A stretch of DNA of 64,000 nucleotides, taken from contig NZ_AP018439.1 in assembly GCF_009937955.1 (NCBI RefSeq), positions 4,154,001-4,218,000 of the forward strand, in the 5' to 3' direction. The translations under genes and the position numbers were made by a program. The notes beneath the pieces are model-generated. The model did no database searches. It was not told where the DNA came from and worked only from the letters and a program-made list of their open reading frames with translations. The first letter of the stretch is position 1; every line of letters starts with the position of its first letter. Positions 1 to 64,000 of the stretch are shown piece after piece. The DNA comes from Undibacterium sp. KW1 (GTDB lineage: Bacteria; Pseudomonadota; Gammaproteobacteria; Burkholderiales; Burkholderiaceae_D).

Positions 1-2
1 TT

Positions 3-122
3 TTGCACGAATTACGCCTTGAAGTGAAACAAAATCTGCCTGAACATACCGTGGCAGCCCTGCGTGATATGCAGATCGGTGGAAAAGGTAAGGCTGCACT
101 GAAGGCACTGCTGACTGGATAA
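3..122 (+). CDS. 3' end of an unidentified gene
   Basis: An open frame runs in from the left edge and stops with TAA at 120-122, giving about 39 C-terminal residues that end KAALKALLTG. The tail is basic and alpha-helical in character. It is too short to assign to a family. The gene points toward the convergent sensor gene that ends at 170, leaving 47 bases between the two stops. Only the C-terminus is visible, so the function is unknown. Confidence 0.55.
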   Translation: MHELRLEVKQNLPEHTVAALRDMQIGGKGKAALKALLTG

Positions 123-169
123 TATTTTTCCGTTGAGAGCAGGACTTGCCTCCCGGAATAAGGCAAGCC

Positions 170-2920
170 CTACTCCAGTTGCAACACCTTGAAATTATTC
201 CGTCCCGCCTTCTTGGCCAGGTATAAAGCTTCATCTGCCTTCTTCAGCATCTCGCCAGCATTGGAATTATGTTCTGACGAGATCGCCACGCCTATGCTGG
301 TGGTTACCATCAGGGGTTTGCCTTCTATGTCAAAAGGAGTGGTCATGGCTTGCACGATTTTGCTGGCGACCATGTCGGCTTCGCTGTGCATGTTCAGGCC
401 CTCAAGTACGATGACGAATTCATCGCCTGCCAGACGGCCTGCAAGATCAGTCTGGCGTATGCAGTGTTTGAGACGGCTGGCGAATTTCTGCAAGACCAGG
501 TCACCGGCATGGTGGCCCAGGCTGTCGTTGATGCTCTTGAATTTATCGACATCCAGGAACATCATCGCCATCAAACGGCCTGTGCGTTGTGAACGGGCGC
601 TGGCCTGCTCCATTCTTTCATTGATCTGGTTACGGTTGGGCAGGCCAGTCAGGGTGTCAAACCTGGCCAGGGCCAGCAATTGCCGCTCCACTGCCTTAGC
701 GTCGCTGATATCGTTGATGAGACTATTGACACCGACCACTTTGCCACTGTCATCATATTGTGGAACATAGGTGGCATGGTAATGGCCGGTCTTGCCTGCG
801 ACGCTGATCTCTGTTTCAAATTCGGTTTTTTCACCTGCCATGGCGAGTTTGTAATGCACATGATGCTCTTGCTGCATGGTGCCCGACAACAGCGATAACA
901 CCGGCTGGCAGCGTATCTCGGACAAGGGTCGATTGAACCAGGTTTCATAGGGGCGGTTTACAAATTGATAGCGGTTCTCGCTGTCAATGAGGCTGACAAA
1001 AGCCGGGATATTGTCGGCAATGGTGCGCAGCAAGCCCTCGCTGGCTGCCAGTCTAAGCTCCGCTTCCTTGCGTGCCGTGATATCGATGACCATGGAATAA
1101 TATCCCAGGGTTGCTCCCTCGGCATTGGTATCGGGCACGTATTCATACTGCAAAAATCGTTTGATATCGCGCTCGGACGCATAGCGTTCAAACGAAACTC
1201 TCTCACCATGCAAGGCGCGCTGTATCCTGTCTTTCAAATCAAGATACGATTGTTCGCCAAACACTTCACGCACGGTTTTCCCTAACAGATGTGCGGGTTC
1301 CAGGCCGGGTATCTGGCCGTAATTGCGGTTGCAGAACTGGTAGCGTTCGCTGGCATCGACATAGGCTATCATCGCCGGCACATTGTCGGTGATGGTGCGT
1401 ACACGTTTTTCACTGCGGGTCAGATCATCCTGCACGCGCTTGAATTCGGTGACGTCTTCTACCAGTACAAAAAAACCATCGACCTGGCCGGACTTGTTAA
1501 AGTCTGGCACATAGGTCACCCTGTCCCACTCCCAATAACCATAGCGCTCGACGCGGCGTTCAAAGCACGTCCACTCCCCATTCAAGACCTGGGTCACATA
1601 GGGTTTGGTATGACGATAAAATTCCGGCGTAGAAATCTGCTTGATGGTCTTGCCTATCGCCTGTTGCGCTGTCAGACCAAACAAGTGCTCTATGCGCTTA
1701 TTGACGAAGGTATATTGCTCGCGATAATCGACATAGGCGATAAAGGCTGACATATTGTCTGCAATCAGACGCAGTTTCTTTTCACTGGCACTCAGGGCGG
1801 CCTCGGCATCCCTGCGTTTGATCATGGCATCATCAAAAGCCTTGGCCAGGTCGCCTATCTCGTCTCTGGGGTATCCAAGACTGGCCTGCGTCACCAGTAA
1901 ATTGGTCTCGGCATTATTGACCTTCTCGCGCAATTTTTGCAAAGGTGCCAGTTGCCAGTACATGAACCACCAGACCAGCAGCAGCAAACTCAGCAGCAAG
2001 GCCAGACTAAGCAAGACAGCTTCACGCCTCACTTTGGCGACGATACTGAAGGCCTCATTGGTGGGATAGACTCCTGCAATCAGCCAGCCTACCGACTTCA
2101 GGCGCCGGTAACTCAGTATGGCTTCATCTTTGGTATTATCGTTGGTAGTCAGGCTGCCTTCGAGTGCATTGAATGTAGTGTCAGGTAGCTGGTTTTTGTC
2201 TGGTGATTCACGGCTGTTTTTTAATATCTGCCTGTGGTCAGGGTGAGTGACAAAAACACCCTCGGTCGTCAGCACATAAAAATAGCCTTGTTCGCCAATT
2301 TTTGCTGTCGCCAGGTCAGCCAGAAAGCTGTCCTGCGTTAGCTCTATGGTACCCACCAGTACCAGCAGCATATGGCCGCTGGGGTCAAAGACAGGCACAC
2401 AAACCACGACCAGGGGCCGCCCGGACAGACCGCTTTTCAGAGGAGATGAGATGGCGATTTTTTTTTGTTTGATCGCCTTTTGAAAATAGTCGCGGCTGCT
2501 GATATTGAGCTGCCCTTTGGTGCCGGGGTTATCCATGTTGGCCAGGATGTCGCCGTGCAAATCAAACACGGCCAGATTATCAAACAAGCCATCAAGACTG
2601 TGATAACGCTCGATAAAGCTCTGAACGTTCTGCTCACTGATGTCACCTGATCCCAGGTCACTGGCCAGACGGATCAGGGCATTTTTTCTGAGTTCTATCT
2701 TGTGGTCAATTTCATTGCCCAGATTGGCGATCAAGCTGGATTGCCTGGCGACGATGAGCTTTTCCAGTGCGCTTTCAAATACGGACGAAGCCAGCGCGTA
2801 CAGCAAACTCAGGGAGAAGACAAAGAAAATCGCCACCGCCACGGTCAGGCGGGTTTTCAAGGTGATATCGCGGATACGGAATATACGAAATAGCGGGGCT
2901 GATGACATATTATTCGGCAA
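170..2920 (-). CDS. Membrane-bound Cache-PAS-PAS-PAS diguanylate cyclase
   Basis: A 916-residue sensor predicted to make cyclic di-GMP from two GTP. A membrane helix at about residues 24-46 precedes a large periplasmic dCache-like region (about 50-300), a second helix (about 302-322), a HAMP-like linker, three successive PAS domains (about 382-495, 505-620, 630-745) and a C-terminal GGDEF domain. The active-site signature reads AGDEF (831-835), a common active variant of GGDEF. An RxxD product-inhibition site (RQTD, 822-825) lies five residues upstream. No EAL domain is present, so synthesis and not hydrolysis is expected. The extracellular ligand cannot be read from the sequence. It is a single gene, convergent with the partial gene on its left. 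Confidence 0.9.
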   Translation of the reverse strand: MPNNMSSAPLFRIFRIRDITLKTRLTVAVAIFFVFSLSLLYALASSVFESALEKLIVARQSSLIANLGNEIDHKIELRKNALIRLASDLGSGDISEQNVQSFIERYHSLDGLFDNLAVFDLHGDILANMDNPGTKGQLNISSRDYFQKAIKQKKIAISSPLKSGLSGRPLVVVCVPVFDPSGHMLLVLVGTIELTQDSFLADLATAKIGEQGYFYVLTTEGVFVTHPDHRQILKNSRESPDKNQLPDTTFNALEGSLTTNDNTKDEAILSYRRLKSVGWLIAGVYPTNEAFSIVAKVRREAVLLSLALLLSLLLLVWWFMYWQLAPLQKLREKVNNAETNLLVTQASLGYPRDEIGDLAKAFDDAMIKRRDAEAALSASEKKLRLIADNMSAFIAYVDYREQYTFVNKRIEHLFGLTAQQAIGKTIKQISTPEFYRHTKPYVTQVLNGEWTCFERRVERYGYWEWDRVTYVPDFNKSGQVDGFFVLVEDVTEFKRVQDDLTRSEKRVRTITDNVPAMIAYVDASERYQFCNRNYGQIPGLEPAHLLGKTVREVFGEQSYLDLKDRIQRALHGERVSFERYASERDIKRFLQYEYVPDTNAEGATLGYYSMVIDITARKEAELRLAASEGLLRTIADNIPAFVSLIDSENRYQFVNRPYETWFNRPLSEIRCQPVLSLLSGTMQQEHHVHYKLAMAGEKTEFETEISVAGKTGHYHATYVPQYDDSGKVVGVNSLINDISDAKAVERQLLALARFDTLTGLPNRNQINERMEQASARSQRTGRLMAMMFLDVDKFKSINDSLGHHAGDLVLQKFASRLKHCIRQTDLAGRLAGDEFVIVLEGLNMHSEADMVASKIVQAMTTPFDIEGKPLMVTTSIGVAISSEHNSNAGEMLKKADEALYLAKKAGRNNFKVLQLE

Positions 2921-3119
2921 TCAAAGAGCAATCACGATGATCTTAGCACCCACCTGTACAAGGGCAACATATTTTCAGGCTTACACTGGCTGGCAGATTG
3001 CAAATCTATGTGCCATGCCAGTCTTACCCCAGTGGCAAGCTCAGCTCAGCCAGGGGACAGCGATGTAAAAACGCGACAATCACTGCCGGGAAGTGGCCAT
3101 CCACCAGAAAAATGCTACA

Positions 3120-4019
3120 TCAGGAAAACCGGCCCAGACTGTCATCCGTCAAGATAACTGCGCTGCCCATGTCCGTAACCAGGGCAGATTGGTCCTGCTG
3201 GCGGTCTGGAACGCAAACCGGCACATCATTGGCACCCGGCTGATCGTCACAGTCAGGTGCCTGTGGTCGGTCAGTGGCAGTATCAGTGCTGGTATCGACG
3301 TGATCATAGTAGGCATTGTCGGTATAGCTGACCGTACCCAGGTAAATCCAGGCACGGTTATCGTCATAACTATAGTTACTGGTCATATCGCTGGCAGGGT
3401 AATCATGTTCAGCCGCTGGCCCTGGTGCCCCCCCTCTGACGCGACGCGCGGCCAGCTCACGGGTCTGCATGGCCAGTTGGTGTATCTGGCGCTGCATGGC
3501 TGGTGGGATATCACCACTGAGGCCGCGCAATTCTTCCAGCGCCTGCAACAGGTCCAGGTCGCCGTAGTACAACTGTTCCAGGTTTTGTATCAGTCCCTTG
3601 ACGGCCGTCACCTGCTCATCAAGCGCATCAAAGTAGCTGCCCTGTTGGTGGTTGAGGAAAAAAGCCAGGCGGGTCTTTAAAATGATCATGGCATTGTCGC
3701 TGCCAGAACGGCTGAACAGGCCCAATATCTTGCGGTTTTCCCGGAAGGTCTCGCGCACCAGATCATCGACAAAGCCAGGGAAATGCTGTTCCAGCGCCAA
3801 CAGTGCTGCCGATGAAAATTCCGGCAACACGCGCTCAACTTGCCCTTCCAGCGCCTGCTTGCGCGCGGCCCGTTGCTGCTCCAGCAAAGCGCTTTGCGCC
3901 GCGATCTGCTCCTTGGTGGCCTGGGTGGATAGCTTCAGACCCGCGATGGCGACATCAATATCTGACAGGGCAGGATCCAGCAAGGCTGCATAATCATAGC
4001 TGAGGTCGTCATTAGACAT
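3120..4019 (-). CDS. Hypothetical acidic helical protein coupled to a glycosyltransferase-like gene
   Basis: A 299-residue protein with no signal peptide or membrane segment. I do not recognise the family. The first two thirds are helical with coiled-coil character (Q/E/A-rich around residues 30-70, further helices to about 200). The last 80 residues are Asp/Tyr/Ser-rich and probably disordered. The ATG at 4019 is chosen because it overlaps the stop of the upstream glycosyltransferase-like gene in an ATGTCTAA junction (8-base overlap), which indicates translational coupling. A longer open frame extends upstream in the same register, but it would translate the glycosyltransferase region out of frame. 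The coupling suggests a shared pathway with that gene; the role is unknown. Confidence 0.7.
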   Translation of the reverse strand: MSNDDLSYDYAALLDPALSDIDVAIAGLKLSTQATKEQIAAQSALLEQQRAARKQALEGQVERVLPEFSSAALLALEQHFPGFVDDLVRETFRENRKILGLFSRSGSDNAMIILKTRLAFFLNHQQGSYFDALDEQVTAVKGLIQNLEQLYYGDLDLLQALEELRGLSGDIPPAMQRQIHQLAMQTRELAARRVRGGAPGPAAEHDYPASDMTSNYSYDDNRAWIYLGTVSYTDNAYYDHVDTSTDTATDRPQAPDCDDQPGANDVPVCVPDRQQDQSALVTDMGSAVILTDDSLGRFS

Positions 4020-4977
4020 AATTTTCTTTCGCGGTAAGGGACTGGTTTTGTAGCTGGGATTGATCGCCATCTTCACGGCGGGACTGGAAGTAATCAATGA
4101 AATACTGGCGCAGGCGCGGCTTGCGCATATCGGCATGCCACTCCAGCGGCCGTCCTGACTGTTGCTGCAAATCCGTCCAGGGATTAAACCCCAGGTCGGT
4201 GATCTCATGCATGCGCAGGAAATAGCGACGGTGCTGTGCCTCGCCATGCCACAGGTGGCGGATTTCACCAGCCACCACACCCAGCCTGCCCTGCACCTGT
4301 TCATAAAAGCGCTGGCCCCAGGCTTGCAGATGCTGTATCTGCGCACGGTCATGCTTCAAGGCATTCTGTATGCAAAAATTGTAGTCGCCATAAATCGCAT
4401 GCGCCATGAAATGATCTGCACTACCCGATATCGCCGCCTCATACAGGCCGACGCTGTCAAACAGGCTGCGCTGCATGGCCCAGCCATAGCCCGTATGCCC
4501 GTGGGTATCATAACGCCCTGCATGCAGGGTAGCAGGTTGCGCCTGCATGACGGCAGCAAAAGAGCGGACGCGGTCAGGCACAGCTCCCTCACCGCCACCC
4601 TGCTCCAGGCGCAGGCAGCTTTCCCACACTTGCGCCACCGGGTATTGCTGCAACGCCACCACCAGCTCCCTTGCCCAGTTGTTATTCTCAAATACGATAT
4701 CGCAATCCAGCCAGGCCACATAACGGCAGTTTGCAGGCAACCAGGATGCTGCCAGGTTCAGCAGCCTTTCCTTTTGCCACAGCAAGGTAGCTGAACGCAG
4801 TTGCAAGACATCCAGCGCCGCAGGCAATTCAAAGGGCGCATCGCCAAATGCACATTCGACAGTAATACAAGTCACTCCAGCCGCCCGCATGCCCTGCATG
4901 AAGACATCATAATTCTGCCTGCGTGAGGTGTAGCGACAGGGGTTGAAGTAAGTGGTGAGGATGACGAGTTCGGACAT
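4012..4977 (-). CDS. Glycosyltransferase-like protein (GT-A type fold)
   Basis: About 321 residues from the ATG at 4977; a further in-frame ATG lies at 5010. The 4977 start puts the predicted first beta strand (SELVILTTYFNPC) at the N-terminus, as is usual in GT-A folds. The WLDCDIVFEN motif is a DxD-type metal/nucleotide-sugar binding site, and the domain context resembles family 2-like transferases. No membrane anchor is seen, so a cytoplasmic enzyme acting on a soluble or membrane-surface acceptor is likely. Donor and acceptor are unknown. It forms a two-gene operon with the overlapping downstream acidic protein and is divergent from the phosphoesterase at 5061, with about 80 bases of shared promoter region. 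Confidence 0.65.
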   Translation of the reverse strand: MSELVILTTYFNPCRYTSRRQNYDVFMQGMRAAGVTCITVECAFGDAPFELPAALDVLQLRSATLLWQKERLLNLAASWLPANCRYVAWLDCDIVFENNNWARELVVALQQYPVAQVWESCLRLEQGGGEGAVPDRVRSFAAVMQAQPATLHAGRYDTHGHTGYGWAMQRSLFDSVGLYEAAISGSADHFMAHAIYGDYNFCIQNALKHDRAQIQHLQAWGQRFYEQVQGRLGVVAGEIRHLWHGEAQHRRYFLRMHEITDLGFNPWTDLQQQSGRPLEWHADMRKPRLRQYFIDYFQSRREDGDQSQLQNQSLTAKENYV

Positions 4978-5060
4978 GGCGTGATGAATAAATGAGTCAG
5001 TCAAATGCAATGACAGCTCACTTGTTATAATGCAAAATCAATACTATACGCTAGGCACTC

Positions 5061-5840
5061 ATGCGCATACAAATCCTGTCTGACCTGCACCTTGAAGCCT
5101 GGGGTGATACCGCACCTCTCATAGACCCCGCCATCAGCCAGCCTGATGTGGTGGTGCTGGCTGGCGATATCCACAGCGGCAGCAAGGCAGTGAACTGGGC
5201 AGCACAACAGTTTGCTGGCATCCCTGTGCTGTATGTACATGGCAATCATGAAGCCTATGGCAAAAATCTCGAAGACATGCAGGCCGACGTTGCCCGCGCC
5301 TGTGAGGCTAGTGACAATGTGCACTTCCTTAATGCCCGTGAATACCAGATAGGTGACATACGCTTTCTCGGTGCAACGCTATGGACAGATTTTTGCCTGT
5401 TTGGCGAAGAACAGCGCCCCTACGCCATGACCGAGGCGGCCGACCTGATGCCCGATTATCAGCGCATCACCCTGGCCGAGCAAGGCTACCGCAAACTGGA
5501 AGCAACGGACACCGCACTCATCCATGCACGACAAAAATCCTGGCTGAATCAACGTCTCAATACCAGCTTTGAAGGCCGCACTGTCGTCGTCAGCCACATG
5601 GCACCATCGATACAGTCGGTAGCGCCGCGCTATGCGGATGATTTACTGTCCGCCGCCTTTGCTTCTGAACTAGACATGCTGGCGCAAAAAGCTGATCTTT
5701 GGATACATGGCCACATGCATGATAGCTTTGATTATCACCTGGGGAAATGCCGCGTCATCTGTAACCCTTGCGGCTATCCCCTGCACAATGGCAGGATGGA
5801 GAACGCGCAATTTGATCCGCATCTGATTGTGAAAATATGA
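5061..5840 (+). CDS. Calcineurin-like metallophosphoesterase
   Basis: A 259-residue cytoplasmic hydrolase of the calcineurin-like phosphoesterase superfamily. The metal-ligand motifs appear in order: SDLHL (D8, H10), LAGDIH (D36), HGNHE (60-64), and late in the chain VSHMAP and HGHMHDS. These would bind two divalent metals for phosphomono- or diester hydrolysis. The length is typical of single-domain members. The natural substrate cannot be deduced. A small membrane protein starts one base after the stop, so the two are probably co-translated. Confidence 0.88.
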   Translation: MRIQILSDLHLEAWGDTAPLIDPAISQPDVVVLAGDIHSGSKAVNWAAQQFAGIPVLYVHGNHEAYGKNLEDMQADVARACEASDNVHFLNAREYQIGDIRFLGATLWTDFCLFGEEQRPYAMTEAADLMPDYQRITLAEQGYRKLEATDTALIHARQKSWLNQRLNTSFEGRTVVVSHMAPSIQSVAPRYADDLLSAAFASELDMLAQKADLWIHGHMHDSFDYHLGKCRVICNPCGYPLHNGRMENAQFDPHLIVKI

Positions 5841-5841
5841 C

Positions 5842-6141
5842 ATGCCTGCGCAAATAAAAAAAACCGGCATTCCCCTGGTCGCCCTATTGCTTTATGTGTC
5901 AGGTCTGAGCTGTTTCATACTGCCTGTGGTTTTTCCTGGATTGCAGTTTGATGGCGGCTTTGGATACATGCTAGTTCTATACTGCATTTGCGGCATCATT
6001 TTTTTACTTGCCGGTTTCATCTTTCACTCCTGGGTCAAGTCAGGTAATGCCGCAGCTCACACACAATTACTTGAAGGTGTAGAAAAGAATACGGTTCCAC
6101 ACCGGCTGGGAGAAGGCCATGAGTGGAATCAACAGGATTGA
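5842..6141 (+). CDS. Small two-helix membrane protein
   Basis: A 99-residue protein with two hydrophobic stretches (about residues 9-32 and 41-66) and a hydrophilic tail. The arrangement predicts two membrane spans with both ends on the same side. The ATG follows the phosphoesterase stop after one base, which suggests translational coupling. I recognise no family. It could be a membrane partner of the phosphoesterase, but this rests on position only. Confidence 0.6.
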   Translation: MPAQIKKTGIPLVALLLYVSGLSCFILPVVFPGLQFDGGFGYMLVLYCICGIIFLLAGFIFHSWVKSGNAAAHTQLLEGVEKNTVPHRLGEGHEWNQQD

Positions 6142-6176
6142 TGAGAATTTGAATACTACGCAGAAAGGACTAAACC

Positions 6177-6401
6177 ATGAAAACAGACTGGCACAGCCTC
6201 GACATCTCACGCACCACTGTCGTCGATAAAGACTACAAGAACACGCAAAACGTCAGGCGTTTTTTAAGTGCGGAATGCGGTGCAGAATGCAAGCTAGACC
6301 GCAACTTCATGGCCTGGATCATCAATGGTGAGCCCAAGACCATGGGGGATGTGGCAGATGAGTGGCAACGAATTTACGCTGGCAGTGTAAAGCCAGCTTG
6401 A
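6177..6401 (+). CDS. DUF6434-like small protein
   Basis: A 74-residue soluble protein preceded by a Shine-Dalgarno-like AGAAAGGA about 10 bases before the ATG. The pattern of an N-terminal WHSLDISRTTV, a central RRFL stretch and a C-terminal aromatic segment (FMAWIINGEPKTMGDVADEW) resembles the DUF6434 family, which often occurs near SAP-like DNA-binding domains. No catalytic motif is seen. It follows the small membrane protein by 35 bases and may be the last gene of that short operon. Function unknown. Confidence 0.6.
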   Translation: MKTDWHSLDISRTTVVDKDYKNTQNVRRFLSAECGAECKLDRNFMAWIINGEPKTMGDVADEWQRIYAGSVKPA

Positions 6402-6488
6402 TCATTTTCCAGCCTGTCTTGCCGCGCCAGTAGTACAAAACAGGCGTACAAGACAGGCCAAAAAATCAATCATCTCAGAGCAAACAAC

Positions 6489-7988
6489 TCAACCCAGCCA
6501 CAGCTTGAACTCTATGCCATTTTGTATCGTGCCTATGACCTGGGCCTGGTTCTCGGTACTTTCACAGAAGCTTGCCAGTGCACCGGCGGCCGTGATCTGG
6601 CCTTTGCTTAACTGATTATTCCAGTAATCAAAACCCGCCTGGTCTGGTGCGCGGTGCAAGACATTCTGGTAGAAATTCGTGATCAGTGTCGTGGTCGATG
6701 GGTTGGCACCATACAGCTTCTGGAATTCAGCCGACTGGAAAAAACCTGCCGCCACCGTCGTCAGGCTCGAACCCTTGTCCATGTCCTTGATCCAGTAACC
6801 CAGGCCTTCAAGGTCGGGCTTGCGGCCAAATGCTGCCTGGTACAGTCGATAAGCCTGGCCTGCCGTGCCATTGATGTCGAGCGCGATGCTCTTGTCAGAA
6901 AACTGCAGGCGTTCGACATTGAACAGACTGTCGATATCACCATTCGATTTGACGCGCAACTGAAAAGCCGAGCCAACCGGAGTAATTGCAAAATTGCTGG
7001 CATTGCCAGCCATGATGACGGTATCCATGCCAGTGCCGCCATCGATATTATGGTTGCCCGTGCCAACATTGATGGCATCATTGCCGCTACCAGCATTGAC
7101 GTGCAAACGGCCACCGCCACCATTGACGGTGATCAGGTCGGCACCTGCGCCTGAGGCGATCAGGTAATCAGAATACATGACGCCAGGCAAATCAACACTG
7201 ATGACATCTGCACCGGCAAACGAAGACTCATCAGCCAGCAGTTTTTCATCTATCTGCTGGTTGGCTGAAAGTGACACGGAAACGCCAGTGATGCGGTTGT
7301 AGCTGCCATCATAGTATTCAGTGACTGAAGAACTCATCACACCGCTGACGCTGGACTTGCTCAAGCCCTGTGCCACGCTGTTGCTGTTGGATGAAAGATT
7401 GAAATTGCCTTCCACAGTAGTCGATGCAATGTACTTGTCGGCAGTTGCCGTCACCTTGCTGATGGTACCAACATTATTACCATTGATGTCGCCACGGATA
7501 GCGCCCTTGACAGTGATATAGACATTCCCTGTCACCGGATCATAGCTGGGACTATACGCGGGTAATAAGGTAGAAAACGACAAATCATTCAGCAGAACAC
7601 TAGTCGGTGTAATGGAGACAGAATTGGCACCATTGATCGTGGTATTGGCGTAGTTGAAATTGAACTGACCACCTTCAACAATCGACATTACCCCGCTGTA
7701 ATACAAGCTCAACTTTGTCGCCGAGGCCTTGCCTGCTGCGGCATAAGGGTCTTCAAGTACCAATCCTGTGTAAGTCATGCTGGCACCGTCGGGGAAGGAA
7801 AACCTCGCCTGATCGCCGCCAAAATCGAGTGCAGAATAATACGCATGATCCCTGGCCCACTGCGCACCCAGTTTAGGGAAAACATCAAACAAAGTCCCCA
7901 GGCTGCCATTGGTAGGAGGTGACTTGATCAATTGCTGGTAATTAGCGTTAACCATGTTTTGAGACAGTTTGATATTAATGTTTGCCAT
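6489..7988 (-). CDS. DUF4214 protein with RTX-like repeats, probably secreted
   Basis: A 499-residue protein. The N-terminal half is Ser/Thr/Asn-rich beta-type sequence, followed by Gly/Asp-rich repeats of RTX flavour (VGTGNHNIDGGTGMDTV). Residues from about 370 carry two DUF4214 units, each with the AFGRKPD...GLGYW or VLHRAPDQAGFDYW signature. In proteobacteria such proteins are often exported by type I systems and lie on the cell surface, and the absence of an N-terminal signal peptide fits that. No secretion genes are visible nearby. A second DUF4214 protein with the opposite domain order lies at 25000-26748. Confidence 0.8.
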   Translation of the reverse strand: MANINIKLSQNMVNANYQQLIKSPPTNGSLGTLFDVFPKLGAQWARDHAYYSALDFGGDQARFSFPDGASMTYTGLVLEDPYAAAGKASATKLSLYYSGVMSIVEGGQFNFNYANTTINGANSVSITPTSVLLNDLSFSTLLPAYSPSYDPVTGNVYITVKGAIRGDINGNNVGTISKVTATADKYIASTTVEGNFNLSSNSNSVAQGLSKSSVSGVMSSSVTEYYDGSYNRITGVSVSLSANQQIDEKLLADESSFAGADVISVDLPGVMYSDYLIASGAGADLITVNGGGGRLHVNAGSGNDAINVGTGNHNIDGGTGMDTVIMAGNASNFAITPVGSAFQLRVKSNGDIDSLFNVERLQFSDKSIALDINGTAGQAYRLYQAAFGRKPDLEGLGYWIKDMDKGSSLTTVAAGFFQSAEFQKLYGANPSTTTLITNFYQNVLHRAPDQAGFDYWNNQLSKGQITAAGALASFCESTENQAQVIGTIQNGIEFKLWLG

Positions 7989-8355
7989 AAATGAAATTTA
8001 TCTGAATGTGGGAACTGGTTCACTACCTCAGGCTGCAGCATGCACATGGCTGCCAGGCAGATGAAACGGATGTCTTGCTTGAATGCACGTATGACATGCA
8101 AAGAATTTCACGACAATTGTAACATTTTGTCTCAATTTGAATATGACAATGCTATTTTCTTAATCTTGTTCACAGACAATCCCCTATCCCGCGCAGGGCA
8201 TATATTTTTCTTATGACTGTCAAATGGATATTCATAGCAAAATTAATTGCAATTTAAATAATGATCATTTATATTTTCAGAATAACAATTTAGAAAATAT
8301 ATTTTCAATCTTCATTTGGTCTTGAAGCCCTGAATGACAATTTCCTGGAGTAGGC
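7989..8355. promoter_or_regulatory. AT-rich divergent intergenic region
   Basis: This 367-base gap between two divergent genes is markedly AT-rich, particularly 8100-8330, and holds no credible reading frame. It should contain the promoters of both the DUF4214 gene and the lipoprotein gene. A GGAG ribosome-binding site precedes the lipoprotein ATG. I could not assign a specific operator. Confidence 0.4.
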
Positions 8356-8664
8356 ATGAAACAACTGCGCGTACTGTCGATCTTACTGGTGATATTCAAC
8401 CTGGCTGCCTGCGACAGAGGCTGGTCTGGCCAGCGCTATGAACTGGTGGCGGCATCCGACGGCAAGGTCTATAGAATCGACTCGCAATCCGGCACCGTTC
8501 ACTATGTCACGGCTGAGAAAATGCAGGCCCTCAATGATGGCCTGCCCACCCTGCATGTGGGTGAGTACTACCAGATGGCCGACGCCGATGGCAACAGCAA
8601 ATACCTGAAGTATCTGGGAAATGGGCAATTTGAAAAAAGCCCGGCGTCGAGTCAGGCGAAGTGA
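8356..8664 (+). CDS. Small lipoprotein
   Basis: A 102-residue protein with a signal sequence ending in the lipobox LAAC (Cys at about residue 19), so it should be lipid-anchored, probably facing the periplasm. The mature part is small and beta-rich, with a repeated V-x-x-V-D/S pattern. I do not recognise the family. The GGAG motif eight bases before the ATG supports the start. It is convergent with the broken chrB-like gene. Confidence 0.7.
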   Translation: MKQLRVLSILLVIFNLAACDRGWSGQRYELVAASDGKVYRIDSQSGTVHYVTAEKMQALNDGLPTLHVGEYYQMADADGNSKYLKYLGNGQFEKSPASSQAK

Positions 8665-8716
8665 TTGCCAGCAAAGGCAGCCGCAACCGCCTTATGCTTC
8701 AGTTCATTACCGGTGG

Positions 8717-9154
8717 TCATTGATGTGTTTCTGCCTGGCAGTGCTGGCACCACGCATACAGCGCGTCATACATGATCATGCCATGTCTGAGCATGATGTG
8801 GTCATCTGCAAAGGTTTTTGACAAGCCCAGTGACAAGGCATACAGGCCTGCCGATTGCGCCGTCAAATCCAGCTTGCCGGTGTCTGCGCCACGGACGATG
8901 GTCGCCAGGGTTTGCAAGGCAGGCTCGGCCAGTGCATATTTCTTCAGGAAAGCATCAAAACTGCACAAGTCACCGACACGGCTCAATTCCACGCCCGGAA
9001 TGTCATACGGTATGGCAGCGGTTTCTCTGGCGATGCGCAAGACATCGGTATCAGGCACATATAAGAATTATGCCTCACTGTCGATGAAATTCACGATCAG
9101 CCAGGGGCAGGCAATGCGGTCTATCTTGGGTCGTTCACGGGTAATCCATTGCAT
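8717..9154 (-). pseudogene. chrB-like chromate-resistance gene broken by an in-frame stop
   Basis: Two halves of one ChrB C-terminal-domain protein (about 144 residues) lie in the same frame, separated only by TAA at 9068-9070. The first half (MQWITRERPKIDRIACPWLI) carries the conserved DRxACPWLI signature. The second half starts FLYVPDTD and continues with IPYDIPGVEL and LCSFDAFLKKY, both typical of the family. Family members usually have Glu at the interrupted position (EFLYVP), so a single GAA-to-TAA change would explain it. It is the last gene of the chr operon and shares its domain with the intact chrB at 10781-11767, so loss may be tolerated. Suppression or reinitiation at the GTG at 9058 is possible but unproven. 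Confidence 0.85.
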
Positions 9155-9182
9155 GATTGTTCTCCCACGATGACGACAGGAC

Positions 9183-9548
9183 TTAGCCTGCCCGTCTGGC
9201 CAGCATGCCGCCAGCCTGTTTGTAGGCTTCCAGCCCACCTTCGAGGTATCGTGCTGCGATACCCGCTTCATTAAGAGCACTGGCGCAATTAACACCGACT
9301 TCATGTCCCTTGATGCAATACACGACGACATTCTGTTGCTGTGTCAGCGCCGGTGCCCAGTTAGTCACCTGCTCAGGGTCCAGCCAGACTGCCCCGACAA
9401 CTTGCAAGCTGTCAGCTTCAAAGGCCGGACGCCTGCGCACATCAATGACTGCGGGTGGATTGGCACTGCTTAATTCACGCATGAATTCTGCAACACTGAC
9501 GATTTGCGTTGTTTGTTCTGTTTGCTCAGTTTGATTCATATGTTCCAT
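9183..9548 (-). CDS. Rhodanese-like protein of the chromate operon
   Basis: A 121-residue single-domain rhodanese. It contains VIDVRRRPAFEAD and the active-site loop VVYCIKGHEVG, whose Cys would carry the persulfide sulfur. The start at 9548 is set by a strong AGAGGAG site at 9555-9561 that overlaps the chrA stop; a longer upstream frame is a read-through of chrA's 3' end. Rhodanese genes recur beside chrA and chrB in chromate loci, where a sulfur-transfer or redox role has been proposed. It is co-transcribed with chrA and the broken chrB-like gene. Confidence 0.85.
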   Translation of the reverse strand: MEHMNQTEQTEQTTQIVSVAEFMRELSSANPPAVIDVRRRPAFEADSLQVVGAVWLDPEQVTNWAPALTQQQNVVVYCIKGHEVGVNCASALNEAGIAARYLEGGLEAYKQAGGMLARRAG

Positions 9549-9559
9549 TTCAGACTCCT

Positions 9560-10768
9560 CTAAGGGTGAAGCAAGGGGTAAATGAGCAGGCCCAGAACCG
9601 CTGCAGCCGCAACGATGACGGGTTCCTGTAACTTCTTGAACTTCCACAACAGGAAGATACTGACCAGGGCAATCACTGCTGTCGGTACATCCAGTATTGA
9701 GCGCCTGGCAATGACCAGCACAGAACCGGCAATCGCGCCTATCGCTGCCGCCGTGATGCCATCGACAAAAGCAATCACACCTGGCAACTTGCCATATTTT
9801 TTAAAGTAAGGTGCCGGGATGACAGTGAACAGATAGCAGGGCAAAAATGTCGCCAGCGCAGCCACTGTTGCCCCCGGCAAACCCGCCACCAGATAGCCGA
9901 TAAAACCCACCGTGATGACTACCGGCCCAGGCGTGATCATGGCAACAGCCACGGCATCGACAAACTGCTTGTCCGTCAGCCAGTGATGTTCAGTCACGAC
10001 ACCGCCATACAGGAAAGGAACAATCGCCAGGCCAGAGCCAAATACAAAGGCCCCGGCCTTGGCAAAGAAGATGGCGATCTGTGTTAACAGCGAGGCGTCC
10101 TGCGCAGCCAGCATGCTGCCTATGACGGGCAATTGCAGCAGCGTCAGGCCTGGCAATTTGCTGCCACCCAGCCATGCAGGTGGTGCACGCAACAGCCAGA
10201 CCAGTACGCCAGCAGCGATAAACAGCCAGGCAATCTCTGTCTCGGTGATAAAGGTCAGTGCTGCCAGCAAAAGATAAATAGCCCATAGCAGCTTGTCCTT
10301 GCCTATACTTTTTTGCGTGAGCTTCTTGGTGCTCATGACGATGATGCCAACCACCGCAGCACCGACACCATAAAACACAGCCTGCATCCAGGCCAGGCCG
10401 CCATAACTGACATAAGCCCAGCCCAGCAACACCACCATCATGAAGGAGGGCAGCACAAAGGCAATGCCAGCCAGCGTCGCACCCCAGATGCGGTAATGCA
10501 CATAGCCCATATAGATGCCAAGCTGAGCCGCCAGCGGTCCCGGGGCCAGTTGCGCCAGTGCCAGGCCTTCCTTGTAGTCTGCTGGCGAAATCCAGCCGCG
10601 CTGCTCAACCAGGTCACGTTGCATATAGCCGACCAGCGCCACCGGCCCACCAAAGCCCAGTGCCCCCAGACGCAGCATGTAGAGCACCATTTGCCACAGC
10701 GTATAAGCGGGGGCGGTATCTGGTACATCTGGCACAGTTTGATTTGAATCAGGCAGGCTCTGGCTCAT
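9560..10768 (-). CDS. chrA: Chromate efflux transporter ChrA
   Basis: A 402-residue inner-membrane protein with about ten or more hydrophobic segments and the duplicated CHR domain architecture of long-chain chromate transporters. Family signatures are visible, including LGALGFGGPVALVGYM near the N-terminus and the equivalent AGAFVFGSGLAIVPFL in the second half. It would expel chromate from the cytoplasm. Its start is 12 bases after the chrB stop and it is followed closely by the rhodanese gene, so all four genes form one operon. Confidence 0.93.
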   Translation of the reverse strand: MSQSLPDSNQTVPDVPDTAPAYTLWQMVLYMLRLGALGFGGPVALVGYMQRDLVEQRGWISPADYKEGLALAQLAPGPLAAQLGIYMGYVHYRIWGATLAGIAFVLPSFMMVVLLGWAYVSYGGLAWMQAVFYGVGAAVVGIIVMSTKKLTQKSIGKDKLLWAIYLLLAALTFITETEIAWLFIAAGVLVWLLRAPPAWLGGSKLPGLTLLQLPVIGSMLAAQDASLLTQIAIFFAKAGAFVFGSGLAIVPFLYGGVVTEHHWLTDKQFVDAVAVAMITPGPVVITVGFIGYLVAGLPGATVAALATFLPCYLFTVIPAPYFKKYGKLPGVIAFVDGITAAAIGAIAGSVLVIARRSILDVPTAVIALVSIFLLWKFKKLQEPVIVAAAAVLGLLIYPLLHP

Positions 10769-10780
10769 CGCAGTGACCTC

Positions 10781-11767
10781 TTATGTTGTACTTGGCTGCA
10801 CTACAGAAAAATGCTGGTAAAGCGCATCCAGTACCACGCTTATTTTGTCCAGCAAGTCATCATCGTCACGGGCGTTTTGCCGTGTACCGGCCAGCATGGC
10901 TTCAAAACCACTGGCCTCAGGCACATAGCCATTGCCAATATCAAGTACATGCACCATGGCCCCCAATCTTTGCAAGCCACGGTCAGCTTCCAGATCAAAA
11001 CTGGCCAGCAAGACCTCAAAACTGACACGGTCACCAACGTGGGTAAACGCTGCGCCGTCAAAGTCAAAACCCAACGCACCTGGTGGGCAATCCTTGACCG
11101 ACTCCAGCCAGACAAAGCGTGCCTGCCTGTCGATGAAGCGGCGTATCAGCCAGGCGCAAGCCACCCGATCCACCCACAGATGCTGCCGGGTAGCCCAGCT
11201 GCGCCCCTGATAATCATCAATGGCCAGCGTCTTGATTGCCGTTTGCACTGCATGGGGTTCACCGACCGATAGCAGGCTCTCTGCCGCCAGCATGAAATCC
11301 ATCCAGGCAGCTTCGACCGTGTTGCCGCCATCACCAGGGAAGTAATCTATGCTTTTGAAAGCTTCATATTCACGCCGCATCTTGCGCAAAAGCTTGGTAA
11401 TTTCCTGCTGCTTCAAATTACCCAGGCCGGGACGTGCATCCGCCAGAGTCTGCAGCCAGGTAGCATATTCACCACTGCGGTCAAACAAGGCCTGGAAGGC
11501 CAGATTCTCGTCTTCAGTCTGGGCCCAGACATGCAATAGCCAGGCACTGCCACCTTCGCGCAAGGTTTCTTCAGACAAATCCTGCAGTGCCTGTTGCTGG
11601 ACCTCACCAAAAGGTAAAAGATAAGCCCCATCGCGAAGGGAGCCGCAACCCAGGGCCTTGAGATTGCGCCAGATACGCATGCGCCCGGTTGCACTGTTCG
11701 TGGGCAGGCTCAGCACCAGCAATAGCCAGCGTGCAGATGGATCAGCATTGATAGTTTGCGTTTTCAT
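10781..11767 (-). CDS. chrB: Chromate resistance protein ChrB (sensor/regulator)
   Basis: About 328 residues from the ATG at 11767; another in-frame ATG at 11785 adds six residues. The N-terminal half (WLLLVLSLPTN, then a wHTH-like helical region) and the C-terminal half (VDRVACAWLIRRFID, GALGFDFDGAAFTHVGD, MVHVLDIGN) match full-length ChrB, which in characterised systems represses the chr operon and releases it in response to chromate. It is first in the operon and immediately upstream of chrA. The AT-rich stretch at 11768-11850 is the likely promoter/operator. Confidence 0.88.
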   Translation of the reverse strand: MKTQTINADPSARWLLLVLSLPTNSATGRMRIWRNLKALGCGSLRDGAYLLPFGEVQQQALQDLSEETLREGGSAWLLHVWAQTEDENLAFQALFDRSGEYATWLQTLADARPGLGNLKQQEITKLLRKMRREYEAFKSIDYFPGDGGNTVEAAWMDFMLAAESLLSVGEPHAVQTAIKTLAIDDYQGRSWATRQHLWVDRVACAWLIRRFIDRQARFVWLESVKDCPPGALGFDFDGAAFTHVGDRVSFEVLLASFDLEADRGLQRLGAMVHVLDIGNGYVPEASGFEAMLAGTRQNARDDDDLLDKISVVLDALYQHFSVVQPSTT

Positions 11768-11872
11768 GAAACACATACTATGCAATAATATGAATTATTA
11801 CAAATTTTGTAGAGATAATTACCTATATTTATAAAATGCAAATAAAACCAGGCCTATCTGCCTACTGGATAA

Positions 11873-12400
11873 TCAGGCAAGATTTGTGGCCCTGCTCATG
11901 ATCGTGACCGGCGTATTGTCCAGCCTGGCATTCTCAATGGTCTGCCAGCCAAGGCGTGCATACAGCGATTCATTACGCGGTGTGAACAAATACAATTGAT
12001 CAAAGCCCATAGATCGCGCCTCTTCTGCCGCACGCAGCGACAGTGCCGAAGCAATACCCTTACCCCGGAATTGCGCAGGGACAAACACGGCAGACAACCA
12101 TGGCGTCAGATGCTTGTGCGTGAGAGTGCTGGCAAGAATGCTGGCAACGCCAACGATATTATCGTCTGAAGACATGGCGAGCAAAGTCACAGGCAATGCT
12201 CCTTTTTGTAATGATTGCTGCAAGCGAGCTACTCTCTGCTCCATCGTGACAGACGGTGCCAGATAGCCAAACTCTGATTGCTGCCACATGGCGACCACAG
12301 GAATAGATGCAGCATGGTCAGCCAGGTATGTCATGCGTATATCCAATGTTGAAGTTTTACTCAATTCTCTCACCCATATAGAGATTAAAAATTCGTTCAA
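11873..12400 (-). CDS. GNAT family N-acetyltransferase
   Basis: A 175-residue acetyltransferase. The acetyl-CoA binding motif A is visible as VFVPAQFRGKGIASAL (R/Q-x-x-G-x-G/A), followed by the helix/strand pattern and LYLFTPRNESLYARLGW typical of GNAT enzymes. The substrate is unknown. The ATG at 12400 overlaps the stop of the upstream methyltransferase as ATGA, so the two are translationally coupled. Confidence 0.85.
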   Translation of the reverse strand: MNEFLISIWVRELSKTSTLDIRMTYLADHAASIPVVAMWQQSEFGYLAPSVTMEQRVARLQQSLQKGALPVTLLAMSSDDNIVGVASILASTLTHKHLTPWLSAVFVPAQFRGKGIASALSLRAAEEARSMGFDQLYLFTPRNESLYARLGWQTIENARLDNTPVTIMSRATNLA

Positions 12401-13218
12401 GACCTGGTACGTACCCAGGCAGCAACCGACAACGGCGGCATAGTGACGGTGCGGTGATCCCGCCCTTGCAACTCTGCAGCGATCAGGGCATCAACGTCAT
12501 ACCGGCAGGCATCACTACGTCCCAGTTTACTGGCCATGGGAATGACAGACCTGACTGCTTCCAGAGGAAGCTCAATCGAACTGGCGCCAAACTGTGGCGG
12601 CGCGGCGGTTTCAGCATGCACTTCGCCATAAAGTGCCAGCATGCTTGGCAAGCTTACCCCCATGTGGGGATTGATACCAGCATCGAGCATGACATCAGCG
12701 ATGAATTCAATGGCGCTATTCGTCTCGGCAGCAACCGGGGGCCAAATGTGGCTGCGTACACCCCGATAAAAATCCATTTCCAGGAAAGCCAGTGCGCCGC
12801 CGGGCTTTACCCATCTGGCCATGCGTGCCAATGCAGATTCTGGGTCAGCGATATACAACAGGAAGTAGCGTCCGACTATGGCATCAAATATCTGTTCCGG
12901 TACAAAATTATTCATGTCAGACAAGACAAAACTGACATTGAAAAAACCTGCTTCAGCAATTTTTTCTGCCGCTGCCTTGATCTGTGCCGGGTCGCTATCC
13001 ATCGCGGTGACCCTGCCTGAAGGGCCAACGGCAGCGGCCAGCAACAAAGTCATTTCACCACTCCCGCAACCAGGTTCGAGAACATGCGCACCATGTGCAA
13101 TACCAGCCCCGTTCAACATTCTTTGGCTTAAGGGAATCAGCGCTTGCGCCTGCATTTTTAAACGATGGCGTTCTTTGTCACTACTATGCAGTGGATAATT
13201 TTCTGGGTGATTTTTCAT
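12397..13218 (-). CDS. Class I SAM-dependent methyltransferase
   Basis: A 273-residue cytoplasmic enzyme. Motif I is VLEPGCGSGEMTLL (about residues 46-59), motif II carries an acidic residue in VTAMDSDPAQI, and FDAIVGRYFLLYI matches motif IV. The overall pattern is that of UbiE/Coq5-type or small-molecule methyltransferases. The acceptor is not identifiable. It is coupled by ATGA to the GNAT gene and lies downstream of a LuxR-type regulator, with a palindromic operator-like sequence between them (13351-13396). Confidence 0.85.
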   Translation of the reverse strand: MKNHPENYPLHSSDKERHRLKMQAQALIPLSQRMLNGAGIAHGAHVLEPGCGSGEMTLLLAAAVGPSGRVTAMDSDPAQIKAAAEKIAEAGFFNVSFVLSDMNNFVPEQIFDAIVGRYFLLYIADPESALARMARWVKPGGALAFLEMDFYRGVRSHIWPPVAAETNSAIEFIADVMLDAGINPHMGVSLPSMLALYGEVHAETAAPPQFGASSIELPLEAVRSVIPMASKLGRSDACRYDVDALIAAELQGRDHRTVTMPPLSVAAWVRTRS

Positions 13219-13353
13219 GAGTGAATCCGGTTAGAGGCGTGAGCATCAATGCGAAGGTTTTCGCTTTCACGCAAATGACAACGCATGACAGCGTTGAAAA
13301 AATTTGCAGTCGCCAGTGTAGAACTGGTATCAGCTCATGAATAGTGTGCTTAC

Positions 13354-13396
13354 TACGGTAAACAGTCTCGGGATTACGGTAAGCCTTACCGTAATC
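13354..13396. promoter_or_regulatory. Operator-like palindrome with three TACGGTAA half-sites
   Basis: A perfect dyad with 12-base arms occupies 13372-13383 (GATTACGGTAAG) and 13385-13396 (CTTACCGTAATC), around a single C. A third TACGGTAA lies at 13354-13361, exactly 21 bases (two helical turns) before the one at 13375. The site sits 150-180 bases upstream of the methyltransferase start and just after the stop of the LuxR-type gene. No T-run follows on either strand, which argues against a terminator. LuxR-type proteins bind dyads of about this size, so binding by the neighbouring regulator is a reasonable inference. Confidence 0.6.
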
Positions 13397-13403
13397 GATG
13401 CGC

Positions 13404-14486
13404 TCACTCAGGCGACAACAGCCCCTTTTGCACTGCATGATGAACTGCTTCAGCGCGTGTCTTGCAACCCATCGCCTTCAAGGCACGTGCGACATGCATC
13501 TCTATGGTCCGTGGGCTGAGCGACAATGCACGTGCAATCTCCTTGTCGGCTTTTCCATTGGCGACATGGCGCAGTACTTCACATTGACGTATCGTCAAAT
13601 TGACAGCTGCCTTGCCAGAGTCTACATCCAGCCTGGCGTCAAGAAATGAGAGCACGGTCTCACGTACCAGTGGCCAGGCGGTCTCTCCTTCCAGCAGCAT
13701 ATTATTATTCGATGCGACGGGCAAAAACCGTGCCGCTGGTATGAGAGCAGCCAGCTTCTGCCCTTCTGATAAGGGATAAAGAATGTCATGCAGTGCATGT
13801 AAAACCAGCGTTGGCACACGAATTGATTGCGCCCGCGCACTTAAATCCAGCTGGTAAAATTCTCTCACGCTTTGCGCTGCAATGGCACCCGTCATGCGTT
13901 CATTGAGGATGGCATCAATTGCCGCCAATTGTTCTGGCGTCGCATCCGGGAGAAACTGAACTGTAAAAACCTGGCGAAAAGTGGCCGCAAATTCGCTGCG
14001 CCCATCCAGGCCAGACTCATATACCTGCAAGGCAGACAGCGCATCTTCTCGCTGTGCCATACTCAATTCGCGTCGCAAGCGCCCGCGCACCGAACCGCCA
14101 TAAATGACCAGATGTGTCAATCGTTCAGAATGGCGTGCAGCATATTCAATCGCAGCATACGAGCCGGTGCAAACCGTCATCATGGCAAACTGCGCCAGCC
14201 CGGCGGCGTCCACAACAGCTTCAATATCTGCCACCCAATCATCTAAAGTCATGCTGCCTGGTTGACGTTCTGATAAGCCACATCCGCGCATATCGAACTT
14301 GATGATGGTGAAAAATTTTGACAGCGTATCCATCCAGTGCTTGCTGGCAGGGCCGGGAGAAATCAAATCATTGTCGGTATAGTGAAGCGTCAGCCACAGC
14401 AATGGTGGGCCAGTTCCAGTCACAGAAAAAGCAATTGTCGTACCGTCCCGGCTTTTACAAAAACGAATTTGAGATTTACTATTCAA
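13404..14486 (-). CDS. LuxR-type regulator with alpha/beta-hydrolase-like sensor domain
   Basis: A 360-residue fusion. Residues about 10-285 form an alpha/beta-hydrolase fold and residues about 295-355 a LuxR HTH (LTIRQCEVLRHVANGKADKEIA then SLSPRTIEMHV). The usual nucleophile elbow G-x-S-x-G is replaced by TVCTGS, with Cys106 where Ser belongs. The late loop reads ASNNNMLLEGE where catalytic His is normally expected (SxNHxLL). The domain is therefore probably a ligand sensor and not an esterase. It lies upstream of, and in the same direction as, the methyltransferase-acetyltransferase pair and is a candidate regulator of that operon. Confidence 0.85.
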   Translation of the reverse strand: MNSKSQIRFCKSRDGTTIAFSVTGTGPPLLWLTLHYTDNDLISPGPASKHWMDTLSKFFTIIKFDMRGCGLSERQPGSMTLDDWVADIEAVVDAAGLAQFAMMTVCTGSYAAIEYAARHSERLTHLVIYGGSVRGRLRRELSMAQREDALSALQVYESGLDGRSEFAATFRQVFTVQFLPDATPEQLAAIDAILNERMTGAIAAQSVREFYQLDLSARAQSIRVPTLVLHALHDILYPLSEGQKLAALIPAARFLPVASNNNMLLEGETAWPLVRETVLSFLDARLDVDSGKAAVNLTIRQCEVLRHVANGKADKEIARALSLSPRTIEMHVARALKAMGCKTRAEAVHHAVQKGLLSPE

Positions 14487-14784
14487 AAGAAATATTCACC
14501 TTCTTTGTTACGCAACACCAGATTGGCACAGGTATATCCATTGGTGCCTGGCCAGAGTCTGCATTGCATCAAATGCAGCGCAATTTATCATATTTCTTAT
14601 CATGGCTCATTTCGTCAACGAGAAACAAAATAGCCTGGCAAGCGGAAAACATCAGGTTTTTAATGTATTACCCACAGCCATAACTTACCTGCTTGCCGGG
14701 AGCTAGCGCTGCATCTATCATGCTGCAGCAATGGTCAAGGCCAACGACAGGAACAGTATCTGCAAAAAACAGCATAAGATAAAT

Positions 14785-15294
14785 ATGAATTCGAATAAAC
14801 AACGCCAGCTTATTGTCTTCGATCTTGATGAAACCTTAGTCCATGCAAGCATGACTGATTTGGGTCAGCCTATGGCTTTTGCATTTCCACCCTACTTTGT
14901 TTATCAGCGTCCCTTTTTGACAGAAATGCTGGAAGAACTGGCGCCACATTACGACCTGGCAGTATGGTCATCGTCATCAAGGGAATATGTGGATGCTGTG
15001 GTCGCGCAGGTCTTTGGTGCTCGCCACCCGGTCAAGTTTGCCTGGTCGGTCGAGCGCTGTGTGCAGCGGGTGGACATCAAAAGCAATAGCTATGTTTACA
15101 TCAAGGATTTGAGAAAAATCCAGGGTCAGGGATATACGCTGGACCAGATTGCAATCGTGGATGATTCGCCAGAAAAAATCGCCAGGCAGCCGAGAAACCA
15201 TATTCTGATTGCACCTTATCTTGGTGACCCGAAAGACAGGGCCCTGCTGGACATCGCCGGGACATTCAAATTGAGAATGGCAACTTGCGAATAA
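14785..15294 (+). CDS. FCP1/NIF-like HAD phosphatase
   Basis: A 169-residue protein of the NLI-interacting-factor/FCP1-like branch of the HAD superfamily. The catalytic DxDxT motif is FDLDETL near residue 12, VWSSSSREYV supplies the motif II Ser region, and IVDDSPEKI the acidic motif III. A further in-frame ATG at 14731 lacks support; the chosen ATG starts at a basic N-terminus just before the first strand. In eukaryotes the family dephosphorylates proteins; the bacterial substrates are mostly unknown. It is a single gene divergent from the LuxR-type gene. Confidence 0.85.
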   Translation: MNSNKQRQLIVFDLDETLVHASMTDLGQPMAFAFPPYFVYQRPFLTEMLEELAPHYDLAVWSSSSREYVDAVVAQVFGARHPVKFAWSVERCVQRVDIKSNSYVYIKDLRKIQGQGYTLDQIAIVDDSPEKIARQPRNHILIAPYLGDPKDRALLDIAGTFKLRMATCE

Positions 15295-15353
15295 TTAACA
15301 TACTCATTGGCATACTCATTGGCTTAAGTTCGTGCTTAAGGAACCAGTGAACA

Positions 15354-16154
15354 CTACTCTTGATAGCGCTCAAATATACGTTTCAACTCCCCATTTCGCT
15401 CCAGCAAAACCAGGCTTGCGCCTATCTTATTGACCAGTTCAGGAGACATGGTTTTTGCCATGCCCATGTAGAATTTTTCTGTCAGTTGAGGTTTGCTCAA
15501 AAGCCGTATCTTGTCTTCCAGACCCGCCTGCCTGATCGCCAGGCCTATGCCGGGTGAACGGTGACAATAAAACCGCCCGCGTCCAGCCAGCAGTTTTTTC
15601 AGGTTGGAGATGGAAGAAGTCGCGGTGTCATCTATCTTCAAGCCGCCCATTTGCGTGAGGATATCGACTATGCCAAAGCCGCGCAGTGTCAGGATGATGC
15701 CATCATTACCGAGCTTGCGTATGTCGTCCCAATCCCCAACAGCGACGGTATCATCCGCCCTCACGGCCAGCAGATAATTGACAGAAAACAGTGGCGTCGC
15801 GGCAAACTGGTATTGCGAGGTATTACGCGCTATGCGCTGCACGCCGCAAATGACATCAATATTGCCCGTCTTCAAAGCAGCATCAATGCGGGCACGCGGT
15901 TGCCAGACCTGGTCACCAATAAAGCGCAACTCAGGGTCAACCTTCTCGATGGCACGCAAAATATCCACACACATGCCGCCTATCGCAATCTTGCTTTGCG
16001 GATTAAGGATAGCAATATACTTGGGCTCGGATGCTTCCTGGGCAGCAGTACGAATCTCTGTAACAGCACAAGCGGGCAGCATGAGCATCAGGAACAGCAG
16101 TGTCAGTACGCCTTGCAATGCCCATAAAGGACGAACTTGCTCGGACTTGCTCAT
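15354..16154 (-). CDS. Family 3 solute-binding lipoprotein coupled to a chemoreceptor
   Basis: A 266-residue periplasmic-binding-protein-like polypeptide. A signal sequence ends in the lipobox LPAC (Cys29), so it should be lipid-anchored. The rest follows the type 3 (amino-acid-binding) fold, with [20 protein letters not shown] and a late segment [21 protein letters not shown] typical of the family. There are no ABC permease genes nearby. Instead the ATG overlaps the stop of the upstream chemoreceptor gene (ATGA, 16151-16154), so it may present a ligand to that receptor. This is inferred from the coupling. Confidence 0.8.
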
Positions 16155-17778
16155 TGCCTATATGCCAGCCTCTTGTCTGATTTAACAGCACCGCCAGATG
16201 TAGCTGCATAAATGCCAGAACTTGCATGCGTGGACTGTTGCTGCAACTTGAAGATACTGACCACATTCGACAAATTGTCCGCCTGGTCCTGCAAGCTTTT
16301 TGCGGCAGCGGCAGCTTCTTCGACCAGGGCTGCGTTTTGCTGAGTCACGCCATCCATTTGTATGATGGCATTGTTGATCTGGTCTATGCCAGCAGACTGT
16401 TCTTTGCTGGCATCATTGATTTCATTCATGATGCTCGTCACTTTTGCCACGCGCTCGACTATCTCGGACATGGTCGCACCAGCCTGATCGACGAGGCGCG
16501 CACCTTCGCCCACCTTATCGACTGAATCAGAAATCAGGGCCTTGATTTCTTTCGCCGCACTGGCTGATCTTTGCGCGAGGTTGCGCACTTCTGATGCAAC
16601 TACCGCGAAACCCCTGCCCTGCTCGCCGGCACGTGCTGCTTCCACAGCGGCATTCAGGGCCAGAATATTGGTTTGAAATGCAATGCCATCAATGACGGCA
16701 ATGATATCGACGATTTTATTCGAAGAATCACTGATCGCCCCCATCGTGGCCACAACCTGCGACACCACGGTGCCCCCTTGACGGCAGCGTCAGATGCCGC
16801 ATGCGCCAGTTGGTTCGCGTCACGCGCATTTTGTGAGTTCTGCTTCATGGTACTGGTCAGTTCTTCCATGGAAGAAGCAGTCTCTTCCAGCGAACCTGCC
16901 TGGCTTTCGGTACGGGCTGACAAATCCATATTGCCATTGGCGATATCAGTTGATGCACCGACGATGGTATCGGTGCTGGTGCGTACTTCGCTGACGATAT
17001 TCACCAGTCCATTGTTCATGTCTTTCAAAGCCTGCATGAGCTGGCCGGTTTCATCGCTGGATTTCACTTCGATATTGGTCGTCAGGTCTCCATCTGCCAC
17101 GCTGCGTGCCATTTTCAATGCATGATGCATGGGCCTGGTAATGCCTACGGTCAAAAACCAGGCGCAGGCACTACCAAAAATAATAAAAACGATGATCATT
17201 GCGCTGATCAGCATGAAGCTGTTTTTGGCGATGGCATCGACTTCCTTGCTCAGATCGTCCACATCTTTTTTTTGAAACTCAAGGAAATCAAGTTCGCTCT
17301 TTTGGTATGCATCCGACACTGGCATAAATTGATCAAACAACTTTGCGGCGGCTTCCGCCTGACCATCTTTTTTTAACTTACTAAGCTGGTCACGCATTGC
17401 AATGTATTGCTTGCGCACGGCGATGATATTGTCGAGCAGCTTTTTCTCTTCAGGGGAGGCGATATGCTCTTCCATGTATTTTTGAATTTCGTTATTCCGT
17501 GCAGTAGATGCCTTGGCGTCACTGGCGAAATACTCTGCCAGCGACTCATCACTGCTCTTTACTATCGCCAGTGTGCGCTTGAGCCCGGCCACGGTAATCC
17601 GGTACCATTCTTCGGTCATGCGCTCTTTTTTCAGCGGCTCCTGCATCATGGCACGGGTGCTGTCTGCAACCTCATTCAAGCGCCACAAGCCTATTCCGGA
17701 AGAGATCGTCGCCAGCAGCATGACCAGGCCAAAGCCGATGGCGAGACGTATCCCTATGTTAAAATTTTGAATTTTCAT
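16151..17778 (-). pseudogene. Methyl-accepting chemotaxis protein with a -1 frameshift
   Basis: Two overlapping frames together make a complete 4HB-HAMP-MA chemoreceptor of about 542 residues. The start at 17778 has an AGGAG site. Helix 1 is near residues 10-30, the periplasmic four-helix region runs to about 190, then helix 2, HAMP and the signalling domain. At 16773-16777 the coding strand has five G where the family sequence [10 protein letters not shown] needs six. The frame therefore breaks just before the conserved hairpin ([20 protein letters not shown]), which is intact in the other frame. Either the receptor is dead, or the tract is phase-variable or a sequencing error. Unlike the other two receptors here, its C-terminus lacks an acidic xWxxF pentapeptide. 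Confidence 0.85.
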
Positions 17779-18072
17779 TGCCTGTCTCCTGGGTATTTTT
17801 TTATAGGGCACTGCAGAGCTGGAGTTGGCACCGGATATGGCCCGGCACAAACCCCGTCTTGCTTTTCACCTTTTAAAACTATTTCTGGCGAAGCAAGAAT
17901 TTAGTGTTTTACTGCTTTCAAGCATATAAGGCTATTGCTATTTTGCAAGTCAAAGATTGCAAAATACCATGAAAACGATATAGCTCCCTCTCTCTCATAG
18001 GGAAACAGCTTGAGACCGACAAAGCACTTTCATGCTATCTTGATACTTATTTTTGATTTCATCATTACTTCC

Positions 18073-18624
18073 ATGCCACACATCCGCGCCATTCGTGCAG
18101 ACATCACCAAGCTGCAAGTCGATGCCATCGTCAATGCCGCCAATTCTTCCCTGCTGGGCGGTGGTGGCGTTGATGGGGCAATACATAGAGCTGCCGGGCC
18201 TGAACTGGTACATGAATGCCGCCTGCTCGGTGGTTGCAAGACCGGAGAAGCAAAGCTCACCAAGGGCTATCGTTTGCCCGCCAGTTTCATCATCCACACC
18301 GTGGGCCCGGTCTGGCGCAACGGCACCAACAATGAAGCTGGCCTGCTTGCCTCTTGCTACTACAACGCCATGCGCATTGCAGCAGAAAAACAGCTCACCA
18401 GTATCGCTTTTCCCAGCATCAGCACCGGTATTTATGGCTACCCCATAGAACAGGCTGCCCGTGTTGCAGTAAGCTATGTGCGCTCAACGCTGACAGACTA
18501 CTCCGTGCTACAGGAAGTGATTTTCTGTTGCTTCTCAGACAGTGACCTCAAGATTTACGAGGCCGTATTGGCCGAATCGGCCGAATCGGCTGAATCGGCT
18601 GAAACAGCAAACACGGCACCATGA
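18073..18624 (+). CDS. Macro-domain protein (ADP-ribose deacylase type)
   Basis: A 183-residue macro domain of the MacroD/YmdB type. The signatures are [26 protein letters not shown] (about residues 17-42) and [12 protein letters not shown] near residue 118, which form the ADP-ribose pocket. Family members hydrolyse O-acetyl-ADP-ribose or remove mono-ADP-ribose from targets. The internal ATG at 18073 is chosen because the extra upstream 21 residues are hydrophobic and not part of the fold. The C-terminus carries an imperfect Ala-Glu-Ser repeat encoded by 9-base tandem repeats. Confidence 0.9.
18571..18606 (+). repeat. Nine-base tandem repeat in the macro-domain gene
   Basis: Four consecutive 9-base units (GCCGAATCG, GCCGAATCG, GCTGAATCG, GCTGAAACA) encode an Ala-Glu-Ser/Thr tail at the protein's C-terminus. 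The unit is a multiple of three, so copy-number change would alter only tail length. Confidence 0.85.
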
Positions 18625-18658
18625 AAATATACTGACCACAACCAACAAGGCTGAACCT

Positions 18659-19042
18659 ATGCGCTACCTCATCTGCTTCATTACCCTGGCCTGTGCCAGC
18701 CAGTTGGCCCTGGCACTGGATTGCAGCAAGGCATCCAATACGCTTGAGATCAATGAGTGCGCATCCATAGAACAAAAGAAAGTGGAAGCAAAACTCAACG
18801 CCGTTTATCAGCGCGTGATGAAGTTCCTCGACAAACAGATTGCCGACGGCGATCTGGACAAGGCATCAAAGACTACGCTCATAGAAGCCCAGCGCGCCTG
18901 GCTCAAGTTCCGTGAAGCAGACTGCAGTGCCGTCTATCAGTACCACATTGCAGGCACCATACGCAATGTCATGCACATAGGCTGCATGCAAACCCATACT
19001 GAGCGGCGTATCAAGGATCTGGAAGAGTATGAAAAGAATTGA
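18659..19042 (+). CDS. LprI/DUF1311-like periplasmic protein
   Basis: A 127-residue protein with an N-terminal signal peptide (cleavage probably after LALA) and the Cys pattern of the lysozyme-inhibitor LprI/DUF1311 family: LDCSKASNTLEINECA, then AQRAWLKFREADC and IGCMQTHTERRIKDLE. The conserved AW.KFRD-like segment is the family hallmark. The start at 18659 follows an AAGG motif and begins directly with the signal sequence. Some members inhibit lysozyme; that activity is not established here. Confidence 0.85.
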   Translation: MRYLICFITLACASQLALALDCSKASNTLEINECASIEQKKVEAKLNAVYQRVMKFLDKQIADGDLDKASKTTLIEAQRAWLKFREADCSAVYQYHIAGTIRNVMHIGCMQTHTERRIKDLEEYEKN

Positions 19043-19099
19043 AACTCTACGCGTCAGTGTCGCCCTGCAGCTCAGTGACGAATCTGTGATGATTCATTG

Positions 19100-19585
19100 A
19101 TGAACAAGATTGACACGCCCACCGACATTGTTCGCTTAAGCAAAAAGAGACAGCTCAATGTCCAGGAACAAAACAGATTGAGCGAATGTGGTTTGAAAAC
19201 AACAGCCACCTATTGGCGCGCACATGCACTTCCCAAGGCCTTGCATGATGCCGGGCTTGCCCACGGCATAGACTGGGGCAATAGCATCATCATGGATCTT
19301 GTCGCTGATTTGCCGTGGATGCGAGACACAGTGATGGGCACAATATTGAACCAGCAAGAAAAATTCATCGAGTTTGAAATTGAAACCAGCCAGCAACACC
19401 AGCTAATCAGTTCCATAGAAGCCTGGCTTGACGTGACTGCGCAAACCAATATTTGCGAACACAATCGCGGCACAGGCAGGGGTGCTGGTGCAATGGCCCT
19501 GGAGATACGCAGGGAGCTATGCGCGCCAGCCGGGTCGCCACCGGCCAATAACAGCACAACAAAATGTGCTATCTCTGCTTATTAG
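19100..19585 (+). CDS. Hypothetical soluble protein
   Basis: A 161-residue protein that I do not recognise. It has no signal peptide or membrane segment. A helical N-terminus (residues 10-35) is followed by an acidic-aromatic stretch with GIDWGNSIIMDLV, and the C-terminus is Gly/Ala/Pro-rich. The preceding TTG could serve as a start, but ATG at 19100 is used. Its last 17 bases overlap the convergent zinc-ribbon gene. Moderate confidence that it is real, based on length and codon use similar to its neighbours. Confidence 0.5.
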   Translation: MNKIDTPTDIVRLSKKRQLNVQEQNRLSECGLKTTATYWRAHALPKALHDAGLAHGIDWGNSIIMDLVADLPWMRDTVMGTILNQQEKFIEFEIETSQQHQLISSIEAWLDVTAQTNICEHNRGTGRGAGAMALEIRRELCAPAGSPPANNSTTKCAISAY

Positions 19586-19877
19586 CGAGTACGTAAACAG
19601 AGCAAAGACGCCCTGCAATCAACCTAAGGCCAAAAGCCAAGACGACCACCAGCAATAAAGGTTTGCCAGGCCCCCACAGAGCACCAGCCATGCCCAGGGA
19701 CAATGCCGAAGCAAAGCCCATATCAATCTCACTGAAACGGCGCTCAAGCACAGCTTGGCAGGATGGGCAGTCATAGCTCACCCGCCGGACCAGTTTATAC
19801 CAGCGATGTCTGGTTAACACGGGAGGGGTCAATTGCAAGTCAGCGCGACATTGCGGGCAAAGATGTCGTTTGAGCAT
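19569..19877 (-). CDS. Zinc-ribbon membrane protein
   Basis: A 102-residue protein. Two CPxC knuckles (LCPQC at residues 6-10 and YDCPSC near 35-40) form a probable zinc ribbon, followed by a hydrophobic C-terminal half (about residues 53-92) able to make one or two membrane spans. Similar small zinc-ribbon/TM proteins are common and mostly uncharacterised. It overlaps the convergent hypothetical gene by 17 bases. A structured inverted-repeat element begins 12 bases upstream of its start and may separate it from its native promoter. Confidence 0.65.
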   Translation of the reverse strand: MLKRHLCPQCRADLQLTPPVLTRHRWYKLVRRVSYDCPSCQAVLERRFSEIDMGFASALSLGMAGALWGPGKPLLLVVVLAFGLRLIAGRLCSVYVLANKQR

Positions 19878-19889
19878 ATTTGAATTGGC

Positions 19890-20169
19890 TAGAACTCATT
19901 TCATCAATAGGATGAGTGCGAACAAGGCGATTTGGGATGCAGTGCAAGGCCTTAGGTGTGTACCCTGTGCAGCTAAGGCTCATGCCTTAGCAAAGGACGC
20001 AACGCAGCAATGCGCCCAAATCGTCAGTTCCCGAAGGGTTTGCCTCATAACGCGTGCTGGACTGCGTTGGACTCGTTGTCAATCGGCAAAGCTATTGACT
20101 GCCTCGTCCATCTTGCCAGCCCACGTTATGAGGCAAACGCACCTCACCCTATTGATGAAATGAGTTCTA
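19890..20169. mobile_element. MITE-like inverted-repeat element, copy 1 (280 bp)
   Basis: The element is bounded by 22-base perfect terminal inverted repeats (TAGAACTCATTTCATCAA... and its complement) that extend imperfectly inward. TA occurs at both outer edges, as in elements that duplicate a TA target (IS630/Tc1-like MITEs). Inside are further nested stems: GCGATTTGGG (19926 onward) with CCCAAATCGT, CTAAGGC/GCCTTAG, and GCCTCATAACG (about 20041) with CGTTATGAGGC (about 20123). It has no coding capacity. A second copy, 346 bp, lies at 60341-60686 and differs by compensatory changes in the stems. Confidence 0.85.
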
Positions 20170-20347
20170 AATGGCGCATACCATGTATTCGCGGTTTGGC
20201 AAGATCAGTTTCCCTGCATGGCTACAATTATACATTCCCAATTTGCCCGCCTGCCCTTGCTTTATCATTCAGACAGCAGGCTAAGCAATTCGATCACTAG
20301 CCCGGTCGATTGTGTGGCAAGGTCTGAGACATGAAAGATCAGCAATA

Positions 20348-21154
20348 ATGAGAGATGAAAAAATAAGATCAACTGAGCACTGGATAAACACCGAAGCAGG
20401 CCAACTGTATGCCTGTAGCTGGCAGCCGACAAACAATGAAGGCCATGACAACAAGCCGCCGATTTTGCTACTGCATGATTCCCTGGGCTGCGTAGCATTA
20501 TGGCGTAGCTTTCCCGCCCTGCTGTCTGAGCACGGCGGCAGGCAAGTTATCGCTTACGACAGGCTGGGCTTTGGACAATCGGATGCGCGTGATGATGTGT
20601 TGAGCCTGGATTTTATCGCGCAGGAAGCGGCAACTTCCTTGCCCCTTCTGCAAAGCCACTTTGGCTTTGAGCGCTTTGCGGTCATGGGGCATAGCGTAGG
20701 CGGTGGCATGGCGGTGCATTTTGCAGCTCTGTACGCCGACATCTGCGATGCCCTGATCACCGAATCTGCACAGGCCCTGGTCGAAGACAAAACACGGGCT
20801 GGCCTTATCGAAGCGCAACAGCAGTTCCAGCAGCCAGGCGCATTAGACCGCCTGCGCCGCTACCACGGCGACAAGGCCGCATGGGTGCTCAATGCCTGGA
20901 TCAATACCTGGCTGTCGCCCGCCTTCGCCAATTGGTCACTGCGCGATGTGCTGCCACAGGTAAGATGCCCTGCCCTGGTATTGCATGGTGAGCATGACGA
21001 ATATGGATCAAGCGCGCACCCTGAGCAGATCGCCGGGCTGACAACTGGCCCTGCACAACTGGAGATCATCGCTGGCGCGCACCATGTGCCGCACAGGGAA
21101 CAGGAAGACTGGGTGATAAAAAGAGTCTGCCAGTTCCTTGCCAGCTTAAAGTAA
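20348..21154 (+). CDS. Alpha/beta-fold hydrolase
   Basis: A 268-residue serine hydrolase with all expected elements: oxyanion region ILLLHDSLG, nucleophile elbow VMGHSVGG (Ser near residue 120), catalytic acid in VLHGEHDEYG and catalytic His in IAGAHHVPHRE. No signal peptide is present, so it is cytoplasmic. The start at 20348 is preferred over a TTG/ATG further upstream because MRDEKIRSTEHW fits a hydrophilic N-terminus. The substrate is unknown. It lies downstream of the first inverted-repeat element, about 180 bases away. Confidence 0.85.
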   Translation: MRDEKIRSTEHWINTEAGQLYACSWQPTNNEGHDNKPPILLLHDSLGCVALWRSFPALLSEHGGRQVIAYDRLGFGQSDARDDVLSLDFIAQEAATSLPLLQSHFGFERFAVMGHSVGGGMAVHFAALYADICDALITESAQALVEDKTRAGLIEAQQQFQQPGALDRLRRYHGDKAAWVLNAWINTWLSPAFANWSLRDVLPQVRCPALVLHGEHDEYGSSAHPEQIAGLTTGPAQLEIIAGAHHVPHREQEDWVIKRVCQFLASLK

Positions 21155-21188
21155 GTTAAACAGCGTAGCCGCCACTCAACACCGTCGC

Positions 21189-23150
21189 CTAAAATTCATC
21201 CCACTCATCATCTGGCTTACTCGCTGTCTTGGGTGCACCCACCCTTGGTGCTGGCTTATTAACAGCAGTGACAGACCTGTTGGCGGGTTTTGGTCCAGTT
21301 GCGACCCTTGCTGAACTGGCCTGTGGCTTGCTGGTGGCTGCCTGGGCATCGTCGAGCTTGAACATGCTGATGATTTTCGACAGGTGTTCGGCCTGTTCCT
21401 GCAGGCTCTCAGCCGCAGCGGCGGCTTCTTCGACGAGGGCAGCGTTTTGCTGCGTCATTTCATCCATCTGGGTCACGGCGCGGTTGACCTCTTCTATGCC
21501 TGAGCTTTGTTCCTGGCTGGCGGCGGTGATCTCACTCATGATGTCGGCCACCTGCTTGACCGAGGTGACAATCTCGCCCATGGTCTGGCCTGCTTCATCG
21601 ACCAGGCGTGCACCGGAATCAACCTTGCCTACCGAGTCATCAATGAGGGATTTGATTTCCTTCGCGGCAGTGGCTGAGCGTTGCGCCAGGTTGCGCACCT
21701 CGGATGCAACCACCGCAAAACCACGCCCCTGCTCGCCAGCACGAGCTGCTTCTACCGCTGCATTCAAAGCCAGGATATTGGTCTGGAAGGCGATGCCATC
21801 AATGACGCTGATGATATCAACTATCTTGCTGGAGCTGTCCTTGATCGACACCATGGTAGAGACGACTTGCGAGACCACTTCACCGCCCTTGCCTGCCACA
21901 TTGGCAGCAGACGCAGCAAGTTGATTGGCCTGGCGCGCATTGTCGGCATTTTGCCTGACGGTAGAGGTCAATTCTTCCATCGAAGAAGCAGTTTCTTCGA
22001 GTGAGCTGGCCTGGCTTTCAGTGCGGGCAGACAGGTCAGCATTGCCTGCGGCAATCTCGCCAGAGGCCAGCCTGACCGAGCCGCTGGTGGCGCGTATGTC
22101 TATCAGCACCGCCGCGATCTTGTCGACAAAGCGGTTGAAGGCCTCGCTGATCTGCGCCAGTTCATCCTTGCCATCAGCGGCCAGACGACGGGTCAGGTCA
22201 CCTTCGCCAGTTGCAATGTCTGCCATGGCATCGCGCACCAGTTCAAGTTTCTTCAGGGCCTGGGCTACCAGTGCTGTCAATACCAGAGCGGCGAAGGCCA
22301 CCACGATGATGGCGGTGACTGCCGAGGTAGTCAGCATGGCGGTCAGTGCCTGGGTAGCCTCTGCCCTGTCCAGCACGGTTGCCAGCAGCCAGTCAGTACC
22401 AGCGATTTTAGTGACGAACAGCATGCCCTCGCGGCCGTTCAGGTGCACGGTGCTACTGGTTTTGGACGCTTCAGTCGCACTCAGTACCTGAGTGGTCAGG
22501 CTGGCATCGAGATCGCTGAGCGGTTTCAGCGTCAGTTTCTCATTCGGGTGAGCAATGATCTTGCCGCTGCCATCCAGCAAAAACGCAAAGCTGGCAGGTG
22601 TAGGTTTGATCGAGCCTACATTGCTGGTCACTACGTCTAGCATGACATCGGCGGCGGCCACAGCGCTGATACTGCCCTTAGCGCCTATGGGGTCGGCAAA
22701 GGTCACCACCAGTTTGCCGGTGCTGGCGCCGATATAGGGCGCGGTAATGATGGGGCCGCCTGCTTCGCTGGCCTTGATATACCAGGGGCGTGCGGTAGGG
22801 TCATAATCGGCCGCACGCTTGCGGTCTTGCGAGAATACCGCATGCTTGTCGGCAAAACCGATATAGGCCATGTCAAACACACCGGCCTGCTCACCCGCCT
22901 TGAGTGCCCCCAGGGGTTCGGGCAATTCTGCCGCCAGCTTCAGCGAGGCGACTGCTGCCTGCTTGGATTTGACCCATTCCGTAATGGCTGTTGCATGGCT
23001 TTCAGACAGTTGCAGCAACTGGCTGTTGAGTGCATCCATGGTGCGCGAGCGCGTGGTAAAGAAATTTGCCACCACCATGGCCAGCATGGCAATGACTACG
23101 ATGGATACACAAATGCTGATGAGTTTTCTGCGCAGCGACGAAAAAAACAT
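21189..23150 (-). CDS. dCache-domain methyl-accepting chemotaxis protein
   Basis: A 653-residue chemoreceptor. TM1 is at about residues 10-30, followed by a dCache periplasmic ligand-binding region (about 35-275, with [12 protein letters not shown] typical of dCache), TM2 at about 280-300, HAMP, and a complete signalling domain with the conserved hairpin [20 protein letters not shown]. The C-terminus ends DDEWDEF, an xWxxF pentapeptide of the type that tethers CheR/CheB. A GGAG site precedes the ATG. The dCache motif around RPWY suggests an organic acid or amino-acid ligand, but this is not provable here. Confidence 0.93.
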
Positions 23151-23334
23151 ACCGGTTCTCCATTGATGACAAAAGGCGGAATATTCTGTAGCAACAGCTT
23201 TTGCAGCATAGCATTGATTTTGTCATGCAGTCATCTGACAAACCCGGCCTTCTGTTGTAGCCAGGCTGGAAATCATTTTTTCAGGAATCGTTTTTTTATT
23301 GCAACGACCATATCAGCCCACAAGTCTCACCAAT

Positions 23335-23950
23335 TAAATTACCTCCGGCAAAGCCGGAGGTTTATTGCTGGGGCGCCTCAAAGGCGCTGGTAACCCTTGA
23401 ACCGCCTAAAGGCGGCTACAGTCCCAATTTCATTTGGTCGTAACGCTCATCTTCCTGCTCTTGATTTCGGATGTAAGCTCGAACCACTTCTTCATCTAGT
23501 CCCACCGTTGAGACAAAGTAACCTCTTGCCCAAAATACTTCTCCTGTGAAATTCCTTTGCCTCCCACCAAAGTGTCTGGCTATCGAAATTGCACTCTTGC
23601 CTTTCATGAATCCCACAACGTTTGCCACTGAATACTTTGGCGGAACGCTCAAACACATATGAACATGGTCAATCATTAAGTGACCTTCAACTACGCTGCA
23701 TTCCCTTTGCTTGGCCAACTCCCGAAATATTTCCCCAAGATGCTTTCTCAATGCCCCATAGATCAACTTCTTTCGGCATTTCGGAATGAACACTATATGG
23801 TACTTACAATCCCACCTCGTATGACTCAAACTTTGATACTCTTTCATCTTGAAACTCCTTCTTTTGGTAGAGATAGAAGTTTCAAACCGACCGCCGTATA
23901 GGTCAAACCTTGAGGAGTCCCCCGGCAGAGCCGGGGATTACCTTATTTAT
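23335..23950. mobile_element. IS200-type insertion sequence
   Basis: A single Y1 transposase gene lies between GC-rich hairpins, as in IS200/IS605 elements that lack terminal inverted repeats. The hairpin beyond the 5' side of the gene is CCCCGGC/GCCGGGG (23920-23936). On the 3' side three hairpins stand in a row: 23342-23360 (CCTCCGGC/GCCGGAGG), 23373-23387 (GCGCCT/AGGCGC) and 23402-23415 (CCGCCT/AGGCGG). The exact ends are estimated from the hairpins. There is no tnpB accessory gene. Confidence 0.8.
23416..23847 (-). CDS. tnpA: IS200/IS605 family TnpA transposase
   Basis: A 143-residue Y1 transposase of full family length. The N-terminal segment CKYHIVFIPKCRKKLIYG is diagnostic of IS200. 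The HUH motif is DHVHM (His61, His63) and the nucleophilic Tyr is Tyr125 in VRAYIRNQE. It catalyses single-strand excision and insertion of the element. The frame is intact, so it may be active. Confidence 0.95.
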   Translation of the reverse strand: MKEYQSLSHTRWDCKYHIVFIPKCRKKLIYGALRKHLGEIFRELAKQRECSVVEGHLMIDHVHMCLSVPPKYSVANVVGFMKGKSAISIARHFGGRQRNFTGEVFWARGYFVSTVGLDEEVVRAYIRNQEQEDERYDQMKLGL

Positions 23951-24347
23951 TTAGTTGCAAATTGACGACGTTGCCGACAATTAATATCATTAATATAAAC
24001 ACGTCACCTGAAATTGTTAAATATTTACACGCATGTTGTTTTACCTATGGGCGCATTGCCTTTCTTGTAGGGCACATCCCTGCCGTGTAGCAACAGGTCA
24101 TCATATTGCTATCGCTTTGCAGATGACAGGCCTTCTGCAAGGTTTTGATTTCTGGCCGGGTGACTGGTATCTTCAGCTTCTTGCGGATTCGCTGCATTTG
24201 CACATGCCTTGTCTGTGTACTTATTTGCGGGCAAATGCAGTTTCATCTCGCGTCGTAATATGTTGCAACAATTTTTGGCAAATCTTGCCTGATTAATACG
24301 CTATGCTTCAGCGTGGCTTCCTCTATTCTGGGTTTTGAATTGCAAGA
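23951..24347. other. Non-coding gap after IS200
   Basis: Nearly 400 bases with no convincing gene. An open frame of 87 codons at 24033-24296 has a Cys-rich, low-plausibility composition and no ribosome-binding site. The first 80 bases are AT-rich and may hold a promoter for the RDD gene. I see no repeats or RNA structure. Confidence 0.4.
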
Positions 24348-24929
24348 ATGAAAGCGCTACTCACACCATTACATGACAGCTATGCGTCAAGAGAGACGGG
24401 AGACTTGCTCGCCCTGGGTATCAAGCCTGATCTGGCTGAGCATGAATATGCTGCGGTGGAATCGATACTCTCGGTACGCGGTGTGGATATCAATGCCTTC
24501 AGGGAACACCGCCAGCAATACCTGAAAAGTGCCGGGCAGCAAAAACCTGCTGATGACAAGCTGGCCTATATGTCACATCGCCTGGCCGCCCAGCTTATTG
24601 ATGTGATAGGCATCGCCCTGCTGCTGGCGCTACTGGGTTTGCTGATCACCTTCGCCATGCCCAATCTGTTCAAGCAGACCAACCGCGCCATCCTGATATT
24701 GTGGACGCTTTACCTCTTGTTCAAGGATGGCTTTGATGGGCAAAGCCTGGGCAAGCGCATCATGGGCATACGTGTGCTACAGCGTGACACTGAGGAGCCC
24801 TGCAACCTCACGCAATCCTTTGTGCGCAATATTCTTGCGCTGACGGTGGTCGATTGGTTGTTCGCCCTGGGCAGCAAGCGCTCTCGTCTGGGCGATATGC
24901 TGGCTGGCACCAGGGTAGTCAGGGAATAA
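24348..24929 (+). CDS. RDD family membrane protein
   Basis: A 193-residue protein. The soluble N-terminal 75 residues are unlike anything I recognise. From about residue 76 comes an RDD domain: RLAAQLIDVIGIALLLALLG (first span with the R..D pattern), a second span near 110-125, then DGFDGQSLGKRIMGIRV and the C-terminal SRLGDMLAGTRVV. RDD proteins are small transporters or membrane proteins of mostly unknown role. It is a single gene, convergent with the DUF4214 gene. Confidence 0.85.
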   Translation: MKALLTPLHDSYASRETGDLLALGIKPDLAEHEYAAVESILSVRGVDINAFREHRQQYLKSAGQQKPADDKLAYMSHRLAAQLIDVIGIALLLALLGLLITFAMPNLFKQTNRAILILWTLYLLFKDGFDGQSLGKRIMGIRVLQRDTEEPCNLTQSFVRNILALTVVDWLFALGSKRSRLGDMLAGTRVVRE

Positions 24930-24999
24930 GCGACTGCCTGACCAGCCGCCTCCTCTATCACATCCCGCCGTCACATCTCCCTTTACATCCATCCGCGCA

Positions 25000-26748
25000 T
25001 CACAAAAAGTTTGTCGCATCAAAGCCGACCAGGCTCAGGTTATTGACATTCTTCAATACCCCCACCAGCACGATCTCATCCGGCGTGATGTTGTTGACAT
25101 CAAGCTGGTTGATCACATACCAGATGCTGGCGTCGCCTATGATGTCGGCGGTAATGATGACCATCTTGCTGGCAACAGTAGGGCCGGTGAAGGCCTTGCC
25201 GGTACCAAACAGGGCGGCAATCTTTGTCGTATCGAGTGCATTGCCCTGCACCGTCAGCACGTCGCCATTGGCCCAGGCTTTTGGGGTCGTTGCTGCTGCA
25301 TTGACGGCGGCAATCTTGGTCGTGCCGGTCTTGTTCAGGAAGGCGGAGAAATTCAATACATCACCGCCCTTGCCTATGGTGAAATTGGTGATGGTATCCA
25401 CACCATTGGCAACCGGGGTAATGCCAAAAGCATAGGTATCAACCCCGATACCACCCTGCATGGTGTCGATGCCGCCGCCGCCATTGAAAAAATTAGGGTA
25501 ATTCGAGCCAACCAGCAGATTATTCGCTTCATCACCCTTGATGGTGGTGGTCACCGTCACCTTGCCTGCGGATGAACCGGTGGTGGTGCCGGTACTGCTG
25601 GCAGGCGCTGCAATCAGGCTCAGATCGACATAATCAACCTTCTTGATATCACCACTGAGCAAGGCCAGCGGTTTGCCGTCCAGCGTCAGCAGATCCTGTC
25701 CCAGATCCACCACCAGTGGCGTGGTCAGCGCGCCCTTGCCACTGAGCAAGTGATTGGTTTCATTAAGCGGGATATCGATGTAATTGATCTGCAAGTCAGA
25801 CTTGACTGCATTGATGATATTGGCAACCTTGCCACCGGTGAAAGAGGTATTGTCCAGCGTCACCGTCAGATTCGCGATATTGTTGATACTGGCATTGGCC
25901 GTGGCCTTGCCGCTCAGGGTCAAGGTGGCAGTGGTGTCGGTGGTCTTGACCAGGGTGCCGGTCAGGCCTGTGGGTACATTGGTGATCTTGCCCAGGGATG
26001 TGCCGACATTACCCTTGAAGGTGTCGCCAGTCAGGGTGAGGATAATACTGCTGGTGATGCTGCCATCATTGAGCTGTTGCTCAACAAAAGCAGGGGCCGA
26101 ATAACTGATACTGCCTATGGTGGGCGTCACTTCAGACGCCTGCGCCACTTTCAAGACCAGTTGCTCGACATTGGTAGGGGCAGCTGCAGCCTCAGCCGCC
26201 GTTGGCATGCGCCCTATCAGCGTGGTATACACCACGCTGGCATACACCTTGGTCGAGGCAGCTATCTTGAACTCTTGCGACTGGGCAAACTGGTTGACGA
26301 TTTCACCACGTGCCATGCCATTGTTCATTTGCCCAACCCAGTAATCGCGGCCTGCCGCATCAGCGCTGCGGCCAAGCACGTTCTGGTAAATCAGGTCGAG
26401 GAACTGGCTGTTTGACAAGTTTGCGCCGTATTTGCTGACAAACTCTTCTGATTGTGCAAACACCTGGGCTATCTGGCTATTGCTGCCGCCATTCCTGTGT
26501 ACGCCCATCCAGAAGGTAAAACCATCGGTATCCGGTATGCGGTTGAAGGCAGCGAGGTAGAGCCGCACAATCTGCTCAGCAACCGGGCTATACTCAGGCG
26601 CAATCAAAAAGCTGTATTCCACCCCGGCGCGGGTGAGCAAACCAGAGTCAAGACGGGACGCATACAAATCCACGGTCTGTTGATCGGGTTGCTTGTCCCA
26701 GAGTATCTGGAACAAACCTGTGACGAATTCTTTATTGGTTTTGGCCAT
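25000..26748 (-). CDS. DUF4214 repeat protein with C-terminal RTX-like region
   Basis: A 582-residue protein with N-terminal DUF4214 units (FWMGVHRNGGSN and VLGRSADAAGRDYWVGQM). These are followed by a long Thr/Val/Gly-rich beta region and a C-terminal calcium-binding RTX-like block (DEANNLLVGSNYPNFFNGGG, then GGIGVDTYAFG). The C-terminus is typical of type I secretion substrates. There is no Sec signal peptide. The domain order is the reverse of the protein at 6489-7988. An AGGTG site precedes the ATG. Surface or secreted localisation is inferred; no enzymatic motif is seen. Confidence 0.8.
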   Translation of the reverse strand: MAKTNKEFVTGLFQILWDKQPDQQTVDLYASRLDSGLLTRAGVEYSFLIAPEYSPVAEQIVRLYLAAFNRIPDTDGFTFWMGVHRNGGSNSQIAQVFAQSEEFVSKYGANLSNSQFLDLIYQNVLGRSADAAGRDYWVGQMNNGMARGEIVNQFAQSQEFKIAASTKVYASVVYTTLIGRMPTAAEAAAAPTNVEQLVLKVAQASEVTPTIGSISYSAPAFVEQQLNDGSITSSIILTLTGDTFKGNVGTSLGKITNVPTGLTGTLVKTTDTTATLTLSGKATANASINNIANLTVTLDNTSFTGGKVANIINAVKSDLQINYIDIPLNETNHLLSGKGALTTPLVVDLGQDLLTLDGKPLALLSGDIKKVDYVDLSLIAAPASSTGTTTGSSAGKVTVTTTIKGDEANNLLVGSNYPNFFNGGGGIDTMQGGIGVDTYAFGITPVANGVDTITNFTIGKGGDVLNFSAFLNKTGTTKIAAVNAAATTPKAWANGDVLTVQGNALDTTKIAALFGTGKAFTGPTVASKMVIITADIIGDASIWYVINQLDVNNITPDEIVLVGVLKNVNNLSLVGFDATNFL

Positions 26749-27090
26749 CGTTGCACCTGCATTTATTGCAGCAAATAATCACGAAAGAAACAGCAAGCAT
26801 GCCCTGTCGGGGGTAGCAGTTCACTACTTTACGGCAAACTTTCTCAAAGTTTCAGTGTCTATCCCATGTCCGGGCTAGCGGATAAGACAAACTCAGGGTT
26901 CTTGCCAAGCGGAAAAACCCCTATTTATGCAGTATATGCCAAAAAATTTCGCAGCAATTCATGCAACAGGCATTAAAAAACCCGCCAGTTCCCATTTTCG
27001 GTGTCTTTAATTGATAAAATACAAAACATCCTGCAAGTCATTCACTAGTCAGCCCAGGCCCGGTAGCAAAAGAGCAGAAAGCCAGACATC
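26749..27090. promoter_or_regulatory. Divergent intergenic region
   Basis: This 342-base gap between the divergent DUF4214 and nucleosidase genes holds no plausible gene. It is AT-rich near 26930-27030 and should contain both promoters. No palindrome stands out. Confidence 0.35.
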
Positions 27091-27684
27091 ATGAAAATCG
27101 CCGTCCTCTTCCCCACCCAGACAGAAGCCAGCCTGTTTCAGCGCGAAGGCATCATCACCATCGTCTCTGGCGTAGGGCTCACTGCGACTGCCCACGCAAC
27201 CCTGCGGGCAATCTATGAATATGAACCCGACATGCTCATCATGGCAGGCATCGCCGGGGCTTATCCCCATTCCAGCTTCAAGGTCGGTGACGTGGCGCTG
27301 GTGGAAAGCGAAGTCGAAGGCGACCTCGGCTTTTTCACACCCGATGGTTTTACCCATCTCGCCCACCTGCCCATAGACATGGAATTTGAACGCCGCCATA
27401 CTCTGAGCTGCCCCTTCATCCCGGCAGGCACAGAGTTCGCCCGGGCACGCAGCATGTCCCTGAATGCCGCGATGGCCCACTATGTCGATACAGAATTTGT
27501 CGATCTTGAAAACATGGAAGGTGCAGCCTTCTTCTATACCTGTTTGCAGGAAGAACAGCCCTTCCTGGAGTTGCGGGCGATATCCAACTTCGTCAATGTT
27601 GATAATGATGAATGGGACATGCAGGGCTCGATCAAAGCCATGACTGCGGCCCTGCATCACCTGCTGGATGACATACAGCACTGA
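27091..27684 (+). CDS. Phosphorylase-superfamily nucleosidase (MTAN/futalosine hydrolase-like)
   Basis: A 197-residue purine nucleoside hydrolase-like enzyme. The N-terminal IAVLFPTQTEASLF, the central MLIMAGIAGAY ribose/phosphate region, and the ENMEGAAFFYTC motif with RAISNFV near the C-terminus follow the MTA/SAH nucleosidase and futalosine hydrolase pattern. The NMEGA motif is closest in feel to futalosine hydrolase, but the true substrate cannot be decided without alignment. It heads a run of three same-strand genes (acetyltransferase, cupin) with short gaps. Confidence 0.75.
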   Translation: MKIAVLFPTQTEASLFQREGIITIVSGVGLTATAHATLRAIYEYEPDMLIMAGIAGAYPHSSFKVGDVALVESEVEGDLGFFTPDGFTHLAHLPIDMEFERRHTLSCPFIPAGTEFARARSMSLNAAMAHYVDTEFVDLENMEGAAFFYTCLQEEQPFLELRAISNFVNVDNDEWDMQGSIKAMTAALHHLLDDIQH

Positions 27685-27743
27685 AATAGCATTGAGCCAC
27701 ACTGAACCAGCACCAAGCCGACACAGAATCTACACTGAATTTT

Positions 27744-28385
27744 ATGCACGGACCCGACCCCAAAAACCCTCACCCCATGCAGGGCTTCCCCCAGGTTTGC
27801 TATATCCAGAATACCGTCAGCAACCCCAATATCAGCATCGGTGACTACACCTATTATGATGACCCGGAAGATGCTGAAAACTTCGAGCGCAATGTGCTCT
27901 ACCATTTCCCCTTCATCGGGGACAAGCTCATCATCGGCAAATTCTGTGCGCTGGCGCGGGGTGTCAAGTTCATCATGAACGGGGCCAACCACAATATGGC
28001 AGGCATCTCCACCTACCCTTTCCAGATTTTTGGCAATGGCTGGGAAAAAACACCGATGGATCTTGAGTCCCTCCCCTACAAAGGCGACACCATCATCGGC
28101 AACGATGTCTGGATAGGGTATGAAGCACTCATCATGCCGGGTGTAAAGATAGGTAATGGTGCCATCATTTCTTCACGCTCCGTCGTGGTTGCCGATGTAC
28201 CCGCCTATACCATCGTCGGCGGCAACCCGGCTAAACCCATACGCCAGCGCTTTACGCCGGATGTCATCGATACCCTGGAGCAGATCGCCTGGTGGGACTG
28301 GTCGGTAGAAAAAATCAGCCGCTACATCAGCGTGATTATTGCGGGCGACATCGGCGCACTCAAAGCCAGCGCACTGGCTGAATAA
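27744..28385 (+). CDS. CatB/Vat-type hexapeptide-repeat O-acetyltransferase
   Basis: A 213-residue acetyltransferase of the xenobiotic (CatB/VatD) group. Markers are SIGDYTYYDDP near the N-terminus, FCALARGVKFIMNGANHNM with the catalytic His, and hexapeptide repeats IIGNDVWIGYEALIMPGVKIGNGAI forming a left-handed beta helix, followed by IVGGNPAKPIRQRF. It probably acts as a trimer with acetyl-CoA. Some relatives acetylate chloramphenicol or streptogramins; whether this one does is unknown. An internal ATG at 27777 is an alternative start. Confidence 0.88.
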   Translation: MHGPDPKNPHPMQGFPQVCYIQNTVSNPNISIGDYTYYDDPEDAENFERNVLYHFPFIGDKLIIGKFCALARGVKFIMNGANHNMAGISTYPFQIFGNGWEKTPMDLESLPYKGDTIIGNDVWIGYEALIMPGVKIGNGAIISSRSVVVADVPAYTIVGGNPAKPIRQRFTPDVIDTLEQIAWWDWSVEKISRYISVIIAGDIGALKASALAE

Positions 28386-28421
28386 CGGCGCTTATCTCAA
28401 TTTACTTTTAGATCCAAAAAC

Positions 28422-28751
28422 ATGAAAATTACTGACATCCCTTTTGGCACGACAGACTGGTCTGCCATAGAAAAAACCGAGCATCCCGGCATCACCGGCA
28501 AGGCCTATTGGCGTACCTGCAAGTTTGGCGATATCCGCGTACGCATGGTCGAATACACAGCCGGCTACCTGGCTGACCACTGGTGCAGCAAGGGGCATAT
28601 CCTGCTCTGCCTCGAAGGTGAAATGCTAACCGAACTCGACGATGGCCGCGTGCTGACCCTGAAGGCAGGCATGAGTTATCAGGTAGCTGACGGCGCAGAG
28701 GCGCACCGTTCATCGACAGCAACAGGGGCAAAGTTGTTTATCGTCGATTAG
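28422..28751 (+). CDS. Small cupin of the DHCW-motif type
   Basis: A 109-residue single-domain cupin. LADHWCSKGHILLCLEGEM carries the His-based cupin motif 1 with the adjacent DH.WC signature of the DHCW-motif cupins. A second motif lies around GMSYQVADGAEAHRS. Metal binding by the His residues is likely; no substrate is known. It is the last gene of the nucleosidase run and is followed by a strong hairpin. Confidence 0.8.
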   Translation: MKITDIPFGTTDWSAIEKTEHPGITGKAYWRTCKFGDIRVRMVEYTAGYLADHWCSKGHILLCLEGEMLTELDDGRVLTLKAGMSYQVADGAEAHRSSTATGAKLFIVD

Positions 28752-28762
28752 GCTTGCGATCT

Positions 28763-28793
28763 GAAACCGCAACGCTGGTCTGCTTGCGGTTTC
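28763..28793. terminator. Perfect 10-bp hairpin after the cupin gene
   Basis: GAAACCGCAA (28763-28772) pairs with TTGCGGTTTC (28784-28793) around an 11-base loop, starting 11 bases after the cupin stop. There is no U-tract, so it may act as a Rho-dependent or 3'-stabilising structure and not as a classical terminator. Confidence 0.45.
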
Positions 28794-29148
28794 GCCCCAG
28801 CCATTTCAGGCACATTGCTTGCAAACGCACAGGATTCTTGCATTTGCTGCATATCTGTATGAGATTGTTAAATCTGACGCAAAAACATTTCCACAGGGAA
28901 AATTTTAGCTTATCCTTCTGTCTGAGCTTCAACACTTGAAATCAAGTAAAAAATAACGAGCAAGAATGCTGTTGTTTTTTCCTGAATTTTCATCACCTCC
29001 GTTGCCCATCCCCCGCAACGAAAGAAGCACCCACTAACGGCCCAAATCCGCCGCGTTGTAAATCCCGTATTTTTTATTCTGTTTGCCCATAGTCCGAGAC
29101 CAGGTCTCTGCAGGCATACAGCACGTGGTTCAAACGAAAGGAAGCATC
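28794..29148. promoter_or_regulatory. Leader region of cheW
   Basis: About 355 bases between the cupin hairpin and cheW with no plausible gene. AT-rich patches at 28900-28990 could hold the cheW-receptor promoter. An AAAGGAAG ribosome-binding site stands just before the cheW ATG. No riboswitch-like fold was recognised. Confidence 0.35.
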
Positions 29149-29658
29149 ATGTCCACAACAACACACAACGAACAATCCACCACCATGCTGCAAAGTGCAG
29201 AGCATGGCGCGCAGGAATATCTGGTATTCACCCTGGGCCAGGAAGAATACGGCATAGACATACAGATAGTGCAGGAATTGCGCAGCTACGAAGCAGTGAC
29301 CAGTATTGCCAATGCGCCAGACTATATCAAGGGTGTCATCAACCTGCGCGGCAACATCATTCCCATCATCGATCTTCGCCTCAGGCTGGGTTTGCCTGTG
29401 CGCTTTTACGACCAGTTCACCGTGGTCGTTGTCGTCAATATAGGTGGCAGACAGATAGGTATCGTCGTCGATGGCGTTTCTGATGTCATTGCGCCGCAAG
29501 CAAATCAAATTCAGACAGCACCGCAACTGGTCAGCATCAATGATTCCTGCCGGTTCGCTGGTGTCGCTACGCTCGATGACAGGATGATCTTGCTGACAGA
29601 CATCAGCCGCCTGGTCGCTACTAACGACATTTATCTGCTTGAAGAAGCCGCAGCCTGA
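29149..29658 (+). CDS. cheW: Chemotaxis coupling protein CheW
   Basis: A 169-residue CheW with the expected SH3-like subdomains: YLVFTLGQEEYGIDIQIVQE, then NLRGNIIPIIDLRLRLGL (the diagnostic LRG.I.PI.DL) and VVNIGGRQIGIVVDGVSDV. It links chemoreceptors to CheA. The ATG at 29149 follows AAAGGAAG, whereas an upstream ATG at 29083 lacks a site. It lies 53 bases before a chemoreceptor gene, so the two probably form an operon. No cheA is present in the window. Confidence 0.93.
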   Translation: MSTTTHNEQSTTMLQSAEHGAQEYLVFTLGQEEYGIDIQIVQELRSYEAVTSIANAPDYIKGVINLRGNIIPIIDLRLRLGLPVRFYDQFTVVVVVNIGGRQIGIVVDGVSDVIAPQANQIQTAPQLVSINDSCRFAGVATLDDRMILLTDISRLVATNDIYLLEEAAA

Positions 29659-29711
29659 GCCCGCGCACTTACCAAGCACACTGACAAATTACTGCCTTAC
29701 CGGAGTAACAA

Positions 29712-31463
29712 ATGAATATCAAGAATTTGAAAATCGGCCAAAAACTTGGCCTTAGCTTTGGCATCATCGTCTCGCTGCTGTTGCTGATGTCCATCATTGC
29801 CTACCTGTGTGTCGATGAGCTTAATAATGATCTGGATCTGACGAACAAGGACCGCTATCCCAAGACTGTCCAGGCACATATCATCAAGGATGAATTGAAT
29901 GAGACTGCGCGCAACATGAGCAATATCCTGCTGATGACAGATGCAGAGACACTCAAAGCCGAATATGCCAACATGGATCAGTCAGCAATTGATATTACCA
30001 AAGCTGTTGAAGCGCTGGATAAGACTATCACCTCAAAGCGCGCCCGCGAAGACCTGGATGCATTGCAAGCCGCACGCAAGGAATTCCTGGCAGTGCGAAC
30101 AAAATTCGTCCAAGTTTCACGTGAGGGCAATAAAGAAGAGGCGCTTAGCCTGCTTCTCAAGGAAGTACGTCCTGTCCAAATAAAGTACTTTGACGCCCTG
30201 GACAAGCTGATCGGCTATCAAGCCAGCCTAATGGATCAATCTTCGAAAGAAGCAGAAGTAAGTGCGGCACAAACCGAAATGCTCATCGTCGGTTTAACAA
30301 TCGCAGCAATCATCATCAGCGGCTTGCTGGCATTCATAACGACACGCCTGATCACGCGCCCCATGAAACAAGCCGTTGAATTAGCCAACAAGGTGGCGGG
30401 CGGTGACTTGTCATCAGACATACAAGTGACCAGCACCGACGAAACTGGTCAGTTGCTATTGGCACTTAAAGGCATGAATGACAGCCTGGCACGCATAGTA
30501 GGTGAAGTACGTGCAGGCACCGACACGATTGCTACCGCATCCAGCCAGATCGCCGCTGGCAATATGGACTTGTCTTCCCGCACGGAAGAACAGGCAGGCT
30601 CGCTGGAAGAAACTGCCTCGTCCATGGAAGAGCTGACTTCCACCGTCAAACAAAATGCCGACAATGCAAGACAAGCCAACCAGTTGGCAGTGTCAGCCTC
30701 TGACGTTGCACAAAAAGGTGGTGATGTTGTGGCGCAGGTCGTACAAACCATGGTGTCCATCAATGACTCATCCAAAAAGATTGTTGATATCATCGGCGTC
30801 ATTGATGGCATCGCTTTCCAGACCAATATCCTGGCGCTCAACGCCGCCGTCGAAGCAGCCCGTGCCGGTGAACAGGGTCGCGGATTTGCAGTAGTCGCGA
30901 GTGAAGTGCGTAACCTGGCACAACGCTCTGCCGCAGCGGCAAAGGAAATCAAGACCCTGATCAGTGACTCGGTAGAAAAAGTCGGTGCAGGCACGAGACT
31001 GGTTGACCAGGCAGGTGCCACCATGGACGAAGTCGTACAAAGCGTACGCCGTGTGACTGATGTGATTGCTGAAATCAGCGCAGCCAGCAATGAACAAAGC
31101 ACAGGCATAGAACAGATTAATCAGGCAATTACCCAGATGGACGAAGTCACCCAGCAAAATGCCTCGCTGGTGGAAGAATCTGCCGCAGCGGCTGAATCCA
31201 TGCAACACCAGGCCAGCAATCTGTCGCAACTGGTCGCTGGTTTCAAACTAGGCGCAGAATCAGTGCAGGCCAATCTGAGCACTGTAATGGAAACAGCACG
31301 GCAGGCTATCAAACCAGCAACGGTGCAGCCACAAATAAAAACCGTTAGACACAACGCTCCAAACGCCATGAACATCAAAAGACTGGCAAGTGCGGTGAAG
31401 GTACAGCCCAAAAGACAATTCGCCAGTGCCAGCGCAAGTACCGGAGAATGGGTAGAGTTCTAA
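29712..31463 (+). CDS. 4HB-type methyl-accepting chemotaxis protein
   Basis: A 583-residue chemoreceptor. TM1 lies at about residues 13-35, then a four-helix-bundle ligand domain to about 190 with the typical [16 protein letters not shown] segment. TM2 (about 193-213), HAMP and the full signalling domain follow, with [20 protein letters not shown]. The C-terminus ends GEWVEF, an xWxxF-type tether. A CGGAG site precedes the ATG. It follows cheW directly and is ended by a strong terminator at 31503. Confidence 0.94.
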
Positions 31464-31502
31464 TTTAAGCACACTAATAAGCACTCTATTTTGCATAAAA
31501 CC

Positions 31503-31527
31503 AGCCAGGCACCGCCTGGCTTTTTTG
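31503..31527 (+). terminator. Rho-independent terminator after the chemoreceptor
   Basis: AGCCAGGC (31503-31510) and GCCTGGCT (31514-31521) form a GC-rich stem with a three-base loop, followed by a run of T to 31526. It lies 40 bases after the receptor stop and fits intrinsic termination of the cheW-receptor transcript. Confidence 0.9.
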
Positions 31528-31720
31528 TTGCACAAACGCCAGCGACAGGCAATTGGCAGCACCGCCATGCCAAGCGCAGCAGGCCGGATTTGTACCAACC
31601 AGAGTGAGGCTATGCTATATTCACAGCGACTATTCAGGTGCCATTCAGGTACAACTTGGCTACCATTTTGCACTATTTCGCTGATCTTTTCGCACTCTAT
31701 CCACCATCCGGGAACATGGC

Positions 31721-33028
31721 ATGTATAAAAACAAAACGCGCAGTCTCGTTCACACCATACTCTTTACCAGCCTTTGCCTGGGCAGCAACTTCGTGCATGC
31801 TGACGACAAAGGAACAACGCTGGACACCATCGCCATCAAGGCTGGCCGTCTGCTGGATGTAGAAACCGGCAAAGTCTTGCGCGACCAGCTCATCGTCGTT
31901 CAGGGCGAACGCATCATCGCCATCACCCCCATAGCTGGCACACCCGTCCCCGCTTCTGCGAAACTCATCGACCTGTCCAAATCGACCGTCTTGCCCGGCC
32001 TCATCGATGCCCATACCCACCTGACCAGCAACCCGCACCTGCATGGCTACAGCTCTTTGGGGACATCAACAATACGCTCCGCCCTGTATGGTGTACGGGC
32101 CGCACGCGATACCCTGCGCGCTGGCTTCACCACCGTGCGCGACGTAGGCTCTGAAGGCTTTTCTGACGTGGCCCTGCGTGATGCCATCAATGATGGCGAC
32201 TTTCCCGGCCCGCGCATCATGGCGGCTGGTTATGCGATAGGCATCAAAGGTGGCCATTGCGACAATAACCTGCTGCCACCCGACTACAATGACACCGGCA
32301 AGGGCGTGGCCGACGGCCCCTGGGCAGCGCGCACCAAGGTGCGTGAAATGGCCAAGTATGGTGCCGATGTCATCAAAATCTGCGCCACTGGCGGCGTATT
32401 ATCCAAAGGTGACTCCCCCGGAGCACAACAATACACGCTCGAAGAAATGCAGGCCATCGTGCAGGAAGCCCACAAACTGGGCCGCAAGGTCGCTGCCCAT
32501 GCCCATGGCGCCAGCGGCATTGCTGATGCCATCCGCGCAGGGGTCGATTCTGTCGAACACAGCAGCCTGATTGATGAAGAAGGCATCAAACTCGCCAAAG
32601 AACATGGTACATGGCTGGTCATGGACATTTATAATGACGACTATATTCTTGGTGAAGGCGAAAAAGCAGGCTTTTTGCCAGAATCCCTCGCCAAGGAAAA
32701 AGAGATAGGCCAAAAACAGCGTGATAACTTCCGCGCTGCCCTGCAAGGTGGTGCCCGCATGGCCTTCGGTTCAGACGCTGGCGTCTATCCGCATGGTGAC
32801 AATGGCAAGCAATTTTATTACATGGTCAAGTACGGCATGACACCCATGCAGGCCATACAGGCAGCCACCATCAGTGCCGCAGATTTGCTGGGTCTGAAAG
32901 AAAAAGTCGGCAGCATCAAGGTTGGCAAGTTTGCCGACATCATCGCCGTTGATACAGACCCGCTGGCAGATGTAACGAGCCTGACGAAAGTGAATTTCGT
33001 CATGAAGGGTGGCAAGGTTTATAAATAG
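31721..33028 (+). CDS. Secreted amidohydrolase (Xaa-Pro dipeptidase-like)
   Basis: A 435-residue metal-dependent hydrolase with an N-terminal signal peptide (cleavage near FVHA-DD). Metal ligands are visible in order: HAHTHL (LPGLIDAHTHLT), the carboxylated Lys in DVIKICATGG, HAHG and SVEHSS His residues, and Asp in AFGSDAGV. This is the pattern of the bimetallic prolidase-like/imidazolonepropionase-like amidohydrolases. It would act in the periplasm; the true substrate (often X-Pro or aryl dipeptides) is not known. It is a single gene. Confidence 0.88.
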   Translation: MYKNKTRSLVHTILFTSLCLGSNFVHADDKGTTLDTIAIKAGRLLDVETGKVLRDQLIVVQGERIIAITPIAGTPVPASAKLIDLSKSTVLPGLIDAHTHLTSNPHLHGYSSLGTSTIRSALYGVRAARDTLRAGFTTVRDVGSEGFSDVALRDAINDGDFPGPRIMAAGYAIGIKGGHCDNNLLPPDYNDTGKGVADGPWAARTKVREMAKYGADVIKICATGGVLSKGDSPGAQQYTLEEMQAIVQEAHKLGRKVAAHAHGASGIADAIRAGVDSVEHSSLIDEEGIKLAKEHGTWLVMDIYNDDYILGEGEKAGFLPESLAKEKEIGQKQRDNFRAALQGGARMAFGSDAGVYPHGDNGKQFYYMVKYGMTPMQAIQAATISAADLLGLKEKVGSIKVGKFADIIAVDTDPLADVTSLTKVNFVMKGGKVYK

Positions 33029-33166
33029 AATTAGTTATTACGAAGAAAAACCTCTCACCACAGAGTCACAGAGTCACAGAAAAAGACTGAAGAAAATCTA
33101 AAAAAACCAAACATGGCTATCCGTAGCCAGGTTTAGTTTTCATCAATACCAATGTAGAAAGCAGCA

Positions 33167-33544
33167 ATGAATCAAAAACTCAGCATAGATGAATACGACG
33201 CACTGGAGCAATTAAGCAAGCTGCCGCGCAACACCAAACCAAATGCCTGCATCAGCCGCAACGCCAAGCGCCTGTGCGGCATCAAGTTCATGACTTACCG
33301 CAAAGACGGCACGCTGGAACTGACCGATGCAGGCAGGCAAACCCTGTTCATCAAACAATGCATAGACGGCCTGCGCGCCATTGCCAATGACCCGGACACC
33401 ACCCTCCCCGGCCCGGTAGCCACCTTCCTCGGCAAGAAAGCGCATGTGGAAGTCAATGCCGAAACCGGCAAAATGACCATCACCCAGCGTGGTATTGAAT
33501 GCCTGGCGGATATTGATGCGCAGATGGTGCAGGGGAATAAGTAA
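33167..33544 (+). CDS. Hypothetical small soluble protein
   Basis: A 125-residue protein without a signal peptide or membrane segment. The first 60 residues look like a small wHTH-like helical unit (EYDALEQLSKLPRN... LELTDAGRQTL), and the rest is alpha/beta. I do not recognise the family. It stands alone between the amidohydrolase and an IS element. Codon use resembles the core genes, so it is likely real. Confidence 0.55.
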   Translation: MNQKLSIDEYDALEQLSKLPRNTKPNACISRNAKRLCGIKFMTYRKDGTLELTDAGRQTLFIKQCIDGLRAIANDPDTTLPGPVATFLGKKAHVEVNAETGKMTITQRGIECLADIDAQMVQGNK

Positions 33545-33776
33545 ATACATAAATAAGCAATATCGTCGAGACGGGATGCAATCGACGATTTATTGCTTAC
33601 CTATCGCTTTCGCATAGATTCGGTGTATTACAAGGCACGTACGAAACTGTAAAAATATGCTCTTCCTCTCGAATAAACACCAATTGCGTTTTGAGATAAG
33701 CCGGACAAACGGGTAAGTACGATTAATTGAGTGTAATCGTATTTATGCTTCGCGCCAGTAAATACATTGTCACCTA

Positions 33777-34627
33777 GGGCGTGTTGACATATCATTTTAG
33801 CCATTCAAAAGAAGCCACAATAGCGAAGAATGAGGCGAAGCGAGAAGCCAACTTGTCATAGCGTGTTGCAATTCGTCTGAATTGTTTGATTCTCGCAAAA
33901 AAACGTTCGATTACATTGCGGTTGCGATACTGAAAAGCATCAATTTCTCTTGGCTCTTTCCGGTTCGATTTTGACGGGATCACAACCTTCGCATTTCTCT
34001 CTTGAATGCGCGCAATCAAAGCATTGGCATCATAAGCTTTGTCTGCCAGTACTGCTCCTGGCTGTAGGTCTTTGAGTAATGCCTCTGCTTGCGTCACATC
34101 ATGACAATGCCCCCAGTAAGCAGGAAACGGGCTTCTTCCGCCAAGCCTTCCACACATACATCAATTTTAGTAGTCAATCCCCCGCGAGAACGGCCAAGAG
34201 CTTGCTCTCCTTTTTTTGGGCAGCGCCCGCTGCGTGTTGGTGTGCTCTCACCACTGTGCTATCAAGGCACACCTCTTCAAAATCAGCTTCTTCTCGCAAC
34301 ACAGAAAAAATACTTTGCCAACTATCTCGCTCAGACCACCGCGCAAAGCGCGTATAGACCGTGTTCCAGTAGCCAAACTCAACCGGCAAATCTCGCCACG
34401 GACTACCTGTGCGGGCTATCCACAACACTGCTTCAATAAACAGCCTGTCATTTCCACCAGACCTGCCTCCGCCTCCTGTTCGTCCAGGCAACAGCCTCTC
34501 TATTCTTGCCCATTGATCGTCACGCAACAACATTCTCGACATCCTTGATTCGCCCAAATTCAAGGATGTAAACACATTTTCGGAAAAGTTAACAGCCCTC
34601 ATGCAAAATAGATATGTTAACACGCCC
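33777..34627. mobile_element. IS5-family element (IS427-like), transposase frameshifted
   Basis: An 851-bp element with about 17-base terminal inverted repeats (GGGCGTGTTGACATAT on the left, GGGCGTGTTAACATAT inverted on the right). It is flanked by TA at 33775-33776 and 34628-34629, the target duplication expected for IS427-type members. The minus-strand transposase is interrupted (see the gene entry), so transposition would need help from another copy. Confidence 0.88.
33792..34542 (-). pseudogene. IS5-family transposase in three frames
   Basis: The DDE transposase sequence (LLRDDQWARIERLLPG, CLDSTVVRAH, ADKAYDANALI, IERFFARIKQFRRIATRYDK) is complete across the region but lies in three frames. 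The first change is at a textbook -1 slippery heptamer, A AAA AAG (coding strand near 34216), where ORF A would shift to read GEQALGRSRGGLTTKIDVC; this is normal for the group. The second, at 34110-34114, is a run of five G where six would keep LLTGGHCHDVTQ in frame. It is a genuine one-base loss or a sequencing error. Without it the programmed frameshift product would be full length. Confidence 0.8.
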
Positions 34628-34839
34628 TAAAATGTTGTAAAAATAAAAATTAACATAAATTATCAATTATTTATGCTTATTTGGCAATATATGCATGCTA
34701 AATTAGTATTTTCAAATTGTTACGTACGGCCAGGTATATGCCAAGAGGCTAAGTTACGTCGAAAAGCACATAGCAAGTCACACGGGTACGTAACCTGTTG
34801 GTAGCCTAACTCAATGACATAAATATGAAGGGATATTCT

Positions 34840-36630
34840 ATGGGTGCGTTTAAGTACTTTTTGATGATCGCACTGATGTGCGTGCCTCTTTCTGCTTTTC
34901 CCTACGGCCCCGATGGTCACAAACAGGTGGGGGCAATTGCAGACAACTTGATTGTCAATTCCCAGGCCGAGCTCGAAGTGAAACGTATCTTGGGAAATTT
35001 GAATTTGCAAACCGTTGCAGTATGGGCAGATTGTGCGAAAGGGACGAGTTCAAGTAACGGCGTTTTTGATTACGCCTCAGATCCGATTAAATTTCCTGAA
35101 TGTATTGTTTTTGACTCACCAGAGGATAAAGCAAGATTTAAGAACTTCGCTGCCATGAACTGGGATCAATGTGGCAAGGCCCATGGCCGGGAACATTGCC
35201 ACAATCAATATCACTATACCGATGTATCTACATTCAATACGAAATATACAAACGGACTTGTGGGGACTAGTTCATTTGATATTGTTCATTCCATTCAGGC
35301 CGCATTTATTTACTTGCGGAGCGGCGGGAAGACAATGACACCTCCATTTGTATTTGCAGATGAAAAAGAGGCCCTGATGCTTCTAGCCCATTATGTCGGT
35401 GATATTCACCAACCCCTGCATGTTGTCGCAGAATACTTAGACGAAAATGGCAAAGAAGTTAACCCTGATTTAGTTGGATATAAATTGGGTAATGACACTG
35501 TCGGAGGAAATCAGTTGTTTGACGCGAGTAAAACTCTTCATTCTGAGTGGGACTCTATTGGCCCTGACCTCAGTGTCGGCGGTAGTCGTGCAGCAGCACT
35601 GTTGTCTCTTGCAAGATGTGTAGGGCGGACAGTGGGCAGCCCTGAAAATTGGTCCATTGAATGGGCATCTGAGAGTGTCAGCATGAGTCGGCAAGTCTTT
35701 AGTGGCCTGCGATTTGTACTGCAAAGTAAATACGCTGGTGTCGCAAATGATAAAGAGCATAAATGGGACGTCACCGTCGTTGACCCGAACTACACTACTA
35801 AGGCAAATGATTTAAAGCAGCAGCAACTCGCCAAGGGTGGCGCTAGACTAGCCTGGATATTGAAAGCAATATGGCCTGGTGCCTCTGGCACAGACATTAC
35901 TCCAAATGCGTGGTCCTCATGTAAGAATGGATATCTGTCTCCAAGCGACATGCAAAATGTTACGCTATGGCTACCTGCTCCGCCCGCAAAGAACAGTTTA
36001 GAGGAACAGGCGGATTTTGAACAAATTAAGAAGACACGTGCCGTGTTAATGACGCCACGTGGACAAGTCGCTGCGGAAGATGATGTCTATGATCCACCAC
36101 TAGTGATGGGGCAATTTAAGGAAGCAATAGGTGTTACCTTGGACAATCAAAATGCGCCTACACTGATGATGATGATTACTCGAATTCAGAGTGACGCTTC
36201 TAAATTAGTTGCACCTGTTAAAAAATGGGACTGTGGCACCGCAAATGGAAGGTGTCGTCCTTTTGTAGAAGAGCGGATTCAAGATAGAACCTCCTGCTTA
36301 GAGCCTAAAGACATGGCTGGCCACAAAGAGTCAGACTATTCATTTCATTTAAAGGAAAGTGGCTCTTACCCATCTACACATGCACTATTTGGAATGTTGA
36401 TCGGTATGATATTGAATGAAACGAATCCTGATCAATCGGACTCTGTAACGGAGAGAGGCATTGAATTTGGTAACAGTCGTGTTATCTGTGGTTTTCATTA
36501 TCCCACTGACGTAGCGGCGGGTCGAATTGCAGCTGCTGCACTTTATGGAAGACTGCATGCGAATCCAGAGTTTCTTAATGACCTAGAAGTTGTTCGTTTA
36601 GAGATCAAGGCGGCTAGGGCAAATAAATAA
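34840..36630 (+). CDS. Secreted S1/P1 nuclease fused to a PAP2 acid phosphatase
   Basis: A 596-residue two-domain protein with a signal peptide (about residues 1-19). The N-terminal domain (about 20-340) is an S1/P1-type zinc nuclease: GPDGHKQVG (His27), VWAD (61-64), HYTD (125-128) and HYVGDIHQPLH (184-194) supply the zinc ligands. The C-terminal domain (about 390-585) is a PAP2/class A acid phosphatase: GSYPSTHA (508-515) and SRVICGFHYPTD (546-557) carry the catalytic His residues. Such a protein could cleave nucleic acids and release phosphate in the periplasm or outside. The start at 34840 has AAGGGA upstream; the ATG at 34825 has none. The GC is lower than in the core genes. Confidence 0.85.
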   Translation: MGAFKYFLMIALMCVPLSAFPYGPDGHKQVGAIADNLIVNSQAELEVKRILGNLNLQTVAVWADCAKGTSSSNGVFDYASDPIKFPECIVFDSPEDKARFKNFAAMNWDQCGKAHGREHCHNQYHYTDVSTFNTKYTNGLVGTSSFDIVHSIQAAFIYLRSGGKTMTPPFVFADEKEALMLLAHYVGDIHQPLHVVAEYLDENGKEVNPDLVGYKLGNDTVGGNQLFDASKTLHSEWDSIGPDLSVGGSRAAALLSLARCVGRTVGSPENWSIEWASESVSMSRQVFSGLRFVLQSKYAGVANDKEHKWDVTVVDPNYTTKANDLKQQQLAKGGARLAWILKAIWPGASGTDITPNAWSSCKNGYLSPSDMQNVTLWLPAPPAKNSLEEQADFEQIKKTRAVLMTPRGQVAAEDDVYDPPLVMGQFKEAIGVTLDNQNAPTLMMMITRIQSDASKLVAPVKKWDCGTANGRCRPFVEERIQDRTSCLEPKDMAGHKESDYSFHLKESGSYPSTHALFGMLIGMILNETNPDQSDSVTERGIEFGNSRVICGFHYPTDVAAGRIAAAALYGRLHANPEFLNDLEVVRLEIKAARANK

Positions 36631-36668
36631 GGTTGGCAAATTTTATGAGCATGGTGAATTGGCCATGT

Positions 36669-36684
36669 TAGTCCGGTACATGCA
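36669..36684 (+). repeat. 16-base direct repeat, left copy
   Basis: TAGTCCGGTACATGCA is identical to 42345-42360. A further 11 bases to its left match that copy loosely (ATTGGCCATGT versus AATGGTCACAC). It lies just after the nuclease-phosphatase gene. Its complement, beginning TGTACCGGAC, looks like the tip of an IS end. The two copies bracket the AbiGi/nuclease accessory segment. Confidence 0.7.
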
Positions 36685-36735
36685 TTAGAAATGAAAGCAT
36701 AATTTATATACTCCTCTTAAAAAAATTGGTATCAC

Positions 36736-37497
36736 ATGAATGGGAAATATCCGAGTATTCTGTTTCATTTCACGCGGCAACAGAGTTCATTGCAAGGCAT
36801 TTTGCAGGAAACTTTTAAGCCTTCTATGGCTAGAGAGAGGATCGAAACTGACATAGAGGTCAAAGAATTTGCGGTTCCTATGATTTCTTTTTGTGATCTC
36901 CGTCTTTCTGAGCTACGACATCATATGGATAAATATGGTCACTTCGGTATAGGAATGTCCAAGGAGTGGGCAATGCGGGAAGGATTGAATCCTGTCTCGT
37001 ACGTAAATCCAAAAAGTGAATTTACCAATCACTTGATCGATGGCATAAAAGAACTTTTTGATATTTTGGATAAAGCAAATTGGCCCAACGATTTATCTAT
37101 GTTAGACACTACCTACATGAAAATTTTTAATGTGCAGCGATATATTAAAAATTACAAAGGAAACCTTATTCGAGGTGGTCAAGATAGAGGCATATATACT
37201 TTTGCAGACGAACGAGAATGGAGATATGTCCTTCCACTTTTTACAAAACTATTGTTCCCGGTCGTACCGATCTCCATGATTGATACTCCTGAAAAAAAAG
37301 CTGCCTGGAACGAACAAATATCTTCGCATAAGCTTGGATTCAAAGCTGCGGATATCAAATATCTGATTGTAAAGAAGGAGTCAAATGCCGCAAGATTGCG
37401 AGAATACATTCATAAATTAAAGAATTACGAAACTGGTGAAAAAGACCATATGTTGGCAAGGATAGTCACTGCTGACCAAATTTTTTCGGACATGTAA
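36736..37497 (+). CDS. AbiGi-like abortive-infection protein
   Basis: A 253-residue protein resembling the AbiGi family (antitoxin of the AbiG phage-abortive system). Family-like features are LFHFTRQQSSLQGIL near the N-terminus, MISFCDLRLSELRHHMDKYG, then GIGMSKEWAMREGLNPVSYV, and DEREWRY in the second half. In lactococcal AbiG the partner AbiGii is the toxin; no such gene lies next to this one. The gene is AT-rich relative to the core genome and sits in an IS-rich region, which suggests horizontal transfer. Confidence 0.75.
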   Translation: MNGKYPSILFHFTRQQSSLQGILQETFKPSMARERIETDIEVKEFAVPMISFCDLRLSELRHHMDKYGHFGIGMSKEWAMREGLNPVSYVNPKSEFTNHLIDGIKELFDILDKANWPNDLSMLDTTYMKIFNVQRYIKNYKGNLIRGGQDRGIYTFADEREWRYVLPLFTKLLFPVVPISMIDTPEKKAAWNEQISSHKLGFKAADIKYLIVKKESNAARLREYIHKLKNYETGEKDHMLARIVTADQIFSDM

Positions 37498-38218
37498 TAG
37501 ACAAATTTTACGGTATCTCTATACACATATTTTTCTCGATTCTGCCAGACAATATCCAGTTGAGAAATATGATCAATTCTCATCGAATTCAAGCGCCTGT
37601 GACTTCATTGCAGACGAGAGATTATTTCATTTAGATGACATAAATGCGCGAGCCATTAGGCTCAAGGATTTTTAAAATTTTCATATTCGTGCTATGACAG
37701 AAAAATTTCCTACGGACACAGTTGCTATTATCGAAGATTTCCGAGCCAGCGGATGGCGGGAAGCAATATCTGACGCAGACGGGGAATTAAATGCCATGTC
37801 TGCGCCGTTAAGACACTTTTCTGTAACGCGTTCGGACTGAACATTAGGAATCAGCTTGCCCACGGTCTACTGGATTACGGAGAATGCGAGTCTGCACAGT
37901 CCGTCTATAGGCTGGATCAATTCAATACATGCAGGCGGCTACTTTGCATGAGAAACAGTGGCTATCTTGAAATGAGAATGAGTGGCTGCCTCATTGTGCC
38001 AATCGCTGGCCACTTTGCATAAGAATCCATGGCTACTTTTATGAGAATATGCACCCGGAGTGGGCCAAGTGCATAATCATGCATGAGGAGACAATTGATG
38101 AACTGGCCTACCACGTATCGCGTGACAGATCTTTGGCTTCAATAACCGTTAAGAATGATTGCTGCAAGCAAACTACAAATATATAATTTGACAAAAATTT
38201 AACAAATAACGAGAAATG
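37498..38218. other. Non-coding gap with repeat remnants
   Basis: Over 700 bases between the AbiGi-like gene and the second IS5-family element. I see no credible gene; short frames such as 37681-37863 on the minus strand lack start signals. The notable content is a run of degenerate 23-24-base repeats (37937-38048), described separately. The rest looks like decayed mobile-element sequence. Confidence 0.5.
37937..38048 (+). repeat. Five degenerate repeats with 23-24-base period
   Basis: Units start at 37937, 37960, 37984, 38008 and 38031, with core GGCTACTTTGCATGAGAA and variants (GGCTATCTTGAAATGAGAA, GGCCACTTTGCATAAGAA, GGCTACTTTTATGAGAA; the third is most diverged). Even spacing without unique spacers is unlike CRISPR. 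It resembles the multiple transposase-binding repeats at the ends of IS21-family elements, so an IS21 end remnant is the likely origin. Confidence 0.65.
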
Positions 38219-38221
38219 TTA

Positions 38222-39093
38222 GAACCTGTTCGAGATCTTATTGTAAACAAAAGGAATATTGCGTAAACTCGGTTAGATGAGAAAAATCTACCCAAGCGAC
38301 ATAAGTCGAGAACAGTTTGCAAAGATAGAAGATATTCTGCTGAGCGCACGCAAGAAAACCAAGCCGCGCCAAGTGGATTTATATGATGTTTTTTGCGCGG
38401 TATTGTACGTGTTAAAAAGTGGCTGCCAGTGGGACATGATACCGAGCGACTTTCCTCCTAAAAGTACGGTGTACACGTACTTTAAGCAATGGAAAGAGAA
38501 GCCGTTGGGAAGTGAGTTAAGCCTGCTGGAGCAGGCTTTAAAAAAATCAGGTTGGCGCGGCCCGTACCAAACATGGTCGGAACGTACACAGCACCTTTTT
38601 GATTGTTGACGCCCAGAGTGTCAAAAACACGGATACGGCAAAACACAAAGGCTACGATGCAGGGAAGAAAATATCAGGAATCAAGCGCCATATTGCCGTT
38701 GACACAGAGGGGCTACCTCATGCCATTGCCGTGACAACAGCCGACATCACGGATAGAAAGGGAGCACTGGAAGCGTTTGAGCAGCACAAGCATTCCTTGG
38801 GCAAGGTTGCCAGCGTGCTCGTCGATGGTGGTTATACGGGACGCCCTTTTGCTGAGGGTGTCCATCAAATTCTGGGGGCGTCCGTACAAGTTGCCAAGCG
38901 CAATGAACTCCACACCTTTAGTGTCATGCCTCAGCGGTGGGTGGTGGAACGCTCTTTTGCCTGGCTTGAGAAATGCCATCGCCTTTGGAAAAACTGTGAG
39001 CGACAATTAAATACCAGCTTGCAATTCGTTAATTTGGCATTTCTCACTTTGCTCTTGCGGCGCGGGTGATCAAAAAAGATCTCGAACAGGTTC
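38222..39093. mobile_element. IS5-family element (IS1031-like) with TTA duplication
   Basis: An 872-bp element with 18-base perfect terminal inverted repeats (GAACCTGTTCGAGATCTT) flanked by TTA at 38219-38221 and 39094-39096, a target duplication of the TNA type known for this subgroup. The two-frame transposase is on the plus strand. The right end is only ten bases from the start of the next gene, so the insertion has replaced that gene's upstream region. Confidence 0.92.
38277..39069 (+). CDS. IS5-family transposase encoded in two frames
   Basis: Frame 1 (38277-38609) gives the N-terminal DUF4096-like part (YPSDISREQFAKIEDILLS, LKSGCQWDMIPSDFPP). The second frame continues with VGAARTKHGRNVHSTFLIVD and AQSVKNTD, then DGGYTGRPFAEGV and VVERSFAWLEKCHRLWKNCER, supplying the DDE residues. 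The frames meet at A7 (38540-38546); one A fewer would join them. This could be programmed transcriptional slippage or frameshifting, which is common in this group, or decay. The product would be about 263 residues. Confidence 0.8.
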
Positions 39094-39103
39094 TTAGAGA
39101 CGA

Positions 39104-39604
39104 ATGGATCCACAAAAGCAGAAGGAGCAGTTCAACTACGCATACATGTGCGCGCTTGCTGCACATGCGGGTCTAAATCGAGTTGATTCGGTTGTAGATG
39201 ATGACAGCATTGACGTTTCATTTAAAGGAAAGGGATACCATGGGCAGCCTGTGCGTAGTCCGCAGATCGAATTTCAATTGAAATGCACTTCACAAGATCT
39301 GGTTGATGGAGATGTGATCAAGTTCCCTCTTTCGCGGAAAAATTATGACGATCTCCGTGGCTCAGATTTTGCATCCCCGCGCTATCTTGCGGTCCTGTTG
39401 GTGCCAACAGAAATCAAAGCATGGATCGACCATACTGTAGATCATATTGCACTCTTCAATAACTGCTATTGGCTCTCATTGCGGGATGCAGCACCAACTG
39501 AGAATGAGGCACAAATCACTGTTGCCATCCCTTTGGCCCAGCGACTTACAAGCACAGCCTTGCGTGAAATGATGAATCGTGCAAGCCAAGGAGAGTGGTT
39601 ATGA
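39104..39604 (+). CDS. DUF4365-like putative nuclease
   Basis: A 166-residue protein similar to DUF4365 proteins. It has a PD-(D/E)xK-like core: DDDSIDVSFKG supplies the acidic residues and IEFQLKCTS the Q-x-K strand. DUF4365 domains occur in anti-phage and stress loci as putative nucleases. Its ATG lies ten bases after the right end of the IS5-family element, so transcription may now start inside the IS. The stop overlaps the next start (ATGA), a two-gene coupled unit. Confidence 0.7.
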   Translation: MDPQKQKEQFNYAYMCALAAHAGLNRVDSVVDDDSIDVSFKGKGYHGQPVRSPQIEFQLKCTSQDLVDGDVIKFPLSRKNYDDLRGSDFASPRYLAVLLVPTEIKAWIDHTVDHIALFNNCYWLSLRDAAPTENEAQITVAIPLAQRLTSTALREMMNRASQGEWL

Positions 39605-40734
39605 TCGACCGTAACCATCTGAATCGGCGAGACCCCGAGATTACAGTAGAACAACTGCACGCGTACCTGGGGTCAAAGCAGTGGCATGAGGACGGCAAGA
39701 TTCGAAGTGTCGCAACAATCTGGCATCGCTGGGACGATGATGACTCCGAAGTTCTCGTTCCTTGTATATCGGCTAAGGACTACTTGCCTCGTATACGGCA
39801 AGCCTTGCTCTCGCTTGCCGTATACGAGAAACGCAACTTAGCTGATGTTATCAAAGATATCCGGCAAATTCTCTCGAACGTAATCACGGTTCGGATCGTC
39901 CACGATGACACGTCTGATGGCACGATCCCAATCAACGATGGAGTGCTGTTGATTGCGAAGGCAAAGGAATTGCTGTCAGCTGCTGCTCAGTCGGTGTATG
40001 CAAAAAGGAAGCAATTCACGGGGGCCGTACCTAAGGAAGCAAAGGAATATCTTGATACGCTTTTGCTTGGGCAAACTGAAGTCGGAAGCTACATCGTCAA
40101 TATCATCGCACCGGCCCAACAAGTCACAGATGTGAACGCCAGCACTGCGGAGGCTGTACCGCTAGGACAGGTGGTTACGCGAAACCTTGTAACGAGCCTT
40201 GAAGCGCTTGAGTTAGCAAGCGCCGCATACGAAGAGGGTGGAGATCTCAGAACATTTGATGCTGCTGTACGATCAGGCGCAAGCTCAAACATGTGTGATG
40301 CCCTCTTAGGTTTTAGCGGCGAAAAGCACCATCGCGAATTTGAAATCACTGTTACCAGCGCTTCAGTTCCGATGTTCGAAAGTGAACCAAGGAAATTTAC
40401 GTTTGCTAGCCGCCACGTGGAGTTGCTGGAAAAGGTATCTGATTATTACAAAGACGACTATGTACTTACACAATGTAGGCTAATTGGGTACATCACGAAA
40501 CTGAGCCGGCCGAAAGATGAAACATCTGGAACTATCGTCATTGATTCAACATTGGGTGAAATTGAACGAAAGGTTCGTGTCGAATTGGCAGGTGACGATT
40601 ACCATATGGCAGTGCTTGCCCATGACAATTCAAAGCTTGTAAGAGTTGATGGGGATGTGCACATAAAGAGCAAGTCTGCCCAACTACTTAACCCAGTGAA
40701 CTTCGGTGTCATTGAGAACGAGGACTTGTTCTAG
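39601..40734 (+). CDS. Unknown partner of the DUF4365-like protein
   Basis: A 377-residue soluble protein that I do not recognise. The ATG at 39601 overlaps the upstream stop (ATGA), which fixes the start. The N-terminal 90 residues contain a WHRWDDDDSEVLVPC segment and a helical stretch, and the centre is helix-rich. The C-terminal third is beta-rich with DETSGTIVIDSTLGEIERKVRVEL. There is no signal peptide, membrane span or obvious ATPase motif. Coupling to a putative nuclease suggests a regulator, sensor or immunity partner; this is inference from gene order only. Confidence 0.65.
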   Translation: MIDRNHLNRRDPEITVEQLHAYLGSKQWHEDGKIRSVATIWHRWDDDDSEVLVPCISAKDYLPRIRQALLSLAVYEKRNLADVIKDIRQILSNVITVRIVHDDTSDGTIPINDGVLLIAKAKELLSAAAQSVYAKRKQFTGAVPKEAKEYLDTLLLGQTEVGSYIVNIIAPAQQVTDVNASTAEAVPLGQVVTRNLVTSLEALELASAAYEEGGDLRTFDAAVRSGASSNMCDALLGFSGEKHHREFEITVTSASVPMFESEPRKFTFASRHVELLEKVSDYYKDDYVLTQCRLIGYITKLSRPKDETSGTIVIDSTLGEIERKVRVELAGDDYHMAVLAHDNSKLVRVDGDVHIKSKSAQLLNPVNFGVIENEDLF

Positions 40735-40810
40735 GAACAGGCTTTGCCGACCCTTAACCACATGATGGATCGCGGAGAATCGCGATCAATTTGCAACGCG
40801 AGACCACTGA

Positions 40811-41980
40811 ATGACTGGATACGTCTATTTAGAGTATGCACCGCCGAAGACTTGGGAGCACTTTGAAGAGCTATTCGCTGATCTGTTTCAGATTATGTGG
40901 GGCGATCCCAACCTCGTTCGACATGGCAGGGCCGGCCAAGCGCAGAACGGTGTGGATATCGTCGCGCGCCAAGGATCTTTGTATCAGGTTGGACTCCAAT
41001 GCAAGCGACGCACAGGGTGGCCTGTAAAGAAAATAACAACAAAGGAGATCGACGACGAGGTCACAGAAGCGAAGAACTTCAAGCCGAAACTCCAGAAGTT
41101 CTACATTCTGACGACGGCTCCAGACGACGCGGCAATTCAGAAACATGTGCGTGAATTAAACGAAAAACACCGGAAGGAAGGACTATTCGAAATAGTAGTG
41201 TTCGGCTGGTGTGAACTATCGCGTCGGGTCACACTCAACAAGGTCGTAGCCGACAAACACTTCGGGGCAACTGATGGATCTACGCAATCTCCGCTTCTCG
41301 CTTCCTTTTTCGTAAAGGACGGGAAGCTACAACTAACGGAGGAAGCCCTTGACATCGTCGTTAGTGAACTCCTACTCGACTACCAAGATTGGCCTAAAGG
41401 CCACGTCGTAGTCAGGCAACTCGAGAGCGATGAGTTGGCCGAAGAGATTAAACGGGTCGAAGTCGGCTCGCTGACTAATTCCAAGCGAAAAAAGAGAATA
41501 TATCTCAGGACCAAGCTTTTAAAGCTGCGCAAGAAAGAGGTACGTATTGCGACTGCGCTCCGCTTTTTCTTCACGACCCCAAGTGTTCAAGACTGGTTCG
41601 AAGTTTGGCAGGACGAGCAAGCGACGATCATTCGTTGTTTTGTGGAGCAACAACTGAACGAAGGCTTCTCCGGTAAACACAATGAACTAGACCTCTGGCC
41701 GCCGGGCGATATGAATCAGCTTTCGGATGACCGCATCAGAGTCTGGTATCCGCCCGCACTCTATGAAAGTGTCAATGAATTGAACGATGCGCGTCGCAAG
41801 AAGTTCGATCGCTCGATTTCAATGGATTCGATAGGAGAGCTACCGCCATCGCTCAGGTCTCAGATCGTATTGCCAAGGGCTCTCGCCAAAATCGAAGAAC
41901 GCCTTTCCTTGGACGGATCATCAGAACGTATTCCGGACAACTGGCTCTTGCTTTCTGAATGGCGAATTGCGTTTCGTTGA
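40811..41980 (+). CDS. Protein with N-terminal PD-(D/E)xK (Mrr-like) nuclease domain
   Basis: A 389-residue protein. The N-terminal about 150 residues match a restriction-endonuclease-like fold: WEHFEELFADLFQ, then GVDIVARQ (catalytic D) and GLQCKRR (Q-x-K), with later KFYILTTAPDD typical of Mrr-like domains. Residues about 160-389 are an uncharacterised, charged, helical region with two to three Trp-rich strands (PSVQDWFEVWQDE). It follows the coupled DUF4365 pair by 76 bases. It could be the effector of the cluster, with the C-terminal part as trigger; this is inference. Confidence 0.75.
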   Translation: MTGYVYLEYAPPKTWEHFEELFADLFQIMWGDPNLVRHGRAGQAQNGVDIVARQGSLYQVGLQCKRRTGWPVKKITTKEIDDEVTEAKNFKPKLQKFYILTTAPDDAAIQKHVRELNEKHRKEGLFEIVVFGWCELSRRVTLNKVVADKHFGATDGSTQSPLLASFFVKDGKLQLTEEALDIVVSELLLDYQDWPKGHVVVRQLESDELAEEIKRVEVGSLTNSKRKKRIYLRTKLLKLRKKEVRIATALRFFFTTPSVQDWFEVWQDEQATIIRCFVEQQLNEGFSGKHNELDLWPPGDMNQLSDDRIRVWYPPALYESVNELNDARRKKFDRSISMDSIGELPPSLRSQIVLPRALAKIEERLSLDGSSERIPDNWLLLSEWRIAFR

Positions 41981-42315
41981 CCTGCAAAAATCCGCATCGA
42001 TCGGCTACGCGGTGGCTATCGTTGCCTAAATTCTGGGGCAATTAGGAGTTTGCGCAAGGAATTTTATACCCATTAAAATGGCTGCGTTGCGCATGCCACC
42101 AGTGGTGAAGTTCATGCTATTTAAGAAAAACGTCAAAGCTATTTGATGATAAATGCTGCTTGCTTAAATTAAATGCGCATTAATAGGAAAGTCTTGATGG
42201 GATTCGATGCCTAATTGAATGACAACTTTTGATTTCCTCGTGGTACCAAAATAGTCAACATCCGTCTAATTTTTTCAAAATTAAATACCTGGTCAATGCT
42301 AAACAGAATGCCTGG
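41981..42315. other. Non-coding gap with 23-base repeats at its right end
   Basis: Some 335 bases without a gene. At the right, copies of a CCTGGTCAA-like unit start at 42288, 42311 and 42334 (AATGGTC, diverged), exactly 23 bases apart, and run into the 16-base repeat at 42345. The pattern suggests the binding-site array of another IS21-like end whose tip lies within the neighbouring hydrolase gene. Confidence 0.5.
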
Positions 42316-43089
42316 TCAACCGCTAATGGATCTAATGGTCACACTAGTCCGGTACATGCACAAACCACGCAAGGCCGACAAGACTGCAGGCCAGGCATTG
42401 CTTTGTGGATCAATCACAGCAAAATGCCCGGCGTCAGGCAGCAATACCAATTGCGTTTTGGGGAAAGCCTTGCAGTAAGTTTCAGGCACGACCGGTGGCA
42501 CAACTTTATCGAGGCTGCCTTGTAGCACCGTCACTGGCACAGCGGGTGCGGGTAACTGCATGGGGTCGGCGTCCGGGCGTTCAGCCGGATTTTTGCCTAA
42601 AAACTTCAACACCGCACCATCACCCAGTTTCAAATCATGGGCCATGCGCAGGTCGGCGGCGGGTGCCAGCGCAAGTACACCGGCGAGTGCGGGCGTTGCA
42701 CATTTGACGGCGGCCCACAGCACGAGATGGCCACCGGCAGAATGCCCGGCCAATATGATCTTGCCGTTGTGTCGCGCCACCTGGTGTGGCAGCATTTCTA
42801 TCGCGCTGGCGATATCTTCGAGGCTGGCGTCAGGATTACCGGGGATGCGGCGATATTCTGGTGTGACTACGGTCCAGCCTTCAGCGGCCAGTGCGCTGGA
42901 CATCGCCTCGGTGTGCTGCCTGTCGTATTCTGGTTTCCAGAAACCGCCGTGTATCAGCATGAGCAGTGGACGCCGTGCACCGTCACTGCCATAACGTATA
43001 TCGGCTACCTGGTCGGCATGACTGCCATAGATCAGGTTGTGGTCAGGTGGAGTGCCCTTGCGGGTCAGAATGGAGAGGTCTTCTGTCAT
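42316..43089 (-). CDS. Alpha/beta hydrolase (kynurenine formamidase/esterase-like), altered 3' end
   Basis: A 257-residue serine hydrolase: HGGFW oxyanion motif (LMLIHGGFWKPEY), LAGHSAGGH nucleophile (Ser near residue 118), LQGSLDKVVPP acid loop and LPDAGHFAVIDP with catalytic His. The HGG pattern resembles kynurenine formamidase or carboxylesterase relatives. After ...SALRGLC the frame runs into the IS-like repeat and adds MYRTSVTIRSISG, so the native C-terminus was replaced by element sequence. All catalytic residues are intact, so activity may remain. AGGAAC precedes the ATG. Confidence 0.85.
   Translation of the reverse strand: MTEDLSILTRKGTPPDHNLIYGSHADQVADIRYGSDGARRPLLMLIHGGFWKPEYDRQHTEAMSSALAAEGWTVVTPEYRRIPGNPDASLEDIASAIEMLPHQVARHNGKIILAGHSAGGHLVLWAAVKCATPALAGVLALAPAADLRMAHDLKLGDGAVLKFLGKNPAERPDADPMQLPAPAVPVTVLQGSLDKVVPPVVPETYCKAFPKTQLVLLPDAGHFAVIDPQSNAWPAVLSALRGLCMYRTSVTIRSISG
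42345..42360 (+). repeat. 16-base direct repeat, right copy
   Basis: This sequence is identical to 36669-36684. It lies inside the 3' end of the hydrolase gene, where the ordinary alpha/beta-hydrolase tail gives way to an unrelated 13-residue tail. The IS-type tip TGTACCGGAC (minus strand) begins here. Confidence 0.7.
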
Positions 43090-43167
43090 AGTGGTTCCTG
43101 CAATGATTTATGTAGAACGGGAGAAGTACAATGCGCTCATTGTACCTGCCACTGGCTGTCACTCTTT

Positions 43168-43193
43168 GCAGGAGCGGCTTTAGCCACTCCTAC
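43168..43193. repeat. REP-like stem-loop between lnt and the hydrolase
   Basis: GGAGCGGCT (43171-43179) pairs with AGCCACTCC (43182-43190) apart from one mismatch. The sequence is of the common 'GTAGGAGCGGCTTTAGCC' intergenic repeat type known in many proteobacteria. No T-run follows, so it is a repeat or 3'-end stabiliser and not an intrinsic terminator. Confidence 0.55.
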
Positions 43194-43212
43194 AGAGAAT
43201 GCTACAAGCCGT

Positions 43213-44784
43213 CTATTTTCCTGCCCTGCGCCCCAGCACAAACGCCAGCAATATTCCCATTGCAGACAAGCCCAGAGCACCGAGGTTGCCGATGAGAATG
43301 TAAGGCGTCATGCCGGTATAGCCCTGCACGTTTGCGGCCAGCACGGCGCGGGTATTCTCGGGCAATAACTGCTCGACCACACCACCTGGCACGATGACAG
43401 CGGTGGCACCGGTATTGGTGGCGCGCAGCATGGGGCGGCCAGTTTCGAGCACGCGCATTTGGGATATTTGCAAATGCTGGGGGATGGCGAAGGAATTGCC
43501 ATACCAGGCCAGGTTGGATGCATTCAGCAAGATGCTGGCAACCGGCTGGCCTGCGGCGTGCTGGGCCGACAGTTGCGCAGCAATTTCTTCACCAAACAAA
43601 TCTTCATAGCAGATATTTGGCATGACCCACTGGCCTGAGACTTTCATCGCAGGCTGTATCGGGCCAGAGGTGGAGAACTCGCCCATGGGGATGGACATCA
43701 TGTTCACAAACCAGCGGAATCCCGGCGGGATGAATTCGCCAAAAGGTACGAGGTGGTGTTTGTCGTAACGGTAAGGCTGGGCATACTGGCGTGACATGCC
43801 GAGTACGCTGTTTGAATATTTGTCAGCACCATCGTGCACGCCTACGCCGAGGATGACGGTGCTGGCACTGTCCTGGGCAAAGGTATTGAGGATGGGCAGA
43901 TAGTCTGGCGGCAGTTGCGAAGTCAGCATGGGCAATGCTGTCTCGGGCGTGACGATGAGATCAGCCGGGGTTTGCGTGATCATGTCGTGGTACAGCGCCA
44001 GCGAGTCATTCAGATGTTCCTGGCTGAACTTCATGTCTTGCGCAACATTGCCCTGCAACAGGCGCACCTGTATGGGCTGGCCTTGTGGCCTGGTCCAGCT
44101 GATTTGTTGCAGGCCAAAGCCAGCGGCAAATACCAGCACGATCAGGGCAGGCAGCGCCATTTTTTGCTGGCGGCTGCCAGCACTGACCAATAACAGGGCA
44201 AACGCCCCGGCCAGCAGCGCATTGAGCCAGCACAGGCCGAGCACGCCGATGACAGGTGCAAAACCGGCGAGCGGGCTATGAGTGTGGGCATAGCCTGAGA
44301 TAGTCCAGGGGAAACCCGTCAGGAAGCAGATGCGCAGCCACTCGGCGATGGTAAACAAAGCAGGCAAGACCAGCAGGCCAGCGACGGTCGCCGAAATCTT
44401 CCAGCGTTGTTGCAGCCAGCGTGTGCCCCAGGCGGCGGCCGCCAGGTATATGGACAACGCACCAGTCAGGAACATCAACGCCAGCAGAGACAAGACGCCT
44501 GGCAAGCCGCCAAACACCGTCATCGCATATATCAGCCAGCTGGTGCTGGCAGTCAGCCAGCCAAGGCCATAGGCCCAGGCCAGCCAGCCTGCGCGCTTGC
44601 GGCTGATGGCGGCATCGCCTTCACGCAAAACCTGGCTGAACAAGAGTACCAGACTGAGTATCTGTACAGGCCAGAAATGAAAGGGGGCAAACGACAATAC
44701 ATTCAGCCCCCCTGCTACCAGTGCCAGCAGGAAGGATGAACGTACAGAAAGGGAAGACAATAAAGACCGCACAGCCTTAATCAT
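43213..44784 (-). CDS. lnt: Apolipoprotein N-acyltransferase Lnt
   Basis: A 523-residue inner-membrane enzyme that adds the third acyl chain to lipoproteins in the periplasm. The N-terminal half has several membrane spans (LNVLSFAPFHFWP motif). The C-terminal half is a nitrilase-like domain with the triad in VTPETALP (Glu), KHHLVPFGEF (Lys) and NICYEDLFGE (Cys). A final span precedes the C-terminus. It overlaps the corC stop by eight bases, so the pair is coupled. Confidence 0.96.
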   Translation of the reverse strand: MIKAVRSLLSSLSVRSSFLLALVAGGLNVLSFAPFHFWPVQILSLVLLFSQVLREGDAAISRKRAGWLAWAYGLGWLTASTSWLIYAMTVFGGLPGVLSLLALMFLTGALSIYLAAAAWGTRWLQQRWKISATVAGLLVLPALFTIAEWLRICFLTGFPWTISGYAHTHSPLAGFAPVIGVLGLCWLNALLAGAFALLLVSAGSRQQKMALPALIVLVFAAGFGLQQISWTRPQGQPIQVRLLQGNVAQDMKFSQEHLNDSLALYHDMITQTPADLIVTPETALPMLTSQLPPDYLPILNTFAQDSASTVILGVGVHDGADKYSNSVLGMSRQYAQPYRYDKHHLVPFGEFIPPGFRWFVNMMSIPMGEFSTSGPIQPAMKVSGQWVMPNICYEDLFGEEIAAQLSAQHAAGQPVASILLNASNLAWYGNSFAIPQHLQISQMRVLETGRPMLRATNTGATAVIVPGGVVEQLLPENTRAVLAANVQGYTGMTPYILIGNLGALGLSAMGILLAFVLGRRAGK

Positions 44785-45655
44785 CGGACCGCACGGTAGG
44801 TCGCTGTTCTACCATCAGCATCTGCACTTCACGCGCATCGGCGCGCAAGACTTCAAAGTAGAGGTTGCCGATAGAAAATTCGTCGCCCATGTGTGGCAAC
44901 TCGCCCATATAGTCGGCCACGTAAGCGCCTATGGTTTCAGCATGGTCTGAGCCCAGCGTCGTACCCAGCGTGTTATTGAACTGCTCAAGATCGGTCAGGC
45001 CCTTGATGCGCCAGCGCTTGCCATTCCCCTTGCTTTCCAGCGCCAGGATATTGTCTTCTTCTTCCTCGAAATCGTATTCATCTTCGATGTCACCGACGAT
45101 TTGCTCGAGGACGTCTTCAATAGTAATCAAGCCGGAGACACCGCCATATTCATCGACCACCATGGCAATATGATTACGGTTGGCGCGAAAATCGCGCAGC
45201 AGGATATTCAGGCGCTTTGATTCCGGGATATAGATGACCGGGCGCAGCATGTCACGCACATCAAAAGCGTCTGAGGCGTAGTAGCGCAGCAAATCCTTGG
45301 CGAGCAGGATACCAACCACCTTGTCACGGTCACCATCAACGGCAGGAAAGCGGGAATGCGCTGTCTCCAGCACTTCTGGCATCCATTCTTCTATGGGGTT
45401 GGAAATGTCGATGACGTCCATTTGCGCGCGCGGCACCATGATATCGCGTGCGCACAAGTCGGATACCTGGAACACGCCTTCTATCATTGCCAGTGCATCA
45501 GCATCGATGAGGTTGCGTTCTTGCGCGTCGTGCAATACTTCGAGCAGCTCTGCGCGGTTTTCAGGTTCAGGAGAAATCAGGGCGGTCAATCGTTCAAACA
45601 ATGACCTGTGGGGTTTAAGGTCAGATGGTCTGACCTTACTAGAGTGCTCTTGCAT
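44777..45655 (-). CDS. corC: CorC/HlyC-type CBS-domain protein (YbeX)
   Basis: A 292-residue protein with two CBS domains (DLCARDIMVPRAQMDVID about residues 70-130; NHIAMVVDEYGGVSGLITIEDVLEQIVGDIEDEYD about 165-200) and a C-terminal transporter-associated domain. It lacks the membrane-spanning DUF21 part, as YbeX/CorC does. The family is linked to Mg2+/Co2+ handling and translation-associated functions. In most betaproteobacteria it follows ybeY; here it is first in a corC-lnt pair. Confidence 0.93.
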   Translation of the reverse strand: MQEHSSKVRPSDLKPHRSLFERLTALISPEPENRAELLEVLHDAQERNLIDADALAMIEGVFQVSDLCARDIMVPRAQMDVIDISNPIEEWMPEVLETAHSRFPAVDGDRDKVVGILLAKDLLRYYASDAFDVRDMLRPVIYIPESKRLNILLRDFRANRNHIAMVVDEYGGVSGLITIEDVLEQIVGDIEDEYDFEEEEDNILALESKGNGKRWRIKGLTDLEQFNNTLGTTLGSDHAETIGAYVADYMGELPHMGDEFSIGNLYFEVLRADAREVQMLMVEQRPTVRSDD

Positions 45656-46137
45656 AATAGGCGTAACGCCGTTGTTTCAATCCTACAGAATACAACAAAT
45701 GGGAGTGGTTTCCCAAATTTTGATATCGGCAGTTACAAAAACTACAGCAAAACATGCGCAAGCGCAGACCAAAACCCGCGAAAAACACCGTTTGTCATCC
45801 CACTGTCATATTAGCGACCTGACTGTGGATCACGTTTTAGGCACATCAGGCGGCTGACAAACTAGCTGCCGTGGTGCAAAAACATCAATTAACCCAACGA
45901 CAATAAAAGATTAAAAAAACAATTGCCTTTGGTTTTTCGACAACTTATGCTGGTGGCTGACAAAGTACAAGCTTAAGTAAGCACAAGCGCAACCACCATC
46001 CTCACCTGCAAAAAGCCAGGCCATATCGCAAACACCGCACTGGCGCTGGTAATTGCACTGACATTGAAATAACAGCAGTAATAAAAGCGACAGAAGTGCC
46101 AGATGCAGTAACAGCAAATTACCAATGGAGAGTATCC
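45656..46137. promoter_or_regulatory. Divergent leader between corC and the rSAM/flavoprotein operon
   Basis: A gap of 482 bases with no credible gene. It separates the minus-strand corC-lnt pair from the plus-strand four-gene operon and should contain both promoters. GGAGAG precedes the first operon ATG at 46138. AT-rich patches lie at 45870-45960. I found no palindrome that I would call an operator. Confidence 0.4.
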
Positions 46138-47796
46138 ATGTCAGCAATCATCCAGGCCATCTTTATCAATCCGCCCATGGCAATTGCCCGCCTGGGTGGC
46201 AGCAGTACGCCGCAAGAGGCATTCCAGTGGATACAAAATCCGGCACCGCGCGCCAATGCAGAAACCGTCATTGCCCCCGACTGGTCACTGCGCATCTTGC
46301 CTGACAGTTCGGTCGAGCCGTATATGCCGACTGAGCTCAGCCTGCGTGATGGAGAACTGATCAGGCCCGTTGCGCCCTTCTTTGAAATATGGGCAAGAAT
46401 GGGCGAGCCCGGCTCGGCAGAAAGCAGCTGGGCAGATGCTCCGCTGACCCCAGCCCTGTTGAAGCGCTTCAAGATACCGCTTGCCAACTTGTCACTGGAA
46501 GTGAATGCGCAAAACCACAAGGCGGCCCGGCGTGCCTCCAACCCGCTGCTACGTTTTGGCACCTATCCACCTGTGGTAGTAAGGGCAGACAATCATGCCA
46601 ACACCCCTTTGCTAGCTGTCAGCCCGCCCACAGCAGCCAACCCCATGATACCGGCGGGGCGCAATATCCCGCTAGGCAGCATACAGTTCTTGCTCAGCAA
46701 ACCCCAGCCCAGCAATGGTCAGCCCTGGCTGGCAGCAGTCAATGTAGAAGTATTTCGCTTTCGCTTTACCCCAGCGCGGGGTCGCGTATATGGCCCGCCA
46801 GATACCAGCCAGGATCACCAGCCACCCACAGGTGCTCCGGCACCACCGGTACTGGAGCCTTTCAACTTCCTCAACCCTGATGCAGGCTGGCGCGGTACCA
46901 CGGGCACGCAGGCATCTATCGTCAGACCCTGGGATACCTATGATGGCGCACATGATGGCAACGACAATGATGCCAATGACGAGCTGTCGCTAGGTGTCGT
47001 CGATGATACCTGCGAAGCCAGGGTCAAAGCCACGTTGCGCTTCCCTGGGGCGACCGGGCGAACCATCAGCAGCACCGCCAATGTCTTTGTTGCCCCACCC
47101 GACTTTGCCCCGGACCGTAGGCCTTTCCTGTCCATGGCGGATGAAATCAATGACCGCAGTGCCGACATCGCCCAGCGCAATGCCGCCATGAGCACAGCCG
47201 AGCGCGAGCGCTGGGTAGAAGATCTGTTCGAGCGCGCTTATGAAACCCTGAGCCTGCTCAACATCGATTACTACCGCGAACTAAGGGCCATGCGCTTGCC
47301 CGCCGGTGCACGGCGTCCCCAGCCCATCCCCGGTGACAGCATGCGCCTGCCACTCCGGGCATTTGGTGCCAGTGACCCTTTGCGTAATCCCGATTTCGCG
47401 CTATCCAATGGCAATGCCGATGATCCCCTGCCACTGACCAGCCATGCTCGTTCGCGCCACCGCTACCTGTCTGACTTGCAGGCCCTGCATGATTTTGTAC
47501 AGTTGCACCCCACCCGGCTGAAAGAACTGATACGCAAGAGTTTTCACCTGAGATCACCAGAAACAGCCAATGCCACCAGCATGCAGATGCCGCCACTGAT
47601 GCGCAACTCGAATGCGCTGCCGCTGACGCTGAGTACCTGGCAATATGATCTGCTGATGAGCTGGGTAGATGCGATCGTCCAGACCCCCGTTACCTCACCA
47701 CTGGGGCGTTCTGCCATTGTCGCCAGGCGGGCCGATGAAAGGCTGGATGAAATCCTCGCAGGCATGGGCACCGCTGCTCCTGGCGGCCAGCCATGA
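46138..47796 (+). CDS. LodA/GoxA N-terminal-like protein
   Basis: A 552-residue cytoplasmic-looking protein. Its opening INPPMAIARLGGSSTP resembles the start of LodA/GoxA quinone-cofactor oxidases (xxYPPIGIARVGxS). Further resemblance is seen in FRFTPARGRVYGPP and the following DDxxDxxVxATV-like stretch (NDELSLGVVDDTCEARVKATL). The C-terminal half is helical (SMADEINDRS... AERERWVEDLFERAYETLSLLNIDYYREL) and lacks the Cys/Trp region where LodA forms its cysteine tryptophylquinone. There is only one Cys (residue 292). It is the first gene of the four-gene operon and overlaps the radical SAM gene by ATGA. It could be the catalytic or scaffold partner; this is inference. Confidence 0.7.
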   Translation: MSAIIQAIFINPPMAIARLGGSSTPQEAFQWIQNPAPRANAETVIAPDWSLRILPDSSVEPYMPTELSLRDGELIRPVAPFFEIWARMGEPGSAESSWADAPLTPALLKRFKIPLANLSLEVNAQNHKAARRASNPLLRFGTYPPVVVRADNHANTPLLAVSPPTAANPMIPAGRNIPLGSIQFLLSKPQPSNGQPWLAAVNVEVFRFRFTPARGRVYGPPDTSQDHQPPTGAPAPPVLEPFNFLNPDAGWRGTTGTQASIVRPWDTYDGAHDGNDNDANDELSLGVVDDTCEARVKATLRFPGATGRTISSTANVFVAPPDFAPDRRPFLSMADEINDRSADIAQRNAAMSTAERERWVEDLFERAYETLSLLNIDYYRELRAMRLPAGARRPQPIPGDSMRLPLRAFGASDPLRNPDFALSNGNADDPLPLTSHARSRHRYLSDLQALHDFVQLHPTRLKELIRKSFHLRSPETANATSMQMPPLMRNSNALPLTLSTWQYDLLMSWVDAIVQTPVTSPLGRSAIVARRADERLDEILAGMGTAAPGGQP

Positions 47797-49124
47797 GTCT
47801 GTTACCGCTCCCGTCTGCGGCGCAGGCTCCTGGCAGTTATCGCTTCAGGTCCAGCCTGGGTCAGCATTTGCTGGTGGTACAGCACAGCCAGATTTATGAC
47901 CTGCCCGAACAGGAAACTGATGCTGATATCAGCCTCGATCATGCGCTCAGCCAGATGCTGGCACGCACCCTGGATAATGAAGTCAGCCTCGACACACTAA
48001 GCCTGCCTACTGTACAAAGCCTGTCACTGAACGTCAGTTCCAGTTGCAACCTCGGTTGCAGCTATTGCTATGCCAGTCAGGGTAATTTTGAGGGCAAGCA
48101 AAGCAAGGGCATGGACTGGGAACAGGCGCGCAGCAGCATAGACCGCCTGCTGGCAGGCGCCAATCCACAAGCGCCACTGACCCTGGGCTTCATAGGCGGC
48201 GAGCCCTTTGTCAACCGCGCACTGATACATCAGTGCGTGCACTACAGTGCTCAGCTGGCACAACAGCGGCAACTGGACTTGCGCTATTCCGTCACCACCA
48301 ATGGCACCTTGCTGCGGCCAGAAGATCACGAACTGCTGAGGCGCCATCGCTTTGCAGTCACCGTCAGCATTGATGGCGGCAGTGTCGTCCATAACCGCCA
48401 GCGCCCCATGCTCAATGGCAAGCGCGATTCCTTTGCTGCAGTCATCGAACACTGCCAGCCTTTGCTCGACCAACCCGGCATGTGCAAACTTGCGGCCCGC
48501 GCCACGGCCAACAGCCTCTCGCTTGACCTGGGCCAGCAGTTTGATGCCATTGCTGCACTGGGCTTTCAGGACATAGGCTTTTCGCCTTTGCGCAGCGGCT
48601 CGGCACTGGCATTGCAGGAGCAAGACTGGCCAGTATATGAGCAAGCCATGATCAGCCTGGCCAGCCGAGAACTGCAACGCGCATTGCAGGGGCAACAGAT
48701 ACGCCAGAGTAATTTCGCCACAGCCTTGAAGCAATTGCATGTCGGTGCCAGCAGCCCTTACCCCTGCGGTGCAGGTGGCGGTTATTTTTCTGTTGCCAGC
48801 GATGGCGACTGGTATGCCTGCCATCGTGCGATCGGCAATCATGATTACAGGCTGGGTGACCGGCATACGCTGGATGCGCCCAAACGCCTGCATTTTTTGC
48901 AGGAACGCCACGTCCATGCCCAGACCGACTGCCACACTTGCTGGGCACGCTACCTGTGTTCAGGCGGCTGTCACCAGGAAAAAGCCAGCCGCAGCGAGGC
49001 CTCTTGCGACTATATCCGTCACTGGCTGACTTTTTGCCTGCAGTCTTATTGTGAACTCAGCCAGGCCAGGCCAGATTATTTTACCCATTGCCGGCCATCC
49101 CCACGTGCCAGCAACCCAGCATAA
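47793..49124 (+). CDS. Radical SAM/SPASM maturase, PeaB(QhpD)/SCIFF type
   Basis: A 443-residue radical SAM enzyme. The [4Fe-4S] motif CxxxCxxC is CNLGCSYC (Cys85, 89, 92), and FIGGEP (134-138) binds SAM. The C-terminal SPASM domain has PCGAGGGYFSVASDGDWYACHR (Cys325, Cys343), the hallmark of the quinohemoprotein amine dehydrogenase maturase and SCIFF-maturase clade, followed by CHTCWARYLCSGGC (380-393) and Cys405, giving ligands for auxiliary clusters. Family members install thioether cross-links in peptides. The overlap with the upstream gene (ATGA) and the adjacent Cys/Trp-rich protein suggest that one of them is the substrate. Confidence 0.9.
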   Translation: MSLLPLPSAAQAPGSYRFRSSLGQHLLVVQHSQIYDLPEQETDADISLDHALSQMLARTLDNEVSLDTLSLPTVQSLSLNVSSSCNLGCSYCYASQGNFEGKQSKGMDWEQARSSIDRLLAGANPQAPLTLGFIGGEPFVNRALIHQCVHYSAQLAQQRQLDLRYSVTTNGTLLRPEDHELLRRHRFAVTVSIDGGSVVHNRQRPMLNGKRDSFAAVIEHCQPLLDQPGMCKLAARATANSLSLDLGQQFDAIAALGFQDIGFSPLRSGSALALQEQDWPVYEQAMISLASRELQRALQGQQIRQSNFATALKQLHVGASSPYPCGAGGGYFSVASDGDWYACHRAIGNHDYRLGDRHTLDAPKRLHFLQERHVHAQTDCHTCWARYLCSGGCHQEKASRSEASCDYIRHWLTFCLQSYCELSQARPDYFTHCRPSPRASNPA

Positions 49125-49146
49125 ACTGGAACATAAGGAACATAAA

Positions 49147-50871
49147 ATGAGCCTTCCCGACATCATCAAACTGATTCCTCGCAATGCTGCCGCCCTGCGC
49201 CGCACACAAACTGCTGACAGCGCCATTACGCCGGTTGCTGGCAATCCCGTCTCTACCCGTCTGGAGTCTGGCGTCGGTAATTGTTATCCCGGACTGGAAG
49301 CTGACTTGCGTAATCTGGAACGACGTTTTTTCCCCTTCCTTGAAGTCGATATCGCCAATACAGAAATACGCATTGTGGCCGTCGATAGTACTGCGGTCAC
49401 GGCAGCTGCCCTACCCGATGCAGTCGCGCAAAAATACCGCGACCTGGCGCTGGGCATCAGCCAGAATCAGCCCTGCATCATTAGCAGGATCAACGGTAAT
49501 TTCGGGCCCTTTGGTAATCATGATCTGAACATCGCTCAACTGCGCCGACCGAGCGCAACTAGCACTAGTACCAGCGCCAGCACCAGCACTGCGCCCCCGG
49601 ACGCCTGGACCGCAGTACGCCTGCTGCCAGAAAATACGGCCATCAGCCTGACGATACGGCTGGGTACCCGCAGCATCAGCCTGGAGGGCAGGCGCTCGAC
49701 CTACCTGAGTGGCACAGGCAGCCTGGCTGCCATGTTTGAACCTGGTGAGCTCACGCAATCCCTGTGCAGCCCCTGGACCCATGATTTTCGTGACTGTGGC
49801 TGCTTTTACTGGGCCAGCAATCATCCCGACATTGCCCAGCCACCAACGCCAGATGCCAGCGAGCCCGGCGTACCCTGGCTGGCAGCAGTGCCATGGGAGA
49901 GGCTGGACCGCAGCATAGGCAGCACGCCACCCTCACCCGCCAATACAACTCCCCCGGAAGAACTGGGCCACTATGCAATCAACCATCAATGGCAAAGCCT
50001 GAACTTTGTGCTGGAAGGCCGCGAAACCATACGCCCCTACAAACCAGGCAAGTTCACTGCAGTTCCACTGGCATCAAGAGAAGAATTACAGTTATACCTG
50101 CGTTATGCCGCCGGGCTGGAACTGGCAGCGATACAGGAATACCTGTCGGCGGCCTATTCGCTGCGCAGCCCGGCCAGCCTGGCAGCAGGCAGCTTGCGCA
50201 ACCGGGTCGCAGCCAGCTTTGCTGAACTCATGCGCATCGCCTATGGAGAAATGCGCCACCTGCGGGCTGTCAATAATGTACTGCAATCACTGAACGGTCC
50301 TGCCTATACACCGGCTTTGCAAGTAGCCAAAACAATTCCTGATGCCGCAGGCAATCAAAGCCCGGTACGTGCCAGGATACTCGACCGGCAAGCCATACTG
50401 GATTTCCTGGCGCTGGAACAGAGCAACCAGAGTGCAGATGCTTTATATGCACGCATCTACGCCACTCTGCGCCAGCCTGGCTTTGGCAGTGATGCAGACT
50501 GCCAGAGCATACGTTACATCATGGCCGAGGGGCAGGACCACTTTGAAACCTTTGAGAACATGCAGGTATGGCTGCAAGGTTTCCAGCCCAGCCAGTATCT
50601 GCACCAGAATTTGGTACAGGCACCTGCCGGCAACAGCGCCTACAAGGCACTGCAAACAGCTTACCGCAACCTGCTGGAAAAACTGTATGCCGGTTACCAG
50701 GCAGGCATGCCCCAGGGGGCGGTGGATATTAACTCGGCGCGTAGCGACATGGTGGCAGCCAACGGTTTTGGCAGCGCTGCCAGAGCCGTGATCAACGCGG
50801 GTTTCCTTCTGTCTTTCGATACCATCAGCGACACTCGTTTTACCTCTGTCGAGCCGCCACCAAGATTATGA
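49147..50871 (+). CDS. Cys/Trp-rich protein with C-terminal ferritin-like domain
   Basis: A 574-residue protein. Residues 37-70 (RLESGVGNCYPGLEADLRN...) and 205-225 (LCSPWTHDFRDCGCFYWASN) resemble the C-terminal half of LodA-type oxidases, with Cys207, Trp210, Cys217, Cys219 and Trp222 as possible cross-link or quinone residues. From about 313 a ferritin-like diiron domain follows: ELAAIQEYLSA (Glu325), GEMRHL (Glu368, His371) and AEGQDHFETF (Glu461, His465). It resembles the ferritin-like domain of VioB-type proteins (PF12902). The start at 49147 is set by AAGGAAC. It overlaps the flavoprotein gene by ATGA. The likely substrate of the maturases is inferred, not shown. Confidence 0.75.
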   Translation: MSLPDIIKLIPRNAAALRRTQTADSAITPVAGNPVSTRLESGVGNCYPGLEADLRNLERRFFPFLEVDIANTEIRIVAVDSTAVTAAALPDAVAQKYRDLALGISQNQPCIISRINGNFGPFGNHDLNIAQLRRPSATSTSTSASTSTAPPDAWTAVRLLPENTAISLTIRLGTRSISLEGRRSTYLSGTGSLAAMFEPGELTQSLCSPWTHDFRDCGCFYWASNHPDIAQPPTPDASEPGVPWLAAVPWERLDRSIGSTPPSPANTTPPEELGHYAINHQWQSLNFVLEGRETIRPYKPGKFTAVPLASREELQLYLRYAAGLELAAIQEYLSAAYSLRSPASLAAGSLRNRVAASFAELMRIAYGEMRHLRAVNNVLQSLNGPAYTPALQVAKTIPDAAGNQSPVRARILDRQAILDFLALEQSNQSADALYARIYATLRQPGFGSDADCQSIRYIMAEGQDHFETFENMQVWLQGFQPSQYLHQNLVQAPAGNSAYKALQTAYRNLLEKLYAGYQAGMPQGAVDINSARSDMVAANGFGSAARAVINAGFLLSFDTISDTRFTSVEPPPRL

Positions 50872-51938
50872 CGCATTACCGTGTTGCAGTGCTTGGCAAT
50901 GGCCCGGTTGGCATACTGGCTGCCTTGTGTGCAGCCAGGCAAGGACACGGCCCTGTGTTATTACTCGCCGCAGACCCGCCTGCCAGTGTTGATGCTGAAG
51001 GTGGCGGCTACCGCATTGAGGCTGTCCCTGTCAGCCTGCTGGCATTGCTGCTCGAATATGGTATTCACCCTCACCTGATCGGGGCCGGGCAGACGCATGC
51101 AGTCAGGCAGATACAGTGGGATAGCAAAGCCAGCATGTCCCTGCCCACCCCCAGGACCGTACACATACACCGCCCGGCACTGGAGCAGGCCCTGTGGCAA
51201 AAGTTATTGCAGCAACCGCGCATCCACCTGCACCTGGGCGAACAAAGCCTGCAATTGCATGATGCCGGTGCCCATGGCGCTGATAGTGACCATGGTGACA
51301 ACTGGCACGCCGACCTGTTAATTGATGCCAGTGGCCGCGCCGCCAGGACCGCCAGCAGCATAGACAAATCGCCGCAACCCTGGGTAGCCCGCCTGTTCAC
51401 ACTGGCTGGCAACACAAGGCCGTCCGGAAGTTTTCAATCTCATTTCCATTCTCACTTCAAGCTGGCAGCGCTACCCGAGGGTTATGTGTATAGCCTGGCT
51501 ACGCCCGAGGTACAGAATGTGGTTTTTGTCGGGCGCGGCAAGGCAGTCAAAGGCAGTGCAGAAGAATTGCAGCAACTCTTGCAGAGCACTCAGGCTGACT
51601 GGGTACTGCAAGGCTTGCCTCAGTTGACAGAATTTCATAGCGGCATGGCCCATCCGGTGTCGCTGCAATGGGCCACATCTGAGCGCAGCGTGCTAATCGG
51701 TGATGCGGCACTGGCGCGTGACATTCTGTCGTCCCAGGGTTTGTCCTGTGGCTTGTCAGAAGCACTGTGTGTAGCTGAAATGGGCACGCCACAGGCCAGG
51801 GCAAATTTTCAGCAAAGGCAAACACAACAACGGCAATTGCACGCCACGGCATTGCTGAACCAGATCAGGAGCTGCCTGTATGGCATGGAGACTGCGTGGC
51901 AAGACTATGCGCAATTTATTATGCGGGCACGCACATAA
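50868..51938 (+). CDS. LodB/QhpG-like FAD-dependent oxidoreductase
   Basis: A 356-residue flavoprotein. The N-terminal GNGPVG (10-15) is a Rossmann GxGxxG, HRPALEQALWQKL fits the NAD(P)H/FAD helix of flavin monooxygenases, and SVLIGDAALARDILSSQGLSCGLSEAL is the second FAD motif in the form seen in LodB, QhpG and tryptophan-halogenase relatives. In lysine oxidase and QHNDH biogenesis such proteins hydroxylate the Trp of the quinone cofactor. It is the last gene of the four-gene operon. No transmembrane segment is seen. Confidence 0.85.
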   Translation: MTHYRVAVLGNGPVGILAALCAARQGHGPVLLLAADPPASVDAEGGGYRIEAVPVSLLALLLEYGIHPHLIGAGQTHAVRQIQWDSKASMSLPTPRTVHIHRPALEQALWQKLLQQPRIHLHLGEQSLQLHDAGAHGADSDHGDNWHADLLIDASGRAARTASSIDKSPQPWVARLFTLAGNTRPSGSFQSHFHSHFKLAALPEGYVYSLATPEVQNVVFVGRGKAVKGSAEELQQLLQSTQADWVLQGLPQLTEFHSGMAHPVSLQWATSERSVLIGDAALARDILSSQGLSCGLSEALCVAEMGTPQARANFQQRQTQQRQLHATALLNQIRSCLYGMETAWQDYAQFIMRART

Positions 51939-52049
51939 ACCGCCAAGACTGTCAGTTTCAACACTGTTTAAATCGCCGGGGATCAACTAGTATCAGGGCA
52001 TGGAAAACAATCTCGACAACATCGATAACATAGCCAAAAAGGAGTCACC

Positions 52050-52406
52050 GTGTATCTCATCGCCAACATACTGACCGGCATCGTCGCCGCCCTGCATATC
52101 TACTTCCTGGTACTGGAAATGTTCCTGTGGGATAAGCCCATGGGTTTGCGTACTTTCAAGAACTCACCCGAGAAAGCAGAAATCACCAAGGTGCTGGCAG
52201 CCAACCAGGGTTTATACAATGGCTTTTTGGCCGCTGGCCTGGTGTGGGGCTTGTTGATGGGTGGCCATGAAGGTTTTCATGTGAAGATTTTCTTCCTGAC
52301 CTGCGTCATCGTGGCTGGTGCCTATGGTGCATATTCCGTCAGCCGCCGTATCCTCTACATACAGGCAGCACCAGCCTTGCTGGCTTTAGTGCTGCTGCAC
52401 TTTTAA
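52050..52406 (+). CDS. DUF1304 small membrane protein
   Basis: A 118-residue protein with four hydrophobic segments. The signature of DUF1304 is visible (MFLWDKPMGLRTF, LAANQGLYNGFLAAGL). The start is GTG at 52050, preceded at good spacing by AAGGAG. The function is unknown. It lies 110 bases after the flavoprotein and may be a separate unit; it is convergent with the potassium channel gene (stops two bases apart). Confidence 0.88.
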   Translation: MYLIANILTGIVAALHIYFLVLEMFLWDKPMGLRTFKNSPEKAEITKVLAANQGLYNGFLAAGLVWGLLMGGHEGFHVKIFFLTCVIVAGAYGAYSVSRRILYIQAAPALLALVLLHF

Positions 52407-52407
52407 T

Positions 52408-53304
52408 TCAGTTTTCCGGCACATCGACGATCTCTTCCGAGTCATGGAAGCGAGTATAGTGGATGTGCTGGACCTGGTCTGAATCACGGTTGCTTTCAAA
52501 AACATCGACATAGCGATGGTTCCAGTGTATCTGGCTGCAAGGGTAGTAGTGGCGCGCCCTTTGCGGCTGGTTGGTGGTGTCATCGACCCCTTCTATGCTC
52601 AGTATCAGCGAAGCCCTGCAAGCGTGCAGGGCTTCTTCATCCATGCCAAACAGCGGGCTGCTTTCATCAATGACATGGATGACCGTCCAGCCGAGGATAA
52701 AGATAGGGTGCTGCTCACGCTCCAGCTTCATGTCGATGATCTTGCGAAAACTGCCCATATTGGCCGTGCTTTCATCCCGCATCAGGCGTAGTTTGGCGGT
52801 CGCCTCGCTGATGATATTCATGCGCGCATTGGCCAGGCGTATCAGCAAGACCCGCTTGCCATCCATCATGTGGCTGACAGGGTGATTCGCAAAAATAATG
52901 CTGGAGCGCGGGCGTGAAAAACGCGCAAACATGACGCCGGTAATCAGTGCGACACTCGCCATACCGACAAAAATCTCAAGCGTGGCGATGCTATGCCCAT
53001 ACACAGTTTGCGGGTGCATGTCGCCATAACCGACAGTCGCCAAGGTTTCTACACTAAAGAAAAACGCCCCCAGAAAATTATTCGGATGCAAATTGCCGAT
53101 TGGGTTATCGCCCATCATGAATAGCGAGGCAAAGCACAGGTTCAACACCAGGAACACCACACCCACGCCCGCAAAAAACACCGGCCAGCTAGAGGTCATT
53201 GCATAGTAGTAAATATCTTGCCAGAACTGCGTACGCAAACCATAGGCAACGACAGAACGGCCACCCATGCTGATGCTACGGCCATGCGGTTTGTGTTGGG
53301 TCAT
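52408..53304 (-). CDS. Inward-rectifier potassium channel (KirBac-like)
   Basis: A 298-residue channel from the ATG at 53304; a further ATG at 53340 is possible but lies within a repeat region. Two membrane helices (about residues 35-60 and 100-128) flank the selectivity filter TVGYGDMHP. The C-terminal half is a cytoplasmic beta-sandwich with VIHVIDESSPLF and RHYYPCSQIHW, as in bacterial Kir proteins. It mediates K+ flow across the inner membrane; gating ligands are unknown. It sits between the four-gene operon and ybeY. Confidence 0.9.
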   Translation of the reverse strand: MTQHKPHGRSISMGGRSVVAYGLRTQFWQDIYYYAMTSSWPVFFAGVGVVFLVLNLCFASLFMMGDNPIGNLHPNNFLGAFFFSVETLATVGYGDMHPQTVYGHSIATLEIFVGMASVALITGVMFARFSRPRSSIIFANHPVSHMMDGKRVLLIRLANARMNIISEATAKLRLMRDESTANMGSFRKIIDMKLEREQHPIFILGWTVIHVIDESSPLFGMDEEALHACRASLILSIEGVDDTTNQPQRARHYYPCSQIHWNHRYVDVFESNRDSDQVQHIHYTRFHDSEEIVDVPEN

Positions 53305-53325
53305 GTTGGGGGCTTTCTGATGAAG

Positions 53326-53513
53326 TCCCCTCCCTTTCAAGGGGAGGGTTAGGGTGGGGATGGGTTTCGGTTAATTAGCGATAGATTAATTTGCGTCGGA
53401 AACCCATCCCCATCCCAACCATTCCACCGCGCAGCTTGCAGGCTGCTTAGAAATTTGTTGCGCAAAGCATGCTTTGCGAATTCCCACAAATCTCCCCTTG
53501 AAGGGGAAGGAGT
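53326..53513. repeat. Nested inverted-repeat intergenic element
   Basis: The gap between the channel and ybeY is nearly all inverted repeat. Twenty-two-base arms at 53347-53368 and 53399-53420 match with two mismatches (core GGGGATGGGTTTC/GAAACCCATCCCC). Outer arms are CTTTCAAGGGGAG (53333 onward) and CTCCCCTTGAAGG (about 53492). Between them lies the perfect palindrome CGCAAAGCATGCTTTGCG (53461-53478). This looks like a MITE or a repetitive intergenic element and is likely to have other genomic copies. Confidence 0.8.
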
Positions 53514-53523
53514 TTAAAAAACG

Positions 53524-53994
53524 TCACTGATACGGATTACTCAACCCCATCCCCGCCAGTATCTCTATCTCCAGCGCCTCCATCTCCTCAGCCTCATCAT
53601 CCTCTTCATGATCATAACCCTGGGCATGCAGGACGCCGTGCACGATCAGATGCTGGGCATGTTCAAGCACGGTTTTCTTTTGCTCGGCCGCTTCCTTCTC
53701 CAGTACATCGGTACAGAGGATGATGTCAGCCTGCGTCACCTCAGCATCTTCATCCTCGGTATAGGCAAAGGTCAACACATTGGTGGCGTAGTCCTTGCCA
53801 CGGTAATCATGGTTGAGCACCCTGCCTTCTTCAGCATCGACAAAGCGCAAGGTGATTTCTGCCGGGAAGAACAGCGCCGCCTGCACGGTCTTGCGTATCA
53901 GCGGGCGGGTCAGGATATCTTGCAGGCGCTTGTCGGCATATTGCACTGACAGCGTCAGCTTGGGTTTAATTTCGGTTTTACTTTTTGCGACCAT
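53524..53994 (-). CDS. ybeY: Endoribonuclease YbeY
   Basis: A 156-residue rRNA-processing endoribonuclease. The zinc motif [11 protein letters not shown] (H-x3-H-x5-H) is complete, with the preceding family pattern [16 protein letters not shown]. It takes part in 16S rRNA 3' maturation and ribosome quality control. It overlaps the phoH gene by 17 bases, as is common for this locus. corC and lnt, which often follow directly, lie about 8 kb away here. Confidence 0.96.
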
Positions 53995-55087
53995 GATGGG
54001 CAGAGCTTAAAGGAGTTGCAGGTTTCAGCAAGCCGATGGCGGCGCTGTTGGCGGTGGCATTGGCGTTGGCACTTTCATAGGCATCGACTATGCGGGCGAC
54101 CAGCGGATGGCGTACCACATCGACACTGCCAAAATGGGTAAAGCCTATGCCGCGTACACCATCGAGTACCTGGCAGGCATCGATGAGGCCACTCTTCACA
54201 TTACGCTGCAAATCAACCTGGGTAGGGTCACCAGTAATTACCGCCTTGCTGCCAAAACCTATGCGCGTCAGGAACATTTTCATTTGTTCCGGCGTGGTGT
54301 TTTGCGCTTCATCGAGGATGACAAAAGCATGGTTCAGGGTACGGCCACGCATATAGGCCAGCGGGGCAATTTCGATGACCTGTTTTTCAAACATTTTTTG
54401 CGTGCGGTCAAAGCCAAGCAAGTCATACAGCGCGTCGTACAAGGGGCGCAGATATGGATCGACCTTTTGCGCCAGATCACCCGGCAAGAACCCCAGGCGC
54501 TCGCCTGCTTCCACCGCAGGGCGGGTCAGCACGATACGCTTGACGGCATCACGCTCCAGCGCATCCACGGCGCAGGCAACGGCCAGATAAGTCTTGCCAG
54601 TACCAGCCGGGCCTATGCCAAAGCTGATGTCGTGTTCGAGTATGGTCTTGATGTAATGGTTCTGATGCGGCGTGCGCCCGCGCAAATCGCTGCGGCGGGT
54701 TTTGAGCATAGGGCTTTCGATGTCGGCATCTTCCGGCAGTGGTGCATCCACCGCGACGGCATCGGCAGGGATAACATCTTCCTGATCTTTGCCGCCCTTG
54801 CCTTTTTTGAGGCTCTTGCTGGCGCGTTGCTCTACCAGGGCCAGCTGCACTTCATCGATGGTGATGATTTTTTTCGCCAGACCATAGAAATGTTCAAGTA
54901 TCTCTATCGCTTTCTCGGCATTGTGGCCGCTGACGATAAATTTTTCACCACGGCGAAATATCGTCACATCCAGTGCCGATGATATCTGCCGCAAGTTCTC
55001 ATCCAAAGGCCCGCACAGATGTGCCAGGCGGGTATTGTCCAGAGGTTGAGGGATGAAGTGCGCTACCGGCACGGGTGTTTTTGCCAT
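53978..55087 (-). CDS. phoH: PhoH-like ATPase (YbeZ)
   Basis: A 369-residue PhoH-family protein. Walker A is [11 protein letters not shown] (about residues 159-169) and Walker B is FVILDEAQN. An N-terminal domain with a KH-like segment precedes the ATPase. The family is tied to RNA metabolism together with YbeY. Its ATG shares one base with the miaB stop (TAATG), and its 3' end overlaps ybeY, so miaB-phoH-ybeY form a coupled operon. Confidence 0.95.
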
Positions 55088-56427
55088 TATGCTGTCACTG
55101 CCTCTTCGACGAGTTCGCCGCGTAAGGAATAATTATAGGATTCGGTGATGCGGGTATTCACCAGCGTACCGACCAGGTCTTTGGAACCCGCGAAATTGAC
55201 GACGCGGTTATTCTCGGTGCGGCCCTGCAATTCATTCGGGTCTTTGACCGATGGGCCTTCTACCAGAATACGCTGCACCGTACCTATCATGGCATTGCTG
55301 TATTTCTTGGTATTGGCATCAATCACTGACTGCAAATGCTGCAGGCGGCGCAATTTGAGTTCTGCCGGGCTATCGTCAGCCAGATTCGCCGCTGGCGTGC
55401 CAGGGCGCGGGCTGAAGATAAAGCTGAAGCTGTTATCAAAACCAATGTCATTGATGAGCTTCATCAGTGCATCAAAGTCTTCATCTGTCTCACCAGGGAA
55501 GCCGACGATAAAGTCAGACGACACAGCAATATCCGGGCGCACCTGCTTCAGGCGGCGCAAGACGGATTTGTATTCGATGGCGGTGTAACCACGCTTCATC
55601 GCCGACAGGATACGGTCAGAGCCATGCTGGGCGGGCAGGTACAGATGATTGACCAGCTTGGGCACCTTGGCATAACAATCGATCAGGCGCTGGGTAAATT
55701 CCTTGGGATGGCTGGTGACAAAGCGTATGCGTTCTATCTGCGGGAATTCAGCGATGTATTCAATCAGCAGCGCAAAGTCAGCGATTTCGCCATCTTCCAT
55801 CGTGCCACGGTAGGCATTCACGTTTTGCCCCAGCAGGGTAATTTCCTTGACGCCCTGCTCGGCCAGGCCAGCCACTTCAGCCAGCACATCATCAAAGCGG
55901 CGCGAAACTTCTTCACCACGGGTATAGGGGACGACGCAATAGCTGCAATACTTGCTGCAACCTTCCATGATGGACACATAGGCACTTGCGCCTTCGACGC
56001 GGGCCGGTGGCATGTGGTCAAACTTTTCAATTTCAGGGAAGCTGATATCGACCTGCGAGCGGCCAGAATTGCGGCGCGCATCTATCATCTGTGGCAAACG
56101 GTGCAAGGTTTGCGGGCCAAACACTACATCGACATAAGGGGCGCGCTTGATAATCGCATCACCTTCTTGCGAAGCCACGCAACCACCGACACCTATCAGC
56201 AAATCCGGTTTGTTGCGCTTGAGTTCACGCAGGCGGCCCAGGTCAGAAAATACTTTCTCGGATGCTTTTTCACGCACGCTGCAGGTGTTCAGCAAGATCA
56301 CGTCGGCGTCTTCGGGTGTATCGGTTTTCACCATACCGTCATTGGCATTGAGAATATCTGCCATCTTGTCCGAGTCGTACTCGTTCATCTGGCAGCCGAA
56401 GGTTTTGATAAATACTTTTTTTTGCAT
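55087..56427 (-). CDS. miaB: tRNA-2-methylthio-N6-dimethylallyladenosine synthase MiaB
   Basis: A 446-residue radical SAM methylthiotransferase that converts i6A37 to ms2i6A37 in tRNA. The N-terminal UPF0004 domain carries GCQMNEYDS and GGCVAS cluster Cys residues, the radical SAM motif is [18 protein letters not shown], and a C-terminal TRAM domain spans about residues 380-446. The length and all cluster Cys residues are normal. It is the first gene of the miaB-phoH-ybeY operon. Confidence 0.97.
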
Positions 56428-56507
56428 AATTTTCTACACGCTCTACATACTCAAGGGACTGACATAATCCATGTTGCCTTGCACTGCTCCCCTGAGCCAG
56501 CGCCACA

Positions 56508-56897
56508 TCACATGTTGGTATTTTTAAAAATTTGCGGTACCCATTCCTTCGCGGCTGGTAATACCCTCTTGCGCTCAATTTCGTTCAGAATCCAGATCCT
56601 GGACACATCACCAAAATTATCTTCCAGATAATTGATGATGACGTAATTACCGGTAATTTGCGTAGGTGAGATAAACAGGTTCTGGTCATCATAAATACGC
56701 AAACCCGGTGCCGTGTTTTTGGCTTTACCATCAATCAGTACATCGGGATATTGCGACATATTCAATACGCCGCGCTTGGTATTCTCCGGAAAATTACGTT
56801 CATCCGGTATTTGTGCAAAACCTTGCAAACTCGTCATTGCCAGCAAGACCAGCATGAACATCATCATTACACGGCGTAAAGCCAGCAGCATAGGCAT
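56508..56897 (-). CDS. Small secreted protein of unknown function
   Basis: About 129 residues, with a signal peptide (MLVLLAMTSLQGFA) and a mature part starting QIPDERNFP. The mature region has RGVLNMSQYPDVLIDGKA and IYDDQNLFISPTQ, a pattern I have seen only in uncharacterised beta-rich envelope proteins. Three ATGs compete (56939, 56897, 56891). AGAGG sits 10 bases before 56897, and a GAGG lies five to seven bases before 56891. No partner genes are evident. Confidence 0.7.
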   Translation of the reverse strand: MPMLLALRRVMMMFMLVLLAMTSLQGFAQIPDERNFPENTKRGVLNMSQYPDVLIDGKAKNTAPGLRIYDDQNLFISPTQITGNYVIINYLEDNFGDVSRIWILNEIERKRVLPAAKEWVPQIFKNTNM

Positions 56898-57093
56898 ACC
56901 TCGGCACCTCTTGGTGGGGATTAAATTCAAAGGAATCAACTACTTAGGTCAAAACCTCGGGAAACCGGCAAGCCTGCAAGTTTAACACAGTCAGCGCCAC
57001 ACTTCCTATTGCAGCATAGCAGCACTTGCAGCCGCAAAAAGCCAAAATGGCCCAAAATCTGTGATAATGGCAAAAAAAGAACGATGGAAACTC

Positions 57094-57603
57094 ATGCACA
57101 CCCGCTCACCCCGCTCTGAAAAGCGAGAATTTGATACCCGCCATTTCCGGGATGCCCTGTCGCAATTTGCCACTGGCGTCACTGTCATCACCACCCGGCT
57201 GGCAGATGGCCAGTTCCTGGGTTTGACCGCCTCCTCCTTCAATTCTGTCTCGCTGGACCCGCCCCTGATACTCTGGAGCCTGGGCACGGCCGCCAACAGC
57301 CTGCCCGTGTTCAGCGGCAATTCTCATTATGTAGTCAATATCCTGTCTGCCGAACAAGCCTGGCTGGCCGAGCAGTTTGCCAGCCGCAAGACTGACCGCT
57401 TTGCAGGTGTTGATTACACACTGTCACGTACCGGTCACCCTATCCTGACTGGTGCTTCTGCCTGGTTTGAATGCCATAACCGCAGCCGCTACCCTGAGGG
57501 TGATCATGTCATTTTCGTTGGCGAAGTCGAGCATTGCGAATTCACCAAACAGGCACCGCTGGTGTTCCATTCCGGCCAGTTCCTGCGCCCCACCAAAGAA
57601 TAG
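57094..57603 (+). CDS. Flavin reductase-like protein
   Basis: A 169-residue single-domain FMN-binding protein of the flavin reductase/HpaC family. Signatures are FATGVTVITTRL, GLTASSFNSVSLDPPLILWSL (the conserved T.SSF.SVS..PPL) and NILSAEQAWLAEQFA, with DHVIFVGEVEHCE near the end. It would supply reduced FMN/FAD to a partner monooxygenase. The ATG at 57094 has GATGGA upstream; alternatives at 57061 (GTG) and 57067 add a basic extension. It is followed after eight bases by a SemiSWEET gene. Confidence 0.85.
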   Translation: MHTRSPRSEKREFDTRHFRDALSQFATGVTVITTRLADGQFLGLTASSFNSVSLDPPLILWSLGTAANSLPVFSGNSHYVVNILSAEQAWLAEQFASRKTDRFAGVDYTLSRTGHPILTGASAWFECHNRSRYPEGDHVIFVGEVEHCEFTKQAPLVFHSGQFLRPTKE

Positions 57604-57611
57604 ACACATCC

Positions 57612-57875
57612 ATGACGACCATTTTGCCTGTCGACCTGGTCGGCTACATTGCCGCCTGCCTGACGACGACCGCCTTCGTGCCCCAGGCCTGGCTGACCTG
57701 GCGGCGCAAACGGGCAGAAGGAGTTTCCCTCTGCATGTACATCATCCTCGTCCTCGGCATCACGCTGTGGCTGGTGTATGGTCTCATGCTCAGCGCCCTG
57801 CCCATCATCATCGCCAATATGATCACACTCATGCTGGCCATGTTTATCCTCGTGATGAAACTGGTCTATAAGTAA
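57612..57875 (+). CDS. SemiSWEET-type sugar transporter
   Basis: An 87-residue protein with three membrane helices and the PQ-loop motif (AFVPQAWLTWRRKRAEGVS), as in bacterial SemiSWEET transporters that dimerise to move sugars. The Pro residues at the helix hinges are present in the first helix. The start is the first ATG after the flavin reductase stop; the upstream extension is a read-through of that gene. The substrate is unknown. Confidence 0.85.
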   Translation: MTTILPVDLVGYIAACLTTTAFVPQAWLTWRRKRAEGVSLCMYIILVLGITLWLVYGLMLSALPIIIANMITLMLAMFILVMKLVYK

Positions 57876-57976
57876 ATCAGGTAAATTTTCCAGTCCTGGC
57901 TCCAGCCAGAACTTCGCGCTGGGAAAAAGATGTGCGCTTTGAAGAAATCATCACCACCTGACAAAGACCCGCCGCC

Positions 57977-58258
57977 ATGCATAACGCTTTCATATCCTGC
58001 CCGGCAGGCATAACCAAGTATGCCCTCGACAGGCATGTGGAAATGAGCTGTGAATATGTCGATGTCATTGATGGCGGCTACGACCTGAAGGCAAAAGATG
58101 GCGGTACAGAACTGCGTTTGAGTACCCGCTTCATCAACAAGTCACAATTGAAGACGTATGGTGATCTGTGGTGCAAGATGGTGCTCAACGACTTTCACCA
58201 ATCCATACTGAGCCTCATAAAAAACTGTGCCAAGCAGCGTTATCAGCAACAGCAATAA
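57977..58258 (+). CDS. Hypothetical small soluble protein
   Basis: A 93-residue protein that I do not recognise. It has no signal peptide or membrane segment. It is Asp/Lys-rich with CEYVDVIDGGYDLKAK, a compact alpha/beta pattern and a Gln-rich C-terminus. It stands between SemiSWEET and a DUF4124 gene with gaps of about 100 bases. Codon use is similar to neighbouring genes, so a real gene is likely. Confidence 0.55.
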   Translation: MHNAFISCPAGITKYALDRHVEMSCEYVDVIDGGYDLKAKDGGTELRLSTRFINKSQLKTYGDLWCKMVLNDFHQSILSLIKNCAKQRYQQQQ

Positions 58259-58376
58259 CAGGTAAAAACAGGCAAAAGCAGCAAATTAATTGATGTATTG
58301 GCGATTGCTTGAATCCAAAGCCAGGATGTGAGAAGCTTGGGGCCTTGATGACGACCCGGAACCTGAGGCATTCTGC

Positions 58377-58745
58377 ATGAAACTCTCACAGCTTTTATCT
58401 GCCGCCATCGTGATGGCACTGGCAAATAGCGCATTTGCCCAAGTACAAAGATGCGTAGCTAGCGACGGGCGTGTGACTTTTACCGACAATGTCTGCCCCA
58501 AATCCAGCGTCAATGGAAAATCCGTCAAGGCCAACCAAAAATATGTGGGCTCAGAAAAAGTGCAGGAAACCAACTGGGCCGCACAGAATGAAGCTTTTAA
58601 TCAACGCCATGCCGAGCGCGAGAGAAGAGCTGACAATGAACGTGCCATTCACAATTTCCTGACAGCGCCCATGCCCGCAGGTGTCAAGTCCAGGCAATTG
58701 ACGACTTACACCAATGCCCCTCATAAGCTTGAATACAACAAGTAA
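58377..58745 (+). CDS. DUF4124-domain secreted protein
   Basis: A 122-residue protein with a signal peptide ending at NSAFA. The mature N-terminus is a DUF4124 unit: QRCVASDGRVTFTDNVCP, with the two Cys residues expected to form a disulfide. The remainder is charged and helical (RHAERERRADNERA). DUF4124 proteins are common in betaproteobacterial envelopes; their role is unknown. It is followed by a strong bidirectional terminator. Confidence 0.85.
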   Translation: MKLSQLLSAAIVMALANSAFAQVQRCVASDGRVTFTDNVCPKSSVNGKSVKANQKYVGSEKVQETNWAAQNEAFNQRHAERERRADNERAIHNFLTAPMPAGVKSRQLTTYTNAPHKLEYNK

Positions 58746-58820
58746 AACGCTAGTCAGCAGATTCAGAGAGACCCGGGCTTGCCCGGAGTAAACCCTGTAA
58801 AACCGTAAATCCGCTCAAAC

Positions 58821-58850
58821 AAAGGCCCAGCTCGCAGACTGGGCCTTTTG
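58821..58850. terminator. Bidirectional hairpin terminator
   Basis: AAAGGCCCAG (58821-58830) pairs perfectly with CTGGGCCTTT (58839-58848), with T residues after the stem on the plus strand and A residues before it. It separates the DUF4124 gene from the convergent hypothetical gene and should end transcription from both sides. Confidence 0.88.
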
Positions 58851-58859
58851 TATTCCAGG

Positions 58860-59150
58860 CTAAGGCTTGGGAGCAGCTGTCGCCACCGGCCTGACAACCG
58901 ACTCTACACCGCGTGCACCATGCATGTCAGTATCGACCTTACCCTCCTGCAAGTCAATTAATGCCTGCTTCATAACTTTACGCGGCACTGTCTTGCCATC
59001 CGTCGTTTGATCACGCTCGTGTGGTAGCAAGGCTTCATTGTTTTTGACCCGTGCGGCCTGAGCAGATCCATCAACGCCCCGACCCGTGGCTTCACCAGCA
59101 TTGGCCTGCTTGCGATTCTTGCTGTCCAGATTCACATGTCTAGAGCTCAC
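58860..59150 (-). CDS. Hypothetical hydrophilic protein
   Basis: A 96-residue, highly polar protein starting with GTG at 59150; a second GTG at 59135 is possible. It is rich in Lys, Arg, Glu and Gly with no hydrophobic core stretch, so it may be intrinsically disordered. GGGAG lies about nine bases before the GTG. It overlaps the end of a possible 58-codon ORF upstream by 11 bases. No family recognised. Confidence 0.5.
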   Translation of the reverse strand: MSSRHVNLDSKNRKQANAGEATGRGVDGSAQAARVKNNEALLPHERDQTTDGKTVPRKVMKQALIDLQEGKVDTDMHGARGVESVVRPVATAAPKP

Positions 59151-59316
59151 GGCCCGTCACTCCCATTTCTGCAGCCTGCTGTACCTGGTCCTGTTGCTGC
59201 AGCCGTCCGGCAATAATATGTGTCACGATGCTCTCCATCCTGGTTGCAAAACCCGCATTGGTCTGTGAGCCTATGAGGGTGCTTATTACCAAGATAGACG
59301 CATTCCTTAGAATCAT
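59140..59316 (-). CDS. Possible 58-residue small protein
   Basis: An ORF from ATG 59316 to TAG 59140 that overlaps the next small gene by 11 bases. The N-terminus (MILRNASILVISTLIGSQTN) has signal-sequence-like hydrophobicity, and the rest is Gln/Glu-rich (LQQQDQVQQAAEMG). The ribosome-binding site is weak. It is listed because of its composition and the overlap with a downstream ORF. Confidence 0.4.
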   Translation of the reverse strand: MILRNASILVISTLIGSQTNAGFATRMESIVTHIIAGRLQQQDQVQQAAEMGVTGREL

Positions 59317-59533
59317 CTGTACGCTGGCGCACCCAGCCTTACAGACATGAAATCCTTGCTTCTTGTTTTTGTTTCTTCAAGCAGGACTCAACTACCGCCA
59401 CACCACCAAGGTGAAATTGAGGTATGCTCACCTGGCACGTAACGCCATTTTCTCTTTGCAGGTGGTGCAAGCAAATTGAAGCACGCAATTAATAAATCCA
59501 GCCGTTGCTGTATCAGCATGCCTTATTAATACA

Positions 59534-60343
59534 ATGAAAGATCAGATACATTACCAACGCGTTCCACAGGTGCCTGGACTGGTCCTGAGTGCTAGCCGGA
59601 TTTCAGAATTTCACTTCGACCGCCATTATCATCTCGACTACCACATCGGCCTGGTGACGGAAGGTGTGCAACGCCAGGAATTCCGGGGGAACTCGGTGCT
59701 GGTGGGCGATGGTTGCATCGTCCTGATGCCACCGGGTGAAATCCATGATGGCATGGCAGAGGATGGTGATACCTATACGCTCAAGACCTTTCGCCTGCCA
59801 TTTGACCTCGTGAACCAGGTCACAGAAGAACTCTCTGGAACAAACCGTGAACCGGCTCTGATGGGAACGATGCTGGAAGACCCCGTACAGGCCGCCCATC
59901 TACTGCGTCTGCATGACAGCATGTATGCGGATAAAGACGCGTCTCCTCTGGCGATACAGTCGGACTGGCTGTCCTTGCTGGATTTTATCTTCACGCAATC
60001 CAAAACCATACAGCCCCAGAACATCAAAGGTGGCCTCGCCCCCTGGCAATACCAGCGCATCAAGGAGTACTGCGTGGCGCATCTGTCAAAAAAAATAAGC
60101 CTGGATGAGTTGGCGGGCATTTGTGGCCTCGGCCCATTCCATTTTTTGCGTCAATTCAAGAACAGCATAGGCATGACACCCCACGCCTGGCTGGTCAGAC
60201 TGCGGCTGGAGTACGCCTGTTCATTACTGGGAAAAAATCCGCAGACCATCGCCGATGTGGCACAACTGGTGGGCTTTTATGATCAAAGCCATTTTAACCG
60301 CGCTTTCAGACAGGCCTACGGGGTCGCACCGTCCTCGTACTAG
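59534..60343 (+). CDS. AraC-family regulator with cupin sensor domain, stop supplied by an inserted element
   Basis: A 269-residue transcription regulator. The N-terminal cupin-like domain (about residues 20-110) has HFDRHYHLDYHIGLV and GEIHDGM patterns that resemble an arabinose-type sugar-binding domain. The C-terminal domain carries two AraC HTHs: ISLDELAGICGLGPFHFLRQFKNSIGMTPHAWL and IADVAQLVGFYDQSHFNRAFRQAYGVAPSSY. The protein ends exactly where a repeat element begins; its TAG stop is the first three bases of that element. Native relatives often continue a few residues (PSQYR...), so a short C-terminal loss is likely but probably harmless. Confidence 0.88.
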   Translation: MKDQIHYQRVPQVPGLVLSASRISEFHFDRHYHLDYHIGLVTEGVQRQEFRGNSVLVGDGCIVLMPPGEIHDGMAEDGDTYTLKTFRLPFDLVNQVTEELSGTNREPALMGTMLEDPVQAAHLLRLHDSMYADKDASPLAIQSDWLSLLDFIFTQSKTIQPQNIKGGLAPWQYQRIKEYCVAHLSKKISLDELAGICGLGPFHFLRQFKNSIGMTPHAWLVRLRLEYACSLLGKNPQTIADVAQLVGFYDQSHFNRAFRQAYGVAPSSY

Positions 60344-60686
60344 AACTCATTTCATAAATAGGATGAGTGCGAACAAGACGATTTGGGATGCAGTGTAAGG
60401 CGTGGTCCGCTGCTAAGGCTCCTGCCTTAGCGAGGGCCACAACGCCGCAATGCGCCCAAATCGTCAGTTCCCGGAGGGTTTACCTCATAGCGCGTGCTGG
60501 ACAGCGTTGGACTCGTTATCAATAGGCAAAGCTATTGACTGCCTCGTCTCCTTGCAGGACGCATGTGCGCTGGTAAGCGCACATCGTACGCAGGCGCGCA
60601 GCATGCTGCACGAAACCCCTGCTTTACCCTTGCCAGCCCACGCTATGAGGCAAACGCATCTCACCCTATTTATGAAATGAGTTCTA
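60341..60686. mobile_element. MITE-like inverted-repeat element, copy 2 (346 bp)
   Basis: This is the second copy of the element at 19890-20169. The 22-base terminal inverted repeats (TAGAACTCATTTCATAAA... and complement) start at the stop of the AraC gene. The copy carries an extra internal segment of about 80 bases that can itself fold (ATGTGCGC/GCGCACAT). Stem GCCTCATAACG/CGTTATGAGGC in copy 1 is here CCTCATAGCG/CGCTATGAGG, and CATCAATAGG/CCTATTGATG is here CATAAATAGG/CCTATTTATG. No reading frame is preserved. Confidence 0.88.
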
Positions 60687-60797
60687 ATAGTCAATTTTTT
60701 ACAATCCACCGCGCCAGTCCTGCTCTTATCATACCCCAATTGGAGCATGCTCCAGGCAAAAACAGGATTTTCATGCCCACCACCAAGGAGAATTTGC

Positions 60798-61436
60798 ATG
60801 ACGACAGAGCGCCACTATTTCAAGAGCGATGAGCTCAGCATGCACACGGAAGTAAAACTGTGCACGCCAACACAGGAAGGCGAATATGAGATCATTCTTG
60901 CAGCCACCCTGTTTCATCCGCAAGGTGGAGGGCAACCTTCCGATGTAGGCAGCATTGCCGGGGTCAAGGTCAAACGGGTGTTTCAAAATGGTGAACAGAT
61001 TGTTCATGTCACCGGTTACCCTGTCGCCGTCGGCGCTACCCTGATTGAAGTTTGTCCAGAAACTCGCAGGCTGCATACCCAGCTCCATTCAGCAGGCCAC
61101 CTGATAGGCTGCTATGGTGAACTGGCTGGATGGCGACCCGTCAAGGCACATCACTGGCCAGGCGAAGCCAGGGTAGTCTTTGAAAATGATGGTACCACCA
61201 CCGCCTTGCCCGCAGACGAACTGGCGCAACAAATCCAGACCTGGATCACTGCAGACCTGCCACGCCACACCAGCCTGCAAGCAGGGCAACGACAGATTGG
61301 TTTTGGCCACTTGCCTGCCCATCCCTGCGGAGGTACGCATGTGCTGTCCACTGGCCAAATCGGCCAGGTCAACATTACCAGGATCAAGGAAAAAAAGGGG
61401 CAAGTATCAGTACACTATGAGCTTGCCCCGGCATGA
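60798..61436 (+). CDS. AlaX-like trans-editing protein
   Basis: A 212-residue protein of the alanyl-tRNA editing (AlaX) superfamily. TLFHPQGGGQPSD marks the N-terminal beta barrel; the zinc-binding HxxxH is LHSAGHLIG (His and His), and LPAHPCGGTHV supplies the Cys and final His. It would hydrolyse mischarged Ser- or Gly-tRNA(Ala). AAGGAG stands eight bases before the ATG. It follows the inserted element closely, so its native upstream context may have changed. Confidence 0.88.
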   Translation: MTTERHYFKSDELSMHTEVKLCTPTQEGEYEIILAATLFHPQGGGQPSDVGSIAGVKVKRVFQNGEQIVHVTGYPVAVGATLIEVCPETRRLHTQLHSAGHLIGCYGELAGWRPVKAHHWPGEARVVFENDGTTTALPADELAQQIQTWITADLPRHTSLQAGQRQIGFGHLPAHPCGGTHVLSTGQIGQVNITRIKEKKGQVSVHYELAPA

Positions 61437-61558
61437 TCTTCCAGTAATTTTTTATAAAATTCGCTGCAAACAGCTACGCGGCTTTACCAGAGGCACCCTC
61501 GGTGGCCGCATGATGCCTACCGCGCACTATATCGCACGGACGATCTTTGCTAGCCGCT

Positions 61559-62122
61559 TCACTTTCTGGGTGATGTCTTCGGCATTGACATGTGCATATC
61601 CCCGCACCACATTTTTCTTGGCAATAATAAAATCAAGTTTTCAGCAATGGTCGCATAAAATGCAGATTTGGATTTTTCTGCTGCATCAATCAGGTAGCAA
61701 CCTAACGCTGTGTTTTGGTCTGGCAGGCAATTCAACGGCGAGAAATCATGACAGAAGTCTTCTATCGTCAAAATCATGTAGTTACTATAACCATCAATAA
61801 CATCGACTAGCTCAGCTTCGAACTCTGATAAAGATATTTTCCCCTCCTGAACACCCAGATACAAAAAACCCAGAAAAAGCGACACATAGCGCTCGTCAAA
61901 AACGACATGCTGCTCTCTCATTTGTTCCAGTAAAATATCCTGCGCCTCATCTGCTGTTTGGCACGCAGCCAGTTCAATGAGCGAAAACTCTGGCATTACT
62001 TCAAGCTCACTTGCCACGCCTGCCACGCTTGCGAGATTGTTGATCTCTGCAACGGAGAGATACTTTGACTCGACAAGAGAAAAAATCAGCAACAAAAAAT
62101 TTTTATTTTTATCTTCATCCAT
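61559..62122 (-). CDS. Hypothetical protein, downstream partner of a DUF4259 gene
   Basis: A 187-residue protein that I do not recognise. It is rich in Glu/Leu helices with a KNKNFLLLIFSLVESKYLS start and VVFDERYVSLFLGFLYLGV in the centre. There is no signal peptide. It starts four bases after the DUF4259 stop and is probably co-translated with that gene. Convergent with the AlaX-like gene. Confidence 0.6.
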   Translation of the reverse strand: MDEDKNKNFLLLIFSLVESKYLSVAEINNLASVAGVASELEVMPEFSLIELAACQTADEAQDILLEQMREQHVVFDERYVSLFLGFLYLGVQEGKISLSEFEAELVDVIDGYSNYMILTIEDFCHDFSPLNCLPDQNTALGCYLIDAAEKSKSAFYATIAENLILLLPRKMWCGDMHMSMPKTSPRK

Positions 62123-62126
62123 AACA

Positions 62127-62537
62127 TCAAAGCTTCACCCGCCCCGCCAACTCCTGCACAGACGCCGTCCATTCATTCGACAGCTTGGAATCTTCCCAAA
62201 GTTCCTTGAGTTCAGATTCATCCCCCAGGATTCTGGCAATCACCTGATGGGCTTTCTCGACCAGCTCCTTACCCGGCACCAGCTTTGTTTTTCTGACCCA
62301 TTTATCGACGCTTTCACTGTACGCATTGCGCATGCCCCAGTTGCCCTGTAATCTGGCAATCACTTCAATAGCGGCAATCGCCTCTTCTGCATCAGAAGCA
62401 TCAATATAGCCATCGCCTTCCTGCAATATCTTGTCCAGCGTTTCTTCTACCAGTGACAGATCATTGCAGTCTTCAATGGCATAAGCCCAGTCACATGCAG
62501 TATCGTTTCCAAAAGAATCGGCAGCCCAGGCACCCAT
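62127..62537 (-). CDS. DUF4259-like protein
   Basis: A 136-residue protein starting MGAWAADSFGNDTACDWAY, the characteristic DUF4259 beginning (MGAWG...NDxAxDW). The ATG at 62537 has an AGGA about 10 bases upstream and matches the family start, so an upstream frame extension to 62612 is rejected. The rest is helical and acidic. DUF4259 proteins are small, cytoplasmic and uncharacterised; some lie in toxin-immunity settings. Confidence 0.8.
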   Translation of the reverse strand: MGAWAADSFGNDTACDWAYAIEDCNDLSLVEETLDKILQEGDGYIDASDAEEAIAAIEVIARLQGNWGMRNAYSESVDKWVRKTKLVPGKELVEKAHQVIARILGDESELKELWEDSKLSNEWTASVQELAGRVKL

Positions 62538-62626
62538 ATCAGTTTTCCTAAATTTGAAATATTCGCTGGAAGGCAAAACTACCCTTCTGTTAAAAAAATC
62601 CGGTTGCGCCAAGGTGGATCAAGACA

Positions 62627-63115
62627 TCAACCTTCATCCGCCTTGCGCACATACACCCCTATCACGCCCAGCACACCAAAAAACACGCAGAGCAAATGCA
62701 GGTACATCAAAGGGAAGATTTCATACAAGACATTTTCATCACTGTAAGGATGCAAGGGCCGTATGTCTGCATGCATGATGCTGTCGAATACCACATGGGA
62801 CAAAGCACCAAGCAAGGCGCCAATACTGACCTGCAACAAGGTCAGTTGCTGCCAGTGATAAAAATTGGGCAGATAAAATCGTCGCGCACACCAGCGTGCC
62901 AGCAGGAAAAGCAAAACCGTAAAACCCGCCAGCAAAGCTGCACCAAGATAGGTATGGAAAAAAACATGCACAGGGAAGCGCGCATGCATGAGGTTATATA
63001 CAGACTCCACATCAATGAACACATTCACGGCAGAGAAAGACAAAAAACTGACGTGGCGCGGCGCTGCCGCCTTGAGGGCAGCACCGAGACCAAAATGAAA
63101 TGGAGTAACCGGCAT
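62627..63115 (-). CDS. DUF4184-like integral membrane protein
   Basis: A 162-residue protein with about four membrane helices. The N-terminal PVTPFHFGLGAALKA and a buried HVFFHTYLGAAL/SHVVFDSIMH pattern resemble DUF4184 and related small membrane hydrolase-like proteins with conserved His/Asp residues. The start at 63115 is chosen from that conserved motif; the upstream frame extension is unlikely. Function unknown. Confidence 0.7.
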   Translation of the reverse strand: MPVTPFHFGLGAALKAAAPRHVSFLSFSAVNVFIDVESVYNLMHARFPVHVFFHTYLGAALLAGFTVLLFLLARWCARRFYLPNFYHWQQLTLLQVSIGALLGALSHVVFDSIMHADIRPLHPYSDENVLYEIFPLMYLHLLCVFFGVLGVIGVYVRKADEG

Positions 63116-63256
63116 GAAAGATGTACGCTCCTGCGCAAAGATAATCAAGCAGCAGCATACGATGACCAGGGAGGATGGTCAACCAGACAATATCAGGCGC
63201 GATCAGGCAAAATCAGGCGATCACTGCCAATTTTGCGCAGCCCTGTGAAAACCAGC

Positions 63257-63410
63257 TCAGTAATCGATACCGCGCCCGGTTTCCAGTAGCGATTTAAGAC
63301 TGGACAATACCAGCGGCCAGCCAAAGCTGATGCCGCGATGCACTTCAGGGCTGAGCTCTTCATGCGTCACCGTCAGGCGCTCAAGTACACGCCAGATGCT
63401 TGCACCCTGT
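63257..63410 (-). pseudogene. C-terminal remnant of an SRPBCC/AHSA1-like gene
   Basis: Reading on the minus strand to TGA at 63257-63259, the last about 46 residues are SIWRVLERLTVTHEELSP followed by VHRGISFGWPLVLSSLKSLL and ETGRGIDY, a clear match in style to the end of AHSA1/START-type proteins. The frame has no start codon and is cut by a poly-A-like stretch at about 63412, so the N-terminal two thirds are missing. Confidence 0.6.
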
Positions 63411-63646
63411 GTTTTTTTTAAATTCTTTAGCAGGTATTGTCATAAGCCACACTATAAATTTGAGGCATCGGTCAGAGCAATTCTTTTAAGCCCTGATCAC
63501 TTAATCTTATCCTCTCAATATGGGTGGCAACATCTTTGCTGTTTGACTGATACGTTACAATCCATCTAAAAAATGGCGTTCCCAAGACGAAAGACAGCAG
63601 ATACTTTTACCTTGGGCACCTCAGTAACACACCGAAAGATTGCGAC

Positions 63647-64000
63647 ATGAATGAAACAGCCAAAAGTTTTTTGGATGCCTATGCCAGCGGTGGCGAAATA
63701 GAAGGTGGCTGGAAATTTGCCAAAGCTTTGCAGCAAGCCCAGCTTGATTATTCGGACAAAGGTTTACACCGGCTGGACCAATTATTTGCAGCCATGCGGG
63801 AACGTGTAAAGCCATCCCGGGACGACATGCAAGGGTCGCTGCAAGGTCGCAACTTTTGCGCCCTGATTGCCTATCATGTGATTGAAGTCCTGCGTCGCCG
63901 TACTGGCGCGCATATCGATTGGCATGACAAGGCATCGGCACTCCAGGAATTACCGGCTGGCATGCAATTACCCAACGAGCCGCTTGCCCGGCTGATTGCC
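63647..64000 (+). CDS. 5' part of an unidentified gene, open at the right edge
   Basis: At least 118 codons remain open to the window end, starting MNETAKSFLDAYASGGEIEG. The sequence is helical and polar, with GLHRLDQLFAAMRERVKP and FCALIAYHVIEVLRRRTG, and has no signal peptide. I do not recognise the family. A better start than 63647 is not apparent. The rest of the gene lies outside the window. Confidence 0.55.
   Translation, partial: MNETAKSFLDAYASGGEIEGGWKFAKALQQAQLDYSDKGLHRLDQLFAAMRERVKPSRDDMQGSLQGRNFCALIAYHVIEVLRRRTGAHIDWHDKASALQELPAGMQLPNEPLARLIA

What the first reader, a model, noticed from the sequence alone, without database searches (positions are those of the whole stretch)
46138..51938. 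Four-gene operon mixing LodA-like, QhpD-like, ferritin-like and LodB-like parts
Seen: four plus-strand genes joined by ATGA overlaps or short gaps encode a LodA N-terminus-like protein, a radical SAM/SPASM enzyme with the PCGAG...CHR signature of PeaB/QhpD and SCIFF maturases, a Cys/Trp-rich protein with a ferritin-like domain, and a LodB/QhpG-like flavoprotein. Known: LodA/GoxA cofactor formation needs only the flavoprotein, while QHNDH uses a radical SAM enzyme plus a flavoprotein on a small heme-partnered subunit. Inference: this set, with a diiron-type domain and no heme subunit, may be an undescribed protein-derived cofactor or cross-linking system.
Basis: partly seen in the sequence, partly recalled or inferred. 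Interest (0 to 1): 0.92.

Follow-up and report, generated by a model that had tools for sequence, protein, structure and literature searches.

The report
Split quinone oxidase with radical maturation
Four neighbouring bacterial genes appear to make a two-part enzyme that builds its own quinone cofactor from a cysteine and a tryptophan, combining the body of one known enzyme family with the assembly machinery of another, so it may be a missing link between the two.

The parts
46138..47796 (+). Gene 1: N-terminal half of a LodA/GoxA-type oxidase (552 aa)
47793..49124 (+). Gene 2: radical SAM/SPASM thioether maturase nearest QhpD/PeaB (443 aa)
   Evidence: TIGR03906 253 bits (cut-off 453 not met), PapB 239, SCIFF maturase 203; CNLGCSYC, PCGAG, SPASM motifs.
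49147..50871 (+). Gene 3: CTQ-bearing LodA C-terminal half fused to a ferritin-like domain (574 aa)
   Evidence: LodA_C 18.3 bits (below cut-off 25) and PF12902 45.1 bits; hhalign to LodA: fused relatives P 2.1e-5, core of fused plus standalone relatives P 1.1e-10.
49147..49281 (+). Gene 3 residues 1-45: leader-like N-terminal segment, KLIPRNAAALR
   Evidence: Motif [ILMV]x[PASE]xNxxA in 118/120 fused, 113/120 standalone and 6/8 QhpC leaders; 2-3% in shuffles; motif chosen after looking.
49282..49299 (+). C46-YPGL-E51: tentative counterpart of the QhpC C7-E16 thioether
   Evidence: C46 and E51 120/120 in the fused set; 7 of 120 standalone relatives have Ser and L006 has Phe. The C7-E16 pairing in QhpC is recalled.
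49741..49830 (+). CTQ core P199-D228: C207-x5-D213-x3-C217-x-C219-xx-W222-x5-D228
   Evidence: The six named residues are 120/120 except D213 (119/120, one Asn; the 120 include the window protein). C217/W222 align with LodA C516/W581 and QhpC C37/W43; C207-D213 and C219-D228 with QhpC C27-D33 (pairing recalled) and C41-D49.
50062..50820 (+). Ferritin-like domain, residues 306-558, probable diiron site
50868..51938 (+). Gene 4: FAD monooxygenase-like CTQ maturase nearest QhpG (356 aa)
   Evidence: QhpG 86.8 bits (cut-off 240 not met), GoxB 35.8, LodB 31.6; GNGPVG dinucleotide-binding motif.

Best explanation
The operon encodes a split LodA-family oxidase. Gene 3 is made with a leader-like N-terminus; the QhpD-like radical SAM enzyme (gene 2) stitches Cys-to-carboxylate thioethers in its cofactor loop (C207-D213 and C219-D228, perhaps C46-E51). 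The QhpG-like flavoprotein (gene 4) then hydroxylates W222, which couples to C217 to give CTQ. The modified chain pairs with gene 1, the other half of the LodA fold, to form an amine or amino-acid oxidase. The fused diiron-type ferritin-like domain probably deals with O2, H2O2 or the imine product. Shown: gene order, homologies, conserved residues. Inferred: every chemical step, the pairing of the halves, the substrate and the role of the ferritin-like domain.
For: Complementary halves: gene 1 covers LodA 2-424; gene 3's LodA-like part begins near LodA 440 (read by eye from the letters) and is statistically supported over the C-terminal core. CTQ residues: LodA D512/C516/W581 align with D213/C217/W222, invariant or nearly so in the 120 fused relatives listed. 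Thioether Cys: both C207 and C219 present in 120/120 fused and 120/120 standalone relatives listed; in 18 of 18 canonical LodA genes there is no Cys at the C207 position and none between the CTQ Cys and the Trp motif. Maturases: QhpD is the top model for gene 2 and for 4 of 4 other split-system radical SAM enzymes scanned. Standalone-form flavoproteins pass the curated QhpG cut-off (280 and 287 vs 240; 2 of 2 scanned). In the flavoprotein tree 17 LodB-type rows lie on one side (93/94), QhpG and split systems on the other. QhpC vs LodA core: hhalign P 4.7e-7, 0 of 300 column shuffles reach the score. Conservation: radical SAM, C-half and N-half genes together in 18 of 18 loci, with the N-half seen only in part in L015 and L017; a flavoprotein in 17 of 18.
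Against: No chemistry was observed. QhpC vs split C-half alone is weak (6 of 300 shuffles as good; P 0.036 and 0.082), so the link runs through LodA. The QhpC model shows weak hits in 4 of 4 standalone C-halves (E 0.03-0.07) but in none of 3 fused-form proteins scanned. C219 is 2 residues from C217 where QhpC has 4, so the C219-D228 register is not exact. The cofactor region of gene 3 is modelled at pLDDT under 50 and its fold search showed only ferritins among good matches. Gene 1 has no Pfam hit; genes 2 and 4 miss the QhpD and QhpG cut-offs, and PapB scores nearly as high as QhpD. L005 has no flavoprotein detected in 19.7 kb and L010's is on the other strand. The first pair (C46) is not universal. 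In L015 only the second part of the N-half was matched.
Confidence: 0.75

Rival explanations
1. The radical SAM enzyme crosslinks gene 3 only to stabilise a metalloenzyme; no CTQ forms, and the ferritin-like diiron domain is the catalytic centre, as in VioB-like chemistry.
For: E325, E368, H371, H465 invariant in 120 of 120; VioB is the best NCBIfam model for gene 3, though weak (17.6 bits, cut-off 1250), and for L007's separate ferritin-like protein (55.7 bits).
Against: C217 and W222 are as invariant as those residues; the standalone C-half exists without any fused ferritin domain; no ferritin-like gene matching L007's was detected in the fetched stretch of L006; an N-half accompanies it in 18 of 18 loci and a flavoprotein in 17 of 18.
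Confidence: 0.1
2. CTQ forms LodA-style with the flavoprotein alone, and the radical SAM enzyme makes a different bond (for example Cys-Trp, C-C) or acts on another peptide.
For: Gene 2 misses the QhpD cut-off and scores nearly as high to PapB; the SPASM group is chemically diverse (general knowledge); C217-C219 spacing differs from QhpC.
Against: QhpD and PapB both make Cys-Asp or Cys-Glu thioethers (PMC11002830 passages); both extra Cys go with the split systems that carry the radical SAM gene and are absent in 18 of 18 LodA genes; no other candidate peptide ORF of 90 aa or more stands out in the window operon (shorter ORFs not examined).
Confidence: 0.12
3. Decayed or accidental gene cluster without function.
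For: Uncommon in sampled genomes: the fused form in 3 of 147 relatives, own genome included.
Against: All four frames open, many relatives with invariant cofactor residues, gene order kept across Pseudomonadota, Cyanobacteriota and Actinomycetota.
Confidence: 0.02

Closest known systems
LodA/GoxA CTQ oxidases with LodB/GoxB
   Same: Both halves of the fold; CTQ Cys/Trp/Asp; an adjacent FAD maturase; in some loci a nearby ferritin-like gene (3 of 18 LodA loci here; fungal loci in PMC4417212 passages).
   Different: One polypeptide there, two here; no QhpD-type radical SAM gene in the fetched stretches of 18 LodA loci: the only radical SAM hits were a GeoRSP/PqqE-type gene in L035 and an HxsB gene in L063. 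No Cys at the C207 and C219 positions (0 of 18).
Quinohemoprotein amine dehydrogenase (QhpABC with QhpD, QhpG, QhpE)
   Same: QhpD-like radical SAM gene immediately before the CTQ subunit gene; QhpG-like flavoprotein; Cys-Asp/Glu pairs; leader-like N-terminus.
   Different: No heme alpha or beta-propeller subunit and no subtilisin-like QhpE among the window operon's four genes; CTQ chain about 300 aa plus a ferritin-like domain rather than about 80 aa; LodA N-half partner instead.
Ranthipeptide/SCIFF maturases (PapB, SCIFF maturase)
   Same: High-scoring radical SAM/SPASM relatives.
   Different: Substrate here is part of a large enzyme, not a small peptide (inferred).
PF12902 ferritin-like proteins (CC_0557, VioB)
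   Same: Fold and probable diiron ligands.
   Different: Fused behind a CTQ domain.

Membership tests
LodA/GoxA family | Cys and Trp of CTQ (LodA C516, W581) conserved | tested here: met
   C217 and W222, 120/120; LodA numbering read.
LodA/GoxA family | Curated LodA_N / LodA_C scores | tested here: not met
   Gene 1: none; gene 3: 18.3 vs 25. Met by relatives L014 N-half (32.0 vs 26.3) and L008 C-half (25.1 vs 25).
LodA/GoxA family | Single-chain enzyme | tested here: not met
   Two separate ORFs with the radical SAM gene between.
LodA/GoxA family | Fold of N-terminal part | tested here: met
LodA/GoxA family | Fold of C-terminal part | tested here: inconclusive
   Cofactor region under pLDDT 50; good matches were ferritins only.
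QHNDH | QhpC (QH_gamma) model | tested here: not met
   No hit for gene 3 at E<=1 and none in the own genome at E<=0.001; weak E 0.03-0.07 in 4 of 4 standalone C-halves.
QHNDH | Heme alpha and beta-propeller subunits in the operon | tested here: not met
   Not among the four genes at 46138-51938; not searched genome-wide.
QHNDH | QhpD equivalog cut-off | tested here: not met
   253 vs 453; four relatives 255-336.
QHNDH | QhpG equivalog cut-off | tested here: not met
   86.8 vs 240; fused-form relatives 56-98; standalone-form relatives pass, 280 and 287.
QHNDH | Three Cys-Asp/Glu thioether pairs | tested here: inconclusive
   Residues in place for two pairs (one with shifted spacing) and tentatively a third; bonds not seen.
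PF12902 ferritin-like | Curated score | tested here: met
   45.1 vs 22.3 bits; conserved Glu/His.
CTQ enzymes | Presence of the quinone | not testable with these tools
   Needs spectroscopy or mass spectrometry.

The most novel reading that the evidence does not exclude
LodA-type oxidases and QHNDH, described in 2021 as generating the cofactor 'convergently', descend from one CTQ domain. The split, thioether-stapled LodA systems are the intermediate: leader, QhpD-type and QhpG-type maturation as in QHNDH, body as in LodA. Fusing the halves went with losing the radical SAM step, or the reverse; QhpC is a stripped-down CTQ domain. In the fused form the diiron domain would act directly on the oxidase's O2, peroxide or imine.
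Probability: 0.55. Interest if true: 0.85.

Novelty: new variant of a known kind. Interest (0 to 1): 0.74.

Why it matters
If right, this adds a third CTQ-enzyme architecture, found in over a thousand protein clusters, most of which (among those listed) carry no functional name. It makes the origin of CTQ testable: why some CTQ enzymes need a radical SAM enzyme and others only a flavoprotein would reduce to whether the cofactor loop is stapled by thioethers or held by the rest of a single-chain fold. It also offers a radical SAM enzyme that modifies part of a large enzyme, and a natural fusion of a quinone oxidase with a diiron-type domain.

Tried and rejected
W282 as the CTQ Trp: the C217-W282 spacing (65) equals LodA C516-W581, which first looked decisive; the LodA alignment places W581 in YWWPPQ after a long insertion, so W222 is the counterpart and the spacing is coincidence. 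Direct PDB sequence searches with genes 1 and 3 found no LodA; the gene 1 profile found GoxA only at E 0.6-0.7; the gene 3 profile found only a ferritin; the standalone C-half profile found LodA at E 0.012. hhalign of full-length QhpC and split alignments gave P 0.036 and 0.082. Promoter scan: 2 found, 3.0 expected; terminator scan: 9 found, 5.9 (sd 2.6) expected; not used. The Pfam-accession literature search held 27 papers, 20 listed, none relevant by title. Radical SAM tree outgroups had very long branches and fell inside the groups, so it is not rooted; the L063 outgroup is an HxsB.

Rows left out: alignments A1 and A2 use 30 of 120 listed relatives each plus the window protein. Motif counts use the best 120 listed of 1014 and of 1613; the 120 fused ones include the window protein. 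The hhalign core set kept 118 of 120 fused, 120 of 120 standalone and 7 of 8 LodA rows; QhpC had 10 rows. Plasmid hits opened: 10 of 19. The flavoprotein tree leaves out L005, L009, L017, L035, L040 and L045; the radical SAM tree leaves out L017. L018 has the same values as L002 and was counted once.

Full report
WHAT IS THERE. The window is G000:C1:4154001-4218000 of a 6.69 Mb genome; the closest named proteins are from Undibacterium. Four + strand genes at 46138-51938 are joined by ATGA overlaps or a 22-base gap.

WHICH RESIDUES. LodA's CTQ is C516 and W581 (PMC4417212; passages and one section read). The LodA letters printed put D512 and C516 in PWQADFFNC and W581 as the second W of YWWPPQ. 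QhpC has three Cys-to-Asp/Glu thioethers, one of them C41-D49, and CTQ from C37 and W43 (PMC7876137; passages and Discussion read); the other two pairs, C7-E16 and C27-D33, are recalled and fit the QhpC letters. Gene 3 reads LC207SPWTHD213FRDC217GC219FYW222ASNHPD228. So C217/W222 correspond to the CTQ pair, C207-D213 to C27-D33, and C219-D228 to C41-D49 (spacing off by one, and C219 nearer to C217 by two). C46-x-PGLE51 resembles QhpC C7...PGWE16; it is 120/120 in the fused form but Ser in 7 of 120 standalone relatives and Phe in L006.

THE KEY CONTRAST. In 18 canonical LodA genes the residue at the C207 position is Ala, Gly or Ser, and no Cys lies between the CTQ Cys and the Trp motif; in the listed split relatives both Cys are present in 120 of 120 fused and 120 of 120 standalone proteins. 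The 18 split loci all have a QhpD-like radical SAM gene. Among the 18 LodA loci, stretches of 8-12 kb, only L035 and L063 gave a radical SAM hit: L035's best models are GeoRSP and PqqE-type, and L063's is an HxsB above its cut-off.

SECOND ARCHITECTURE. The fused form was seen in L001-L005, L010-L013, L015 and L017. In L015 only the second part of the N-half matched, in a gene that also carries PF12902; in L017 only the end of the N-half lay inside the fetched stretch. A flavoprotein was found in 17 of 18 loci: not in L005, and in L010 on the other strand.

MATURASES. QhpD is the best model for gene 2 and for 4 of 4 other split radical SAM enzymes scanned, never above its cut-off. The tree separates the QhpD rows from the split rows (95/100), but its two outgroups are long and fall inside the groups. 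Standalone flavoproteins pass the QhpG cut-off (2 of 2); fused-form ones do not (gene 4 and 3 of 3 others). The flavoprotein tree puts all 17 LodB-type rows on one side (93/94); it is unrooted and L011 has a very long branch.

ONE ORIGIN OF CTQ? QhpC against the LodA core: score 40.1, shuffled mean 11.5, maximum 27.9 in 300. QhpC against the split core alone is weak: 19.0, 6 of 300. QhpC against all together: 29.6, 0 of 300. The 2021 paper notes the conserved Asp and calls the strategies convergent; these data argue for a shared CTQ domain. The split systems then combine a LodA body with QHNDH-type maturation. A leader-like motif is shared but was defined after inspection.

HOW IT LIKELY WORKS. 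See best explanation. Homology, residue conservation and gene order are shown; thioethers, CTQ, subunit pairing, oxidase activity and the diiron role are inferred. The amine/amino-acid substrate is by analogy to LodA and GoxA only.

NOVELTY. Searches for LodA with radical SAM, ferritin-like, QHNDH and related terms showed no description of a split or radical-SAM-associated LodA (listings and abstract openings seen, lists capped; passages or sections read in three papers). Among listed standalone C-halves a few bear the name 'LodA/GoxA family' and others 'hypothetical protein' or none. The library has no preprints and few subscription papers.

Noticed in passing
L037:2089-6278 (G000:C1 about 1136088-1140277): The same genome also has a canonical 1020-aa LodA-type gene followed by a LodB-like flavoprotein, without the extra Cys.
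   Followed up: partly
L041 and L017 (genome G027): A same-genus genome carries both the fused and the standalone split systems.
   Followed up: partly
L015:4031-5665: In Nostoc sp. UHCC 0302 the gene matching the second part of the N-half also carries a PF12902 ferritin-like domain.
   Followed up: no
L035:3668-6384: Mesorhizobium huakuii canonical LodA is in two overlapping ORFs where Rhizobium L034 has one; a recent independent split or a frameshift.
   Followed up: no
L012:10869-12413; L007:1-133: C25-family cysteine peptidase genes beside two split operons, a possible leader protease.
   Followed up: no
L006:8266-10273; L014:8624-10096; L034 and L035 5' ends: Multicopper oxidase or tyrosinase genes lie beside several rhizobial LodA and split-LodA loci.
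   Followed up: no
L063:529-2046: One canonical LodA locus lies a few kb from an HxsB-type (His-Xaa-Ser system) radical SAM gene.
   Followed up: partly
L049: Novosphingobium QhpC/QhpD pair is divergent: the QhpC reads CYVTCFWPVQVPD and the QhpD SPASM has the WAR form seen in split systems; a possible basal QHNDH.
   Followed up: no
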